From positions 313,527-377,526 of the forward strand of contig NZ_CP045687.1 in assembly GCF_009601705.1 (NCBI RefSeq): 64,000 nt of DNA, written 5' to 3'. The notes under the pieces are model-generated. The model did not search any database, was not told the DNA's origin, and saw only the letters and a list, made by a program, of their open reading frames with translations. The DNA is from Sulfolobus sp. E5-1-F (lineage in GTDB: Archaea > Thermoproteota > Thermoprotei_A > Sulfolobales > Sulfolobaceae). How positions within the stretch are numbered: position 1 is the first letter of the stretch; every line of letters begins with the position of its first letter. The position numbers and the translations under genes were made by a program. Below, in pieces: positions 1 through 64,000 of the stretch.

Positions 1-188
1 GTATTGCTCCAACTACTATAAGTGGAGAATTCCAACCTGAAAGAAATTGGAAGAAACTTAGAAAATTAGGTGATGATATGGCTCCTCCAGAGGATTTCGC
101 AAGGATTATTATTTGGCTTTTAACTGACGAATCGGAATGGGTAGATGGAGTGGTAATACCAGTTCATGGTGGAGCAAGGTTAAAATAG
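1..188 (+). CDS. 3' end of an SDR-family oxidoreductase (partial)
   Basis: The window opens inside a gene whose last 61 codons are visible (reading frame from base 3, stop TAG at 186-188). The tail reads through a PEDFARIIIWL stretch, a WVDGVVIPVHGG stretch and a short basic end. This is the usual C-terminal pattern of classical short-chain dehydrogenases/reductases (the alpha-G region, then the G-x-x-x-x-V-D-G-G equivalent). The nucleotide-binding and catalytic parts lie outside the window, so the substrate cannot be inferred. The next gene starts at the base after this stop, which indicates co-transcription. Confidence 0.75.
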   Translation, partial: IAPTTISGEFQPERNWKKLRKLGDDMAPPEDFARIIIWLLTDESEWVDGVVIPVHGGARLK

Positions 189-830
189 GTGTCTATAGTG
201 AGTAATATTGAAAATCTTATTGAAAGTGTAGGAGAGTTATGGAACAAGTATGTTAAACATGAATTCGTACTTAAAATGAGAGACGGGTCTCTTCCAGTAG
301 ATATTTTTAGATATTACCTTATACAAGATGGGAAATATGTAGAGGATATGCTAAGGGCATTGCTGATTGCCTCTAGCAAAGGTCCAATTGATAAAGTTAC
401 CAAGATACTTAATTTGGTTTTTTCTACTCGGGATAAGGGCTTAGAAATTCATAGTAGACTTTATTCTAAACTGAGTATTTCTAGAGATGAGATATTAAAA
501 ACTAGATACAATCTAATAAATTATGCGTATACGAGACATTTATACTACTATGCTAGTCTAGATTGGAATGAATTTTTGGTTGCATTGGCTCCATGTATGG
601 TTGGATATAGTTTAATTGGCGATTATGTAGTTGAGTCTACTCACGAACTTTATAAAACATGGGCCTCATTTTATGCTTCAGATGAGTATAAGAAGAGAGT
701 TGAGGCTATTCTTGATGCCTTAAACGAGATAAATATTACTGAAGGTCTTCTAGGTATATTTGTAGATTCTGTAAGGTTCGAGATAAGTTTCTGGGAGGCC
801 TCTTTAAGGAAGGACCCTACGGTGTACTAG
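189..830 (+). CDS. tenA: TenA-family thiaminase II
   Basis: This 213-residue all-helical protein matches TenA/THI-4 enzymes, which hydrolyse aminopyrimidine thiamin breakdown products to salvage the pyrimidine. The usual active-site set can be placed: Asp47 and Tyr50 in the YYLIQDGKY segment, Cys136 in APCMVGY with Tyr140, Tyr162 and Glu198. The presence of Cys136 places it in the Cys-containing TenA class. The GTG start abuts the preceding SDR stop; a second in-frame GTG lies three codons later (198) and could be the real start. Two unknown genes follow at once, so a four-gene unit is likely. Confidence 0.85.
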   Translation: MSIVSNIENLIESVGELWNKYVKHEFVLKMRDGSLPVDIFRYYLIQDGKYVEDMLRALLIASSKGPIDKVTKILNLVFSTRDKGLEIHSRLYSKLSISRDEILKTRYNLINYAYTRHLYYYASLDWNEFLVALAPCMVGYSLIGDYVVESTHELYKTWASFYASDEYKKRVEAILDALNEINITEGLLGIFVDSVRFEISFWEASLRKDPTVY

Positions 831-832
831 AA

Positions 833-1108
833 ATGAGTTGGATAAGAGATACTAGTTTTCTTATGGAATGTGCTAAGAGTGGGAACATAAAGATCGAAAT
901 CAACGTTTCTAACTATTCAATGTCCTTTAATCTCCTTAACGGAAAATACAATTTATCGTTATTTTCGTCAGATAATATAAGAATATCATATGATGGTAAT
1001 AGGCTAATTGATATGCATAACTTAAAAGTTTTGAAGGACAACGTTGCCAGAATACATATTTCTAATATGATTAGTAATATAGATAAACAACCTGGCTATA
1101 ATGTATAA
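833..1108 (+). CDS. Hypothetical protein, 91 aa
   Basis: I do not recognise this small protein. It has no membrane segment or metal-binding motif; the predicted pattern is mostly beta strands with alternating polar and hydrophobic residues (for example KIEINVSNYSMSF). It starts two bases after tenA and overlaps the next gene by 8 bases, so it is very probably translated from the same transcript. Its position suggests a partner of the TenA or SDR neighbours, but nothing in the sequence shows this. Confidence 0.6.
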   Translation: MSWIRDTSFLMECAKSGNIKIEINVSNYSMSFNLLNGKYNLSLFSSDNIRISYDGNRLIDMHNLKVLKDNVARIHISNMISNIDKQPGYNV

Positions 1109-1475
1109 TATTCCAGTGAAAATTCTAAATGAGAACCTAGAAGTAGTATTCAATCTTAATTTCTCATTGTTAAGTTGTTTAGATTACGGTTTAGATTATT
1201 TTCTAATCCATTTGACTAATGACTTTGCAAAGCAATCATCCCAATTTGATGTAGTAAAGAAGTTAAAATTAATACTAGGAAATGAAAAGGGGTGTATTAA
1301 GGCTATTTTAAGCTTATCTAACACCTACGAATCGGATTCTTTTTTGTTTTCTAATGATTGCATAAATTTTCAAGTTGACAAGAACGGATTCTCTAAATTC
1401 TTGAGAGATTATAGAATATTTAATGTAAAATATACAGAAGTTATAGATTATCTTAAACAAAGATTATGTCAGTAA
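1101..1475 (+). CDS. Hypothetical protein, 124 aa
   Basis: No family is recognised for this protein. It has alternating hydrophobic stretches, four scattered cysteines without a CxxC pair and no membrane helix. It overlaps the previous gene by 8 bases (ATG inside the upstream 3' end) and converges on nucS with a 7-base overlap of the two stop regions. It is the last gene of the rightward SDR-tenA group. Confidence 0.6.
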
Positions 1476-2182
1476 CTAGAGTACTTTTGTATATCATATC
1501 TGATAAACTCAAGACCTAATTTTTGTAATAATTCTCTTGCATGACTAGTTAAATCTGGTGACACGAGTATTCCTCTCACTTTATCTCCTTTTATTTCTCT
1601 TATATATAAGTAGTACCTATATAATTGTGAGATCGCACTCAGTTGAGCTTTACTTCTCTTTACTTCAATTATTACAAAATTACCTTTTTTATCTAACCCC
1701 ACCAGATCTATTTTCCCATAAGGCGTATTATACTCTCTGGTTAACGGTACAAAGCCTTCTTCGATCATACTGGGATTTTGAATAATAGTATTTACCATGT
1801 CAATCTCCCTTCCTTTAATTATGAAATCTCCTTCCTTTACTTCAGCTGAAGTTATGTAAAATACCTCTTTCAAATCTATCTCTATTACTTCTTTTGGTCT
1901 TTTTCTTTGGGCGACTATCTTTAATGGATAATTGTTCATTATCTCTATTTTAGTTCCTGGTGGTTGCCAGTTTAACGGTTCTCTTTTCACACTTTCATGT
2001 ATTATCACTGTACCATCTGGTTTCAATATTATTAACCTAGGCGATTCTGAAGCTACTGATTCGGCTCTTCCCTTATAACTCACCTTACATGTAGCGAAGA
2101 GTACTACAAGTTCTCTATAAATTCTCTCAGTCAAAAAGGAATAGGTTTCCGTATTGCTAGGATTTAGTAGTACCGAATACAC
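1469..2182 (-). CDS. nucS: NucS/EndoMS mismatch-specific endonuclease
   Basis: This 237-residue protein matches NucS/EndoMS, which cuts both strands at mismatches and is loaded by PCNA. The N-terminal DNA-binding half carries the family stretch VSYKGRAES (residues 34-42), then [11 protein letters not shown] and PLNWQPPG. The C-terminal RecB-like nuclease half carries Glu142, Asp159 (GKIDLVG), Glu173 and Lys175 (IIEVKR), and Gln186, the usual catalytic set. The length is normal for the family. It is a single gene convergent with the tenA group. The C-terminus ends IQKYSSY, without an obvious QxxxxxFF-type PIP box. Confidence 0.93.
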
Positions 2183-2233
2183 AGTATTACCTATCCCTAA
2201 TGCTTAAATACCTTACTGTATCACCCGATACTA

Positions 2234-3292
2234 ATGGAATATTATGATTTAATACTTTATTTCCTTGTATTTGGAGTTGATATGCTAATAATTCTGCAAA
2301 TGTATAATGAAATCAAAATGTGGAAAATGGTGAAAGGAAACTTCACAGGCAAAGTATCCATAATAATCCCGATAAAAGGCCTAGATATCGGACTGGAAAG
2401 AAATATAGAATCATTACTTTCGCAAGACTATCCATATCCTTATGAGATAATATACGTTGTAGAAAAGGGGGATAAGGTGGAGAATATTCTAAGAAAGTAT
2501 AATGTCAAGATTGTTTACTCAGATTTTAATTGTGATTCATGTAGTGGTAAAATCAAGGCACAGATTTCTGGTCTATTAAGAGCCTCATATGATATCATAG
2601 TTTTTGCAGATTCGGATACATGGTATCCTAGATATTGGCTTAGAAATTTAATTTCACCATTGGACAAATATTATGCAACAACTACATTTTCTTGGCCATC
2701 TCCTTATAGAATCACCTTAAGCAACCTTATAAGAGCTGGGTTTTGGACATTAGGTTTCGAATCTCAATCACTCGAGAGTTCTAGATTTTTATGGGGAGGT
2801 TCAATAGCAATAAGAAGGGAATTCTTTGATGAAGAAGTTCTAGACGAACTATCTAAAGAATGGTGTGATGATTGTACATTGACTAGGATAATTAAGAGGA
2901 GGGGTGGCAAAATAGGCTTCGTGATGAGTGCAATTCCCCTTAATGTTTATGATGAGGATAGTCTGATAAGCTGGTCATCTCGGCAAATAATTACTATTCT
3001 AGCTTACTCGCCTAGAGGAGCAAAGGCGTATTTAATAGCAGGAACGTTCTTTACTTTAATTCTGATTTACTCTCTCGTTTATCTTAATATAATTACCTTT
3101 ACCCCTTATTTACTATGGATAGTAAAGAATGTAATTAGAGGAATAAGATATCCTAAACAAGCACTAATTGCATCACTTATGACTATAATAGCAATACCTT
3201 ATGCGTTATTTCTTATGGTGTTTAACTGGAATAGGAGAGAGGTTTATTGGAGAGGTAAAAAGTATATAGTAAAACCTTTAAGGGGGAAATGA
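2234..3292 (+). CDS. Membrane-bound family 2 glycosyltransferase
   Basis: This 352-residue enzyme is built like processive GT2 and ceramide-glucosyltransferase-type proteins. One N-terminal membrane helix (residues 5-23) is followed by a GT-A domain starting VSIIIPIKG (41-49). The DxD nucleotide-sugar/metal motif is at Asp126-Ser-Asp128, an acidic DD pair that may supply the catalytic base is at 212-213, and an SRQI stretch near 249 replaces the QxxRW motif. The C-terminus has about three more helices and a basic tail. The donor and acceptor are unknown; S-layer or lipid glycosylation is possible. The gene stands alone and is followed by sRNA candidates. Confidence 0.85.
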   Translation: MEYYDLILYFLVFGVDMLIILQMYNEIKMWKMVKGNFTGKVSIIIPIKGLDIGLERNIESLLSQDYPYPYEIIYVVEKGDKVENILRKYNVKIVYSDFNCDSCSGKIKAQISGLLRASYDIIVFADSDTWYPRYWLRNLISPLDKYYATTTFSWPSPYRITLSNLIRAGFWTLGFESQSLESSRFLWGGSIAIRREFFDEEVLDELSKEWCDDCTLTRIIKRRGGKIGFVMSAIPLNVYDEDSLISWSSRQIITILAYSPRGAKAYLIAGTFFTLILIYSLVYLNIITFTPYLLWIVKNVIRGIRYPKQALIASLMTIIAIPYALFLMVFNWNRREVYWRGKKYIVKPLRGK

Positions 3293-3303
3293 AAGATACA
3301 AAG

Positions 3304-3355
3304 ATGATGCTGATGTTCTACCCCTAAAGATTGATGATTGGAGGTGTGACGCTGA
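3304..3355 (+). ncRNA. C/D box sRNA candidate (2'-O-methylation guide)
   Basis: The boxes are in archaeal order and spacing: C-like ATGATGC (3304-3310), a 13-nt guide (3311-3323), D'-like CTAA (3324-3327), a 3-nt spacer, C'-like TTGATGA (3331-3337), a 14-nt guide (3338-3351) and a perfect D box CTGA (3352-3355). At about 52 nt and in an intergenic gap it fits typical Sulfolobus C/D RNAs. The imperfect C, D' and C' boxes lower confidence. Predicted targets are the reverse complements of the guides; I could not match either to a known rRNA or tRNA segment. Confidence 0.5.
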
Positions 3356-3356
3356 G

Positions 3357-3404
3357 ATGATGAGGTCGAGTGCTATAGATAGATGATATAAGGACCACTT
3401 CTGA
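3357..3404 (+). ncRNA. Possible second, tandem C/D box sRNA
   Basis: One base after the D box of the preceding candidate there is a perfect C box ATGATGA (3357-3363), and 37 bases later a perfect D box CTGA (3401-3404). The total length (48 nt) fits. The internal boxes are weak: CTAT (3373-3376) as D' and ATGATAT (3383-3389) as C'. The 11-nt D guide is 3390-3400. It may be a real tandem gene or a chance run of GATGATG-rich sequence. Confidence 0.3.
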
Positions 3405-3415
3405 TAATATAATAT

Positions 3416-3979
3416 ATGCAAAGTACTTCAGTAGAAATTTACCTAAACATTTATTCATTCAGACATGAGTTAGAACATTTTACCATAGATGAGAAAAGGG
3501 ATGAGTGGTTAATTGTTAAAGATAGAGCTAATGAGAAGTATATTCTTAAAGAATTTTCTGATTACGGGATTTTAATATATCCTATTCATGATCTTAAAGA
3601 TGATATATTATCTTCATTTTCCTTCCAACTCTCTTCAATTAGCAAACTTAAAGAAGTTCTTTATACACCAGAAAAATGGATTGATAGGTTAGACTTAAGA
3701 ATAAATGATAATAGTATAGAAGTCACTTCATTAGTATTGGATTATTTGACCGGAATAGACATTATAAACTCGTTAATATCAAGCTATGGCTTCCAATATG
3801 CTCAATTAGATGATAGTTCCTTGATTATTAAAATACGAATATCTAGACCCTTAAATCACACTTCATTGGATTCCTATATTAGAGCGATTTATGATATGCT
3901 GAAATTATACTATAATGTGAAGAATGCACAAGAGGAAATTGCATCTAAGATTACTCTAAATTATATAAAAAGCATATAA
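3416..3979 (+). CDS. Hypothetical protein upstream of radical SAM enzyme, 187 aa
   Basis: No family is recognised. The protein is soluble, with no cysteine and no membrane helix; helices and strands alternate and the C-terminal third is helical (YNVKNAQEEIASKI). It ends 24 bases before the radical SAM gene on the same strand and the three genes to 5777 look like one unit, so it may be an accessory or substrate-presenting protein for that enzyme. That role is inference from position only. Confidence 0.65.
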   Translation: MQSTSVEIYLNIYSFRHELEHFTIDEKRDEWLIVKDRANEKYILKEFSDYGILIYPIHDLKDDILSSFSFQLSSISKLKEVLYTPEKWIDRLDLRINDNSIEVTSLVLDYLTGIDIINSLISSYGFQYAQLDDSSLIIKIRISRPLNHTSLDSYIRAIYDMLKLYYNVKNAQEEIASKITLNYIKSI

Positions 3980-4003
3980 AAACGTCTTCACTTTTGGTAT
4001 ACT

Positions 4004-5056
4004 ATGCTATGGCTTGTAATGACTACCGGTAAATGTAACCTTAAATGTGATTACTGTGGAGGTTCTTTTCCATCTAACGTTGTACCTTATGATGTTAAAT
4101 ATGATATCAATATGCTAAAAAGACTGATAGAGAATGATAAGGATTCCACAGTAATATTCTATGGTGGAGAACCATTGCTTAATTATAAATTTATAATGGC
4201 CGTTTTAGATAACGTAAGAGCTAAGAGATATGGGATACAAACGAATGGCATTGCGTCAAGACTTCTCCCTGAAAAATATTGGAAGAAAATTAATGTCGTA
4301 TTGTTATCTATAGATGGTAGAGAAGAAATTACTGACAAGCATAGGGGTAAGGGTATTTACAAAGCGGTATTACGAACAGCAAAATACCTTAAGGATCTGG
4401 GTGTTGAAACTATAGCTAGAATGACAGTTACACAAGATACCGACATCTTTGCTGATGTTATGCATTTAATAAATTTAGGGTTATTTGATAAGGTGCATTG
4501 GCAATTAGATGTGATATGGAGTGAGGAATGGGATTTTAAAAGTTGGTCTTTTTCATACTTGAATGGGATAAAACGGCTGACTGACTATTTCCTTTCAGAA
4601 CTAAGAAAGGGAAGGGTCGTTAAAATAATACCCATATTGGGTGTAATTAGTGCTCATTTCTTCGGGGGATATAAGGGTTCTCCTTGTGGTGCAGGATATT
4701 CCTCAGTTACCGTCACACCTGATGGGAGAATACTTTCTTGTCCGATAGCGGTCAGGGAGAAATGGGCTGAATTAGGTAACGTAAGTTTAGGGTATAAGCT
4801 CTTAGAGGATCCATTACCAGATGATTGCAAGAGATGTGAGTTTAAACAATACTGTGGTGGAAGATGCTTATATGCACAAAAGGAGAGATACTGGGGAGAA
4901 GAGGGGTTTAAGGCTGTAGATGAGGTTAATAAGGAATATCTTCGTACGGTACTCTCAATAATACCAGAAATTGAAAGGATTATCAGAGACGGTAAAATAA
5001 GGCTTAGCGATTTGTATTATAATCCAATACTTGATTCAACTGAGATCATACCTTAA
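4004..5056 (+). CDS. Radical SAM/SPASM enzyme, AF1577-type putative peptide modifier
   Basis: The 350-residue protein begins with the radical SAM 4Fe-4S motif Cys11-x3-Cys15-x2-Cys18 (CNLKCDYC), followed by the SAM-binding FYGGEP (52-57). The C-terminal half has the SPASM-type cysteines for auxiliary clusters: [37 protein letters not shown] enzymes usually install thioether or C-C crosslinks in peptides. The close match to the archaeal family first named from Archaeoglobus AF1577 (TIGR04084) is from memory. No short Cys-rich precursor peptide is seen next to it. The next gene starts 25 bases downstream once its better start is chosen. Confidence 0.85.
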
Positions 5057-5081
5057 AAACTCATTGTGTACAATATATTAT

Positions 5082-5777
5082 ATGAGTGTTAAGTTTGAGG
5101 AAAGCAGTAGATTGTTAGAGACGATAAAAAGTATGATAGCCTCTGCTACTTCTTCTATTTTAATAGTTACATATGGTATTGATCAAGACGCCGCTTCTGA
5201 AATACTGAATAAAGCAGCAAGTGGAGTTAATACAGTCCTAGTAACAGCTGATAAGGATTGGGCAAGATGGTTAAAAAACCAATCCGAGGCTTATAAGAAG
5301 GATGAAGAGAACAGATTATATAAAGAGCTGAGAAGAAATGAGGCTATTTACGTGCAAATAATTTATTTCACCTTAATTATTTCTATAGCTATCGCCATAA
5401 TGGATATTGTCCTCTATTTCGTGATAGGTAACCTCATATATTACGATGTTCCTTTGTCTTTAATTGCTATAGGGATCCTAATTTACTATGGAATAAGAAA
5501 GAGAAGGGAAGCTCTATCCCAAATTAGCATATTGAGGGAGAGTATTCAGAACTTTGTACAAGAGGTAGGTCAAATCAGAGATAAGATAAAAGAAAAATTG
5601 AAAATTATAGAAATTGATAAACAAGTTTCCTTTTCAATTGTTTCTTGTGATGATAAAACCATTCTATTCTCTGCACCTCTTAAGTTTTCAATAGAGAAAC
5701 CTTCTGTTCATGCAGTTATGGAAATCTCTAAACAACTTGCAGATCAGCTAGTTAATCTTATATCAAAAATAGGCTAG
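5082..5777 (+). CDS. Two-helix membrane protein with PLD-like flanks
   Basis: This 231-residue protein starts at ATG 5082; a longer frame back to 5031 overlaps the radical SAM gene and looks untranslated. The N-terminal half (SILIVTYGIDQ, then GVNTVLVTADKDW) resembles the first strand-helix-strand of phospholipase D-type domains but has no HKD motif. Residues about 90-140 form a membrane hairpin, a helical charged stretch follows, and the C-terminal half (FSIVSCDDKTILFSAP) resembles the second PLD strand pair. It is probably a degenerate PLD-fold membrane protein. It is the last gene of the radical SAM group and its function is unknown. Confidence 0.6.
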   Translation: MSVKFEESSRLLETIKSMIASATSSILIVTYGIDQDAASEILNKAASGVNTVLVTADKDWARWLKNQSEAYKKDEENRLYKELRRNEAIYVQIIYFTLIISIAIAIMDIVLYFVIGNLIYYDVPLSLIAIGILIYYGIRKRREALSQISILRESIQNFVQEVGQIRDKIKEKLKIIEIDKQVSFSIVSCDDKTILFSAPLKFSIEKPSVHAVMEISKQLADQLVNLISKIG

Positions 5778-5896
5778 AAAGATTTAGAGCAGCATAATAT
5801 ATAATACGTCTTAGTAATTAATATCATGTTGGACTTTAATGTTTTTATAATATTTATATTTTTAATGCGAATATATGAATAAAATGAAAATCTTAT

Positions 5897-6940
5897 CTAG
5901 ATATGTGAATTGTTGCCTCCTACTAATTCACTATATAGCTCGTCAATTTTCCTCACTAGTGTATTGTTACTAACTCCTCTCGCGAAAGCCATTATTGTTG
6001 ATCCTCCAGCTCCTACTCCCTCCTTTACATAACCTTTTTCATACGCTCTTATTCCTTCATAGGCAGAAATTGAAAGATCTAATATGCTTACCAATACTTT
6101 AACTCCTACTTGTTTTGCTAAACCTAACATGTCTGCAGATTTATCTTCAACTATCCACTTTGTAGTGCCAATTGTTATATCCTTCACCTTATTCTTATTG
6201 AATTCTTTAACTATAGCAGCCGCAGCTGTCATTTGAGTTCCTCCAGCTAGTAAAATCTTTCCTCTAAATCCTAAAGATATTCCTGCTACGCCAAATAGGA
6301 CAGGGTCTGATACTTTAGCTAATCTTTGTAATGGATCTGTTGGCAAATTCCTCAAAGCTTCTTCAACAACTTTTCTCTTTAATTCCTTCGGATTATCAGG
6401 AGATGCAGAACTTACTTTATCCATTGCGTCATAGCCTAATGCTAAAAGGCTAGCCATAGCCGTAGTCGTTCCGGCCGGTATTGATTCTCCTATCATAATA
6501 AGTTCATATTCATTAGATAGTTCTTCGCCTAATTTGATACCATTCTCGACTATAGTATTTACTTTCTCTATGGAGAGTGCTTGTTTCCTAATATCCTTTC
6601 CGGGCTCACCTTGAAGATCTATATATGGAATCTTAGGTAGTATTCTACTACCTGCATTTACTACAATTTTTAAAGGGTTTATGAAGGATAGTGATGCTCT
6701 TGTCAACAAAGCAGGAGTTGGTATTCCAGTAGGACTAACTGGAATAGAATTTATACTTTTACATTTACCCAGAAGTACGTATTCGGCATCAGCTGCAGGG
6801 GTAAAGTGAGTTAATTCTGGTGTTGCTCCAGCTATGGTTAATCCTGGGATTAAACTGACGTCAGTAGTTCCTATTACCAATATATAAGCGAAGTCTTTGT
6901 TTAAGATAGAGGTTTCCGCTCCATAATATTCCTTAATCAT
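5897..6940 (-). CDS. CobT-like phosphoribosyltransferase family protein (UPF0284)
   Basis: This 347-residue protein belongs to the archaeal/cyanobacterial relatives of nicotinate-nucleotide:dimethylbenzimidazole phosphoribosyltransferase (TIGR00303). Family features visible are the TPAADAEY stretch, PTGIPTPALLTRA, IGESIPAGTTTAMA, LLAGGTQMTAAAAI and the glycine-rich GVGAGGSTIMA near the C-terminus. CobT attaches the lower ligand base in cobamide synthesis. Whether the archaeal branch uses dimethylbenzimidazole or adenine is uncertain. The mutase B12 subunit at 48.6 kb shows that the cell uses cobamides. It is a single gene divergent from the HepT-like gene. Confidence 0.88.
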   Translation of the reverse strand: MIKEYYGAETSILNKDFAYILVIGTTDVSLIPGLTIAGATPELTHFTPAADAEYVLLGKCKSINSIPVSPTGIPTPALLTRASLSFINPLKIVVNAGSRILPKIPYIDLQGEPGKDIRKQALSIEKVNTIVENGIKLGEELSNEYELIMIGESIPAGTTTAMASLLALGYDAMDKVSSASPDNPKELKRKVVEEALRNLPTDPLQRLAKVSDPVLFGVAGISLGFRGKILLAGGTQMTAAAAIVKEFNKNKVKDITIGTTKWIVEDKSADMLGLAKQVGVKVLVSILDLSISAYEGIRAYEKGYVKEGVGAGGSTIMAFARGVSNNTLVRKIDELYSELVGGNNSHI

Positions 6941-6980
6941 TTTCGGTGCATATAAATAATTTTCACGTATATAAAAATTT

Positions 6981-7346
6981 GTGAGCTTTTGGGAGTATTA
7001 TAGAATGATTGAAAAGGGAACATTAGTAAGTCTCGAGGAGTTCAAAAGAGACCAAAAGTTAAAGGAAAGTGTTAAGAATGGAATAAAAGGTTTAGTAGAG
7101 TTACTTTTTCAAAAGGCAGGTATGATAATCAAATTTACTTCTAATGATGATTTGATATTTCAATTAATGAAGTTAGGATTAATTTCAGCCACTTTGGCTC
7201 AAGAGCTTCTCGATATTCTTAAAATTGTTAATAATCTAGATAATATTGATGACGAAATTTTACACAGTATGCTTGTAAGAATTATGGAAGACGTCGAAGA
7301 GGCCATAAATAGTATAGATAAATATATGGCTAAAAATTCTAGTTAA
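6981..7346 (+). CDS. HepT-like (DUF86) protein lacking the catalytic motif
   Basis: This 121-residue helical protein has the layout of HepT/DUF86 proteins: SLEEFKRDQKLKESVKNGI near residues 17-35, a middle helix, and LGLISATLAQELLDILKIVN before the C-terminal helix. In active HepT RNases the loop after that helix carries RX4HXY; here the corresponding segment is NNLDNIDDEI, without the Arg, His or Tyr. There is no MntA-type nucleotidyltransferase partner beside it. The GTG start at 6981 follows an AT-rich promoter-like region. It looks like a solitary, degenerate or repurposed toxin fold. Confidence 0.6.
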   Translation: MSFWEYYRMIEKGTLVSLEEFKRDQKLKESVKNGIKGLVELLFQKAGMIIKFTSNDDLIFQLMKLGLISATLAQELLDILKIVNNLDNIDDEILHSMLVRIMEDVEEAINSIDKYMAKNSS

Positions 7347-8469
7347 TTTTCCTCTCAATTTCTAAAATTTTCTCGATAGTCTTTTGCACTTCTTCCTCAG
7401 TATTATAGAAATGGGTAGATATTCTTATGCCTTCTCCTCTTGGAGATACTATTATGTTTTCCTTTAATAGTTCTTTAGCAACTTCTTTAGGTCTTTTAAC
7501 CTTTACTATCACAATTCCAGCTCTCTTTTCCTCTGGAGTGATTACCTCCATGTTATGGTCCTTCGCTAGTCTTATTGCAAATTGGGAAAGATACGTTACT
7601 GAACTCTCAATTAATTCCATATTTTCACTTATTATTTCGCAAGACTTGGCAAGCGATAAGTTTGCAGCTATATCTACTGTACCTATTTCAAACCTTCTGG
7701 GACCTTTTTCTAATGTAAACTTATTGGGATTGAAATCCAAGTAATCAGCACTGGTTTTCCATCCATAGAACGGTGGATCTTCTATTAATCCTCTTTTAAC
7801 GTAAATAAATCCGGATCCTTGTGGGCTCATTAACCACTTATATCCTCCTGCTATAGCGAAATCCACGTCAAGTTCCTTTACATTTATTCTGGTTGCACCA
7901 GCACTTTGTATGATATCTAATAGAACTAACGCGTCATTCTCCCTTGCTGCTTTTACTATTTTTTTAACGTCTACTTTTAAGCCAGTATTAAAACTAACAT
8001 GACTTATTGCAATAAGTTTAGTATTTTTATTAATATTTGATATTATATCTTCCTCAAAGGTGTAAGGATTAGTTTCTATTATATTTACCTTTACTCCCTT
8101 CTTTACTAACTTGAAAAATGGATATACTACAGTTGGAAACTCGAGATTATCTGTTATTATATTATCATCTCTCTTCCATTCTAGCCCATGTGCAACTAAG
8201 TTTACTCCATAACTAGTATTTGGAATCAATGAAATCTCATCTGGGTATGCTCCTATTAAATTGGCTATTCTAGTCCTTATGTGATACAGTTCGTCTTCTT
8301 CCTCTTCATTAACAGCTATACTTCCCCTATTTGCAACTTCATATAAGTATCTGTAAGCCTCAAATAATGATGGTAAAGGTGTAGGGGAAATTGCTGCATG
8401 ATTTAAATATACATATTTTCTCGTAACAAGCACATTTTCCCTAAATTCCTTCGGATCTCTTAATCTCAC
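7339..8469 (-). CDS. Class V aminotransferase (cysteine desulfurase-like)
   Basis: This 376-residue PLP enzyme has fold-type I class V features: [11 protein letters not shown] (21-31), Asp185 in [10 protein letters not shown], His157, and the Schiff-base lysine Lys211 in [14 protein letters not shown]. The loop that carries the active Cys of SufS/IscS-type desulfurases is not obvious, so a lyase or aminotransferase is as likely as a desulfurase. Its start overlaps the end of the acyl-CoA synthetase by 29 bases, so the two are translationally coupled. It converges on the HepT-like gene with an 8-base overlap. Confidence 0.85.
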
Positions 8470-10153
8470 TTTTGATCTCCTTTAATATTTCTGGGTCCTC
8501 CAATATAGTTTCATCTATTTCTTTATCCAATAATAAATCCCTCAAAACTCTTCTGACTATTTTACCGCTTCGAGACTTAGGTAGCCTTTCCACCTTGTAT
8601 ATTTTGTCAATAATATATATTGGCCCTAACATTTCCCTAACTTTAGTTACTATTGTTTTTTCGTCTATATTTCCCACATAAAAAACTACTAATTTTTCGC
8701 CCTTTATCTCATCTGGTATTCCTACAGCAGCTGATTCAACTACTCCTTCCAAGGAATTTATTACACTTTCTACTTCTCCACTAGTTATTCTGTGCCCAGC
8801 TATCTTTATCATATCGTCATCTCTACCAACTATTTTCACATAACCTTTCTCATCAATTATCGCTAGATCCCCAGTATCATGAGCTTTAAATTTCTCAAAA
8901 TAGCTTAAAAATTTGGCTTCGTCTTTCCAAATACCTATAAATTGAGTAGGGAATGGGGCTTTTGCTATTAGGTGGCCAACATGCCCTCTTAAACTTTTAC
9001 CATATTCATCCACTGTATCCATAACTGCACCAGGGAATGGCAATCCCGCATAGCCTATTTTTGGTTCCACACTATCTAATGCATATGGATAGCCTATTAC
9101 ATAACCCAACTCAGTTTGCCCGTATACATCTGCAATTTTATCGGAGAATCTTAACGCGTATTTCCATGCAGTTTCATCCATCATCTCTCCAGCTGTAGCT
9201 ATGAACTCTACTCTTGGCAGTTTTACATCTAATTTCTGTAAAGTTCTAAGAAGTGTGGGGGATGTAAATAGTACTTTAGGTTGTAATTCGTCAATTATTT
9301 TTGGTAATCTCTCTGGTGGATAATCTGGTGCTCCTTCCATAAATGCTAATGTGGAACCATGCATTAGAGTTCCATACATTATTCTTGAGAACGTTATCCA
9401 TCCTACATCTGCAGTTGTTAGAACTATATCGTTGCTTTTCAATGAAAACATTAGGTCAAATACCGTATAATCCCCTACCATCCAAGCTCCATGTGGCAAG
9501 ATCACACCTTTAGGTTTACCTGTTGTCCCGGAAGTATACATTATTTTTAGTGGTTCATTACTTTCTATTTTCTCAAATTCTTTATATTCCCTTGAATAAT
9601 CAAATTGTGAATCTCTTGGAAGTACTATGTTGGCTAAGCTAGTGTACAGTTTTATTTCCTTTCCTCTTCTGAATGTCTTGTCCGCGGATATTACCAATTT
9701 AGGTTCCAGATCTGAAATTCTATTTGTAATGGCGTTTACTCCTAATCCTGCAAAGATAAGCGTGTAAATTACTCCTAGTCTAGCCGCAGCTAATATTGTA
9801 GCTATTGTATGTATTGAGTTAGGCATGTAAATTGCGATCCTATCTCCTCTTCTAATCCCTTTATCTAATAATAATCCACTAATCATTGAGCTCATATTGT
9901 TTAACTCATCGAAGGACACTTCATCTCCCTTGTATTTACCCTCCTGATAAAATATTAGCGCCTTCCCAGCGTGATTAAGTGAATTATATGCAATATTTGT
10001 AGTACCGTTAACGAACCATTTAGCTATGGGTAGTTGTTTATTTTTCTCAATTACTTTTTCCCATTTCTTAAAGAATGATAGTTTATTGGCAAAGGTTTCC
10101 CAGTAGTTTTCTGGTTTTTCTAAGGAAAGGTCGTAAAGCGTATAGTAGTCCAT
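8441..10153 (-). CDS. AMP-forming acyl-CoA synthetase
   Basis: This 570-residue ANL-superfamily ligase activates a carboxylic acid through an acyl-adenylate and transfers it to CoA. The phosphate loop [12 protein letters not shown] lies at 205-216. Further on are the YGQTE A5 motif, the HDTGD A7 motif, the [15 protein letters not shown]8 hinge and a C-terminal [13 protein letters not shown] stretch with the catalytic lysine. It is shorter than typical acetyl-CoA synthetases (about 650). Sulfolobales use such enzymes for short or hydroxylated acids in the hydroxypropionate/hydroxybutyrate cycle, but the substrate cannot be read here. It is the first gene of a pair with the class V aminotransferase. 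Confidence 0.9.
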
Positions 10154-10213
10154 ATCTTTTACTTATTATAACTTTTTAATTTGTTTTTATGATTATGAGA
10201 AGCGTGGTTATAT

Positions 10214-10690
10214 TTACTCCATTATTTTTCTTTTTACCACTTTTCCACCACAATATGGGCATTCTCTGTGGTCTATGTTAAATTCTCTCTTACAGTCAAT
10301 GCAGATATATTTAAATTTAAAAGATTTTTCTACTTTTTTATTAATCTTTACTGAAGAGAATTGTATTCCAAGATGTTTAAGTGTATTTTGTACTGACAAG
10401 TCATCAGTAAGTACGACTGAAGGTTGTAGATCTAGCGCTAGTGCGATAATTGATATATCTGTATTAGATAGTTTTCTCTCTCTAGTAATATTCAATACCT
10501 TAATTACCTTTTCCAAACTTTTTGGAGAGGGTTTCATTATTATTACCTTTCCAGACGATATTGCGATTTCTAGGTTAAATCTAGAATATCTATCCTTAAC
10601 TTCATTTATAACCTCCTGCGTAGTATATATTTTATCTAATGATAATTGAAGTCCAGCTAAAAACGCTGAGGTATCAAATATGATATGCAT
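10214..10690 (-). CDS. nob1: Nob1-type rRNA maturation endonuclease
   Basis: The 158-residue protein has an N-terminal PIN domain ([10 protein letters not shown] with Asp6, a central acidic pair in [13 protein letters not shown], and [10 protein letters not shown]) followed by a C-terminal zinc ribbon with two Cys pairs (CIDC and CPYC) ending GGKVVKR. This PIN plus ribbon layout is that of Nob1, which trims the 3' end of 16S rRNA. Its start lies inside the 3' end of the NAD kinase gene (17-base overlap), so both are one operon. Confidence 0.9.
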
Positions 10691-11432
10691 GTAGTACTTC
10701 TCCTATTAAGTCTAGTTTGAAAAATCTTAAGATTTTTGCCTTACGCTTTGAAGCCCTTACCATAATTTCTTGATTAGTTTTTATCAATGTCACTACTTCA
10801 CCATCTACTACTACTCTTGCTGTTTGTGGATATCCCTTATCCTCTAGTCTTAAGACCAGAGGCTTGGGTGGTATTACAACTGATCTCAAATAGTAAAAAA
10901 TTGGATTGACGAATATTATCTCTATTGCACTTAAATCTTTATATATTAGGGAGTTAGTTGCGGACATTCCCCATCCACTACTTCCTTGTGGTGTGGAAAC
11001 TAAAACTCCATCCCCTTCTACTGATACTCTCTCCGTATCAAAACTTATTCCAACTTTTATGGCTTCTGGTCTATCATACAAGATACCTACTTCGTTGAAT
11101 CCTAATTCTACCTTATCATTATATATCATTTCTAATAGCATGTATTCTTCCTCCTCATAATCTCCCTTTTTTAATCTCAAAAGAGCCTCCTCAACCTTAT
11201 CTAACGGAACATCCATTAATAACCCTCTTCTACCTGCCTTTACAGCAATCACTGGTTTATTTTGCTTAACTGCTCTTAATAACGTTCCATCTCCACCTAC
11301 TGCAATAACATAATCGTAATCCTTATCGACTACTTCAAAGCCCAATTTAGTACAAGTATTCTTAATTTTTTCTATGATGTTATCAAGTTGTGAAGTAGGT
11401 TTACTCACTATCTTAACTCTCATTTTGTTCAC
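10674..11432 (-). CDS. nadK: NAD kinase
   Basis: This 252-residue enzyme makes NADP from NAD and ATP or polyphosphate. It has the diagnostic GGDGT motif (Gly46-Gly47-Asp48-Gly49), the nucleotide-binding GFNEVGI motif near 113-119, a glycine-rich [18 protein letters not shown] loop and the C-terminal ARVVVDGEV strand. The length is normal for archaeal enzymes. It is the first gene in a unit with nob1, overlapping it by 17 bases. The promoter lies in the 94-base gap shared with the divergent MFS gene. Confidence 0.93.
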
Positions 11433-11526
11433 ATATATACTTGAAAGTTATAATATTCTTCTCCTTTCCCCTAAGGCTGTATAGGAAAAATTTAATATCG
11501 TAATTTTTGAATCTTCCACTACAACA

Positions 11527-12594
11527 ATGAAAGGCATAAGAATCATAGTCGCTAGAGTTATTTACTCTATACATTGGTTTTATCTCGCACCTCTAATACC
11601 TTTTCTCGCAAGTAAACTTAGTTTATCATTACAGATTGTTGGTTTAATTCCTTTTTCCTTCTTTTTAGGCTCTGGTATTATGCAAGTACCTTCTGCCTTT
11701 TTATCAACCAAAATAGGATTAAGGAACACTTTACTCTTAGGTCTAATTATAATGAGTATATCGCCATTATTAGTATCATTCTCATCTAGTTTTATTGAAT
11801 TACTGATATTTTACCTAATAGACGGCGTTGGCGCTTCAATGTTCTTTTCAACTGGAGGTGGGATTTTAGCTTCATTAAATAGGGATTCCCCTGGTTTAGC
11901 TTTAGGTATATATAACGCCTCTTTTGCAGTTGGGGGACTTATAGGTTTAAATTGGTATACAATGTTTGGGGACTATTGGTCATTTTACATCTTGTCAATT
12001 TTAACATTTTTCTCACTTATTATTAATATAGATAACCCTAACCTAAAACCAAGTTGGAAAATAATTAGAGACAATAGAATCGTAATTCTAGGGATTTCAA
12101 TAGCAGGAATATGGGGAGTTTATTATGTTATAGGCGAATTATATCCGACGTTTGCATATTATTATTTGCATCTAAATTTAGTTGATTCAGGTTTGTTTAC
12201 ATCTCTCTTGCTTATTTCCTCAGTTATAGGCGGAAGTTTAACATTTTTAGCAGATAGAAAGATCAAGAAGTTTAACCTCCTTATAATTTCCTCACTTTTA
12301 GGTTCAGTTCCTTCTCTTCTTCTCTATACAAAAATATATTTACTAGGTATAGTAATAACTGGTATTTTTAATGAACTAGCAATATCAGTGCTTTACTCAA
12401 TAATAGCTAGTTTGCAAAGAGACGCAAATACGACCATGGGATTAGCCGTGGTTAATTCACTAAATATTTTAATTGGAATGAATTTTGAGCCTCTAGCCTC
12501 ATATTCTGGCTATTACATGTGGATTGTCGTTAATATCATCGGACTAATACTCTTTTCACTTATAATGTTAATTAGACAGAATATCTCAATTTAA
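11527..12594 (+). CDS. MFS transporter
   Basis: This 355-residue membrane protein has about 11-12 hydrophobic helices. The first loop carries STKIGLRNT, the position of the MFS signature between helices 2 and 3, and a second pseudo-symmetric loop LADRKIKKFN is in the middle. It is slightly shorter than the usual 400 residues. The substrate is unknown. The start ATG sits close behind an AT-rich promoter-like stretch near 11487-11500. The gene ends 23 bases inside the convergent gene at 12572. Confidence 0.85.
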   Translation: MKGIRIIVARVIYSIHWFYLAPLIPFLASKLSLSLQIVGLIPFSFFLGSGIMQVPSAFLSTKIGLRNTLLLGLIIMSISPLLVSFSSSFIELLIFYLIDGVGASMFFSTGGGILASLNRDSPGLALGIYNASFAVGGLIGLNWYTMFGDYWSFYILSILTFFSLIINIDNPNLKPSWKIIRDNRIVILGISIAGIWGVYYVIGELYPTFAYYYLHLNLVDSGLFTSLLLISSVIGGSLTFLADRKIKKFNLLIISSLLGSVPSLLLYTKIYLLGIVITGIFNELAISVLYSIIASLQRDANTTMGLAVVNSLNILIGMNFEPLASYSGYYMWIVVNIIGLILFSLIMLIRQNISI

Positions 12595-12925
12595 CTCGTA
12601 CTTGAAAGACTTTACTCTCATTGATCAACTCCAGATTTCCACTTTCGTTTAATAGGCGTATTTTAAAGACTTTCTGCTTTGGCCCACCATTTATTCTTAT
12701 TGTTATCCAAGGGTTAACTCCATATACTAAAATGGATACTTTTCCATCTATTTTTACAGTTTTAGTACTTGAAGGTAACAACAATATTTCCTCCTCTCTG
12801 TAATTCCCCCCAACATATTTTGTACCCTCTGTTATAATGATATTATAATATCTAAACCATAAATAAGTCAGAATAGGTAACGGCAATGCTAATATTACTA
12901 AATCAAGTTGTGTCTGAAGACTCAT
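12572..12925 (-). CDS. Small membrane-anchored hypothetical protein, 117 aa
   Basis: No family is recognised. A single membrane helix at residues 8-24 (LVILALPLPILTYLWF) precedes a probably extracellular beta-rich domain with repeated hydrophobic strands (KTVKIDGKVSILVYG, PWITIRING, KVFQVRVKL). It overlaps the convergent MFS gene by 23 bases. It may be a cell-surface or secretion accessory protein; this is inference from topology. Confidence 0.55.
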   Translation of the reverse strand: MSLQTQLDLVILALPLPILTYLWFRYYNIIITEGTKYVGGNYREEEILLLPSSTKTVKIDGKVSILVYGVNPWITIRINGGPKQKVFKIRLLNESGNLELINESKVFQVRVKLRYSV

Positions 12926-12967
12926 ATATAACTTTACGTTATTTGGTAATAAAAATTTGCACTAAGG

Positions 12968-12976
12968 TTTAAATAG
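12968..12976 (+). promoter_or_regulatory. TATA-like box for the ferredoxin-NADP reductase gene
   Basis: The stretch AAGGTTTAAATAG, about 40 bases upstream of the GTG at 13010, fits an archaeal TATA box with a purine BRE in front. Between it and the start lies GGTGGTG (12999-13005), a good Shine-Dalgarno match 4-5 bases before the GTG, which supports a leadered transcript and decides the start codon. Confidence 0.55.
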
Positions 12977-13009
12977 TATAAATACTACAACCTAATAGGT
13001 GGTGTGTAA

Positions 13010-14008
13010 GTGAACGAATACGATATGGTTGTAATCGGTGGTGGGCCAGTAGGTCTATTTGGAACTTTTTATGCAGGATTAAGAGATATGAAAACGTTAT
13101 TGATAGATGCTCAAGATGAGTTGGGTGGTCAATTAATCTCATTATATCCGGAGAAAATTGTATATGATGTAGGTGGTTTGCCAGGAATCCAAGCCTATGA
13201 ATTAGCTCAAAGACTTATTGAGCAAGCTAAAATGTTTGGTCCAGATATAAGGGTTAACGAATGGGCCGATATGATAGAAAAAACCAGCGATAACATGTGG
13301 ATAGTTAAGACTGATAAAGGTTCATATAAAACTAAGACTATTTTCATTGCAGCTGGTATAGGGAAAATAGTACCTTCAAGGTTAGGAGCTAAAGGAGAGA
13401 TTGAATATGAGAATAAAGGGGTTTATTATACCGTAAGGAGAAAGAAAGACTTTGAAGGCAAGAGAGTATTAGTAGTAGGTGGTGGAGACTCTGCAGTAGA
13501 CTGGGCATTGACTTTAGCCCCAGTAGCTAAATCCGTTACATTAATACACAGAAGAGATCAATTTAGAGCTCATGAGAGAAGTGTAAAGGAGCTCTTTAGG
13601 GTTGCTAAGGTCTACGTTTGGCACGAACTAAAAGAAGTTAAGGGGGATGGTAACAAGGTTACTCAGGCTATAATATTTGACAATAGGACGAAGGAGGAGA
13701 AAGTATTGGATGTGGATAGTGTAATTATAAGTATAGGATACAAAGGTGATCTTGGTAATATTCCTAAATGGGGAGTAAATATGAAAGGAAGAGATATAAT
13801 TGTTAACGGTAGAATGGAAACCAACTTACCAGGTGTTTATGCTGGAGGAGATATTGTACAGCTGGAAGGTTCTCCCAAATTAGCCCTAATAGCTGTAGGT
13901 TTTGCCCATGCTGCAATTGCTATAAGTGTAGCTAAGAAGTATATAGAGCCTAGTGCGTCTTTATTTGCTGGTCATAGTTCAGAAATGGACAAATTTAAAC
14001 CTAAGTAA
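13010..14008 (+). CDS. Thioredoxin reductase-like ferredoxin-NADP reductase
   Basis: This 332-residue flavoprotein has two dinucleotide folds: FAD binding by GGGPVGLFG (9-17) and NADP binding by [11 protein letters not shown] in the middle, followed by an HRRDQFRAH stretch whose arginines contact the 2'-phosphate. The C-terminal FAD motif is GVYAGGDIV. The CxxC redox pair of true thioredoxin reductases is absent, which places it in the TrxR-like FNR group that moves electrons between ferredoxin and NADP. It starts at GTG with a strong Shine-Dalgarno. A methyltransferase gene follows after 21 bases. Confidence 0.88.
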
Positions 14009-14029
14009 TCATTCTTTTTTCTAAATAAA

Positions 14030-14770
14030 ATGAAAAGTGAAAGGCTTAACGTATATTTCCCTGGTGTGAGAAGTTATTATATAATAGGCGAGATTGCTAT
14101 AGTAACTCCTAAGCGTGTTAATGTCGATTATAGTTTAGTTGCTCAGAAAATTATGGAAGCTCACCCTAAGATAAAGGCTGTATATCTTAAAAAGAAGGTA
14201 AAAGGCGAATTAAGAACGAACGAATTGGAATTTTTATCTGGAGAAAGAATATCAACTACGATCTATAAGGAGAATGGGGTATTGTTTTATGTAGATATTA
14301 TGACGGTTTATGTTAATCCTTCTCTTGCTGGAGATAGACTAAAAAATGTAGAACTTGTTGAAGAAGGAAGTGCTATATTAGACGCCTTTACAGGTTATGG
14401 AGCTATTGCATTGAATATAGCTCATAAAAAAATGGCTTATGTTGTTGCTGGAGATGTTAATATTCATGGGCTGTATATGCTCAAGAAGTCTTTAGCTCTA
14501 AATAAGATAAAGGGCATGATAGATATCGTCCAATATGATGCACATTATCTGCCATTTAGAGACAAGGCCTTTAAGTTGTCTTTCGGAGATAATCCGACTT
14601 TGATAATTGATTTCAAAGAAGAGTTGTGCAGAGTTTCCGAAAACGTCGTATTTTACATTTTATGTGAATCTGAAGATAAGGCAAACTCAAGTTTAGGCAA
14701 AACTAATTGGGTTAAGATCAACGACTATTCTAAGAATCTCTTTATCTTCAAGGGGCTTGTCAGATGCTAA
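14030..14770 (+). CDS. Trm5/Met-10-like class I methyltransferase
   Basis: The 246-residue protein has an N-terminal part like the tail of the Trm5 RNA-binding region (a basic AVYLKKKVKGELRTNELEFLSG stretch), then a Rossmann methyltransferase domain. That domain starts at VDIMTVYVNPSLAGDRL and carries motif I DAFTGYGAIAL, motif II AGDVNIHG and motif III QYDAHYLPF. In tRNA m1G37 methyltransferases motif IV is NPP[YF]; here GDNPTLIIDF is divergent, so another base or RNA may be the target. Its last 78 bases overlap the convergent DUF371 gene, unusually long for this window. Confidence 0.75.
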   Translation: MKSERLNVYFPGVRSYYIIGEIAIVTPKRVNVDYSLVAQKIMEAHPKIKAVYLKKKVKGELRTNELEFLSGERISTTIYKENGVLFYVDIMTVYVNPSLAGDRLKNVELVEEGSAILDAFTGYGAIALNIAHKKMAYVVAGDVNIHGLYMLKKSLALNKIKGMIDIVQYDAHYLPFRDKAFKLSFGDNPTLIIDFKEELCRVSENVVFYILCESEDKANSSLGKTNWVKINDYSKNLFIFKGLVRC

Positions 14771-15178
14771 AATATGAACTTCTCCCTCAACTTCACTTTT
14801 AAGTAATTTAATTATTTCTCTATTTATATCTCTTGCAGCCTTATCTGACCTTATCATTATTGTTGATCCTTCTATAAAAGTGGATTTTCTAAATATAATT
14901 TTATTTTGATTCTCAAAAGTAAATTTAGATGAACCCCTGCCGTGAATTATATCAAAGAGCTCTTTTACCTTAACTACAGCGTAAATAAAACTTTCATCAC
15001 TTCTGGCAATCTTTTTGAAGTTTTCGCTTATATCTCTTGCACCTTTATCGGCTAATATTCCTATTATACAATCTCCCCTAGTTGTAAGATAGTTATCTCT
15101 TGTTATTTCTAATGTGGTCTTATGTAATCCTCTGATGTTATAATGTCCCTTAATCTTTATCTTGTCTACTGCTATCAA
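14693..15178 (-). CDS. DUF371 family protein
   Basis: This 161-residue protein matches the archaeal DUF371 family: a strand-rich protein with the conserved GHYNIRGLHKTTLEIT segment (11-26) and RGDCIIGILADKGARDI (34-50). Its biochemical role is not known. It is the last gene of the unit RNase P component 4 - YhbY - DUF371, overlapping the YhbY-type gene by 29 bases, so an RNA-related role is plausible. Its 3' end overlaps the convergent methyltransferase by 78 bases. Confidence 0.82.
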   Translation of the reverse strand: MIAVDKIKIKGHYNIRGLHKTTLEITRDNYLTTRGDCIIGILADKGARDISENFKKIARSDESFIYAVVKVKELFDIIHGRGSSKFTFENQNKIIFRKSTFIEGSTIMIRSDKAARDINREIIKLLKSEVEGEVHILASDKPLEDKEILRIVVDLNPISFA

Positions 15179-15431
15179 CTTTAGCTAATATAAAAGTATA
15201 TCCTCTTACCTCTATAAGTTTAGCTCCAACCATCTCTGCAACTCTTTTTGCGAATTCTTTTCGATCGTCAATTTCCTTAATTCCTATTTTTACCTTTATA
15301 ACTTTATGTTCATTTAATCTTCTTTTTATCTCATTTATCATACCTTCGGTTACACCATACTTTCCTATTCTTATATCCGCTCTTTCAGCCCTAATTTTCT
15401 TTATTAGATCCTTTATTTCTTGAGAGTACAT
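15150..15431 (-). CDS. YhbY/CRM-domain RNA-binding protein
   Basis: The 93-residue protein is a single CRM domain like bacterial YhbY, which binds pre-50S particles. It has the alpha-beta layout of the family, with RIGKYGVTEGMINEIKRRL at 21-39 (where the GxxG-type loop normally lies), then VIKVKIG and the closing VEVRGYTFILAK-type strand. It overlaps RNase P component 4 by 41 bases upstream and DUF371 downstream. The operon suggests a role in rRNA or tRNA maturation. Confidence 0.85.
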   Translation of the reverse strand: MYSQEIKDLIKKIRAERADIRIGKYGVTEGMINEIKRRLNEHKVIKVKIGIKEIDDRKEFAKRVAEMVGAKLIEVRGYTFILAKVDSSRQDKD

Positions 15432-15705
15432 ATCTCCTTTGCCAATTACAAATAAGACATGTTCTAATTAAAATCTTTGACCTAATTCTTCTTCTTTCAG
15501 TTACGCCAATAATTAAAGGTGTGTAACATTTTCTACAAAACATGCGTTTGTACTTTAAGGGAATTTTGACTCTACCTTTTCTTGAATACATTTCAGCTAA
15601 CTTTATGTATTCTCTTGCTATTTCTAAGTCTCCCTTCTTTGCAGTAATGTAAGCTAGCTCTATAAGCTCAATAATTCTTTTCTTAATCTTGTTTTTTATT
15701 CTCAC
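15391..15705 (-). CDS. rnp4: Ribonuclease P protein component 4 (Rpp21)
   Basis: This 104-residue protein has two N-terminal helices (LIELAYITAKKGDLEIAREYIKLAEMYSRK region) followed by a zinc ribbon with Cys pairs CRKC and CLIC, rich in Arg and Lys (TERRRIRSK). That is the layout of archaeal Rpp21/RNP4, which binds the specificity domain of RNase P RNA with Rpp29. It is the first gene of the leftward RNA-processing unit and is divergent from nep1, with 36 bases between the starts. Confidence 0.9.
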   Translation of the reverse strand: MRIKNKIKKRIIELIELAYITAKKGDLEIAREYIKLAEMYSRKGRVKIPLKYKRMFCRKCYTPLIIGVTERRRIRSKILIRTCLICNWQRRYVLSRNKGSNKEN

Positions 15706-15741
15706 GATAACTACTAAACCCCCTTATGTTAAAAATATTCT

Positions 15742-16398
15742 ATGAATTTAAATATTATCTTACTAGAAGCTAGTCTAGAACTAGTCCCAAAAGAAATAGT
15801 TAATCATCCAGCTGTTATTAAAAACGCTAAAAGAAGGAATAAAAAACCTGAAGAGACTTTACTGGATATTTCCTTACACTATCATGCAATGAAGAGTTTA
15901 GAAAATAGTCATAAAAGAGGCAGACCGGATATTTTACACCAGGCCTTACTTGTAATTTTAACTGATCCATTAATTAAAGGTGACTTATTTATACATACTA
16001 TACAATCTAAGATAATTAAGGTAAATCCCAACATGAGACCACCTAAAAATTATTTGAGATTTATGGGATTAATGGAGCAATTATTGAAATACGGTAGAAT
16101 CCCCATTAATGGTAATGAGAGTCTAATGGAAGTTACAAATCTTACGCTAGAGGAAATTGCAACCAAATACAACTTAATATTATTGTCAGAAAAAGGAGAA
16201 AAAATAAATCCAGAAGAACTCTGTAAGTTAGATGAAAAATGGATTTTAGGAATAGGAGCTTTTCCTCATGGAGAGTTCTCTGAAAAAATTTTGGGTTTAG
16301 CTAAGAAAATTTACTCCATAAGCAAATTTCAACTGGAAACCCAGCAAGTTTTATGCCGAATCTTATCTGCTTGTAACTCTATTTTAGGTTGGCCTTAG
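15742..16398 (+). CDS. nep1: Nep1/Emg1 rRNA pseudouridine N1-methyltransferase
   Basis: This 218-residue SPOUT methyltransferase methylates a conserved hypermodified pseudouridine of 16S rRNA. Family features are HPAVIKNAKRRNKKP, DISLHYHAMKSL, RGRPDILHQALL (a highly conserved helix), HTIQSKIIKVNPNMRPPKNYLRFMGLMEQLL and the knot segment GIGAFPHGEFS. The length is typical. It is divergent from RNase P component 4 and converges on the 16379 gene with a 20-base overlap. Confidence 0.93.
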   Translation: MNLNIILLEASLELVPKEIVNHPAVIKNAKRRNKKPEETLLDISLHYHAMKSLENSHKRGRPDILHQALLVILTDPLIKGDLFIHTIQSKIIKVNPNMRPPKNYLRFMGLMEQLLKYGRIPINGNESLMEVTNLTLEEIATKYNLILLSEKGEKINPEELCKLDEKWILGIGAFPHGEFSEKILGLAKKIYSISKFQLETQQVLCRILSACNSILGWP

Positions 16399-16954
16399 CT
16401 TTAATGGTAACTATTCCACCAGGTACTACATCTACATCTTGTATCGACAAATTATATGCCTCTGCAATTTTTGAGAATATCTTTCCTGCACATAAGGTAG
16501 AGATTAAACTAAATCCTGTTCCAGTTATTCTAAATTCTATTACGTCACCAGCATTTTTAATTGCAACGTTTCTTATTGGCAGGATAATTTTTATTGCATT
16601 ATAAAAATCAAATAATTCGTCGAGCGTTGAGGCTTTTGATCTTAAGAACGAACCTATTTGCTCTCCTACTTCTTCACACATATTCTCATACTGCTTACTG
16701 TCTTTTTCGTAAGCCAACTTGGTTAAGTTCTCAAGGAACCAACTTGTTACTGGAACTATATCTAATGCCTTCGATATTGAGTAATAATCTACTAAACTTT
16801 CTAGTGTGCTTGCATCCTCACCCTCTTTCAATAGTTTCAGCAAGGCTTTAAGAGCAGCGTTAGTCAATGAATAAATAGTATAACCTCTCTTCTTTGCCTC
16901 GTTTTCCAATTGTTCAATCAAGTCAGCTTCAGCTGCTATATTAACTCTTGGCAT
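16379..16954 (-). CDS. Hypothetical protein with ribbon-helix-helix-like N-terminus, 191 aa
   Basis: The first 45 residues (RVNIAAEADLIEQLENEAKKRGYTIYSLTNAALKAL) read like a ribbon-helix-helix DNA-binding module: one strand, then two helices. The rest is helical, with a C-terminal alpha-beta part ending in VVPGGIVTIKAK. I do not recognise the family. It could be a small transcription regulator or a ligand-sensing protein. It converges on nep1. Confidence 0.6.
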   Translation of the reverse strand: MPRVNIAAEADLIEQLENEAKKRGYTIYSLTNAALKALLKLLKEGEDASTLESLVDYYSISKALDIVPVTSWFLENLTKLAYEKDSKQYENMCEEVGEQIGSFLRSKASTLDELFDFYNAIKIILPIRNVAIKNAGDVIEFRITGTGFSLISTLCAGKIFSKIAEAYNLSIQDVDVVPGGIVTIKAKANLK

Positions 16955-17027
16955 AATCTGTCTATAGAAAGTTTGTAAAAAGACTATTTATATTTAGTCA
17001 TGCTATCGTTTAAACTTATTTTAAAAA

Positions 17028-17174
17028 CTATGAATGAGGTGTGAAAGCGATCAAATCAAAAATTACGAATAGTATTAATAATACTATAAACACTCCTAAA
17101 TACCAATTATCATCAATAAATAATGCCTTTACCAGATCGGCCCAACTCTTTATTTCGTTTTTCTTTTGACTCAA
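17028..17174 (-). CDS. Possible small single-helix membrane protein, 48 aa (TTG start)
   Basis: An open frame on the minus strand starts at TTG 17174 and ends at the stop 17028-17030. It encodes a charged N-terminus (SQKKNEIKSWADL) followed by one membrane helix (YLGVFIVLLILFVIFDLIAF), a tail-anchored topology. There is no in-frame ATG or GTG, and a TAG lies 16 codons upstream. A TTATAAAT-like box lies about 35-45 bases upstream. Composition and topology look like a real small membrane protein, but the function is unknown. Confidence 0.4.
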   Translation of the reverse strand: MSQKKNEIKSWADLVKALFIDDNWYLGVFIVLLILFVIFDLIAFTPHS

Positions 17175-17540
17175 GTAAATCCACCATTTTAATTTATGTT
17201 TTTCCCATTTATAACTTTTGCTCTAATATATATGCGAAATTTTATTTATGAAACAAATTATATATACTAGGAGATAAGACGTAAAGTGAGTTGGATTGTG
17301 ATACCATACTAGACTATCTTAACATAGCGAATTGCTCGGCTTTCGTGAATGTGGCATCATCTTGAGACGATTTTCTGCTTTTTGGAGTAATCTCAATCCC
17401 CTACACTCACATTGAACTTATCTACTTAGTCCTCTTGTGGAAAAGTTGATGAGAATTTGTTCTCCTTAGCCTTTGAAATTTTACCCAAGTGTATGATTTA
17501 GCTCCTTCAGCCTAGGCCTGAAACTTCTCATTTTTTCCTC
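17175..17540 (+). other. Gene-free stretch left of the insertion sequence
   Basis: I see no convincing reading frame or RNA here. The right half contains AGGCCTGAAACTTCT (near 17514-17528), which is echoed by AGGCCTGATGTAACTTCT at about 18876-18893 on the far side of the insertion sequence. This may be remnant sequence from an earlier insertion or rearrangement. The A+T-rich left end (17221-17270) probably holds the promoter of the small gene at 17174. Confidence 0.35.
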
Positions 17541-17569
17541 AAAATAAATACCAGCAGTTATCATATTTT
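17541..17569 (+). repeat. Left terminal inverted repeat of the insertion sequence
   Basis: The sequence begins AAAATAAATAC, then CAGCAGTTAT, then CATATTTT. It matches the reverse complement of 18746-18774 without gaps. The strictly conserved core CAGCAGTTAT is probably the transposase binding site. Confidence 0.75.
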
Positions 17570-17575
17570 CCCTTA

Positions 17576-17599
17576 GTAGTACCGAGTCTACGGTACTAC
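17576..17599 (+). repeat. Perfect 9-bp hairpin in the transposase leader
   Basis: GTAGTACCG (17576-17584) and CGGTACTAC (17591-17599) are perfect complements around the 6-base loop AGTCTA. A second short inverted pair follows directly: CTAGAA (17600-17605) and TTCTAG (17617-17622). Both lie between the left end and the transposase start at 17641, so they would be in the leader RNA or form an operator. A role in limiting transposase expression is possible. Confidence 0.6.
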
Positions 17600-17640
17600 C
17601 TAGAAAGTTTTTAACATTCTAGGTCATTTTATTAAAAGGT

Positions 17641-18747
17641 ATGAAAAACGAGATCAAGGACTTGGCAAGTAGAGCTAAGACAGAACTCGTAAACACCATC
17701 AATTTCGTAGTAGGAACACTAAGGATGCAAGGACTAACAAAAAAGGTCGCTATCGCACTAGCCTTAATCGCATTCATAAGCGATAGAGCTAGCGTGAAGA
17801 ACATCTCACAAACGTTCAACCTAGATTACAACAACCTACTCAAAGCATTAGAGGAAGTGGAAAAAGCGTGGACGAACTACCTAGACAAATTAAGAGAACT
17901 AATCAAAGGACCAGTAATAATCATAATCGACGACACGTTCGACCACAAGGAATACGCTAGAGCTAGAAACAGAGCGAGCGGACAAGGAAACTACATCATG
18001 TGGTGTCAAGCACACAAGAGATTCGAATCCGGAGTCCAATTACTAACAATCGCAATCTACGATCTTAACACCAAGAAAGCTTACATGATAGGAGCCTTCC
18101 CCTACGCCATTAGAGAAATGTACGAGAGGGGAATGGTGAAGGAGTTCCAAACCAAGATCCAGATGGCCTCTGCATTAATGAAGCTGCTGAGAGAGAAGTT
18201 TCAAGTGATGAGAGTCGTCTTCGACTCTTGGTATTGGTCGAGTGAGCTCGTCACTGACAAGGTAGTGTCTGAACTGAAGTCCAATAGGAGAGTCCTCAGA
18301 GTCAAGTCAATCCAGGGGACCCATGATGAGGTGGAGGGTCACCTTCACGTGGGCGATCTACCCCCTGGAAGTTATTTGGTTGACTTGACCCTGAAGGACA
18401 AAGTTATTACAGTTAAGTTGTTCGTCGAGGAATATAAAGATTACGGCAGGAGGAACCTCTATACTACTGACCTATCCCTTAGCAAGGAAGAGGTTGAGGA
18501 GACTTGGAGGATAAGGTGGGAGATCGAGAAGTTTCACAGGGACATTAAGGTTCTAGGTCTTCAAGATACCTCTTTCTTCAAGAGGATTAGGCTTCAAGGT
18601 TATGTCCTCCTCTTCGTGATGCTCGTTAACGCGGTTAGGGAGCTATTGGCCTCCCTTAACTTAAGGAGCGTTGAGGAGTTGTTGAGGTTCGTTGAAAGGC
18701 ATTTAGGAGGGATAGTGGGACTAATGAAAATCTTTAAACTACGTTAA
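17641..18747 (+). CDS. DDE transposase, 368 aa
   Basis: The DDE triad can be placed: IIDDTFDHKEYA (about residues 97-108) for the first Asp, VVFDSWYWS (about 196-204) for the second, and RWEIEKFHRDIKVLGL near 298-313 for the Glu, the last resembling the Y-R-E-K type block of IS4-superfamily enzymes. N-terminal helices (1-70) probably bind DNA. The gene is intact and full length, so the element may be active. The C-terminal tail resembles that of the second transposase at 46449 (KIFKLR against KLFRLR), suggesting related families. Confidence 0.88.
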   Translation: MKNEIKDLASRAKTELVNTINFVVGTLRMQGLTKKVAIALALIAFISDRASVKNISQTFNLDYNNLLKALEEVEKAWTNYLDKLRELIKGPVIIIIDDTFDHKEYARARNRASGQGNYIMWCQAHKRFESGVQLLTIAIYDLNTKKAYMIGAFPYAIREMYERGMVKEFQTKIQMASALMKLLREKFQVMRVVFDSWYWSSELVTDKVVSELKSNRRVLRVKSIQGTHDEVEGHLHVGDLPPGSYLVDLTLKDKVITVKLFVEEYKDYGRRNLYTTDLSLSKEEVEETWRIRWEIEKFHRDIKVLGLQDTSFFKRIRLQGYVLLFVMLVNAVRELLASLNLRSVEELLRFVERHLGGIVGLMKIFKLR

Positions 18748-18774
18748 AATCTCATAACTGCTGTAAATACTTTT
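18746..18774 (-). repeat. Right terminal inverted repeat of the insertion sequence
   Basis: Read on the minus strand it begins AAAAGTATTTA, then CAGCAGTTAT, then GAGATTTT, and pairs with the left end. It starts at the last two bases of the transposase stop codon, so the gene nearly fills the element. Confidence 0.75.
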
Positions 18775-18796
18775 CTATGGGTGATATTTCATATGT

Positions 18797-18826
18797 CTTT
18801 CATTCCTTAATCCTTGAAAATGAAAG
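18797..18826 (+). repeat. 8-bp inverted repeat right of the insertion sequence
   Basis: CTTTCATT (18797-18804) and AATGAAAG (18819-18826) are perfect complements with a 14-base loop. It lies in the 239-base gene-free gap (18775-19013) before the CDF gene; the rest of that gap shows only AT-rich promoter-like sequence. It may be a terminator-like hairpin or a remnant of older mobile DNA. Confidence 0.4.
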
Positions 18827-19013
18827 GTCTCCGATAATGTGGTTTCTAAATTTATAAGGTACTCTCTTCAAGGAGAAGGCCTGATGTAACTTCTAGCTAG
18901 TTAATATATTATCATTCTCACGGTAAGTTATAAATACCCATATAATATAGTAAATATTGTATATATAATATAGAGGCTCTATTTTCCTACAAGTTATTGT
19001 GTGGTGATGAGAA

Positions 19014-19898
19014 TTGGTTTCAGTTAAGGTCCTAAGAAGGGTCTCTATCATTTTTCTTTTCAGTAGCATTTTTCTCATTCCAATATTTCTGTTTGAATTG
19101 ATTATTGGAATACTATTTAAATCGTATATACTAATGGCAGACTCTTACCATACGTTAATAGATTTTTTAATGTCACTTCTTTTTTATTTTACGTTAGTGA
19201 AAATAAATACCAGATCGAGAAGATTTCCTTGGGGACTCTACAATCTCGAAAGTCTGGTAATATTAGCTGCATCTATATTTATCGTCTATTTATCAATGAA
19301 TTTAATACTTAACATGATCGATAGTTCTATAACTTTTTCAATTTCACCTTGGTATTCAATTGTTCTATTTGTAAGTAGCATTTATTCACTCACATTATAC
19401 TTTATAGAGAGGAGATATGTTGAGATACAAATAGTAAAAAATGACATGATTCACTCTTTTTTGGATAGTATAGCTGAAGTAATCTCTGGCATAACGTTAA
19501 TCGTACAAAGTGTAGTTTTAATAGATGTAGTGACATTAGTAATTCTCATATTCACCTTGAGCGATGTGATAAGAGAAATTAAAGACTCAATCCTATCAAT
19601 ACTTGGTGCCTCAATAGATTCTCCAATAAAGATTCAACTAGTTAATGAACTTAAGTCAAAGAATATACCTATACTGAACTTGTATTTAAAGAAATGCGGC
19701 TCTTTCTATGCAGTATATACTTATATAGGTTTACCTAAAGACATAAGTCTGGAAAAAGCATATAAAATTAAGAGGAAAACCAAGAGAATAATCAAAAAAT
19801 ATGATAATATAGCTTATGTTGACGTAATACTCGTACCTTTAACTGAAATTAAGAAAAAGAAAATATTAGAGCAAGTCAATGCTCTTTACTCTGGGTAA
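19014..19898 (+). CDS. Cation diffusion facilitator (CDF) metal transporter
   Basis: The 294-residue protein has about six membrane helices and a short cytosolic domain. CDF metal-site residues are visible in helix 2 (MADSYHTLIDF: Asp and His, then Asp) and helix 5 (NDMIHSFLDSIAEVISG). The loop RRFPWGLYNLESL is the family signature between helices. CDF proteins export Zn, Fe, Mn or Co by proton exchange. The TTG start at 19014 directly follows an in-frame TGA and has GGTGATGAG as Shine-Dalgarno, which fixes the start. It overlaps the convergent gene at 19866 by 33 bases. Confidence 0.87.
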   Translation: MVSVKVLRRVSIIFLFSSIFLIPIFLFELIIGILFKSYILMADSYHTLIDFLMSLLFYFTLVKINTRSRRFPWGLYNLESLVILAASIFIVYLSMNLILNMIDSSITFSISPWYSIVLFVSSIYSLTLYFIERRYVEIQIVKNDMIHSFLDSIAEVISGITLIVQSVVLIDVVTLVILIFTLSDVIREIKDSILSILGASIDSPIKIQLVNELKSKNIPILNLYLKKCGSFYAVYTYIGLPKDISLEKAYKIKRKTKRIIKKYDNIAYVDVILVPLTEIKKKKILEQVNALYSG

Positions 19899-20732
19899 TA
19901 TTCCCCTTTCCTCATTTATCTTAAAGAAGAACTCTAATCCTCTTCTTACCTCATTAACTGGAACATTATACTCTTGTATATCAGCCCAGATTGTCTTTCT
20001 TACTATCTCCTCATCAATATCCGCCTTTTGTGATTCCCTCATTATCTGAACGTCTCTTGGTATTATTTCATCTAAGTGTTTTTCTGCATATTTTTTACTT
20101 TTCTCGTAAGTCTCTTTAAATTTGAGTGCAAGTTCCTTTCCAACTTCTTTAGAAATCACCACCATACCCATTGGCATCGGCGTATTATTTGAAATCGCTT
20201 TCCACATGTCCCACATACTACCTATTCTAACTACATTAATTCCCAACTTCTTTAGAGCATACATCATCTTTATTTCATGAACTGCTACTAACACGTCTCC
20301 CTCCTTTCCCAAAGCTTTTATTTCGTCTAATACTCTTCTAATTACGACTAATCTTCCATATTTTCCAATAAGTAACTTATATAACGTAAATGCAGTAGTG
20401 TTTGGTCCATGAACTATTAGTCTACTTCTCTTTATTTCGTCCTCATTCATTTCTTTTATTGCTAAAATTGGCATTCCGGTTATACCATCCACTGCAGTTG
20501 CTACAGCATTACTTAGAATATAATAATCATCTTGTATATACGGATACATTGCTACAGATGGAACTGAAACATCAACCTCTTTCTTTAATACTGCTTCATT
20601 GATATCTTGAACCGTAGGTATTACTTCAAACTCTAAGTTGAACCCTTCTGGTTTAACTTTTCCGTCCATTAACGGTATAAAAGGATAAAGGTCCCCAGAA
20701 TCTGCAAGCGCGCCTACTCTTATTGTCACCAT
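19866..20732 (-). CDS. MqnA/MqnD-like periplasmic-binding-fold protein
   Basis: This 288-residue protein resembles 1,4-dihydroxy-6-naphthoate synthase (MqnD, PF02621). It has an N-terminal VGALADSGDLYPFIPLM, a DINEAVLKKEVDVSVPS strand-helix and an IVHGPNTTAF stretch corresponding to the HG-x-x-TTA substrate loop. MqnD acts in futalosine-type menaquinone synthesis, but Sulfolobales make caldariellaquinone, and no mqnA/B/C partner is present here. A different reaction or a role in the sulfur-quinone pathway is possible. It is a single gene, convergent with the CDF gene. Confidence 0.7.
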   Translation of the reverse strand: MVTIRVGALADSGDLYPFIPLMDGKVKPEGFNLEFEVIPTVQDINEAVLKKEVDVSVPSVAMYPYIQDDYYILSNAVATAVDGITGMPILAIKEMNEDEIKRSRLIVHGPNTTAFTLYKLLIGKYGRLVVIRRVLDEIKALGKEGDVLVAVHEIKMMYALKKLGINVVRIGSMWDMWKAISNNTPMPMGMVVISKEVGKELALKFKETYEKSKKYAEKHLDEIIPRDVQIMRESQKADIDEEIVRKTIWADIQEYNVPVNEVRRGLEFFFKINEERGILPRVKSIDLL

Positions 20733-20843
20733 AGGCTATAATTTGACATAACGATATATAAGTGTGATTTAAAATACGTTCAATAATGTTCTACACTCTG
20801 CACTAGAAACTTATTAAATCCTTGTTAGTATTGAGTTTAAAAC

Positions 20844-21374
20844 ATGGTAACAATTGCTTTAGGTAGTAGAAACCCTGTAAAAGTCAGTGCTACTAGGGAG
20901 GTACTAGATGTTTTAAAATTGAATTGGGAATTGATTGCAGTTGAAGTTGATAGTGGAGTAGGTAATCAACCTTTTTGCGATCAGACATACGTGGGTGCTA
21001 GAAACAGGGCACTGAATGCAATAAGGGCTACTAATGCAGATATAGGGTTAGGAATAGAAGGAGGAGTTTGTAATATCTATGGTAAATTTATAGCAAATGC
21101 TGTCGTATATGTTATTACTAAGGATGGTTTAGAGAATTTTGCAATTTCCTCATCTTTTACCTTGCCTAATTCTATAGTTTCTTTAATACTTCAAGGAAAG
21201 GAACTAGGTGAAGCGTCAGATATTATTTTTAAAACGAATAATAGTAAGATTAAAGAGGGTGCTGTGGGATTATTAACGAACAATATAATTGATAGAAAAA
21301 TGCTCTATGTTCAACCTATTATCCTTGCACTATATCCAATTTACAATGTAATGATTAATAATACTCCTTTTTAA
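20844..21374 (+). CDS. Non-canonical purine NTP phosphatase (YjjX/DUF84 family)
   Basis: This 176-residue protein hydrolyses ITP/XTP to protect nucleotide pools. Family marks are [20 protein letters not shown] (2-21), [30 protein letters not shown] and [13 protein letters not shown]. The length is normal. It has its own promoter region and overlaps the convergent gene at 21355 by 20 bases. Confidence 0.9.
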
Positions 21375-22008
21375 CCAGTTTTATAAATAACTCGCCGATA
21401 TCTTGCAATTTGATAGTCTCGTGTTCTGAAGGTCTTGGGATTGTTGCTAAAAATACTCCATAATCTTCATGATTTCCATCTTCGTTCTCACTTCTTGGTT
21501 CTCCATATATAGAAAATATTATAAAGTCATCAATCTTGTTTAAAATCTTTCTTACTGCTGTATCTACTAATGAATAAATTTTACACTTTTCTGTAGGATC
21601 TTTATGGAGAAGTCTATCTATAGCAGTTATAGAGGCTATGACGGGAGTTTCTTCTATAAGTCCTAGAATTGTTTGAGTTACCTTACTAATTTCCTCTTCT
21701 GCATTTAGTGATGTGTCGTATGGAAGACTAAGTTTGCCATAAGTTGGATTAGTTATAGGCAAATTTATTGCTACTGCATTGGTTTCTTTAAGAAGTCTAG
21801 GTATTTCATTATTTAGATTGACTTCTGAGATGTCTTTTACATTCTTGATCTCTAATACTGACATCCATGAGGTTTGCGGAAATTGTGGCTTTTTATTTAA
21901 AACAACTCCCCTATAAGTACTGCTGAAAAGTGTAAATAAAGTTCTCGGATTGCACTTCATAAAACTGGTATAGCTTAATCCATCTATCCCTAATAATAAT
22001 GGATTCAT
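21355..22008 (-). CDS. Divergent alkaline-phosphatase-superfamily protein
   Basis: The 217-residue protein begins with [13 protein letters not shown], the usual first metal-binding Asp of type I phosphodiesterase/nucleotide pyrophosphatases, and contains PQTSWMSV near 42-49, where the superfamily has its nucleophile Thr/Ser. The C-terminal third has [15 protein letters not shown]. It is much shorter than typical members (350-500), so it is a reduced member or one with altered chemistry. It lies 12 bases downstream of thioredoxin and is probably co-transcribed. Confidence 0.6.
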
Positions 22009-22020
22009 TCATATCACTTA

Positions 22021-22428
22021 TTACTCTAATAAAGACTTTAGCCTTATCTCTATTTCCTCTCTAGGTACTGCACCTAGTATTTGGTCTACGGGTTCTCCAT
22101 TCTTAAAGAACATCACAGTTGGAAGGCTCATTATTCCATATCTCATTGCAATATCTTGGTTCTCTTCAGTATTTAATTTCCCAAAAGCTACTTGAGGATA
22201 GTCATTTGCAAGTTCCTCTATTATCGGAGCTAATATAAAGCAAGGCGCGCACCATTCCGCCCAAAAGTCAACAACTGCTATTTTGTTTTTAGTTATAAAT
22301 TCATCAAAGTTTTTTGAGTCAAGATGTTTTACTGGTTCTTTATCTTTCTCTCTTAGACTAGTATATATTTGATTTGCTTTTTTAGAGAGGAGTTTTTGTA
22401 ATTCTGGATCATTTAGTTCGTCATTCAT
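22021..22428 (-). CDS. trxA: Thioredoxin
   Basis: The 135-residue protein has a full thioredoxin domain after a 35-residue charged N-terminal extension. The redox site WCAPC (Cys60, Cys63) and the cis-proline loop SLPTVMFF near 100-107 are present. It reduces protein disulfides in the cytosol. It is the first gene of a pair with 21355-22008 and divergent from the DAO-family gene, with 56 bases between starts. Confidence 0.92.
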   Translation of the reverse strand: MNDELNDPELQKLLSKKANQIYTSLREKDKEPVKHLDSKNFDEFITKNKIAVVDFWAEWCAPCFILAPIIEELANDYPQVAFGKLNTEENQDIAMRYGIMSLPTVMFFKNGEPVDQILGAVPREEIEIRLKSLLE

Positions 22429-22484
22429 AAGAGATTATATATAGTATTCATTTAAAAAGTTTTTATCATATAAAGAGATTAGAC

Positions 22485-23399
22485 ATGACAAAACTTATAA
22501 TTGTAGGTAGTGGGATAACGGGGTTAATTACTGCATTAAAATATAATGGAGATGTAACAATTTTAGAGAGGAATAAAATTATAGGAAATAATTCAAAAGC
22601 AAGCTTATGGTCAATCATTCCACCATTATGCAGTAACCATAAAGAAGATTGCGAAAAGGGTATAAGATTCTACGAAGATATTTGTGAGAAATATGGTATC
22701 TATTGTAAAAAGACTCATATTATTAGAATTTCCAATAAAACGATTGGTGGTAAGATTATTGATAGAAAGGAAATAAGAAGTTTTGAGCCTCAATTAGATA
22801 TAGGAGAAGCAGAATTTTTTGATAATGGGTTTTTCGTAGAAGGAGATGAGCTTCTTAGTATACTTGGAACAGAGTTTAACATAGAATCGAACTTAGAAGT
22901 GACGGATATACTAGTTAAAGATAACGAAATAAAATCTCTCTTAACGTCAAAAGGTGAGGTAAAGGGAGAGTTCTATATTTTCGCTACAGGCTATCTAACT
23001 CCCAAATTATTCTCTAGATTGGGAATAGAGGTAAATTTATTTAAAGGACATTTGATTATTACTAAAAAAACTAGTTTAAATGGAATATTGATTGTGAATG
23101 ATAGAATTGCAGTTGAGGGTAAGAACTTATACCTTAACGGTGACTCCAAGCTAAATTCATCCTCTACAATAGATTATGACGAAATATCTAAGACAATTAA
23201 TGAAATTGGAAAGGTACTAAAGATAGATACTACAAATTTAGAGATCAGAGTAGGATTTAGAAGTGTAAGTAAAGATGGGGAACCAATTGTAAAGAGGATT
23301 TACTCAAATGCAATTTTAATAACTGGTTATAGGTTTGGCTTTGCATTAGCTCCGGTACTTGCTGAAAAAGCTATACAGATGATTAAACATGGACATTAA
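22485..23399 (+). CDS. DAO-family FAD-dependent amine/hydroxyacid oxidoreductase
   Basis: The 304-residue flavoprotein opens with KLIIVGSGITGLITALKY, the FAD-binding GxGxxG, and closes with VGFRSVSKDGEPIVKRIYSNAILITGYRFGFALAP, the typical C-terminal FAD and substrate segment of D-amino acid/glycine oxidases (about residues 261-296). It is short for the family. Substrate unknown. It overlaps dtdA by 11 bases, so the pair may both deal with D-amino acids (oxidation and removal from tRNA); that link is inference. Confidence 0.82.
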   Translation: MTKLIIVGSGITGLITALKYNGDVTILERNKIIGNNSKASLWSIIPPLCSNHKEDCEKGIRFYEDICEKYGIYCKKTHIIRISNKTIGGKIIDRKEIRSFEPQLDIGEAEFFDNGFFVEGDELLSILGTEFNIESNLEVTDILVKDNEIKSLLTSKGEVKGEFYIFATGYLTPKLFSRLGIEVNLFKGHLIITKKTSLNGILIVNDRIAVEGKNLYLNGDSKLNSSSTIDYDEISKTINEIGKVLKIDTTNLEIRVGFRSVSKDGEPIVKRIYSNAILITGYRFGFALAPVLAEKAIQMIKHGH

Positions 23400-24102
23400 G
23401 GTAGTTTACTCCACCTCAGATCCAGTTGGTATGACAATAAAAAAACTTGGATATCGTTTCGAAGAGATCAGCGAGGACGTGACAGATTTTCGCTACAACA
23501 ATGGTGATGTTATAGTAATTTTTTCTAGGCATGAAAGTAAGGCAAGTATTCCTTCACTAACCGTACATTATCCTGGTAATCCATCTGAAGAAGTCATGGG
23601 TGGAGAGCCTAAAAAACTCGGAATAGCTTATCCTAGGTTGCTTACCTCAATTTTAAGGGAAATTAAAAAGATAGATCTAGACATAGAGAAAACTATTGAG
23701 GCCACTCATCATGGACCAACATATCAACATGTTCCGGTTATATTCGTGGAGGTTGGTAGTGATAAGACATATTGGACTAACGAGAGAATAGTAAGAACTC
23801 TTGTTGATTCAACCCTAAAAGGTATTGATAAGGTTAACGAGATAGATTGTAGAGATTACATTACAGGTTTCGGTGGACCTCACTATTCTAAACTTTTTAC
23901 TAAGTTAGCTGACGAGAGTTGTTTAGGTCATGTAATTTCTAAGCATTATGTCGATAAGTTAGATGATAAGGTTATAATTCAAGCTATAACTAATTCTGTA
24001 AATAATATTAACAAAGTTGTAATCGATAGCTTAAACTCTAAGCAGAGAGAGCGAATTATAACAGTTCTAAAGAGGTTTGATATTAATATTCAGCTTCGAT
24101 AG
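23389..24102 (+). CDS. dtdA: D-aminoacyl-tRNA deacylase, archaeal type (DtdA/DTD2)
   Basis: This 237-residue protein matches the GEK1/DTD2 family, which removes D-amino acids wrongly attached to tRNA. Visible marks are [24 protein letters not shown], the conserved [10 protein letters not shown] with its histidine pair (metal or catalytic site) and [12 protein letters not shown]. The length is normal. It is coupled to the upstream DAO gene and overlaps the convergent phosphatase by 36 bases. Confidence 0.93.
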
Positions 24103-24702
24103 TATTTGTGGAGTCAATAGCGGTGAACCTATACTAATGACTTTGCAACTATCTATGTTAGTTTCACATCTCAAAATAGTTAGGCTAGCATTAGGTATTC
24201 TTATTCCCCATCCGCTAATATCGTCCATGTCCAGTATATACGTAACTATTGCTCTTATAGGATCGGAATGTGATACAGCAGCTATAATACTATTATCTTT
24301 ATTTATAACTGATTCGAGAAAGTTTTTCATTCTTTTTGTCATATCTTCCCAACTTTCTAGACCTTTAATCTCAATTTGTTTTTTAAAAACCTTCAACTTC
24401 CAGTGATCATTTGGGTCAAAAGTGGTATTATTCAATTCTCCTAAGGATCTTTCTCTTAATCTTTGATCTACTATTGGAAAAATTCCTAAAGTTTCACCTA
24501 TAATAAGCGCAGTCTGATATGCCCTTAGAACTGGACTAGTGTAGATCTTTTCAACCTTCAATTTCATAAGTTCCTTCCCAGCATCCTTAGCCTGTGTAAT
24601 ACCTTCTTCAGTGAGAGGATAAGTGTTAATATCATGGCTGAGTATTTTATTAACGTTAGAGGTACTTTGACCATGCCTAATGAAAATTATTATTGTCATC
24701 AC
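24067..24702 (-). CDS. Histidine phosphatase (phosphoglycerate-mutase-like)
   Basis: The 211-residue enzyme has the phosphohistidine motif FIRHGQSTS at the N-terminus (RHG, nucleophile His), Glu in RSLGEL near 88-93 and the second histidine in [11 protein letters not shown]. These are the marks of branch 1 of the superfamily. It could be a cofactor-dependent phosphoglycerate mutase or a broad phosphatase; Sulfolobales use a different mutase for glycolysis, so a phosphatase is more likely. Confidence 0.85.
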
Positions 24703-24766
24703 TTAGTTGTTATATCTCCCCACTTTATTAGTTTAAACTTAAATATCATCGTGAGATAAGAGTATT

Positions 24767-25744
24767 GTGGTCTCTTTATTTAAAAAGAACAAACATTCAA
24801 CAAATTCTACTACTAATTTGAGAATTCTCTTTAGTTCAGATCTTCATGCATCGTATACAGTATTCAAGAAGTTTATAAATGCAGGGAAAATTTACAAGGT
24901 AAATGCTTTGATAATAGGTGGGGATATAGCTGGTAAAACATTGTTACCTATTATTGATCTTGGAAATAATAATTACAATATTCAAGATAAGATTGTAACA
25001 TCAAGTGAATTGAATACCTTAATAGACAGATTCAAGAGCGAAGGGATCTATTATGCTATATTAAGCCAAAATGAGTACGAAGAAGCTTCTCAAAATAAAA
25101 AAGTCCAGGATGAATTATTTAAGAAGGCAATAATTTCGACCGTTCGCGAATGGATGAAAATTGCAGAGGAGAGATTGAAGGACTATAAAATACCTATCTT
25201 TATAAACCTCGGGAATGATGATCCGGAATATCTCTTTGAAGTACTGAAGGAAAGCGAGATATTTAAAGTTGGTGAGGGTGAGGTATTTGATTTTAATGGA
25301 TATGAAATCGTATCTTATGGCTACGTTAATCCAACACCTTGGCATACGTTTAGAGAGAAGAAAGAAGAGGAAATCTATGATGACTTAAGTAAGATAGTGT
25401 CAAAAATTACTAATTATTCAAAAGCTATTTACAACTTTCATGCTCCTCCTTACAATTCCAATTTAGACAATGCTCCTCTTTTAGATGAGAATTTAAAGCC
25501 CATAGTTAGAGGAGGTGAGATTGTATATACACATGTGGGCTCTAAATCAATAAGAAGAGTTATTGAGGAAACCAATCCACTACTGGGGTTGCATGGTCAT
25601 ATTCATGAATCGAGAGGCTTTGATAAAGTCAACAATACGCTCGTTATAAATCCAGGTAGCGAATATAGTAGTGGTCTTCTTCACGCAGCTCTAGTAATAT
25701 TAGAAGGAGAGTCGGTTAAAGCTCATCAATTTATCTTGGGTTAA
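24767..25744 (+). CDS. Calcineurin-like metallophosphoesterase
   Basis: The 325-residue protein carries the dimetal motifs in order: LFSSDLHAS (about 21-29), [17 protein letters not shown] (GNxD variant), YNFHAPPYN and LHGHIHES. A phosphodiesterase or phosphatase of unknown substrate is indicated. The GTG start at 24767 is chosen because no ATG lies upstream in frame; the first 20 residues are polar and not conserved-looking. It is a single gene. Confidence 0.87.
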
Positions 25745-25775
25745 TTAACTAGCTTGTATCAATTAAAATTTTCTA

Positions 25776-25909
25776 ATGGTAATCCAGAAGAAAGAATTAA
25801 AAGCTAAGAAGGAAATTAACTCCATCAGAACTTTTTAACTAATGATGCAGAAGTTATATCTAACTCTTTTAGAAACCTGGAGAAGTTAGGTAGATTTTTA
25901 TCTAAGTGA
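25776..25909 (+). pseudogene. Possible frameshifted small coiled-coil gene
   Basis: From ATG 25776 the frame reads a charged helical start (MVIQKKELKAKKEINSIRTF) and stops at a run of five T. In the next frame the sequence continues coherently (FLTNDAEVISNSFRNLEK, then LGRFLSK) to TGA 25907-25909. A one-base change in the T run would join them into about 44 residues. This may be a decayed small gene or chance; it would also explain the otherwise empty 205-base gap. Confidence 0.3.
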
Positions 25910-25949
25910 TGACCAATACTTTTTTTAAGGTTCGCACTTTCTTCTATTT

Positions 25950-26276
25950 ATGATTATATTTTATGCGATCGGTGAAAGGGAAAGGGCAAAAGAATTAGTT
26001 AGAATTATAACAAAAACGAGATGGAAGACTATATCAAAGCACGCTATAAAGATAGCGAGTTCCTCGATTGGTCCTTCTGTAGTTATATTTAAGCCAACCA
26101 TGGCAGGTTTGGCTGTGGCATTATGGCTAAAACAACGCGCAGAAGAATTGGGTATGACATCTGCAGTTGGATGGTTCCAGCCTATAAGCCAAATACCTCC
26201 ACAAGTTGAAGATGCGATAAGGACTGATTTAAATAAGATACTGATGAAAAAATTGGAAGTTCCGTGGTCGCCGTAA
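25950..26276 (+). CDS. Hypothetical protein, 108 aa
   Basis: No family is recognised. The protein is soluble and basic, with the pattern YAIGERERAKELVRIITKTRWKT and a hydrophobic central stretch (MAGLAVALWLKQRAEELGM). It ends with QVEDAIRTDLNKILMKKLEVPW. It sits next to, and convergent with, the coalescin-like gene, one base between the stops. Confidence 0.6.
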   Translation: MIIFYAIGERERAKELVRIITKTRWKTISKHAIKIASSSIGPSVVIFKPTMAGLAVALWLKQRAEELGMTSAVGWFQPISQIPPQVEDAIRTDLNKILMKKLEVPWSP

Positions 26277-26277
26277 T

Positions 26278-28041
26278 TTAACTAGAAATTTCTATTTGTT
26301 TAGGTGGTATTGTCTTTATTTCTGTGTTTTCGCTACTTCTAGTCACAATTACGTAGTCAGCAATTTCAGTTAAATACTCTAATAGTCTATTAAATCTTTT
26401 CTGATCAAATGTCATTGCAGACTCATCGATTATGAAGTAAGGAGTTTTGAAATACGCTCTTAATGCACTTAATACTAATATTAAAGCTAGCGTAGTTCTC
26501 TCTGACGAAGATAACTTCTTTATATCAATTATAGCACCTTTTCTTCTTACAATTAATCTGTAATTACCGTCAATTTCGGCTTCCATGTCAAATTCGAATT
26601 TTCTCAGTAATTGGTTAGATATTCTGTTAAATTCTTCCCTAGCCTTTGTTAGTCTTCTTATGTATTCTACTTGCAACTCATCTACTTTCTTCTGTAATTG
26701 CTCTATATGTTCCTCCTTTTCTTTTAATTCTTCTAAGATAGAAGATGGTACTCCTAATAGTTGAAGCTCATACTCATATTCTTCTCTTTTCTTTCTTAGC
26801 TCTTCTATTCTCTTTAAGATGCTTGCACTATCATCACTAGTTACTATTGCCCCTGATAATGACTCGGATTTATTGAATCTTTCTTCTGTCTCTCTCTTCT
26901 GTCTTTCTAAATCATCTATTTGGAACTTAACTGAATCTATCCTATTGATTAGTTCTTCCCTTTTAGCTTTTAGCTTTGCGATTTCATTCTCAAGAGTCTG
27001 TAATTCCTTTAATCTAAGGTCAATTTCTTCTTTTCTTTTCTGTAATCCTATTATATCATTACGCAAGCTATCTAGAAGTGAGGTCTTCTCTCTTAATTCT
27101 CTTGATATTATTTCAGCTCTTTCTTTCCATATACTGGGATCTACTTTGCTTCCACATACGTTGCAAGTATCTAAATGATGTTTATCACTTTCGTCCACTT
27201 CTTCCAATACACGTTCAAGCACCTTAAGTTCTATTTCTAACTCAGATCTATCAGAGGTTTTCAGCTTAAGTTTCTCATTTATTTCTTCTAGCTCTTTCTG
27301 GAGTTGAGCCTTTATATCTGGAGATACTTTACTCTCTTTATTCTGGATCTCTTCTTCAATCTTCTTTAATGCAAATTCTAAGTTCGCTAATTCATCTTTC
27401 TTAACCTTTATTTTGTTTAATATTTCATTTATCTTATTCTGCCTGGTTAGTGTTATTGTATATGTGGTCTTAGCTACTATATTGCTACTGCTTTCTCTTT
27501 CTTTTTCCAGTTTGTCTATCTCCTCATCTATCGCCCTTATTTTAGCTTGTATCTCTCTAATATTATTATATTTCTTCTGTAATTCATCTCTGGCGTTTAT
27601 CTCAGCGTTTAGGAGTTTCTGTAATTCCTCCTTTTTTGCCTTTATCTCATTTATCTTTGATGTAGCAGATATAAACCACTCTACATTACCGTCTCCAGAT
27701 AATATTTGGGTTACTAATTTGTTTTCTGGAGAGAAATACGTTAGTAGTAATGCTCTATCATCATCCATAATTAGATTTTTATCTTCGCTCAATCCATTCT
27801 TTATTCTTTTTATTCTTCTATAGTAAAGTTTGTTATCCAATTCTACTTCTATATAGCCACTATCTGCAAATACATTAAGTAAATCTTCTGCCTTAATACT
27901 AGATGTCAGTAAAGATATTAATGCCCTTACTAGTGATGTTTTACCATAAGCGTTTGGAGCTTCATATGATGTTACTCCTTTCTCTATATCAAGACTATAG
28001 TCTTGTGTTATGCCACCTATATTAAATACTTTAACCTTCAT
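26278..28041 (-). CDS. Archaea-specific SMC-related ATPase, coalescin (ClsN)-like
   Basis: This 587-residue SMC/Rad50-type protein has an N-terminal head with a modified P-loop EAPNAYGKTS (27-36), two long coiled-coil arms, a central Cys-x2-Cys (293, 296) hook and a C-terminal head with signature LSSSERTTLAL and Walker B-like FIIDESAMTFD. It is about half the length of canonical SMC. The layout fits the archaea-specific SMC-related group that includes Sulfolobus coalescin, which shapes the B chromosome compartment; the exact name is inference. It is a single gene, convergent with 25950. Confidence 0.72.
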   Translation of the reverse strand: MKVKVFNIGGITQDYSLDIEKGVTSYEAPNAYGKTSLVRALISLLTSSIKAEDLLNVFADSGYIEVELDNKLYYRRIKRIKNGLSEDKNLIMDDDRALLLTYFSPENKLVTQILSGDGNVEWFISATSKINEIKAKKEELQKLLNAEINARDELQKKYNNIREIQAKIRAIDEEIDKLEKERESSSNIVAKTTYTITLTRQNKINEILNKIKVKKDELANLEFALKKIEEEIQNKESKVSPDIKAQLQKELEEINEKLKLKTSDRSELEIELKVLERVLEEVDESDKHHLDTCNVCGSKVDPSIWKERAEIISRELREKTSLLDSLRNDIIGLQKRKEEIDLRLKELQTLENEIAKLKAKREELINRIDSVKFQIDDLERQKRETEERFNKSESLSGAIVTSDDSASILKRIEELRKKREEYEYELQLLGVPSSILEELKEKEEHIEQLQKKVDELQVEYIRRLTKAREEFNRISNQLLRKFEFDMEAEIDGNYRLIVRRKGAIIDIKKLSSSERTTLALILVLSALRAYFKTPYFIIDESAMTFDQKRFNRLLEYLTEIADYVIVTRSSENTEIKTIPPKQIEISS

Positions 28042-28202
28042 CTAGTGGTATTAAATATAAACTGGTATAAAAACTCTCTCCTACTGTCTAGTTCTAGTGT
28101 AGTAGAAAAGATTGAATCTACAAATGTTCTTTCTCAATAACTTTAACAGAGAAGACTTTAGATACTTACGGTTTATCATATTTGTAGAGGTGCTAGATTT
28201 TT

Positions 28203-29126
28203 ATGAGAAAAGTTATATTGGATTCAGATACTGCAAGCGATGACACTATAGCAATATTGCTCGCATCTAGATATTTCGAGTTATTAGGTGTGACCATAGT
28301 TGCTGGAAATGTAAATTATGATCAAGAGGTTAAGAATGCTCTTTTCACTTTAGAGTACATCGGTAAGCAAGACGTACCAGTTTATTTAGGCTCACAAAGA
28401 CCTATTTTAGGAAATTGGAGGACAGTTGAGGAAGTTCATGGAAGTAATGGAATGGGTAATTGGGAGTACCCTGAACCTACTAAAAGGCCAGAAAAAGAGC
28501 ATGCAATAGATGCTATACTCAGATTATCAAAAGAATATGACGGAGAATTAGAAATACTTGCAGTTTCTCCTTTAACAAATATTGCCTTGGCCTATCTTAA
28601 AGATACATCAATCGTAAAGCGTGTAAAGAAGATTTGGATAATGGGTGGTGCTTTTTCAAAGGGCAATACTACCCCCATAGCAGAGTTCAATTTTTGGGTA
28701 GACCCTGAGGCTGCAAAAATAGTTTTAGACGCAGGATTTGATATTACTATTGTTCCTTGGGAAGTTACCGAATCAAGTGGTTCTTTAAATGAGCAAGATT
28801 GGGAATTTATCTCCAAACTTAATACTAAGCTCTCAAAATTCTTTATTAACGTAAATAAGACATTAAAGGAGTATACTACCAAGAATCAAGGCATATCTGG
28901 TAGTACTCATCCAGATTCTTTAACAGTTTCTATAGCCTATGATAAGTCGATTATCTTAGAGTCTTCCAAAAAGTATGTTGATATAGAATTATGTTCAAAA
29001 TCAAGAGGAGCGATGTTAATAGATTGGTACAATTTGTATAAAAATAAGCCGAATGCTGAAATTGTATTAAAGGCAGATGGTAACAAGTTTAAAAATCTTC
29101 TATTCAGAACTCTTTCCGAGTTTTGA
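28203..29126 (+). CDS. Inosine-uridine-preferring nucleoside hydrolase
   Basis: The 307-residue enzyme splits ribonucleosides into base and ribose. The N-terminal calcium site DSDTASDD (7-14) is the family DTDxxxDD with Ser in place of Thr. Further marks are SPLTNIALA, the KIWIMGGAF strand and [16 protein letters not shown], with the Asn/Glu substrate residues. The length is typical. It has a clear promoter gap upstream and overlaps the convergent Fur gene by 27 bases. Confidence 0.93.
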
Positions 29127-29510
29127 ACAATCAGCGTATACTATAATATTAACATTCTTTACGTCTAAGCCAGACTTAACTAACTTATCCATAAAGTTAT
29201 CCATTTCCATATCCAGGTCAATAATTCTATTAGAATCTGTGCAAAAAACATTGATGTGAGGCTTTCTATTAATTTCAAACCAAGTTATGCCATTTGCTTC
29301 GAAGGAATTTAGTATTCCAGATTCCTTTAATGTTTCTAACGTATTATAAACCGTGGAAAGGCTAATACTAGGTTCTGTTTTTTTAAGTTCTTCGTAAATT
29401 TGTTCCCCGCTATAATGACCCCCTCTCATTATTAGCTTTAATATTGCTATTCTTTGTGGTGTTACCTTAAGGTTTCTTTGCCTCAACAAGTTTGCAAGAT
29501 CAACTTCCAT
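29100..29510 (-). CDS. Fur-family metal-dependent regulator
   Basis: The 136-residue protein has the Fur winged helix ([13 protein letters not shown], then [20 protein letters not shown]) and the dimerisation domain with [15 protein letters not shown], in which the usual H-x-H-x2-C-x2-C is reduced to one His and one Cys. A structural zinc may therefore be absent. Likely targets are metal or peroxide-stress genes; two CDF metal exporters lie within 11 kb on either side. It is a single gene. Confidence 0.87.
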
Positions 29511-29613
29511 ACTGTACTCATTTCTATTTTGGAGTAATTTAAAATTTCTCCTATCTGCAACTCTATTAAACCTTAAATCTAGGTTTATAAAGTTAAGTGA
29601 GTATTATATAATA

Positions 29614-30090
29614 ATGCAAAACTTTAGGGAGTTATCAATTGATATAGTTCTTTCACATAAAATACGCAATTATGACCAAATAATTCTGGAGGGTAACAGA
29701 AAACGTGATTCTTGTGCATTTTTCGTCTATGGTTATTGTAAAAAAATTTCGTCAAAAAGTAAAGTTCTTGCTAGCTGGATATCTAATGGAAGGATTATTC
29801 CTCATCCTCTGTTTTGTTATTTATGTCCATTTTACTCGTTAAGAGATGATGACAAAACTATAACTATTGATCTTTTCGATATTTACTTAACATATAAAAA
29901 TTTGAAGACACAGATTGAAAGGGAATTAGAATTTATAGAGAGTAGACTTTCAGAGTTTTCGTTTTCAACTTCCTTAGCTCTAAGGAGGAGGAGAGAGGAC
30001 TTGATAGCCTTCCTCGATGATATTTCAACTAAAATTAAAATATTAATGGAAATAATAAGAGTAAGTGAGAGAGAGCATGAGGACAGATGA
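29614..30090 (+). CDS. Hypothetical protein with Cys cluster, 158 aa
   Basis: No family is recognised. Four cysteines in the first half (DSCAFFVYGYCKK, then FCYLCPFY) could bind zinc or an Fe-S cluster. The C-terminal half is a long charged coiled coil (LKTQIERELEFIESRLSEF). Its end overlaps the downstream methyltransferase, so the two probably work together. Confidence 0.65.
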   Translation: MQNFRELSIDIVLSHKIRNYDQIILEGNRKRDSCAFFVYGYCKKISSKSKVLASWISNGRIIPHPLFCYLCPFYSLRDDDKTITIDLFDIYLTYKNLKTQIERELEFIESRLSEFSFSTSLALRRRREDLIAFLDDISTKIKILMEIIRVSEREHEDR

Positions 30091-30754
30091 AATATTTAAT
30101 AATCCAAAGAGTTATAAAAGATGGTACGAACTTCACAATAAGCTATACGAGAGTGAGAAAAAAGTAGTTAGAAGTTTTAACCTTAAAGATTGTTTAGATT
30201 TAGGATCAGGGCCAGATATTTTTCATGAGGAAATTAGAGGAAAGATTGTATCTCTGGACATATCGTTACTTATGCTAAAAGAAAGTAAAAGTGACGAGAA
30301 AGTTCTAGCTGACGCTTTACATTTACCCTTCAGAGACAACTCATTTAAATGTATATTTAGTTCCGTTACCGTCTGTTTTATAGAAGATGTAAAGAGATTC
30401 ATAAAGGAGATAGCTAGGATAACTAAAGAAAGGGCAGTTATTTGTTTTATTGCTAGAGATTCACCATGGGGCGAATATTATGAGAAGCTGGGTAAAAGTG
30501 GACATAGGTACTATTCATTTGCTCATTTTATATCGAGGAGAGAGCTTTACGAAATTATAAACGATTTCATGAAAATCTCAAGAATTAGGTCCACGCTAAA
30601 AGATATAAGTGAAACTGAAATCGAGGAAACTTATAATGATGATAGTGGGTCATTCATCTGTGTGGAAGCTATCCCTAATAAATCGGAGCCCCTTTCATCG
30701 AGTCTTAATAGACACTCGGGGGCTGATCCTGCTGACCCTATCTTTAAGTTTTAA
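30077..30754 (+). CDS. Class I SAM-dependent methyltransferase
   Basis: The protein has the Rossmann motifs of UbiE-like methyltransferases: motif I CLDLGSGPD (near 41-49), motif II VSLDIS, LADALHLPFRDNSF, and motif IV IFSSVTVCFIED. I chose ATG 30077, inside the previous gene, over GTG 30065 because it has a purine-rich ribosome site (GAGAGAG) at the right distance. The last 25 residues (after VEAIPNKSEP) run through a strongly structured DNA segment and do not look like protein of this family. Confidence 0.8.
   Translation: MRTDEIFNNPKSYKRWYELHNKLYESEKKVVRSFNLKDCLDLGSGPDIFHEEIRGKIVSLDISLLMLKESKSDEKVLADALHLPFRDNSFKCIFSSVTVCFIEDVKRFIKEIARITKERAVICFIARDSPWGEYYEKLGKSGHRYYSFAHFISRRELYEIINDFMKISRIRSTLKDISETEIEETYNDDSGSFICVEAIPNKSEPLSSSLNRHSGADPADPIFKF
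30687..30724 (+). other. Structured element overlapping a gene's 3' end
   Basis: AGCCCC (30687-30692) pairs with GGGGCT (30719-30724). Inside, CGAGTCT pairs with AGAC and TCG around a TAAT loop. Two CTGA tetrads follow at 30723-30726 and 30732-30735. GC content is much higher than the surroundings. It could be a stable RNA, an unusual terminator or a recoding-type hairpin. The expected C box of a C/D RNA and the ACA of an H/ACA RNA are missing. Confidence 0.4.
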
Positions 30755-30897
30755 GACTTTAGATTATATTTTTTCCCATCAACTTACCTTTCTTCCATTA
30801 CAGCTTAGACGCAAAAATGCCTTTTTAATTTTTATAACGGTTCTCTTAGGGTAGACCTTAAAAAGACTTATTTATATTACCCACCTATCTCTTCATT

Positions 30898-31713
30898 GTG
30901 CAAAGAACTTTTATATTAACGTTGTTCACATCTCTTGCTTTTATTGTAGCTTATTATATTTCTTTTAGTCCATTAATTTTAGCAGAGTTTTCTCACGCAT
31001 TGATTGACTTCTTAACAATTACATTTTCAATCATTGCTCTAAAATTTATAGGGCTTAATGAAGTAAGTGAAGGGAGATTTTCTTACGGATTACATAGACT
31101 AGAAGTTGTTGTTGCTATGATTAATATCCTTACGATTATCCTCCTTTCACTCACCGTGGCATATACTTCTATAACATCATTGTTTAAGGAAACTACTAAT
31201 AGTTCTTTAGTGTTAATTATTTCGTCAGCCTTAGCGTCAATTCTAACTTACTTTGCATCTCCTAAAGAAAAGGATAACTTAGGTAAGAAGGGATTATATA
31301 TACACATCATATCAGACTTTCTAGGATATATAGTGGGTTTTGTTATAGGTGTTGTTATGCTTATCTCCGGGATACGTGAATTGGATCCAGTAGGAGCTAT
31401 TACAATAGTAATACTAAATTTTGCGCTTTCCATTCCATTATTGAAGGAATCTTTTCTGGTATTTATGGAAGGTTCTCCAGTGAAAATTGACAGTATCATG
31501 AAAGAGCTTACAAAAATTTCCCCAGGTATCCATCATTTACATGTATGGTCAATTTGTGATCATGTAAAGGTTGCAACACTTCACGTTAAGACATCACCAA
31601 ATTTGACTATAGCTGAGGCTGATAAGATAAGAGGTTCAATTTGTACTCTACTTAGAGAAAAATATGGTATTTCTCATGTAACAGTTCAATTTGAGACGTG
31701 TGATGACGATTAA
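30898..31713 (+). CDS. Cation diffusion facilitator (CDF) metal transporter
   Basis: This 271-residue CDF protein has about six membrane helices plus the cytosolic ferredoxin-like domain (HHLHVWSICDHVKVATLHVKTS). The metal-site helices are AEFSHALIDFL (helix 2) and IHIISDFLGYIVGFV (helix 5), with His/Asp residues. The loop SYGLHRLEVV is the family signature. Compared with the protein at 19014 its metal-site residues differ, so a different metal is likely. GTG start; a TTATTTATA promoter-like box lies about 25-30 bases upstream, suggesting a leaderless mRNA. Confidence 0.88.
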   Translation: MQRTFILTLFTSLAFIVAYYISFSPLILAEFSHALIDFLTITFSIIALKFIGLNEVSEGRFSYGLHRLEVVVAMINILTIILLSLTVAYTSITSLFKETTNSSLVLIISSALASILTYFASPKEKDNLGKKGLYIHIISDFLGYIVGFVIGVVMLISGIRELDPVGAITIVILNFALSIPLLKESFLVFMEGSPVKIDSIMKELTKISPGIHHLHVWSICDHVKVATLHVKTSPNLTIAEADKIRGSICTLLREKYGISHVTVQFETCDDD

Positions 31714-32729
31714 TAAAACTGGCTAGGCCACCATTCGATATCTTTATGAAGCTTGCTTCCCATTAACCTTATTATTTTTTCCCTATCCATCCTTGAAAAT
31801 CTAACGTCTATATGAGCTTTTAATAGTGGAAATGGATATCCCTTAATACTTACTTCACTCAAATGATCCATTATTTCTTTTACTATTTTCTCATCTACTC
31901 TTCCAATTATATCTATTCTAAGGACTCTCTTACCATTATCTAATCTAGTATAGAAAGTAGTATATTCCATTTTTCTTAATATCTCAATTTCGGGTAGTTC
32001 AGAAATTCTTTCAACATCTATATTTTTGATTATTAATTTTGAAAATCCTCTTTTTTCAGTAAACAGTTCAAAAACAGTTATGTCGGGATAGTCTGTATCA
32101 AATAAATCTCTCCCCCTACTGGTTTTAGATATCCACAAAACCTTACCATCATATTCCTCTATAATTCTACTCACAAGAAATTGATTAAGCAACATTAACA
32201 AATCTCTCATTTTTCTCTCATCTCTTATGCTAATAATACTATTTAAATCGAGATTCTTAATCAGCTTTAACTCTTCATCAGAAAGTTGTCGAATATTAAC
32301 TTTATTGCCAATCTTTTTGTTTAAACTTCCATCCATTAGAATATAATCTCCTTTACTTCCATCCCTTAAGGCTAATGATAATTCCAACGCCTCCATTAGT
32401 AGTGATATTCTTTCTTGGGCGTCGTTACCTGGCTTGAATATTCCTATTTGACCCTCTTCACTTAATGTCTTTACTCCTTTATTATCTCCAATTACAGATT
32501 CAGCTCCTACAGCATAAACTATCCCTATTCTCATTGGTTTGCTAAAAGACCCCCCATCAATAGCTACAAATTTACAATTATCGCTTAATTCATTCTTTGT
32601 AACATATTCATTCCAGTATTGATTCACTTTCTCTTGTATTTCTTGCTTAAGATAGCTAGCAATATTGTAAATCTGATTTTTTATCTCACTATGATTTTCA
32701 GCTAACTTATCATATATTTTTCTTATCAA
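31710..32729 (-). CDS. nurA: NurA 5'-3' nuclease
   Basis: The 339-residue protein matches NurA, the dimeric RNase H-fold nuclease that threads DNA with HerA for end resection. The first catalytic aspartate is Asp58 in FVAIDGGS, the second in ILMDGSL near 133, and a helix with EALELSLAL lies between. It is the last gene of the herA-mre11-rad50-nurA operon, its start overlapping the rad50 stop by 4 bases. The length is normal. Confidence 0.95.
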   Translation of the reverse strand: MIRKIYDKLAENHSEIKNQIYNIASYLKQEIQEKVNQYWNEYVTKNELSDNCKFVAIDGGSFSKPMRIGIVYAVGAESVIGDNKGVKTLSEEGQIGIFKPGNDAQERISLLMEALELSLALRDGSKGDYILMDGSLNKKIGNKVNIRQLSDEELKLIKNLDLNSIISIRDERKMRDLLMLLNQFLVSRIIEEYDGKVLWISKTSRGRDLFDTDYPDITVFELFTEKRGFSKLIIKNIDVERISELPEIEILRKMEYTTFYTRLDNGKRVLRIDIIGRVDEKIVKEIMDHLSEVSIKGYPFPLLKAHIDVRFSRMDREKIIRLMGSKLHKDIEWWPSQFY

Positions 32730-35320
32730 GTCTCCTCCCTCACAAAACTTTTATTACCTCTCTTTTCAACACGAATAACATAATCAGCTGCTTGGACTAC
32801 CTCTTCATCATGAGTAACCACTATTATCTGAGGTACACTTTCCCTCGCAGCTCTGATTATCTCTATTAAATATGCTTTTCTTTGATCATCTAAGTGAATT
32901 GTCGGCTCGTCAAGAATGAAGAAGTTAGTATTACTCATTAGCGCTTTAGCCACTGCTAACCTCAAAGCTATAGATAAGGCAATTCTCTCACCACCACTAA
33001 GCGATACTACAGGCAAGGTATCGCCATTATTTGTATATATTAGTATATCTGCACTACTCCCCCTTCCTCTGTTAGTTTTCGGTGTAATATTCATCTCTAC
33101 GTTTTTAATTGAGAGATCAAATTTCGATATTATATCGTTTAGATTATTTTCGATTAATTGTTTCGTTGTCATGATTATATAACTCTGTAATTTTCGTTCT
33201 CCTAATGCAGCTCTTATTTTCTCTAACTTATTAATAGCGTTGATTATCTTTTCTCTATCCTTTAGCTGTAATTCATAAGTCTTGATTCTATTACTTATTT
33301 CCTCTATTTCTTTCTCTAAACTTTCCAACTCACCCTCTATTTTACTTTTTTTATTTTCTTTTTCCTTAAGACTAACATTATATCTATCTAGACTCGCTTT
33401 AAGTTCATTGTATTTATTTTCATCAAATTGTATAATATTTAATTCATATCTCAAATTTTTAACGTCTTCTTGTAGTGTCTTAACTTGTTGTATATAATCT
33501 TCTAGTATTCCTTTCTTCTTTTTTATTTCATCTAACATTATTTTTTTCTTTTCCAAATCCGAAATTTTACCCTCAAGAGCTTCTCTATCTAATCCTTTTA
33601 ATTCACTTTCTAGTTCTCTCATTTCTTTTTCAGTATCTATTTTCTTCTTTTTCATTTCATCTAGCCTTACTCTTTTGTCATTAAGTTCCTTCTCGTTATA
33701 CTTAAATAGTCTCATGTATTCTTCATAATACTGTTTTAGTTCTTTTATCTCTCTATTTACTCTACTGATTTCCTCTTCTATATCCTTTAAAGAATTAATC
33801 TTAATATGAAGATTTTCTATTTCATCGTTCAGCTCTTTAAGCTGTCTTATTATATTATCGTAACTTGCCTTATTATTTGAAAGTTTCTTGTATTCCTTTT
33901 CAAGTTTATTTAATTCACTAGTGATTTTCTCTAGTTCCTCATCTAGTTCATTCCTATTTAATTCAAATTGTAAAATGTAACTTTTTGCTTCTTCTATTAT
34001 TTTTTTCTTATGCTCCTCATCTAGTGGTCTTCCACATACCGGACAAGTTTCCCCCTTAACTTGACTAAGATTATTTATTATCTCATTTTTCTCGGATATT
34101 AAGCTTTCAATTTTGGCTAGTTGAGCTTTAAGGTTAAGTTGTTTCTTTCTAGTCTCCTCAAGTTGTTGTTCTAGACTATTAACCTTATCTATATCCTTAG
34201 AAAGCTCACTTGCGTTTTTCTCTAAACGTTCTTTTAAATTTAGTTTAGAGTCCAAACTAGATTTCAGTTTAAGATACTCTTCATATTTTGGCTTTAGTTC
34301 TTCTAGCTTCCTCTCTAATTCCTTGTATCTTAGGAAATACGGTTCAAGTTCTTTCTTTCTTTTGATAGTTTTTTCATATTCCTCAATTTCTTTTTCTAAA
34401 TTAAGCACATTATCAGATATTTCCTTATACCTGCTCGACAAAACATCATATTTTTCAAATTTTAATTTGATACTCTTTAAATTATCAAGTTCATTTACTT
34501 CTTTTTCAAGTTTTTCCATGCTTTCCGTTTGTTTCCTTAGGTCTTCTATATTTCTGCTTAATTCATTTAATTTACTCTCTTTTAACTTTAAGATAGTGGT
34601 CAATTGTAAGTACTGGTTTCTTTTCTTCTCATACTCTTCGAATTGTATCTTTACCTCTGCTATTTGATTCTCCAAGTTCTTTATCTCATCCTCTAGTTTT
34701 TTCTTATCTTTTCTTAACTCCAATAATCTACTATTCTTCTCCTCCAAGCTCTTCTTAAAAGTATTATAATCTTGTTCTATTCTATCTAAATCCTTTAACT
34801 TGATCTCTAAGTTCTTCCTGAATTCCACTATTGGACCTCTGCTATCAATGAGCTTCTCAATTGATTCCAATTTCAAAATTTTTCCTATAATATCTTGAAA
34901 GTTATCTAAAATTTTATCTAATTCTCCTTGTCTAACTATTATTGTTGATAGGGCAATATCTTTATCAATACCTAGAATTTTTTCTATTTCAGTAGATACT
35001 ACAGTTGCACTGCGTGCAACTGGTATTTGATTCCTTATTAACCTATCTTCCGCAGTGCTTTTTACATCCCTTATTATCTCTATTTTATCTTTCTCATCAG
35101 AAAGGTATAAGCTAACGCTCGCTTTATTTGAACCTTTTCTTACTAAGTTATCGTTGTTTCCTCTACTGTGGGCTCTAAATAAACCGAATACAATGCCATC
35201 TATTATAGAGCTTTTACCTGCTCCATTTTGTCCCACTATTACATTTATTTCCCCCAGAAACTGTATTTCATTGCGTTCATGACTTAAAAAATTAGTCAAA
35301 ATAATTTTGTCAATTCTCAT
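32726..35320 (-). CDS. rad50: Rad50 ATPase
   Basis: The 864-residue protein has Walker A GQNGAGKSS at 30-38, a Q-loop in IIVRQGELDKIL, two coiled-coil arms of about 300 residues each, the zinc hook CPVCGRP mid-protein, the ABC signature LSGGERIALSI and Walker B FFILDEPTIHLDD near the C-terminus. With Mre11 it senses and processes double-strand breaks. Its start overlaps the mre11 stop by 4 bases (ATGA type), so translation is coupled. Confidence 0.98.
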   Translation of the reverse strand: MRIDKIILTNFLSHERNEIQFLGEINVIVGQNGAGKSSIIDGIVFGLFRAHSRGNNDNLVRKGSNKASVSLYLSDEKDKIEIIRDVKSTAEDRLIRNQIPVARSATVVSTEIEKILGIDKDIALSTIIVRQGELDKILDNFQDIIGKILKLESIEKLIDSRGPIVEFRKNLEIKLKDLDRIEQDYNTFKKSLEEKNSRLLELRKDKKKLEDEIKNLENQIAEVKIQFEEYEKKRNQYLQLTTILKLKESKLNELSRNIEDLRKQTESMEKLEKEVNELDNLKSIKLKFEKYDVLSSRYKEISDNVLNLEKEIEEYEKTIKRKKELEPYFLRYKELERKLEELKPKYEEYLKLKSSLDSKLNLKERLEKNASELSKDIDKVNSLEQQLEETRKKQLNLKAQLAKIESLISEKNEIINNLSQVKGETCPVCGRPLDEEHKKKIIEEAKSYILQFELNRNELDEELEKITSELNKLEKEYKKLSNNKASYDNIIRQLKELNDEIENLHIKINSLKDIEEEISRVNREIKELKQYYEEYMRLFKYNEKELNDKRVRLDEMKKKKIDTEKEMRELESELKGLDREALEGKISDLEKKKIMLDEIKKKKGILEDYIQQVKTLQEDVKNLRYELNIIQFDENKYNELKASLDRYNVSLKEKENKKSKIEGELESLEKEIEEISNRIKTYELQLKDREKIINAINKLEKIRAALGERKLQSYIIMTTKQLIENNLNDIISKFDLSIKNVEMNITPKTNRGRGSSADILIYTNNGDTLPVVSLSGGERIALSIALRLAVAKALMSNTNFFILDEPTIHLDDQRKAYLIEIIRAARESVPQIIVVTHDEEVVQAADYVIRVEKRGNKSFVREET

Positions 35321-36465
35321 AAGCCAACACCTGTTAATCTTTTTAATATCTCATTTATTATCTCGTCAGAATCAACATTTTTTATCATTTGCAAAATTAA
35401 ATTGGCTTCCTCCTCGTTAAACTTCTCATATTTAGTAAGGTATTCGATTATTATCTTGTCTAATCCCTTATCTTGTGGTAAGGTATACGTTAAATTATTT
35501 ACACTTTGAATAGTGTTATCCTTATATATTCTATAATAGAGCGTAACATCATTTAAAGGAAGTAACTCTCTAAAAAGTAGATCTTTTCTAATTCTTTCGC
35601 CCTCTACAATAATTTGCAATATCGGTTTTTTACTTTCATCTTTATTATTTTTAGCTAATTCGTCCTTTATCTTCAATACATCACCTTTTACATTTTTTGT
35701 ATTTATAGTTACAATTTTTTGTGGTCTTACTGGAATATTTATTGTGCTTAGAATAGGCAGATCTCTTGAAAAGTCTATTAGGTATGCCCCTTTTCCAAAC
35801 TTTTCATACCCTTCTATTTCCTCTTCTCTCATTATATCAGGAGATCCAGCTATTGCAACTATTGAACCGTCATCTTGAATAAGTCTCCACCTAGTGTGTA
35901 TATGTCCTAAGGCATAATATCCAAAACCTTTAGGTAAACTTCCTAATTCCATCTGCCACGAACCATCATATGGTAATATCTGTTTTATTCCTTGATGTAG
36001 TAGTAAGATACTCCTACTTGACTTCGGCTTTAAAGAGGATAATGCGTTAGCTAAGATACTTTTTGAAACTGTGGGAATATGGGGAATTCCATATAGTTCT
36101 ATGTCTTTAATAATATATGGTTTATCGTAATTCAACGTTCTGATTAAATCCATTTCAGTTAGGATATTATGAGGAATAAGGTAACCTTTTCTCTTTGGTG
36201 TGTCATGATCACCTGGTATTGACAAGAATGGTATATTTGCATCTTTTAGCTTTTTTAGGATTTTAACAGCAATTACTAATGCATTTGTAGTGGGATTCGA
36301 AACGTCAAAAAGATCTCCAGAATGAATTACCGCGTCAACGTGTTCTTTAATTGCAATGTCGATCAGTTGTGAGAAAACCTCGTAAATATCTTTTTCCCTT
36401 TCTACTAGGGAGTACTGTCGTTTGCCTAAATGAGTATCGGAAATATGTAGAATTTGTACCATCAT
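35317..36465 (-). CDS. mre11: Mre11 nuclease
   Basis: The 382-residue protein carries the phosphoesterase motifs: Asp10 and His12 in ISDTHLGK, SGDLFD, PGDHD (where most have GNHD), LLLHQGI and ALGHIHTR. A C-terminal Rad50-binding helical part (about 300-382) follows the capping domain. Mre11 cuts DNA as an exo/endonuclease with Mn. Start ATG 36465 overlaps the last base of herA. The Asn-to-Asp change in the third motif is common in archaeal members, to my knowledge. Confidence 0.96.
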   Translation of the reverse strand: MMVQILHISDTHLGKRQYSLVEREKDIYEVFSQLIDIAIKEHVDAVIHSGDLFDVSNPTTNALVIAVKILKKLKDANIPFLSIPGDHDTPKRKGYLIPHNILTEMDLIRTLNYDKPYIIKDIELYGIPHIPTVSKSILANALSSLKPKSSRSILLLHQGIKQILPYDGSWQMELGSLPKGFGYYALGHIHTRWRLIQDDGSIVAIAGSPDIMREEEIEGYEKFGKGAYLIDFSRDLPILSTINIPVRPQKIVTINTKNVKGDVLKIKDELAKNNKDESKKPILQIIVEGERIRKDLLFRELLPLNDVTLYYRIYKDNTIQSVNNLTYTLPQDKGLDKIIIEYLTKYEKFNEEEANLILQMIKNVDSDEIINEILKRLTGVGL

Positions 36466-37967
36466 TAATCACCAATTTCTGTTCCAAAATCAGCAAAGCC
36501 TTTAGCTATTCTTTCATTTTCCTCTGCTCTCTTCCATTCCCCTATCATGTCAGGGTCTGATCCAAGCAATTTTCCTTCAAACATATCTATCTTTACAACT
36601 GCAGGTAATTTAACTATTTTACCTATAATTATAGCTTCACCAACATCCAAGGAGGATAATTGCTCAGCTAAATCTTCACTTAGATTATCACTTGACTCTA
36701 AGATGTATTTTTTATCAGTTGGTTCAATTATCTTTAAAATAATTTTATTCGTCATTTGGCTTAATATATTTTCATCTAGACCTTTGGGTCTTTGGCTTAC
36801 TATTGTTAATCCAACTCCAAACTTTCTTCCTTCTCTCGCTATCCTGGACGCCCAGTACTTGGTTAAAGTATTATCGTTTTTAGACAAGAAAACATGAGCT
36901 TCTTCTATTACAGCTATTATTGGGAATTTAAGGCCACTATTTCCACTTCTTTTAAAATCTTTCCTCGAATCTAGGATTCTTCTTAAATAATGTGAGACTA
37001 CTGCATCCATTGAGTCTTCATCTAATTGCGTTAGGTTTACAACATTTACCTTTCCTCTCTTTACCTTCTCAATTATATCTGAAGATGTAAGATCAATAAC
37101 ATTTGAATACCTATCCATAAACTCTTCAAACTTATTCAATACTTCGTCCTTTGCACTACCCTTTTTGTCACTATTTCCTTGATTTTCCAGTTCTTTTTTC
37201 ATTAGGTCAGAAAACTGACTATTTAGAGTTGAAAATGGTATTTGTCCTTCTTTTAGCTTTTGTCTTATCTCATTAGTTACGTTTATGAAAGCTCTTCTTA
37301 AAATCCTATACTGTATAATTGCATTCTCTCTTATTTCTAGTAACGTAGAGAATTCCCTTGGGGTCATATAAAGAGGGTTTAGTTTAGGTTCAATACGGTT
37401 TAGATTCTTTATATCACTATCATAGTACTCTCCGTGATAATCAAATATAAGAACAGATCCTCCAAGTTCAGAAATTCTTTGCGAAAGAACTGCTACTGTA
37501 TTTGATTTACCAGATCCAGTAGCGGCTAAAATAGCTAAGTGCCTAGCAAAGGAATTTATATTTAATTTAACCTCTACGTTTTTACCTATTAAGCTCCCTA
37601 TTCTGATCTGACCATCTTGAGAATAAATACTTTTTAACTCTTCGTCTTCAGCCTCTCTGACTGGGGTTCCAGCGAACGGAGGTATATCGGGCATTAAAAA
37701 GTGATTATTCATATCACATAACAATTTTACTTTTGCCTTTGTATAGACGGGTATACTGTTATTGAATTGTTTTAATCTTTGAACGATTTCTATATCATTC
37801 ATATTATCATCTAGCATAGGGCTACCTCTAGTTACGTTAGTTATTAGTCCAAGGGCCTTTACATCATCATATTCTAGAACAACATAAGTTCCTAGTCTGA
37901 CTGGCCTTTCGGCTAATATTAAAGCCTCTTGCGTTGTAGCTTGACCAATTACATAACCAATTATCAT
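36465..37967 (-). CDS. herA: HerA hexameric DNA translocase
   Basis: The 500-residue protein has the N-terminal HAS-barrel, then the RecA/FtsK-like ATPase with Walker A ATGSGKSN (149-156), Walker B (FPIIAVIEEAHVFL), arginine-finger segment RIAREGRKFGVGL and SQRPKGLDENILSQ sensor motif. HerA drives resection with NurA. First gene of the four-gene operon; its promoter region (37968-38040) contains a short inverted repeat. Confidence 0.97.
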   Translation of the reverse strand: MIIGYVIGQATTQEALILAERPVRLGTYVVLEYDDVKALGLITNVTRGSPMLDDNMNDIEIVQRLKQFNNSIPVYTKAKVKLLCDMNNHFLMPDIPPFAGTPVREAEDEELKSIYSQDGQIRIGSLIGKNVEVKLNINSFARHLAILAATGSGKSNTVAVLSQRISELGGSVLIFDYHGEYYDSDIKNLNRIEPKLNPLYMTPREFSTLLEIRENAIIQYRILRRAFINVTNEIRQKLKEGQIPFSTLNSQFSDLMKKELENQGNSDKKGSAKDEVLNKFEEFMDRYSNVIDLTSSDIIEKVKRGKVNVVNLTQLDEDSMDAVVSHYLRRILDSRKDFKRSGNSGLKFPIIAVIEEAHVFLSKNDNTLTKYWASRIAREGRKFGVGLTIVSQRPKGLDENILSQMTNKIILKIIEPTDKKYILESSDNLSEDLAEQLSSLDVGEAIIIGKIVKLPAVVKIDMFEGKLLGSDPDMIGEWKRAEENERIAKGFADFGTEIGD

Positions 37968-38002
37968 GTATAGATAAAATACTATTGGCTTCTTAAAATG
38001 GC

Positions 38003-38023
38003 TTACTCGTCGTAGAAGAGTAA
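38003..38023 (-). promoter_or_regulatory. Short inverted repeat upstream of herA
   Basis: TTACTC (38003-38008) and GAGTAA (38018-38023) are perfect complements around 9 bases, 36 bases upstream of the herA start on the minus strand. The position is just upstream of where transcription would begin, so it could be an operator for the repair operon. Six-base arms can arise by chance. Confidence 0.3.
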
Positions 38024-38056
38024 TACCTACTAAAAATTAAAAATCAAAAAATAGTT

Positions 38057-38605
38057 TTACAAGGCTTTGGCAACAGATTTAATTGTTTCAGAGATTTTCG
38101 CTTCTTGTTCAGCGAATGCACATAGCATTTTCTCTATGTCTTCGTGTCCTTCTTGTTTTGCTGTCATTGCAACCTTATTATATTCACTTATATGTTGCAT
38201 GTCCTCTTCTTTAGCCATTTCATTTAAAACTTTAGAAACCTTTGCTATTGTTTCTGCAATCTTAGCCTCTTGATCTGCAAAACTACATAGCATTTTCTCT
38301 ATGTCTTCGTGTCCTTCTTGTTTTGCTGTCATTGCAACCTTATTATACTCGCTCACGTGTTGCTCTTGCTCTTCTTTAGCCATCTCTCCTACTATTCCAC
38401 TTAACTCTTGATTCTTTAATAAGGTCTCGAAGATTGCCTTTGCATGTCCTAATTCTACTAATGCCTTCTCTCTTAATGCCTTAGCTTCTTCCTTCTTTCC
38501 TAGTTGCTCTAATTTTTCGGCTATTAACATTAATGACATGAAATCTTCTGCATTTGCTTTAAATAATTCCTTTAGACCCATTTCGGTTTCTTTTCCGAGA
38601 GCCAT
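38057..38605 (-). CDS. Rubrerythrin-like ferritin-fold protein with tandem 55-residue duplication
   Basis: The 182-residue protein starts best at ATG 38605 (a GGTG ribosome site precedes it) rather than GTG 38614. The N-terminal helix pair (ELFKANAEDF, then VELGHAKAI with ExxH) resembles a ferritin-like domain. After it, a 55-residue unit beginning MAKEE occurs twice, with EYNKVAMTAKQEGHEDIEKM identical in both. The DNA is also almost identical over about 70 bases, so the duplication is recent. Metal ligands Glu and His (EGHEDIE, DQEAKI) recur in each copy. Peroxide or oxygen defence is likely. Confidence 0.75.
   Translation of the reverse strand: MALGKETEMGLKELFKANAEDFMSLMLIAEKLEQLGKKEEAKALREKALVELGHAKAIFETLLKNQELSGIVGEMAKEEQEQHVSEYNKVAMTAKQEGHEDIEKMLCSFADQEAKIAETIAKVSKVLNEMAKEEDMQHISEYNKVAMTAKQEGHEDIEKMLCAFAEQEAKISETIKSVAKAL
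38119..38187 (-). repeat. Intragenic direct repeat, copy 1 (165-base period)
   Basis: This segment, which encodes the YNKVAMTAKQEGHEDIEKMLC part, recurs at 38284-38352 with almost no base changes (period 165 bases, 55 codons). Copies this alike at synonymous sites point to a recent duplication or gene conversion. Confidence 0.85.
38284..38352 (-). repeat. Intragenic direct repeat, copy 2 (165-base period)
   Basis: This is the second copy of the near-identical segment in the rubrerythrin-like gene. It encodes the upstream unit of the protein because the gene reads leftward. Flanking codons of the two units have diverged (EQEQHVSEY against EDMQHISEY). Confidence 0.85.
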
Positions 38606-38778
38606 ATCAAACACCTACATTAATATATTAACCCAAGGTTTATAAACTTTAATTATAGTCTAACTTAATATTGTTATCATTCCATCACACATAATAATAC
38701 TGTCCTAAATTACTAGAAAGCTTTCATAAAGAAGTACCAATTAAAATAATAATGATATTCCTCCTATTTAAGGTTAGC

Positions 38779-38827
38779 GTGATGAATAACTCCAATCCTG
38801 ATTAATGATGTAGTAACTCGCGACTGA
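38779..38827 (+). ncRNA. C/D box sRNA (2'-O-methylation guide)
   Basis: All boxes and spacings fit archaeal C/D RNAs: C GTGATGA (38779-38785), 12-nt guide (38786-38797), perfect D' CTGA (38798-38801), 3-nt spacer, C' ATGATGT (38805-38811), 12-nt guide (38812-38823), perfect D CTGA (38824-38827). It lies in the 258-base gap between divergent genes. By the N-plus-five rule the D guide would methylate a G in UCGCGAGUUACU and the D' guide a G in GAUUGGAGUUAU; I could not place either target in rRNA or tRNA. Confidence 0.75.
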
Positions 38828-38863
38828 ATCACATTTATACCCATTTTTTATATTGGAAAGTAT

Positions 38864-40369
38864 ATGATTTCGGTAAAAGAAATGAGGGCTTTAGAAATAA
38901 ACAGCTCTGCCTTAGGCGTATCGACATTATTACTCATGGAAAATGCCGGTAGATCGGTTAAAGATGAAATAATAAAGAGATTTAACGTAAAGGATAAGGT
39001 AGTATACGTTTATGTAGGACATGGTGGAAAGGGTGGTGACGGATTAGTTGCGGCGAGGCATTTAGCTGATGAAGGTGCTAAAGTAACCGTAATTTTATTA
39101 GGAGAAAATAAACACGAGGATGCAATCCTTAATCTTAATGTTATAGAAGAAATGGACTATTCAATAACGTTAGTTGAGATAAAAGATGTGGATGAACTAA
39201 AGCCTGTATCTGGTGATATTTTAATCGATGCTATGTTAGGTACGGGATTCTCTGGAAGGCCAAGAGAACCATTTAGAAGTGCAATAAAAACATTCAATAA
39301 TAGTAAAGGGTTTAAGGTTTCTATAGACATTCCCTCCGGGATAAATGCTGATACTGGAGAAGCGTATGAGGGTGAGTATGTTAAACCAGATCTAGTAGTC
39401 ACATTCCATGATATTAAGCTAGGCTTGTTAAAGTATAATTTCAATACTGTAGTTAAGAAAATAGGTATTCCAGTAGAGGCAGAAATATATGTTGGACCAG
39501 GAGATTTGCTGGTCAATATGCGCAATAGACCTTATTATTCCAAGAAAGGTGATAGTGGAAGAGTACTGGTAATTGGCGGAAGCTATACTTTTAGCGGCGC
39601 TCCTACTCTAGCTGCTATGGGTGCTTTAAGAACTGGAGCTGATCTAGTTTATGTAGCGTCACCAGAGGATACGGCTAGAATTATAGCAAGTTATTCTCCA
39701 GACCTAATTACAATAAAATTAAGGGGAAAGAACATTTCCCCAGAAAATTTTGAAGAATTGAAATCATGGATAGATAAGTCAGATGTGGTAGTTATAGGTC
39801 CGGGAATGGGACTAGCAGAGGAGAGTATTGAGGCTTCTAAAATAATTGTAAACTATCTCAAAGAGAAGAATAAACTAGCTGTTATTGATGCCGATGCACT
39901 TAAGGCAATAAGTGGGTTCGAATTATACGAAAATGCCATAATAACACCTCATGCAGGTGAATTCAAAATATTTTTTGGAGAAGAACCGAGTAAGAACATA
40001 AGAGATAGAATAAACCAAGTAATTAGGTATGCTAATAAATGCAAGTGTACAGTTCTACTTAAGGGATATGTTGACATAATAAGTGATGGTAAAAGGTTTA
40101 AATTAAATAAAACTGGTAACCCAGGTATGACAGTAGGTGGAAGTGGGGATACGTTAACTGGTATAACAGCAACATTAATGGCTCAAAAAATTGAACCATT
40201 CAAAGCCGCATATTTAGGGGTTTTCATAAATAGTCTAGCAGGAACTTTGGCATATAATAGGCTCGGAGCTCATTTAACCCCTACTGATATAATAAATGAA
40301 ATTCCAAATGTAATAAACAATCCTTTGGATTCGTTCAAAAGAAAATTGTATAAAAGGATTCTAAGTTGA
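38864..40369 (+). CDS. nnr: Bifunctional NAD(P)HX epimerase/dehydratase
   Basis: The 501-residue protein repairs hydrated NADH/NADPH. The N-terminal NnrE half (1-210) has MENAGRSV, VGHGGKGGDGLVAARHL and DAMLGTGFSG. The C-terminal ribokinase-like NnrD half (from about 225) has GDSGRVLVIGGSYTFSGAP, VIGPGMGL and NPGMTVGGSGDTLTG with the catalytic Asp. The promoter box CATTTATAC (38831-38839) lies 25 bases before the ATG, so the mRNA is probably leaderless. It overlaps the convergent bcp by 9 bases. Confidence 0.95.
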   Translation: MISVKEMRALEINSSALGVSTLLLMENAGRSVKDEIIKRFNVKDKVVYVYVGHGGKGGDGLVAARHLADEGAKVTVILLGENKHEDAILNLNVIEEMDYSITLVEIKDVDELKPVSGDILIDAMLGTGFSGRPREPFRSAIKTFNNSKGFKVSIDIPSGINADTGEAYEGEYVKPDLVVTFHDIKLGLLKYNFNTVVKKIGIPVEAEIYVGPGDLLVNMRNRPYYSKKGDSGRVLVIGGSYTFSGAPTLAAMGALRTGADLVYVASPEDTARIIASYSPDLITIKLRGKNISPENFEELKSWIDKSDVVVIGPGMGLAEESIEASKIIVNYLKEKNKLAVIDADALKAISGFELYENAIITPHAGEFKIFFGEEPSKNIRDRINQVIRYANKCKCTVLLKGYVDIISDGKRFKLNKTGNPGMTVGGSGDTLTGITATLMAQKIEPFKAAYLGVFINSLAGTLAYNRLGAHLTPTDIINEIPNVINNPLDSFKRKLYKRILS

Positions 40370-40810
40370 AGTCTGTTTCTTTATTATTTCCAGTGCCTTG
40401 TCAGCATGTTCCTCTGCTTTTTTCAGATTTTTCAAGACATCTACTATTTTACCATTTTCGTCTATTATGAAAGTCACTCTTTGTGCACTAGTCCCCTTTT
40501 CATTTAACACACTATAAAGTTTTGATATTGTTTTCTGGTCGTCAGCAACTATTGGGAATTTAGCTCCGTATTTTTCTGCGAATTTTTTCTGGGTATCAAG
40601 TTTATCTACACTAACCCCTATTACTTCAGCATTTAATTTTTTGAATTCATCATATAGTTCAGTAAATCTTTGTAATTCCCTTGTGCAACCACTAGTAAAT
40701 GATTTTGGATAGAAGTATAATATTACTTTTTTCCCTCTATAATTAGATAATCTAATTTTTCCGAGAGTAGATTCAGCTTCGAAATCCGGTGCTTCTTCTC
40801 CCAAGTTCAT
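40361..40810 (-). CDS. bcp: Peroxiredoxin, BCP family
   Basis: The 149-residue thiol peroxidase has the family start LGEEAPDFEAES and the active-site segment FYPKSFTSGCTREL, in which the position of the usual peroxidatic Cys (T-x-x-C) is Ser, leaving the second Cys in GCTRE. GVSVDKLDTQKKFAEKYG follows. If the Ser assignment is right, chemistry may rely on the remaining Cys. It removes peroxides in the cytosol. It is a single gene, convergent with nnr. Confidence 0.88.
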   Translation of the reverse strand: MNLGEEAPDFEAESTLGKIRLSNYRGKKVILYFYPKSFTSGCTRELQRFTELYDEFKKLNAEVIGVSVDKLDTQKKFAEKYGAKFPIVADDQKTISKLYSVLNEKGTSAQRVTFIIDENGKIVDVLKNLKKAEEHADKALEIIKKQTST

Positions 40811-40890
40811 ACTAAATCAATTCTTGCGTAATTCGAATATAAGAATTTAGACAAAATATTTTTACTTCTTTCCCATAGTCAGTTAGTAAA

Positions 40891-42426
40891 ATGAGAATCA
40901 TACCTCGTACTATGTCAACACAACATCCCGATAATGCAAAAGTACCAGAGTGGGCAAAAAGTGAAGTTATTGAAGGAGAAGATGAAGTTAAGGAAGCCTT
41001 CTTAGCTTATAGTATGTATGGAGTTCACGAGGTAATGTGGGATGCAGAGGGAAAAGATGTAGATACTCATGTAGTGAGAAAGTTATTGTCAAACTATCCA
41101 GAATATTTCAAGGAACATATTTTAGGTAAAAATGTGTTTTTAACTTATAGGTTACCTAACCCAAAGGTAGAAGGTGCTGATAGAAAAGTTTTTGCCGAAA
41201 CTATGGAGAGTATTCCAATAACTTACGACCTGGCAGAAAAATTTTATGGAAATGGTATTACAGTACCAGTTTTTGAGGTAATTTTACCAATGACTACTAG
41301 TAGTTTAGAGATAATAAGTGTAGCTAAATACTATGAAAAAGCAGTTGCAAATGAAGACGAACTAGAACTTTATGATGGTGTAAAAGTAAAGGATTTAGTT
41401 GGAGAAATTTATCCTAAGGCCATAGAAGTTATACCATTAGTTGAAGATAGGGATTCTCTTCAAAATATTAACGATATAGTAGAGGGATATTTTAAGGTAA
41501 TTAAACCCAAGTATATAAGAGTCTTTTTAGCGAGGTCAGATCCAGCGATGAATTACGGTATGATATCTGCTGTTCTGTCAGTAAAGATTGCTTTAAGTAA
41601 GTTATACAAGCTCTCCCAATCGTTAAACTTACAGATATATCCAATAATTGGTGTTGGTTCACTTCCATTTAGAGGTCATCTATCTCCGGAAAACTATATG
41701 AATGTATTGGAAGAGTACAAAGGAGTTTATACATATACTATTCAATCAGCGTTTAAGTATGACTATGATTATGATAAAGTAAAGACTGCAATTTCTTCAA
41801 TAAATAACTCTAAGATCAGCCCAGCTAAAATATTGGAAAACTATGAGGAGGAGGTTCTGAGAAAGATAACAATTTTATACACTGAGCGCTATCAACCAAT
41901 TATAGAAAGTTTAGCAAATGCCATAAATGATGTCTCTGTGTTAATTCCTAGAAGAAGAGCTAGAAAACTTCATATTGGCCTTTTTGGATATTCTAGAAAT
42001 GCTGGTAAGGTTAGCTTACCTAGGGCAATTTCTTTCGTAGCCTCATTGTATTCGATAGGAATACCACCAGAACTAATAGGGATTTCGTCCTTAGGTAATT
42101 TAAATGAGAAAGAATGGGACATATTCAAGCAAAATTATGTTAACTTTAAACACGACCTACAAACTGCTGCAAAATTCTTTAATTGGGAGTCATTGGAATT
42201 GATTAAAGACATATGGAAAATTAGTGAGAATGTTATAGCAAAGATAAAGGAAGATATCAGTTACGCGGAGAACGTGATAGGGATAAAGTTGGGCGCTGTA
42301 GATTATGATAGTAGAAAACACATCCTAATGTCTTCGCTGTTTTTACTTTCATTAAAAGAGAAAATCCTTCAAGAATCTAAGAAGTATTTATATGAGATGG
42401 CATTAATTAGAAAATCATTGGGATGA
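40891..42426 (+). CDS. ppcA: Archaeal-type phosphoenolpyruvate carboxylase
   Basis: The 511-residue enzyme makes oxaloacetate from PEP and bicarbonate. It belongs to the short archaeal PEPC family: [11 protein letters not shown] at the N-terminus, [39 protein letters not shown] and the C-terminal [26 protein letters not shown]. In Sulfolobales it refills the TCA cycle and links to carbon fixation. The 3' end overlaps the P-loop gene by 4 bases. Confidence 0.96.
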
Positions 42427-43232
42427 GAATACTAGTAAACGGCTTACTACAATTGGATTCGGGTAAGACAACATTTTCATTATCCATAATTCGACTGTTT
42501 AATCAAGTAGGAATCAAATTGTTCCCATTTAAGCCAATTGCTGGACACAATGCGTGGTATAGCTTTAACACTCTAATAAGAAGTGAAGAGTTAGGAACAC
42601 TAGTTGGAAATGATGCTTTAAAGTATTATGATGAAACTAAATATGATATTAGGAGAATTAATCCATTTGCAGTTCTTTTCGTTCCTATAGATTTAGAAAA
42701 GATAAGCTACAACGTGTCTCTATATAATATGATAATGGAATATGGATTTCCATATTTAATAAGGTTAAGTGACTGTACTAGTGGGATGGATCAGTATTTT
42801 GTAAACAGTAATGCAGATATATATGTATCGAATTCGATACTGAAATTTACCAGAAATCTCGCCTTAAAATTCAATGCTAAATCATACGACAAAATGAGAG
42901 AAATAATAGATGCTTCTCCACAATTAGTTGACAACTGTAGCATAGATATATTTAGAAATTATGAAAACGTGATAATAGAGTCCTATAACGACTCGGCTTC
43001 TCCTACTTATAATTCAACTGATGTAGATTATGTATTTACAGTCACCCCTACAAAAGCGTTTTTAATTCAAGGCGAGGAATTTAGGAAGGTCTTATCGTTA
43101 TTTTCAATACCACCGTGGAATGTTAGAGTCTCTACTCTTATAAAGTATATAAAAATAATGAAAAGTTTTGAGATAGATATAGGAGAAAGAGTAGCTAAAG
43201 ATGAGATTCTAGATATATTACTTAAATCTTAG
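42423..43232 (+). CDS. P-loop ATPase/GTPase-like protein (BioD-like fold)
   Basis: The 269-residue protein starts with [20 protein letters not shown], a P-loop of the BioD/CobQ deviant type (DSGKTT, residues 12-17), and has AGHNAWYSF where those enzymes bind substrate. No known product; it falls in a group described only as predicted P-loop ATPases. It is coupled to ppcA by a 4-base overlap. Confidence 0.75.
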
Positions 43233-43890
43233 AGTTTTTCTCTACCTCGAAAGCTAATCCCTTGTCTGGTACGTATAATTTTCCTATGTGTTTTAGTACA
43301 GATGCAGCTACTCCTAATCCTCTTTGAATATCCGGATCTTTTAATAACTTGTAAATTTCCCAAATATTAGTTATGGGTTTTACATTTTCGGTTTTTAACG
43401 CTTCTCCAGTCGCAGAAACTAATAAAGTATAATATTTAAAATTAGTTAGATCTATTCTCGAAAGATCGTTAATGATCTCATTCCAATGATTAATTAGACT
43501 TAATGTGAAATCGTTTATTAGAGCATTTATTATCTTCCCTAAGCTTTCTTCATCTTCTAATATTCCAATTATGGGGTCTAAGATACCTTTACTTCTAACT
43601 TTGTCAATAAGATTTATCAAAAACTGTATATTGTATATTTTATCATCATTAATAAATAGTACAGCGGTCTTTATGATTTTATTCCAATTCATTAACAATT
43701 CTAAAACGTCATCGCTAGTAAGTGATTCTATTATTTTTCCTATGGTGTTTTCATCTTCCAATATTCCCTTAATTAAATCAAATATTCCAAGTCTATCAGT
43801 AATGTTTATTACGTCTAGGATCTTGCTAAGACTATCGAGTTTTTCATCTTTTAGTAAATTGTCTATCGCATAAAGTTCTCCATTAGTCAC
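43222..43890 (-). CDS. DUF1641 protein, SQR partner
   Basis: The 222-residue protein has the C-terminal DUF1641 stretch DPDIQRGLGVAASVLKHIGK and a helical body with an internal repeat: LFDLIKGILEDENTIGKIIESL and ILDPIIGILEDEESLGKIINAL segments, each followed by a similar NxWN helix (MNWNKIIK, NHWNEIIN). DUF1641 proteins accompany oxidoreductases in several prokaryotes. It lies 6 bases downstream of sqr, so it probably binds or anchors that enzyme at the membrane; this is inference from context. Confidence 0.8.
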   Translation of the reverse strand: MTNGELYAIDNLLKDEKLDSLSKILDVINITDRLGIFDLIKGILEDENTIGKIIESLTSDDVLELLMNWNKIIKTAVLFINDDKIYNIQFLINLIDKVRSKGILDPIIGILEDEESLGKIINALINDFTLSLINHWNEIINDLSRIDLTNFKYYTLLVSATGEALKTENVKPITNIWEIYKLLKDPDIQRGLGVAASVLKHIGKLYVPDKGLAFEVEKNSKI

Positions 43891-43896
43891 TTTAAT

Positions 43897-45150
<1,254 letters not shown>

Positions 45151-45186
45151 TTAAAGTTTATAAAGGTTTGTTTCTATAAACTTTAA
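45151..45186 (-). promoter_or_regulatory. 12-bp palindrome over the sqr promoter
   Basis: TTAAAGTTTATA (45151-45162) and TATAAACTTTAA (45175-45186) are perfect inverted repeats with a 12-base spacer. On the minus strand the proximal arm includes TTTATAAA, about 33-37 bases before the sqr ATG, the expected place for its TATA box. A dimeric regulator bound here would block or control sqr. A related CATAAACTTT-TTAAAG stretch lies upstream of the TauE/SafE gene. Confidence 0.55.
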
Positions 45187-45274
45187 TGTCTCTCTTTTTC
45201 TAAAGTTATCATTAAGTATTTCATTCTGTTAAAAATGTAAAAAAGCTTATAACTTTTTGAACAAGTAATTAGTT

Positions 45275-45868
45275 ATGCAGAAGTTGCTGGATAAATTCGT
45301 AGTAGTGAACGGACATAAGATCCATTACATTGAGAGTGGAGATGGTTTCCCCGTTCTTTTATTTCATGGTGCGAGATTTAACGCAGAAACATGGGTAAAG
45401 ACTAATACGGTTAATGTGATTTCGACTTCGGGGTATAAAGCTATTTCCGTGGACTTTCCAGGATTTGGGTCTTCAGAAAGGATAGAAGGAATTTCTCTCT
45501 CAGAGTTTATAAATCTCTTCATGAAGACTCTCGGAATTAATAAAGCAATATTACTTGGTGCATCAATGGGTGGAGAGGCAGTGTTAGAGTTTAGTCTTAA
45601 ATATACTGAATTTGTTTCTGGGCTAATACTAGTAGGTGCTGTAGGTGTAGAGGAATTCGAGGATCAATTATCAAAACTAAATAATGCCCCCTTATTATTA
45701 ATTTGGGGCTCTCATGATACTGTCTCTCCAAAAAGGAATTATGAGTTAATATTGAACAAACTGAGAAATGCGAGGCTAGAAATTATAGGTAAGAACCACG
45801 CTTGTTACTTAGATGATCCCAACATGTTCAATGACAAACTTATTAGCTTTCTCAAGGGGATGAAATGA
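45275..45868 (+). CDS. Alpha/beta hydrolase
   Basis: The 197-residue protein has the hydrolase triad: nucleophile Ser in LLGASMGGEAVLE (near 95), acid Asp in IWGSHDTVSP (near 150) and His in GKNHACYLDDP (near 176). The oxyanion loop is LFHGARFNAETW. There is little or no cap domain, which explains the short length. An esterase is likely. Its stop overlaps the start of the DUF2250 gene by 4 bases. Confidence 0.85.
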   Translation: MQKLLDKFVVVNGHKIHYIESGDGFPVLLFHGARFNAETWVKTNTVNVISTSGYKAISVDFPGFGSSERIEGISLSEFINLFMKTLGINKAILLGASMGGEAVLEFSLKYTEFVSGLILVGAVGVEEFEDQLSKLNNAPLLLIWGSHDTVSPKRNYELILNKLRNARLEIIGKNHACYLDDPNMFNDKLISFLKGMK

Positions 45869-46385
45869 GTGGTAAAGAGCAATCAGACGAGAAACTTAGG
45901 ATAATATTAAGGGACATGAGATACCTTACTATTCTAAAACACTTGAAACTTGCTAATGTAGACTATGGTAAATCGATAATGCTAAATACAAAAATTCCTT
46001 TAGATGAGATAATTAAGATATTGGATGAACTTGAAAATTTAGGTTTAATAGAGAGGGTACATGGCGCGACCTTAAAAAATACTGAAGCTAAATTTAAACT
46101 TAGTTCGGAAGTACATAAGCATCACACGTATTATAGACTCACCAGAGAAGGAGATCATCTGTTAAGATATTTAGATGATAAGATGTTAATCCATACCTAT
46201 ATAGAGATTATCAGAAATGATAATTTAGCGTTAAATATTCTTAAACTGGCAGATGAACTTAATGCAGATCATGCACTAACATATGCGAAATTGACTCATA
46301 AAAGGCTAGAAGAAGTTACACCAAAGATTGAAGAGCTAGTTAGAATGGGATTATTGGAAGAAAAGAATTCGAATAGTAGTTTCCT

Positions 46386-46391
46386 GAAAAT
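46386..46391 (+). repeat. Target-site duplication, left copy
   Basis: GAAAAT directly left of the element is repeated at 47521-47526 on its right side. The flanking bases differ (T against C), so the duplication is exactly 6 bases. Confidence 0.8.
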
Positions 46392-47520
46392 GACGTCAAT
46401 TTGAAATACCTTAAAAACTTTTTAGGATGATAATACCAAGACTAAACAATGAAAATAACGAGTCTCTTCAACAAGGGATTTACAAGGGTAAGGAAGTACC
46501 TAGAGAAAGTGAAGAAGACGCTAGGCAGTAAATCCCTAGTGAAGTTACTGGGTGCATCTCTGATCGAGGATGGATCAATGAGGGCCAAGTGCACCACGGC
46601 TGGAATTGACTACGAATACGCCTTGAGGAAGTTAGAGGAGGTCGCTAAGGTCGATCTAATCGAAGTAGTGAAGGAATTAGTAGGGGAACACAAGGTCCAG
46701 CTCTCAATAGACGACACACTAAACGAGAAATACTACGCTAAAGCCGCGTGGGTCTCAGCTCACATGACCCAATTCTTCTACTCCAGGAAGGATAAAACCT
46801 ACATCCCAGCACACCAAATCCTTGTAGCCACAATAAGGGACTTGGAAACCAACGAGGTCTACTTGATCCACCTCGAGATCTACCTACCACAAAAAGTCGT
46901 GAATATCTTGAAACAAGAAGGGAAGCCAGTCCAGTTCAGAACGAAGATCGAAATCACGATTGAGCTGATAGAGAAAGTGAGGAGGAGATTTAACGTTAGT
47001 TCAATAGCGTTCGATTCGTGGTACGTGAACGAGAGAACTCTTCTGCCCGGTGTTGTTTCGGAACTTAAGGCGAGCGCGCGGGTTACCGAGGGAGGTAGAT
47101 CCGTGCCGGTCGCCGAGTTCCCCGAGGGAGAGTTCTCCGTCACGTACCTCGGCGTTCCTATTAAATTAATTGTAGTTAATAATTATAAAGGTTGCGGGAG
47201 GAGGTACTTCTTCACAACCGACCTAACCATGACCTCTGAGGAGGTAATAACGACTTGGGAGAATAGGTGGGATGTTGAAACTATGATAAGGGATTTGAAG
47301 GTCCTAGGCCTTAGGAGCAGTTCGTTCAAGAGCGTAGTCAAGATCCTCGGATACATGAAGCTTGTTGGCCTAGTTGTGAACTTCCTCCACATCTTGAAGT
47401 ATGAGCTCGGTTCCCACCTTGGTGTAAAGGCTCTCTCAAGGTACTTGAAAAACGTTTATGGATACTTCTTTGACTATAAGAAACTATTCAGACTACGATA
47501 AAATCTATAAAGTACTATTC
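46392..47520 (+). mobile_element. Insertion sequence, 1129 bp, ISC1217-like
   Basis: The boundaries are set by the 6-base target duplication GAAAAT and by restoration of the host reading frame. The element holds one intact transposase gene with GC far above the host level. Terminal inverted repeats are not convincing by eye. The transposase resembles the archaeal ISC1217-type family (PF04693, from memory), whose elements are about this size. The clean duplication suggests a recent insertion. Confidence 0.88.
46449..47501 (+). CDS. DDE transposase, 350 aa (ISC1217-like)
   Basis: Catalytic residues can be placed in QLSIDDTLNEKYY (about 87-99), IAFDSWYVNE (about 191-200) and NRWDVETMIRDLKVLGL (about 276-292). 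The N-terminal 70 residues are basic and helical and probably bind DNA. No stop or frameshift is seen, so it may be active. Codon use is GC-rich (for example the ARVTEGGRSVPVAEFPEGEF stretch), unlike neighbouring genes, which fits a mobile origin. The C-terminal tail resembles the transposase at 17641. Confidence 0.88.
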   Translation: MKITSLFNKGFTRVRKYLEKVKKTLGSKSLVKLLGASLIEDGSMRAKCTTAGIDYEYALRKLEEVAKVDLIEVVKELVGEHKVQLSIDDTLNEKYYAKAAWVSAHMTQFFYSRKDKTYIPAHQILVATIRDLETNEVYLIHLEIYLPQKVVNILKQEGKPVQFRTKIEITIELIEKVRRRFNVSSIAFDSWYVNERTLLPGVVSELKASARVTEGGRSVPVAEFPEGEFSVTYLGVPIKLIVVNNYKGCGRRYFFTTDLTMTSEEVITTWENRWDVETMIRDLKVLGLRSSSFKSVVKILGYMKLVGLVVNFLHILKYELGSHLGVKALSRYLKNVYGYFFDYKKLFRLR

Positions 47521-47526
47521 GAAAAT
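47521..47526 (+). repeat. Target-site duplication, right copy
   Basis: GAAAAT is repeated from 46386-46391; the DUF2250 frame resumes immediately after it. Confidence 0.8.
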
Positions 47527-47644
47527 AATTAAGTTTGCCGATAGAAAAGCTAAGCCGAAAAAAGAAACAAGGACTCATCATAAATATTATGGTCTGTCAA
47601 GGATTGGAGAATTAGTAGTTAGGGAGATGAAAAGAAAAGGTATT

Positions 47645-48592
47645 CTACCTAAGTAGTTCTTTTACACTATGTATAACTTTAGGGATAGCCTCTGTAAGTT
47701 CTTCATTTGTAATTGTGTCATAGTTCTTTTTAACTATTTCACTTATAATTTCATCTATTTTCCTTCTCACTATTAACTCAATTATTTTAGCTCTTCTATT
47801 TATTATTCTCTTTTTGAACAACTCTTTTTGTTTCAAGTAATTAAGGTGATCTTCTATATTGTTTACCAATTCGCTAATTCCCTCATTTTTTGTCGCTATA
47901 GCTTTAACGATAAGTGGTTTCCATCCATCTCTGTAAGAAATTTCCGCACTATCTATAGCGAATTTTAATGTATTAAACGCTAATTCAGCATCTGGTCTAT
48001 CAGCCTTATTTAAAACGTATATATCTCCAATTTCCATTATCCCAGCCTTTAACGCTTGTATATCATCTCCCGCACCTGGTATTGATACTACTAGAATTGT
48101 GTGAACGCTCTGCTCTACTTCTGTATCTGTTTGACCAGCTCCAACGGTCTCTATTATTATTTTATCATATCCTAATCCATCTAGAGCTTCAGTAAGCATT
48201 AATGCCTCTGCTGAAATCCCACCAAGATATCCTCTAGATGCTATGCTTCTTACGAAAACGTTTTTGAGAACCGTCTTATCTTGAAATCTTAACCTATTTC
48301 CCATAAATGAACCCATAGTGTATGGACTAGATGGGTCTATTACTATTACACCAACTCGATGTCCTCTAGCTACATACTCTTGGATTAATCCGCCTATTAG
48401 AGTGCTCTTCCCTGCTCCAGGAATTCCAGTTATGCCGATTACATGTGCATTCCCCGATCTCTTTGAGAGGGCTCCTAATGCGCTTATTCCTTCATCGGTC
48501 ATATACTCAATTTTTGTTAATAACCTAGCTATTGCTAGTTCATTTCCATTTAAGGCTTCTTCTATTATTTTTTGTAAATTATTATTCAACAT
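47645..48592 (-). CDS. meaB: MeaB/ArgK-type G-protein chaperone of B12 mutase
   Basis: The 315-residue GTPase protects and reloads methylmalonyl-CoA mutase. It has the G1 loop [13 protein letters not shown] (54-66), the Asp-rich [21 protein letters not shown] segment, the [16 protein letters not shown] switch (G3 area) and the NKAD G4 motif. The length is typical. It overlaps the B12-subunit gene by 11 bases, as expected for partners. Its 3' end overlaps the convergent DUF2250 remnant by 12 bases. Confidence 0.95.
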
Positions 48593-49007
48593 CTATACCT
48601 CTTTTTTGCCTTGCTATCTTTTTAACCTTCTCTACTATTTCTCTAAGACTACTTCCAGGTAGAAATACTTCATCCACTCCCATATCTTTCAACTTCTTAA
48701 TATCCTCTGGAGGTATTACTCCTCCTACTATTAGTCCTACATCATTTAACCCATTTTGTCTCATTGTCTCTATTACTTTTGGTATTAACTCCAAATGAGC
48801 TCCACTTAATATACTAATTCCTATGACATCCGCATCCTCTTGCAATGCAGCTTTTACTATCTGTTCTGGTGTTTGCCTTAATCCAGTATATACTACCTCC
48901 ATTCCCGCATCTTTTAACGCCCTTGCAACCACTTTTGCTCCTCTATCGTGACCATCTAAACCTAGTTTTGCTACGATCACCTTAATTCTTTTTGTCTTAC
49001 TCATCAT
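48582..49007 (-). CDS. Methylmalonyl-CoA mutase, cobalamin-binding subunit
   Basis: The 141-residue protein is a stand-alone B12-binding domain with the DxHxxG motif in [18 protein letters not shown] (His ligand to cobalt), the SxL motif in [10 protein letters not shown] and a GG motif in [10 protein letters not shown]. It pairs with a separate catalytic subunit, not in this window. The mutase acts in the hydroxypropionate/hydroxybutyrate cycle (methylmalonyl-CoA to succinyl-CoA). First gene of the unit with meaB. Confidence 0.95.
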
Positions 49008-49082
49008 TATTACTAATACTTAAAACGTTTAAACTTTTCGCTTATTGTTTTGTCAATTGTTGAGGCCGATAAATATGGGTAA

Positions 49083-49092
49083 AAGTTTAATA
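49083..49092 (+). promoter_or_regulatory. TATA-like box for the gene at 49119
   Basis: AGTTTAATA sits about 27-35 bases before ATG 49119, so transcription would begin close to that codon. This supports a leaderless mRNA and ATG 49119 rather than TTG 49101 as the start. Confidence 0.45.
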
Positions 49093-49118
49093 ATGTCAAC
49101 TTGTTAATCATTCATCAT

Positions 49119-49406
49119 ATGTTTAAGATGTGGTATCTTCATATCTCTATTGCAATAATTGCACTGATTCTATCTTGCTTGATAGCGTTAGAATTTATAA
49201 GGATGAGAAAAGAATTTAGAGGGAAGTTAAATACAGTTCTAGTATTGCTTGGTAGCTTCTTAATTGCCCAATTTGGATCCTTTCTCCTAGACTTTATTAT
49301 GTGGTCCAGTGATAAGAATCCTATCTATATTTATCCATCTTTGTTTACAATTTCTCTTTCTTTTGTTACTGTCCTTTTGTTCTATTATTACATTACAAAG
49401 ATTTAA
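49119..49406 (+). CDS. Small membrane protein, 95 aa
   Basis: There are three membrane helices with a short charged loop (EFIRMRKEFRGK) between the first two. The start is set at ATG 49119 from the promoter position; TTG 49101 is a longer alternative. I do not recognise the family. It overlaps by 14 bases the convergent gene for the membrane-bound regulator, and may be controlled by it. Confidence 0.6.
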   Translation: MFKMWYLHISIAIIALILSCLIALEFIRMRKEFRGKLNTVLVLLGSFLIAQFGSFLLDFIMWSSDKNPIYIYPSLFTISLSFVTVLLFYYYITKI

Positions 49407-49800
49407 GTTTTTTATATTTTCTAGCTACATCATAAACTGAAATTATGGTGATTATAAAAACTACTACTAACGAAAATATGTCAGCCGAAAAGGGATGGTT
49501 TATAATAAGATATATAAGAATTACAAGTGAGGAGACTAGAAAAGAAGTAAGAAAGACAGATCTAGGCACAACCGCACTTCTAAACCTTACGTAATCTTCT
49601 AATATTACCTTAGTAACTATATACCCTTCATCAACTTCCTTAACGAGACCATCATCGATTAGTTTCTTAATATGATAACTTACAATGGATGGGGAACTCA
49701 AATTAAGATCTTTTTGTATTTTTCTAATTCCAACAGGTCTTTTCTGCCTAAGAAGGTAGAGGTATATTTTCCTAGCAGTCCCTGTCAGCTCCTCTTCCAT
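49393..49800 (-). CDS. Membrane-tethered winged-helix regulator, ArnR-like topology
   Basis: The 135-residue protein begins with a winged-helix DNA-binding domain (IRKIQKDLNLSSPSIVSYHIKKLIDDGLVKEVDEGYIVT, about residues 20-58, ArsR type). Two membrane helices follow (about 80-98 and 104-122) and then a basic tail. This is the layout of the Sulfolobus regulator ArnR, which controls the archaellum, but no archaellum genes are nearby, so it may sense another signal at the membrane. Targets are unknown. Confidence 0.7.
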   Translation of the reverse strand: MEEELTGTARKIYLYLLRQKRPVGIRKIQKDLNLSSPSIVSYHIKKLIDDGLVKEVDEGYIVTKVILEDYVRFRSAVVPRSVFLTSFLVSSLVILIYLIINHPFSADIFSLVVVFIITIISVYDVARKYKKLKSL

Positions 49801-50008
49801 TAACTACTAATAGTTTAACGTTACAAATAAGGTTTTCGATCTAAAAAATCTAGATTCTACCCATTCTAAATGTACTCTTCAGTTTATTCAAATAACTAAA
49901 TTGAAAGTTCTCATAAATCGATAAGTGCTAAGAAAGCTTACTAAGATAGGTGTTAGTTCTTATCTTTTTTAGTAATATCTAGTTATAGCGAATAGATATA
50001 TATACCTT

Positions 50009-50548
50009 GTGAATATCGTAGTTAATGTGAAACAGTACTTAATGGTTATTGCTGGCGTGTTAGTAAGCTTAGCAATTGCGTCTTTAGTAGTTTATGTCTC
50101 TCATATGTTTATAACATATAGTATAAAAGAGCCTAATATTGTAGAGCGACAGTCTGGCTATGCCCCACAAATGTATGAGTTAACTGTGAATGCAAGACCA
50201 GCCAATGGAAGCTATATGAATTCCTACCTTATATATTCTCCTCTCCAATCTTCTTTAGTAATTAACAAGGATCCAGTATTTCACGTTTACCCAAGTATAA
50301 TAAATTTGGGTCCATTTAATAATTCAGCTATAATAACTATTTATTACTCTCCTCACGATAGAGTAAATATAGCTGTAACTCAAGAAACGTTTAATGTTAG
50401 TGTGATTAATACTACTGTTATTGATGATCAAATTGTAGCAACTCAAGTGGAAATTACGTTCTATAACGCGTCTCCAAATACGATATATTTGATTCCAATA
50501 TGGAACCAATATAATGTCACGTATTATGTTCTAATATATTATGAATAA
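50009..50548 (+). CDS. Membrane-anchored extracellular protein, 179 aa
   Basis: One N-terminal membrane helix (YLMVIAGVLVSLAIASLVVYV) is followed by a Thr/Asn/Tyr-rich beta domain with several N-glycosylation-type sites (NGS, NNS, NVS, NTT, NAS, NVT). It is probably an S-layer-associated or secreted surface protein. A TATA-like ATATATATA at 49993-50001 would start transcription near 50022-50028, so GTG 50027 (seven codons in, MKQYLMV) is the likelier start than GTG 50009. Confidence 0.6.
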   Translation: MNIVVNVKQYLMVIAGVLVSLAIASLVVYVSHMFITYSIKEPNIVERQSGYAPQMYELTVNARPANGSYMNSYLIYSPLQSSLVINKDPVFHVYPSIINLGPFNNSAIITIYYSPHDRVNIAVTQETFNVSVINTTVIDDQIVATQVEITFYNASPNTIYLIPIWNQYNVTYYVLIYYE

Positions 50549-50549
50549 G

Positions 50550-50599
50550 TCAGTCTATCGACCCTTCTTCACTAGTCTAGACGATGTAGGCGTCATCAT
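50550..50599 (-). ncRNA. C/D box sRNA directly downstream of an H/ACA hairpin
   Basis: On the minus strand the order is C ATGATGA (50599-50593), 12-nt guide (50592-50581), D'-like CTAG (50580-50577), 4-nt spacer, C' GTGAAGA (50572-50566), 12-nt guide (50565-50554), perfect D CTGA (50553-50550). Two 12-nt guides and a perfect C and D box match archaeal C/D RNAs. Predicted targets are ACGAUGUAGGCG and UCUAUCGACCCU. It abuts the preceding hairpin: the C box shares bases with its ACA. Confidence 0.65.
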
Positions 50600-50668
50600 G
50601 TGCCCCGTTCGGCTGAGGGCCTTCACTCATTTTATAACTTCTCGTCGGGCCCAGATAGGGAACGGGGC
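50599..50668 (-). ncRNA. H/ACA box sRNA candidate (pseudouridylation guide)
   Basis: On the minus strand, GCCCCGTTC (50668-50660) and GAACGGGGC (50610-50602) form a perfect 9-bp lower stem with ACA (50601-50599) straight after it. Above lies an internal loop (CCTATCT on the left, TCAGCC on the right), then GGGCC/GGCCC as upper stem and an A-rich apical region with GA steps suited to a K-turn or K-loop. This is the archaeal H/ACA plan. The pocket would accept a target like GGCUGA-UN-AGAUAGG. It overlaps the last 37 bases of the gene at 50632. Confidence 0.55.
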
Positions 50669-51108
50669 TTTCTCAATCTTTTATATAATCTATACAAGAA
50701 TATAACAATTACTATCTGACCTATATCTAGTTGCAATGTAGCAGCATGATTATAAATTATTTCAACAAGAAAAGGTAGCATTTGTATGTGTGGTCTCCAT
50801 ACATACCATATGAGGTAATAATTAAGATAGTTTAGAAATACAAAACTTATAGCAGATGCATCAATGATCATATTGTAATAATCATTTTTATAACCCGAAA
50901 CCAATAAAATAGATATTATAAATATAATTAGTGCTATAAATGCAGAAAATGATACTCCTACTGGAATCGTGAGATTATATGTTACTCCACTACTTGCTCT
51001 ATATACAAGCGGTTCATCTATTGGAACTAAGGGAGCCATGGAGAGTAATATTATTGTTAATATTATTGATCCTACTAGTACCCAAACATAATACTCAGAA
51101 TTTTTCAT
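50632..51108 (-). CDS. Four-helix membrane protein, 158 aa
   Basis: Four hydrophobic helices (about 8-27, 50-70, 80-102, 118-140) are joined by short loops; the tail is basic (YKRLRKPRSL). No family recognised. The last 12 codons run into the H/ACA-like hairpin, so either the true end is shared with the RNA gene or the RNA is processed from this gene's transcript. Confidence 0.6.
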   Translation of the reverse strand: MKNSEYYVWVLVGSIILTIILLSMAPLVPIDEPLVYRASSGVTYNLTIPVGVSFSAFIALIIFIISILLVSGYKNDYYNMIIDASAISFVFLNYLNYYLIWYVWRPHIQMLPFLVEIIYNHAATLQLDIGQIVIVIFLYRLYKRLRKPRSLSGPDEKL

Positions 51109-51197
51109 AAGCGATAATGGGTATATAATAAATTATAACTTTATTCCTCAGCATTAAGCGTATCTATATAAAATCCTTTAGCAAGTTATTTCATGTA

Positions 51198-51500
51198 ATG
51201 TCTACTACAAAAAAATTCTATGAACTTCAAGATCTAATTCTAGCTAAGATGTCATTAGAAAAGGTGAAATTACATATCGAAGAAAGAAAAGATAGAACTA
51301 TATTCAAATGGGTCAAAAAGGAGCTAACTGGATTTTTCAGAAAATTTTCTAATGCGGAAAGGTTTAGAGATTTGGTAAATAGTATTAATAAGGGTCTAGA
51401 GGAGGAAAATTATGAGATAATACTTGAAAGCGTAAAAAGATCATTGGATATTATAGCGGATGAAATTGAAAAATACTATCAAGATTTACAGAAGATGTAA
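51198..51500 (+). CDS. Helical hypothetical protein, 100 aa
   Basis: This is a highly charged all-helical protein (KVKLHIEERKDRTIFKWVKKEL, DIIADEIEKYYQDLQKM) without cysteines or membrane segments. No family recognised. It has its own promoter gap and overlaps the convergent TauE/SafE gene by 15 bases. Confidence 0.6.
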   Translation: MSTTKKFYELQDLILAKMSLEKVKLHIEERKDRTIFKWVKKELTGFFRKFSNAERFRDLVNSINKGLEEENYEIILESVKRSLDIIADEIEKYYQDLQKM

Positions 51501-52367
51501 TATTTGGATTATTCCTACTCTATTTATATACATAGTATATATGGCAACTAATATAATAATTATTGCAAATAATTTTCTTAAAGTTTGCCTTGGCGTTCTC
51601 GATGCAATCGTGGAGCCAGCATATCCGCCTATAACTCCTCCCACTAAGTATAATAAGCTTATTATGATATCCACATAACCATACACCGCGTATGTGATTG
51701 CTGCTGTAACTCCAAAAGTACCTACTGCGATTAATGATGTGCCTATAGCCCTAAGCATATCTAACCCAGTACTGAATAATAAGCCTGGTACTACTAGAAA
51801 TCCTCCACCTATTCCGAAATAACCTGATGCAAACCCTACTAGAAATCCTACTGGGACTACCTTATTTATTTTTATCCTTTCACGGAGAGCCAGTCTATGA
51901 AAATCATTGCTTAATAAACTTCTATTAGGATTACATTTTGATCTCCACATTCTAATTGCAACAGCGATCATTAGAAAGCCGAAGAGAAATAATATCAGTG
52001 CACCTGACATTAAATGACTTAAATAAGCCCCTAATATATCCCCTACTACACCCGGAATTGTGAATACTATTCCCTCTAGCACTCTGACGTTCCCTCTCCT
52101 AAAATGCATATAGGAATTAATATAGGAATTAATACCAACTGCAAGTGCAGTAGTTCCTAAAGTAAGATGTGTTATGTAGCTGTACTCTGGTGTATTTGGT
52201 GAAATTCCATTTGCTAGACCAACAAAATACAATAGAAGCGGAATTGCAAGAATTGAACCTCCTCCTCCAATAAGACCCAGACTAAATCCTACTAATATTC
52301 CGGAAATAATAGAGAGTAAGTATTGTAATGGTGTAACGGCTATTTGAAATGTTGTGTCTCCAAACAT
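51486..52367 (-). CDS. TauE/SafE-type sulfite/anion exporter
   Basis: The 293-residue membrane protein has about eight helices in two repeats, each with the glycine-rich family motif: GLIGGGGSILAIPLLL near 32-47 and ASGYFGIGGGFLVVPGLLF in the second half. Members move sulfite, sulfoacetate or other organosulfonates out of the cell. In a sulfur-oxidising archaeon with sqr nearby, export of sulfur oxyanions is plausible. The upstream region carries an AAACTTT-rich motif similar to the sqr promoter palindrome. Confidence 0.88.
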   Translation of the reverse strand: MFGDTTFQIAVTPLQYLLSIISGILVGFSLGLIGGGGSILAIPLLLYFVGLANGISPNTPEYSYITHLTLGTTALAVGINSYINSYMHFRRGNVRVLEGIVFTIPGVVGDILGAYLSHLMSGALILFLFGFLMIAVAIRMWRSKCNPNRSLLSNDFHRLALRERIKINKVVPVGFLVGFASGYFGIGGGFLVVPGLLFSTGLDMLRAIGTSLIAVGTFGVTAAITYAVYGYVDIIISLLYLVGGVIGGYAGSTIASRTPRQTLRKLFAIIIILVAIYTMYINRVGIIQILHLL

Positions 52368-52375
52368 AATAACTT

Positions 52376-52576
52376 AATCTAGTTTTAACTTTAAAAAGTT
52401 TATGAGTATGTAAAACTTTGTTAGTACTTTTAAACTAAACATAGTTAAATTTGCTGGTTTATTTATCCTGAATAAGTTTTAACAGTATATTGTAATATTA
52501 TTATTTATGAAGAAATTATTAATTATTGACTGGCTGCATTATGTTCTGAGATTTAATATTGAACTTTTGTGTGAAA
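52376..52576 (-). promoter_or_regulatory. AT-rich promoter region of the TauE/SafE gene
   Basis: The 209-base gap upstream of the exporter holds CATAAACTTTTTAAAG (minus strand, near 52394-52409), which resembles the arm TATAAACTTTAA of the sqr palindrome. It also contains TATA-like stretches. No gene or RNA is seen elsewhere in the gap. Confidence 0.35.
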
Positions 52577-52975
52577 TCAGAGTGGGATCTCGAATCCATG
52601 TGGACAGTAAGAGGGCCTTCCCAAGTACTCATATAATTTATCTATAATCTCTTCAGGAACAAGATAGTCGAACTGTTTGGAATATTCACAAGCTGTTTGC
52701 TTATCTATCCCAATATTAACTAGTAGTATCTCTATCACTCTATGAGCTTTTATTAGGAAATTTATACTTCTTGTTCCATTATTGGTAATCCACACTCCAT
52801 CTTCTTTCTTTGCTACTAAACCTTTCTCTTCCAAATGCGACACTTCCTCAAAAACACTTGATGGGGCTATTTTTAGGTCCTTCGCGATTCTATTTATCTT
52901 AGCCCCTTCTCCCCCGTCATTATATCTTTTTATGGTAAGCAAATATGAGAGCTCTCTTCGTGATAAGTTAGACAT
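52577..52975 (-). CDS. DtxR/MntR-family metal-dependent regulator
   Basis: The 132-residue protein has the DtxR N-terminal winged helix (RELSYLLTI, RIAKDLKIAPSSVFEEVSHLEEKGLV, GVWITNNG) and the dimerisation domain with KAHRVIEILLVNIGID and DYLVPEEIIDKLYEYLG, ending CPHGFEIPL, where metal-binding Cys/His/Glu cluster. It lacks a C-terminal SH3-like domain. It likely represses metal uptake genes when Mn or Fe is sufficient. It is divergent from the aldolase gene. Confidence 0.88.
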   Translation of the reverse strand: MSNLSRRELSYLLTIKRYNDGGEGAKINRIAKDLKIAPSSVFEEVSHLEEKGLVAKKEDGVWITNNGTRSINFLIKAHRVIEILLVNIGIDKQTACEYSKQFDYLVPEEIIDKLYEYLGRPSYCPHGFEIPL

Positions 52976-53030
52976 CTATGAATCAACTCTCAATAAAAAT
53001 AAATAAAGTTTTGTTTAAAATCATATAGTC

Positions 53031-53900
53031 GTGAAAGACAATATTTCCGCTCTTGTAACACCCTTTGATGATAAGGAAAATCTAAATATTGAAGCATTAC
53101 AGCAATTATTGGATTTTTTAACTAAAGGTGGAATTAAGGACTTCTGGGTACTAGGGACTAGTGGCGAGTTTAATATGCTTTCTCAAGATGAAAAGATACT
53201 GATTGTTAGTAAAATACGTGAGATGACAAAAGGAAAAATCTATGTAGGTATTAATGAGAATTCAATCAAAAATAGTCTAATATTAGCTAAAAAATACTAT
53301 GATATTGGTGTTGATTATATTTTTTCAGTACCACCTATTTATCATAAACCTTCAGAAAAAGGTTTAGTAATATATTTTAACGAGTTGCGTAATAAGGTAG
53401 ATTTACCATTGTTCTTGTACAATATACCCTCGTTTACTGGATATAATGTTCCTCTTCATATAGTCGAGAAGCTAGCTGAAGAGTCAGTATTAGATGGTAT
53501 GAAATACTCAACTACAGATTTTGTCTGTTTCTTAAAGTATCTGAAAAGCTTAAAAGGTATAAACAAGAACTTTAAGGTATTCATTGGAGAGGATAGGATG
53601 ATCCTATCTGCTCTTATCTATGATGCTGATGGTGCAGTTTCTGGAATCTCTAATTTAGTTCCAGAATTGGTTACCAATTTATACGTGGAATTTGATAGAG
53701 GGAATATACAAAGGGCTATAGAAATTCAAAGAATCGTGAATAAATTAGTAGATGTAGTAAGTTTAGGTGATTTTCCGAGTGGAATTAAGATAGGTTTAAG
53801 ATATAGGGGGATTAATGTTGGGAGTGTTAGGAAACCATTAATGGAGGATAGTAGAGCTGAAGGAGAAATATATAATGCGCTGAAAGAAATAGGTATATAG
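53031..53900 (+). CDS. DapA/N-acetylneuraminate lyase-family aldolase
   Basis: The 289-residue TIM-barrel class I aldolase has the family substrate loop as GTSGEF (43-48, usually GTTGE), Tyr in FLYNIPSFTGY and the Schiff-base Lys in DGMKYSTTD near 156. The set fits 2-keto-3-deoxy acid aldolases or dihydrodipicolinate synthase. It lacks the TPF-x-x-x-N-x-I-D start of the Sulfolobus KDG aldolase, and Sulfolobales make lysine by the AAA pathway, so its substrate is open. GTG start. Confidence 0.82.
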   Translation: MKDNISALVTPFDDKENLNIEALQQLLDFLTKGGIKDFWVLGTSGEFNMLSQDEKILIVSKIREMTKGKIYVGINENSIKNSLILAKKYYDIGVDYIFSVPPIYHKPSEKGLVIYFNELRNKVDLPLFLYNIPSFTGYNVPLHIVEKLAEESVLDGMKYSTTDFVCFLKYLKSLKGINKNFKVFIGEDRMILSALIYDADGAVSGISNLVPELVTNLYVEFDRGNIQRAIEIQRIVNKLVDVVSLGDFPSGIKIGLRYRGINVGSVRKPLMEDSRAEGEIYNALKEIGI

Positions 53901-53902
53901 AG

Positions 53903-53956
53903 ATGATGAAGGTCGATGGGAAATACTGGATAATGAAGAGAATTATCCCCGGCTGA
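53903..53956 (+). ncRNA. C/D box sRNA with a guide to the 23S peptidyl transferase centre
   Basis: Between the aldolase stop and the UDG start lie C ATGATGA (53903-53909), a 16-nt guide, D'-like CTGG (53926-53929), 3-nt spacer, C' ATGAAGA (53933-53939), a 13-nt guide (53940-53952) and D CTGA (53953-53956). The ten bases next to the D box are complementary to CCGGGGAUAA, part of the near-universal 23S PTC strand. By the five-base rule the target is the third G of the GGGG run (about E. coli G2446). Target assignment uses the rRNA sequence from memory. Confidence 0.72.
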
Positions 53957-53961
53957 GAGTT

Positions 53962-54612
<651 letters not shown>

Positions 54613-55458
54613 AGGTATAGGTTTTGCTATCGCAAAACGTTTTTTAGAAGAAGGTGCGAAAATTATTATTTCATCTCATGATGAATCAAACCTAATAAAT
54701 GCCTACAATAAACTAAAGGAGCTTCATGGTGAAAATGTAAGTTATATAAAAGCGGATTTGATGAATCCGAAAGAAGTTGAGTTTCTCATTCATGAAGGTT
54801 ATAGAAGGCTTGGGGGATTGGATGTTTTAGCTTATGTTACTGGAAGTCCAAAACCTGGAAATTTATTTTCTTTATCAGATAAGGATTGGTTAGATGCGTT
54901 TAACTTACTACTACTCAGTGCAGTTGTTGCAGTTAGAGAAGCTGGTAATTTAATGCAAAATGGAGGTAGGATAATTCTATCTACGTCGATCACATTAAGA
55001 CAACCTATTGATAATCTCGATTTATCAAATGTAGTTAGGCTTTCATTAGCAGGCTTGATAAAGGTTGCATCAAGGGAACTAGGACCTAAGGGAATTTTAG
55101 TAAATGGAGTAATGCCCGGTTGGACAAGGACGGAAAGATTGCTTCAAATAGTAAGAGAAAGAGCAATAAGGGAGAGTAAGAGTGAAGATGAAGTTCTTAA
55201 GGCAATTGTTGCGGATGTACCTCTAGGTAGAGCAGGGGAACCAGAAGAGATTGCTAACGTTGTAATATTTTTGGCGTCCAACCTTTCTACTTATGTTAAC
55301 GGCACCTTAATACCAGTAGACGGAGGGAGCATAAAAGGAGTCTTTTAAGCATTTTTGCAGATAATACTCCGTATTTTCTTTATCAATAGATTAACGTGAA
55401 AGAAGCCCGCTAATGATTATATTTTATTCTGCTAAGTATTACCGTAGAGTGATCTGTA

Positions 55459-56946
55459 GTGAGGATTACTGAATTTTACGTGTCGAATTTTAGAAGTCTC
55501 AGTGAGGTGAATTTAAAGGATCTGGGTGGGTTTAACATAGTCGTTGGATATAACGGATATGGAAAGACTAATCTTCTTTCATCTATCTACTTGTTTATCA
55601 AAAATTTGTCAGCTGGAATAGAAAAAAGATCTGTAGAAGATAGGAATCAAGAGTTCATATTATTATGGCAAGGTTATGATGTTTCAAAACCTATTATGAT
55701 AGGAGGAAAAGTGGAATTCTCGCCTGAAGAATCAAACAAAATTGTAGGTAAAAATCAAAAGATAACATTAGAGATAATAAATAAAATGAGATATAATAAT
55801 AAGTTTGTTGAATGGAATTTGGATACTCTTTATATAAATGGATCTCCTCCAGGAGAGGATGATTTAAAGGTTGCGAGGAAGCTAGCTGAATATGCTTCAC
55901 AAGCTATCGAATACGTGCCTATCTTTGATCAGACTTACTTTGATGAAACATTGAAGAGGATGACTGATATGAATAAGTCACCGATTAATTTAAGAAAGTA
56001 CTGGTATGACTTTGTTAATTTGGTAGCTACTACAATCCCAGAAGTTAAAGGAATGGAGTTTTGGGATGGGAGAAGATTAGTACTTAATGTGTACAATTTG
56101 CCAATATATATAGATTTGGCGGCTAGTGGTTTCCAGAGAGTCATACTTATGTTATTCATAATCTGGCTTAGTGGGAATAAGATACTATTAATTGAAGAAC
56201 CAGAAGTGAATATGCACCCAACACTTCAAGCGAAAATTATGAAATTAATTAAGAACTGGACAGATAATAATATATTACAGTCTTTCCTTACTACACATTC
56301 TCCATATATTGTGGAAATGTCAGCAGATACTTATATTGTTATGAGAAGAATTAACGGAAATTCAACTGCAATAACAGTAAAACCAACAACAGATCTAAGG
56401 GGAACTATAAGTTTACTTAACGCTAGCCTAAGTAGTATTTTGTTTAGTAGGATTATAATACTGACAAGTGAATTAGCTGAACCCTCTGTAATAGTGAACT
56501 GGTTAAAGAGGCTAAATATAAATGTAGAAGATAATGGGATATCTGTCTATAAAGTATCTTCCGACTTAGAATTACAGCATTGGCTCAAATTGAAAAATAT
56601 GTTAAATCTGGACGTGATATTCCTTGGACTATGTGATAAGTTAGATATGACCTTAAAGGATTATTGTGTTCCTTTAAGTCGTGAGGTGGAGAATTTCTAT
56701 AGCAAACAAGTCTTATTAGAGGTATTAAGGAGACTTGGTATATATCCAGATGAAAAAGAAATAAGAGATTTAGGCAAAGAAGAGAACTTAAGATGGATTG
56801 TAAATGTTTTGAGAAAAAGAGGTATAGAGTACGAGAAGCTTAGAATGTCTATAGGGGAACTTATAACTAATGCTGACACTATTGAAATACCTAAAGAAAT
56901 AGAGATATTAGCAAATAAAATTAAATCCCTCCAAGCAACACTATAA
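55459..56946 (+). CDS. OLD-like AAA ATPase with degenerate TOPRIM domain
   Basis: The 495-residue protein has an ABC-type head: FNIVVGYNGYGKTNLLSSI (Walker A, about 25-43), the FRSL start, Walker B ILLIEEPEVNMHP in the middle and a H-loop (TTHSPYIVEM). The C-terminal third resembles the TOPRIM nuclease of OLD proteins, but the acidic motifs are eroded (ILTSELAEPSVI for the VEGxxE strand; LGLCDKLDM for DxD). OLD/Gabija-like proteins act on DNA, often in defence. No GajB-type helicase is adjacent. GTG start. Confidence 0.75.
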   Translation: MRITEFYVSNFRSLSEVNLKDLGGFNIVVGYNGYGKTNLLSSIYLFIKNLSAGIEKRSVEDRNQEFILLWQGYDVSKPIMIGGKVEFSPEESNKIVGKNQKITLEIINKMRYNNKFVEWNLDTLYINGSPPGEDDLKVARKLAEYASQAIEYVPIFDQTYFDETLKRMTDMNKSPINLRKYWYDFVNLVATTIPEVKGMEFWDGRRLVLNVYNLPIYIDLAASGFQRVILMLFIIWLSGNKILLIEEPEVNMHPTLQAKIMKLIKNWTDNNILQSFLTTHSPYIVEMSADTYIVMRRINGNSTAITVKPTTDLRGTISLLNASLSSILFSRIIILTSELAEPSVIVNWLKRLNINVEDNGISVYKVSSDLELQHWLKLKNMLNLDVIFLGLCDKLDMTLKDYCVPLSREVENFYSKQVLLEVLRRLGIYPDEKEIRDLGKEENLRWIVNVLRKRGIEYEKLRMSIGELITNADTIEIPKEIEILANKIKSLQATL

Positions 56947-56949
56947 ATT

Positions 56950-57195
56950 ATGGATCTTAATATCTTATTTGATATAGGCTTTCTCCTCATATTTATAGGA
57001 ATAATTATTCTTTTCGTAGGTATGATACGTGAAGCTAATAAGTCTTCTGATAGGGATCAAAAAACACAAGTTGGTGGTGTAATTTTTATAGGTCCAATAC
57101 CAATAGTGTTTGGTTCATCGAAAGGTATAGCTAAGTGGATGTTAATAGTGGCTATAATTCTATTCATCTTAATGATAATATTTTATATCTTATAG
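56950..57195 (+). CDS. DUF131 small membrane protein
   Basis: The 81-residue protein has two membrane helices (6-25 and 62-80) around a polar loop containing GGVIFIGPIPIVFGSSKG, the DUF131 (TIGR00304) family pattern. It starts 3 bases after the OLD-like gene. Function unknown; archaea-specific. Confidence 0.82.
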   Translation: MDLNILFDIGFLLIFIGIIILFVGMIREANKSSDRDQKTQVGGVIFIGPIPIVFGSSKGIAKWMLIVAIILFILMIIFYIL

Positions 57196-57216
57196 AATAG
57201 TTATAATAAAAAATTA

Positions 57217-58506
57217 TTAATCTCTTTTATGTAATATTACGAGTATCGCTACAATGATTATGGTAATTATTATTGAAATAGTAAGTGAAATATTAGGATT
57301 AATTACTTTGAATGGTAACGTAGTATTAGTATAATTAAATACGTTAGGATAAGTCTCGAATGGATTTATATAGCTGTTGCCCACAAAATTTAAGCTAAAA
57401 TATGGGATTTGCGTTGTTGAATTAATTATCTCAACTACTTCTTCTTTAATTAATGTTCCATTAGGAGCAAAATATAGAACTTGTTGCGCTTGGTTTTGCG
57501 AAATATTGTGAACATATTTATATGTAAGGAAGTTTCCGATTGGAGTAGAAACTTTGGTTTCTCCAACTAATGTGAATACATTATTATTCCACGTAATGTT
57601 TTTTGTACCTGCATTCACTATGAAACTGGTAGGTATTTTTTGTGGTTGATTTATGTATAAAACAAAATTTACTGAATCTCCCAATAATGAAGCAGGTAAT
57701 ACTAGTTGTTGTGCAGATCTTACTTGTATTTGGGTTATTTGTGATGCTATAGTATCATTGCCTAAAATAAGCGGATAACTTATTTGTAAATAGCCTTCAG
57801 GAATAAGAGAGTTTGATAACGAGGAGTAGTTGTATACTGCGTATAAATATGATTTATTCAAGAAGTTCATATATTGACTGTTTATTGCAGAATTAAGGGA
57901 AATTGTGGAGAGGTTTGAGAAGGACTCTAATATTAATTCTAAAGATCCATTATTTAATTTCGATACTATGCCATTTTCAAGTATATTTAGACTTATTTGT
58001 TGATTGTTTAAATTCGCTGAGTAGTTGTATGAGGTGTAATTTACCCCATTTATTAAACTGATGCTCTTACCTTTATAGACTAAGGCAATGGTCTCATTTG
58101 GCGTTATTATTCCATAAGAAGTATTATAGATTAGACTTTGTTCTATAAAAGGATAATAAATAGACAAAGGTTGATAAAACAAATTTAGACTGTATTCTCC
58201 TTTTTTAATATAAATATTATTTCCTAGTTTTAAAGTACCATTTGCGAAGTTCCCACTTATGTTGACATAAACAATATTTTGAACGAATCTAATCACTTGG
58301 TAAGTTAATGTATAATTGTAGATATGTGTTATTGTCTTATTTCCAACAGTAGTACTATTTATTAATTTTACAGCATATGTTAGTGAAGTAGGTATAGTTA
58401 TACTATTAACCGTAGTGGTGTTGGCTTGCAGAATTACTAATGATCCTAAAATTCCCCACGTAATTATTAAGGCCAAGATTGCTATAGTATATGATCTCAT
58501 ACACAA
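57217..58506 (-). CDS. Secreted or surface protein with membrane anchor, 429 aa
   Basis: The N-terminal helix (IAILALIITWGILGSLVIL) looks like a signal anchor and a C-terminal helix (ISLTISIIITIIIVAILVIL) with HKRD looks like a stop-transfer anchor. The roughly 380 residues between are Asn/Thr/Ser/Tyr-rich with many N-glycosylation sites and are typical of Sulfolobus S-layer-associated proteins. I do not recognise a family. It is divergent from the Nudix gene. Confidence 0.65.
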   Translation of the reverse strand: MCMRSYTIAILALIITWGILGSLVILQANTTTVNSITIPTSLTYAVKLINSTTVGNKTITHIYNYTLTYQVIRFVQNIVYVNISGNFANGTLKLGNNIYIKKGEYSLNLFYQPLSIYYPFIEQSLIYNTSYGIITPNETIALVYKGKSISLINGVNYTSYNYSANLNNQQISLNILENGIVSKLNNGSLELILESFSNLSTISLNSAINSQYMNFLNKSYLYAVYNYSSLSNSLIPEGYLQISYPLILGNDTIASQITQIQVRSAQQLVLPASLLGDSVNFVLYINQPQKIPTSFIVNAGTKNITWNNNVFTLVGETKVSTPIGNFLTYKYVHNISQNQAQQVLYFAPNGTLIKEEVVEIINSTTQIPYFSLNFVGNSYINPFETYPNVFNYTNTTLPFKVINPNISLTISIIITIIIVAILVILHKRD

Positions 58507-58547
58507 TACACCACAAATTACTTAATATTAACTTTTATCGTTATTTT

Positions 58548-58953
58548 ATGGATAGGCCGCTCGTAGCTGTAGGTTGTCTTATTGTTGAAGAAAATAAGGT
58601 TCTACTAGTTAAAAGAAAAAATCCGCCAAATGCTGGGTTATGGGCAATACCAGGTGGCAAGGTAGAGTATGGCGAAACGTTAGAGGATGCATTAAAGAGA
58701 GAAATGAGGGAGGAAACTGGACTCGAAATAGCTGTAGGTAATATTTTATCTATCGTACAAGTGATAGATCAAGGTTATCATTATGTTATTCTAGACTTTG
58801 AGTGCAAACCAATAGGTGGGAAACTTAATGCTTCTAGTGATGCGTTAGAAGTAGAATATATACCTTTTAATAAACTAGAGAATATACCAACTACAAGAAC
58901 TACCTATGAGATGTTAATTAAGTACCTTAAAGGAGAAAGGCCACCGTACTTCA

Positions 58954-58973
<20 letters not shown>
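58548..58973 (+). CDS. Nudix hydrolase
   Basis: The 141-residue protein has the complete Nudix box [26 protein letters not shown] (around residues 36-61; GX5EX7REUXEEXGU). The start is ATG 58548; the frame extends upstream to 58491 but overlaps the divergent gene. The [10 protein letters not shown]-type lead-in suggests an ADP-ribose, dNTP or similar pyrophosphatase. It converges on cysS with a 20-base overlap. Confidence 0.88.
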
Positions 58974-60366
<1,393 letters not shown>

Positions 60367-60378
60367 TATTCACTCACA

Positions 60379-61269
60379 CTAGTTCATTTTAAATAGTTTT
60401 GAAGTTAATTGCCTAGCTTTTGGTATGTTATAGAGTTTATCTGGTTTTTCATTAAGCTTTTTAGCTATTTCAAGTGACGTAACTCCCGCTAATGCAAGCA
60501 AACTAGAAATATTCTTTAAATCATTACTAAAATATGGCTTTATGACTATTGGGTTTAATACATCTTCAGTAATCTTGTCTATTTCTGAGCTTTCAATAAT
60601 GACTGATACTAGGGAAGGTCCATGAACATAGCTTTCTATCTCATTATGGTTTATCTCTGGTATTTCGCCATAAAATGCAGGATGCTTAGCGTTCTCATTT
60701 ATTTCTTGTTTGAATCTTTTTGCTATCGCCAAGTATTTTGACGAGTAAATTACAGGAATTCTATTTATTAGTAACTCAGCTAATCTTATGGCATCAGCCT
60801 TTATTTTTTCTTTAGCTTCCATTACCCCAAGTTTCAATTCCATCTCATTTATTTTGATACCTCTTCTTTTAGTAGTCATCTTTATTAGGGGTGTGAAAAG
60901 ATATGGAAAAGCATATCTTGTCTGAAAACCCGAGGGTACCTTAACAAGTTTCAAATTCTTCTCCTTAGCAAACTTCTCAAGTATTCCGCCAGACGTTATT
61001 ATTATAACTTCAGATCCAGCTTTTACCGCATTTTCCACATCAATTATTGTCTCTGTAGTAGTCCCAGAATAACTTACGGCTATTAATGTCTCTTTCCCCG
61101 TGAACTTTCTCCTAAATGAAAGTTCGACTCCTAAGATGTTTGCTATTTCTCCAACAATTCCGCTCCCGCCAATTCCGGAGAATACTATGTTATCGTTCTT
61201 AATTTCATGAGTGGAAATTTCAAATGCCTCATCAAACATTTTATCCCAGTTGAGGTAAATTTCATCCAC
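60379..61269 (-). CDS. pgi/pmi: Bifunctional phosphoglucose/phosphomannose isomerase
   Basis: The 296-residue sugar isomerase has two SIS domains with [11 protein letters not shown] (32-42) and [10 protein letters not shown] (66-75, phosphate binding). The second half has [27 protein letters not shown] with the catalytic His/Glu. The crenarchaeal PGI/PMI family interconverts F6P with G6P and M6P for gluconeogenesis. The start overlaps the gene at 61262 by 8 bases; cysS follows. Confidence 0.93.
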
Positions 61270-61699
61270 CCTTTATCACCACAGATATAGACATAGATGG
61301 AGGATTTGAGGACATATTAACAGTTATCGTATCTATACCGAGCGATTTATTATTTTGTTTTAGAGCTATGATCATTTCCGAAATAGAGAATGCTAATGAA
61401 TCTATAATATTTTCTATGTTTTCTGAAAGTTTACTTCTAGATACTATTGAGAAAACTGCTGGTTGTACTAAGTAACCGAAGATTGAGTTAACTCGCTGTG
61501 ATATTTGAAAAGTGTAAGAGAGTACGTCGTCCCATCTCTTTTCATCGATACTTTTAGAGAAGTATTCGAACAAAGATTTGGATTTTGACAGTTGATTTTT
61601 TAAGAATCTCAAAAGATCTAACTCATTTATTCCTAGTTCGCTCTCATTTATTTTATTAAGCTCAGCTAAAGTATTATTTAATCTTTCAACAGCTTTCAT
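61262..61699 (-). CDS. Hypothetical protein upstream of pgi/pmi, 145 aa
   Basis: This is a mostly helical protein ([28 protein letters not shown]) ending in a beta-like segment with [23 protein letters not shown]. No family recognised. It is the first gene of the unit with pgi/pmi and cysS. Confidence 0.6.
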
Positions 61700-61751
61700 G
61701 TGTTATATTTAGACCGTAAATATAATAAGGTTTCTGTGAATTTAATCAGTT

Positions 61752-63077
<1,326 letters not shown>

Positions 63078-63151
63078 ATCTAAGCTTTTCGAATCTTCTT
63101 TGAGTATTACCTCATATTTAAATATTACCATAATAAAATATGATATGAAAG

Positions 63152-64000
63152 ATGGCTAAAAGGTTAGAGCTTCAAGTATTACTAAAGGATATAATCTCAA
63201 ATTATATTGTGAACTATTTAACCTCTTACAGCAGTATAACTGCTGGGGTAGATAATCTAGTTGGAGAGGAAGATAGTAGTGGTATTTTGATTTCTCCTTT
63301 AAATGAGTTTATTAGGGTTGTCAGTGCTAAATCTGGTCAATCTTTAATTTATTCGTTAGATGGAAGTAGTAGAAGTTTTATCTCATCTAAAGGTATTATT
63401 AGCGTTGCATCTGTTGTAGTTTCATCAAATATTTCTCCTATTTTTGGAGTATATCCTCCCATTTCTGGTTATCCAGAATTGGATTTGAGAAAGCCCTTTT
63501 TGGCGTTAGCCTCTTCAGCGCATCAAAGTCCCTTATTACCCTTCTTTTACACTTCCGAATACGTTACAACCTTATCTTTAGACGGTTCCTTCTTTACTTC
63601 AGTAAATTCGCCAGAAGAAATAGAGACTGAAATAAGGACTATTCTTGAAACTGAGGCTCTTAAAAAAATACCAAATGAGGGTTCTATTTTGCTAGATGGT
63701 CCCTTAATACCCCCGTTGATTTTCTTGAGAAATAAGGTTAGAGATGATGTATTGAATTTACGTTTAGAAGCTATAAGGGGAAGGAATGTGATAGGTATTG
63801 TTAAAAGGTTAGATAAAAGCCGATTGTTAATTTCTAGTCTCTACAAATTATCCTCTAAATTTGTGGAAAAATTTAGAATTGATCCAAGGAGATATTTCAG
63901 TGATGAATCGTTTATACTTGATTTAATCAAAGCTAATTTATCACCTCCTTATTCTCCAATATCTTTAGGTCCAATACTAAGAAATATAGGTAGCACACCA
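63152..64000 (+). CDS. NurA-domain nuclease paralogue (partial, right edge)
   Basis: The frame opens at ATG 63152 and runs off the window (283 codons). Motifs match the NurA RNase H-like fold: IYSLDGSSRSF (first Asp), SILLDGPLIPPL (second Asp) and VIGIVKRLDKSRLL (the GxxK strand). It differs greatly from the NurA at 31710, so it is a second, divergent NurA-domain gene. The promoter-like AAATATTACCATAATAAAAT lies just upstream, giving a short leader at most. The rest of the gene is outside the window. Confidence 0.82.
   Translation, partial: MAKRLELQVLLKDIISNYIVNYLTSYSSITAGVDNLVGEEDSSGILISPLNEFIRVVSAKSGQSLIYSLDGSSRSFISSKGIISVASVVVSSNISPIFGVYPPISGYPELDLRKPFLALASSAHQSPLLPFFYTSEYVTTLSLDGSFFTSVNSPEEIETEIRTILETEALKKIPNEGSILLDGPLIPPLIFLRNKVRDDVLNLRLEAIRGRNVIGIVKRLDKSRLLISSLYKLSSKFVEKFRIDPRRYFSDESFILDLIKANLSPPYSPISLGPILRNIGSTP

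What the first reader, a model, noticed from the sequence alone, without database searches (positions are those of the whole stretch)
50550..50668. H/ACA-type hairpin fused head-to-tail to a C/D box sRNA
On the minus strand a 9-bp stem hairpin with the H/ACA plan ends in ACA at 50601-50599, and the C box of a well-formed C/D sRNA begins at 50599. The two guides would share sequence, so they are unlikely to be two separate mature RNAs unless trimmed. A single transcript carrying both a pseudouridylation-type and a 2'-O-methylation-type guide resembles eukaryotic chimeric scaRNAs. Such chimeras are not standard in archaea, to my knowledge. The hairpin also overlaps the 3' end of the upstream protein gene.
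Basis: partly seen in the sequence, partly recalled or inferred. Interest (0 to 1): 0.78.

Follow-up and report, generated by a model that had tools for sequence, protein, structure and literature searches.

The report
Two RNA guides fused in one transcript
In Sulfolobaceae, a family of heat-loving archaea, the gene for an RNA that directs one kind of chemical modification (on a tRNA) sits end to end with the gene for an RNA that directs another kind (on the ribosome), and this tight pairing is present in all 30 genomes checked but the earliest-branching one, so the two are probably made as one transcript.

Summary
On the minus strand, window 50668-50599 is a complete archaeal H/ACA hairpin. 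It is followed, sharing one base (the last A of ACA), by a complete C/D box sRNA at 50599-50550. The stems covary in 30 genomes. The H/ACA pocket matches the own tRNA-Tyr(GUA) anticodon plus intron exactly (11 bp around U35) and changes in step with that intron across genera (0 of 100,000 permutations as good). It is therefore the known pre-tRNA-Tyr Psi35 guide of Sulfolobales, not a new guide. The C/D guides match two sites 25 nt apart in 23S rRNA. The apparently new point is the linkage: in 29 of 30 Sulfolobaceae genomes that have both guides, they abut on one strand (ACA to C box -1 to +6 nt), while neighbouring genes have changed on both sides. The exception is the earliest branch of the family; elsewhere in the order the guides lie apart. 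There is no room for a separate C/D promoter, so one primary transcript is likely. Whether the mature product is one ~120-nt RNA or two trimmed RNAs cannot be told from sequence; I favour a processed dicistron. I found no earlier report of the linkage in the papers I could read.

The parts
50599..50668 (-). H/ACA guide RNA hairpin, 70 nt: pre-tRNA-Tyr U35 pseudouridylation guide
   Evidence: Sequence; covariation; target match in own tRNA-Tyr gene
50660..50668 (-). lower stem, 5' strand GCCCCGUUC (pairs with 50610-50602)
   Evidence: 98% of cells paired, 4 pairs with changes on both sides
50654..50659 (-). 5' guide element CCUAUC, pairs with GAUAGG (tRNA-Tyr 37 and intron)
   Evidence: Exact match in L015; covaries with the intron across genera
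50617..50652 (-). upper stem GGGCC/GGCCC with k-turn or k-loop (GA at 50646-50645, UGA at 50625-50623)
   Evidence: Invariant columns G23 A24 and U44 G45 A46 in the 10 aligned sequences
50611..50615 (-). 3' guide element CAGCC, pairs with GGCUG just before U35
50602..50610 (-). lower stem, 3' strand GAACGGGGC
50599..50601 (-). ACA box, 14 nt below the pocket; its last A is also the first base of the C box
   Evidence: invariant in the 10 aligned sequences
50550..50599 (-). C/D box sRNA, 50 nt
   Evidence: C, D', C', D boxes in order; model matches in 141 of 197 genomes of the order (some of them weak)
50593..50599 (-). C box AUGAUGA
50581..50592 (-). D' guide CGCCUACAUCGU; 23S target UCGAUGUCGGCU with one internal mismatch
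50577..50580 (-). D' box, degenerate CUAG (CUGA in g7 and in some outgroups)
50566..50572 (-). C' box GUGAAGA
50554..50565 (-). D guide AGGGUCGAUAGA; 8-bp core to 23S CCCAUCGACCCC
50550..50553 (-). D box CUGA
   Evidence: invariant
50632..51108 (-). upstream ORF (158 aa, membrane-protein-like, no Pfam or NCBIfam match) whose 3' end lies inside the hairpin
50009..50548 (+). convergent ORF (179 aa, no family) ending 2 nt from the D box

Best explanation
This is a two-guide transcription unit. SHOWN by comparison: the first half is the H/ACA guide for U35 of pre-tRNA-Tyr(GUA), which reads the 5' exon and the intron and so would act before splicing. The second half is a C/D guide aimed at two nearby 23S sites (predicted 2'-O-methylation at the U of CCCA[U]CGACC and of GA[U]GUCGG). 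The two abut (-1 to +6 nt) in all sampled Sulfolobaceae except the earliest branch, which dates the join to after that branch split off. INFERRED: both are transcribed as one RNA from signals upstream of the hairpin. Cbf5/L7Ae/Nop10/Gar1 assemble on the hairpin and L7Ae/Nop5/fibrillarin on the C/D part. Nucleases trim the exposed ends, and cleavage at the junction yields two mature RNAs. In this genus the shared A means one precursor can hardly give both complete RNAs, so each precursor would become one or the other, or would stay joined.
For: Target: the predicted target GGCTGTAGATAGG was derived from the pocket before the search; it occurs exactly in the tRNA-Tyr gene. Guide and intron change together over 10 genera (score 51.5; permutation mean 41.4, best 50.5; 0/100,000). 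Stems covary. 23S matches: both 8-mer cores occur once in the 23S locus, 25 nt apart; 2 of 3000 shuffled guide pairs do as well. Linkage: 29 of 30 Sulfolobaceae genomes, with upstream and downstream genes changing independently. G011, unlinked, branches first within the family (support 96/99). TATA-like sites score better before the hairpin than before the C box (mean 8.3 v 4.7). Trimming and polycistronic origin are the described route for archaeal C/D sRNAs (PMC7994747).
Against: No transcript data could be read here. The TATA-like sites are mostly no better than shuffled AT-rich sequence, and in several genomes they lie at an unsuitable distance. In g4 and g7 the 5' guide does not fit tRNA-Tyr 37-42 but a stretch 5 nt further on. 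The tightness of the junction could also mean that the RNA is not cut.
Confidence: 0.6

Rival explanations
1. A stable bifunctional chimera: the ~120-nt RNA is not cut and carries an H/ACA RNP and a C/D RNP side by side, coupling pre-tRNA-Tyr pseudouridylation with 23S methylation.
For: The junction stays within -1 to +6 nt over ten genera while the distance to the downstream gene varies by about 40 nt and the upstream stop codon shifts by about 100 nt. In the window's genus the boxes share a base in four genomes.
Against: The targets belong to unrelated RNAs (tRNA-Tyr, 23S), so no benefit of coupling is evident. The last A of ACA and the first base of the C box would be needed by two different RNPs. 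In the S. acidocaldarius study (PMC5539422) the main text counts H/ACA and C/D sRNAs as separate classes, though its tables were not readable here.
Confidence: 0.27
2. Two independent genes that merely happen to be adjacent, each with its own promoter, kept together by inertia and compact genomes.
For: Both guides stand alone in other families and in G011. G011's lone C/D gene has a TATA-like run just upstream.
Against: The place of any C/D promoter is the GC-rich, base-paired hairpin in all linked genomes; best TATA-like score there 4.7 v 8.3. The join outlived rearrangements on both sides.
Confidence: 0.1
3. Chance structure or decayed pseudogene on one side, mainly the D' half of the C/D sRNA.
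For: In this genus D' is CUAG and its guide has a mismatch to 23S.
Against: Covariation, guide-target coevolution, and conserved C, C', D boxes and D guide.
Confidence: 0.03

Closest known systems
Sulfolobales H/ACA sRNA for Psi35 of pre-tRNA-Tyr (Muller et al. 2009, NAR 37:1308; named Sso1 in PMC4652768)
   Same: Same target position, same lineage, single hairpin; the 9-bp lower stem and 5-nt 3' pocket strand agree with the '10/5/9' fold quoted for Sso1.
   Different: The accessible papers describe it as an H/ACA RNA alone; none mentions a C/D sRNA joined to its 3' end. The 2009 paper itself was not available.
Archaeal C/D box sRNAs of Sulfolobus (Omer 2000; Dennis 2015, PMC4644070)
   Same: C, D', C', D boxes, short guides, rRNA targets, neighbourhood of a protein gene's 3' end.
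   Different: Its 5' end abuts an H/ACA RNA; it matches no Rfam family above cut-off.
Dicistronic tRNA-C/D sRNA precursors (N. equitans, PMC3491384; other archaea, PMC7994747)
   Same: C/D sRNA directly behind another structured RNA, so that one cut could make both ends.
   Different: The partner is an H/ACA RNA, not a tRNA; no RNase Z site is expected.
Eukaryotic composite C/D-H/ACA scaRNAs such as U85 (PMC4041459)
   Same: One transcript carrying both guide types.
   Different: U85 has C/D and H/ACA domains in one mature RNA with CAB boxes and Cajal-body localisation; as I recall, its H/ACA domain lies inside the C/D domain. Here the units are head to tail, with a single H/ACA hairpin.
Mixed snoRNA polycistrons of trypanosomes and plants (own knowledge)
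   Same: C/D and H/ACA RNAs from one precursor.
   Different: There the genes are separated by spacers; here the spacer is -1 to 6 nt.

Membership tests
Archaeal H/ACA guide RNA | Hairpin with internal pocket, ACA (ANA) 14-16 nt below the pocket | tested here: met
   14 nt from pocket top to ACA; stems covary
Archaeal H/ACA guide RNA | k-turn or k-loop for L7Ae in the upper stem | tested here: met
   GA and UGA invariant in the 10 aligned sequences; protein binding not tested
Archaeal H/ACA guide RNA | Both pocket strands pair with a target around a U | tested here: met
   11 bp with pre-tRNA-Tyr around U35
Sso1-type pre-tRNA-Tyr Psi35 guide | Guide complementary to U35 region of intron-containing tRNA-Tyr(GUA) | tested here: met
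   15 of 17 tabulated genomes pair in place; g4 and g7 only with a 5-nt shift
Sso1-type pre-tRNA-Tyr Psi35 guide | Pseudouridylation activity | not testable with these tools
   Reported for S. solfataricus in the literature; not tested here
Archaeal C/D box sRNA | C, D', C', D boxes with short guides | tested here: met
   D' is degenerate in this genus
Archaeal C/D box sRNA | Guide complementary to rRNA or tRNA with N+5 target | tested here: met
   D 8-9 bp, D' 8-9 bp in most genera, to 23S
Composite C/D-H/ACA RNA | Both guides in one mature RNA | not testable with these tools
   Needs northern blot or RNA-seq
Composite scaRNA (U85-like) | CAB box and Cajal-body localisation | not tested
   Archaea have no Cajal bodies; family membership is not claimed
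Dicistronic sRNA precursor | One primary transcript | tested here: inconclusive
   No room for an internal promoter, but no transcript data

The most novel reading that the evidence does not exclude
A stable archaeal chimeric guide RNA, kept across nearly all Sulfolobaceae, in which one RNA carries an H/ACA and a C/D particle that share nucleotides at the junction. Assembly of one particle could compete with or couple to the other, linking tRNA-Tyr pseudouridylation to 23S methylation.
Probability: 0.25. Interest if true: 0.8.

Novelty: new variant of a known kind. Interest (0 to 1): 0.56.

Why it matters
Composite C/D-H/ACA RNAs are known to me only from eukaryotes. Here the join can be placed on a tree: both guides exist apart in other families and in the earliest Sulfolobaceae branch, then join once and are never seen lost. 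This gives a natural test of how archaeal guide RNAs live without promoters of their own, how two sRNPs mature from overlapping ends, and whether chimeric guide RNAs can arise outside eukaryotes.

Tried and rejected
Single-sequence folding was only weakly informative (z -1.87). Rfam: no family above cut-off; weak sR1 and sR9 similarity is the shared C/D box pattern. A TATA-box scan upstream of the hairpin gave no firm promoter. A fluoride riboswitch match at 50580-50630 (14.8 bits against a cut-off of 34) was rejected as chance. A pattern scan of all genome contigs for the junction found five Sulfolobaceae/Sulfolobales contigs and two bacterial matches (Betaproteobacteria, Chitinophaga) that I take as chance and did not examine. 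Own 16S rRNA was not found by the family search, so only 23S was scanned for C/D targets. A first pair count used a structure misplaced by one column at one pair; one search replaces it. Muller et al. 2009 and supplementary tables of RNA-seq papers could not be read.

Full report
OBSERVATION. The minus strand of the window carries, from 50668 to 50599, a hairpin with a 9-bp lower stem (GCCCCGUUC/GAACGGGGC), an internal pocket (CCUAUC on the 5' side, CAGCC on the 3' side), an upper stem (GGGCC/GGCCC), k-turn bases (GA, UGA) and ACA 14 nt below the pocket. The base at 50599, the last A of ACA, is also the first base of a C box AUGAUGA. A full C/D sRNA follows to 50550: D' guide, D' CUAG, C' GUGAAGA, D guide, D CUGA. 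The upstream ORF ends inside the hairpin and a convergent ORF ends 2 nt beyond the D box. Folding of this one sequence is only moderately better than shuffled sequence, so I turned to relatives.

CONSERVATION. A DNA search of 41 genomes found the same region in all seven members of the genus and in further genera of the family. In 11 aligned sequences the two stems pair in 97.6% of cells with 23 double-change cells, reached by none of 500 shuffles, and the signal collapses when the partner is slid by one column. I built one model of the hairpin and one of the C/D sRNA and searched 197 genomes of the order. In the family (f1) 30 genomes have both, counting G017 and G024, whose hairpins appeared only in the more permissive search. 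In 29 of the 30 the two abut on the same strand, with -1 (4 genomes), 0 (6), 1 (7), 2 (3), 3 (3), 4 (5) or 6 (1) nt between ACA and the C box. With the 30 hairpins aligned to the model, 10 of 15 pairs show changes on both sides (this alignment leans towards its structure).

EXCEPTION AND TIMING. In G011 the hairpin is on 545876-545933 (-) and the C/D sRNA on 1120324-1120372 (+). A maximum-likelihood tree of RpoB places G011 as sister to the other 18 Sulfolobaceae sampled (support 96/99). In G011 the hairpin follows the same membrane-protein gene as in the window. In other families the two guides were found on different contigs or far apart, for example about 15 kb in G131 and about 170 kb in G062, and none of the outgroup C/D loci examined had the hairpin within the flanks searched, up to 1.5 kb. 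The simplest history is that the C/D gene came to lie directly behind the H/ACA gene after G011 split off and has stayed there since.

TARGET OF THE H/ACA HALF. Pairing rules for the pocket predict the target GGCUG-U-A-GAUAGG. A search of the own genome finds this exact word twice. One of the two is the anticodon and intron of the tRNA-Tyr gene, with the target U at position 35. tRNA-Tyr genes were then fetched from the relatives. Among 17 genomes tabulated, 15 guides fit their own intron with at most one mismatch in the 5' element, although the introns differ: GATAGG, GGTAGG, GATAAG, GATTGG, GATGGG, GGTGAG, GGTGGA, GATGGA. Over one genome per genus the summed score is 51.5 against a permutation mean of 41.4, and no permutation in 100,000 reaches it. 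The guide reads intron sequence, so it would act before splicing. This is the guide described for Sulfolobales by Muller et al. 2009, as cited in two papers I could read; that paper itself was not available. In g4 and g7 the 5' element instead fits GGAGGG five bases further into the intron, which I cannot explain.

TARGET OF THE C/D HALF. In the own 23S locus the cores AUCGACCC and AUGUCGGC occur once each, 25 nt apart. The D and D' guides of the family fit them with 8-9 bp in most genera. With the usual N+5 rule both target a uridine (CCCA[U]CGACC and GA[U]GUCGG). Of 3000 shuffled guide pairs 2 matched this closely. In the window's genus the D' box and D' guide have drifted.

CONTEXT. The gene before the hairpin is the same small membrane-like protein in seven genera and different or absent in others. 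The gene behind the C/D sRNA is, in seven genera, a protein that starts with a CKKCKL...VPGEG motif (which I recognise as a family 4 uracil-DNA glycosylase; not checked by a family search) and otherwise something else. The two sets of genera differ, so the join is not a passive part of one long conserved block. Its spacing varies by 7 nt, less than either outer spacing.

MECHANISM. Shown by sequence: two complete guides, their targets, and conserved contact. Inferred: one transcript, because a promoter for the C/D sRNA would have to lie in the GC-rich hairpin, where TATA-like scores are low (4.7 against 8.3 before the hairpin). The upstream TATA-like sites are themselves mostly not significant against shuffles. 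Published work on archaeal C/D sRNAs reports that most lack their own promoter, many overlap the 3' end of a gene, dicistrons including tRNA-C/D fusions exist, and protein protection plus end trimming is the proposed route of maturation (PMC7994747; tRNA-C/D dicistrons in PMC3491384). I therefore favour a dicistronic precursor that is trimmed into two RNPs. In the window's genus the shared A implies that one precursor can hardly yield both RNAs complete. An uncut chimera remains possible and would be the more striking result.

NOVELTY. Each half is a known kind. Searches of the open literature on archaeal guide RNAs, including the S. acidocaldarius L7Ae study (PMC5539422), the 2025 S. acidocaldarius atlas (PMC12817955) and the archaeal C/D review, showed no mention of an H/ACA-C/D join. 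Supplementary tables and subscription papers were out of reach, so absence of an earlier report is not certain.

NAMES. Contig lengths tie G023 to Metallosphaera yellowstonensis MK1, G099 to M. javensis AS-7, G016 to Sulfolobales archaeon Acd1, G024 to Sulfolobus sp. UBA167 and G007 to Sulfolobaceae archaeon CF.Pisc.bin.25. From memory only, the lengths of G020 and G009 equal those of S. acidocaldarius DSM 639 and S. tokodaii 7, and the window's genus would be Saccharolobus.

Noticed in passing
window 38775-38829 (+): A C/D box sRNA of Rfam family sR9 (40.4 bits, above the cut-off).
   Followed up: no
L090, L093, L094, L095, L098, L099 (g7, g4): The 5' guide UCCUCC does not fit tRNA-Tyr 37-42 but fits GGAGGG 5 nt further into the intron in both genera (checked in G020 and G009); a looped-out target or another target.
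   Followed up: partly
window 50577-50592 and genus g1 loci L083-L089: D' box is CUAG or CUUG and the D' guide has a mismatch to 23S, while other genera keep the fit; the D' function may be decaying in this genus.
   Followed up: partly
L094, L095, L097, L102 downstream of the C/D sRNA: The start codon of the downstream gene overlaps the D box (CUGAUG), so guide RNA and mRNA leader share sequence.
   Followed up: no
L111:1501-1562: G013 has GCA where the others have ACA at the end of the H/ACA hairpin.
   Followed up: no
L185, L186 (G013): The rpoB domain is split over two overlapping reading frames in G013, possibly a split gene or a frameshift error.
   Followed up: no
L150 (G062) and L075 (G033), another family of the order: A stand-alone H/ACA hairpin: the guide CCUCAC of G062 fits the tRNA-Tyr intron GUGAGG of its congener G033, so the tRNA-Tyr guide seems older than the join.
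   Followed up: partly
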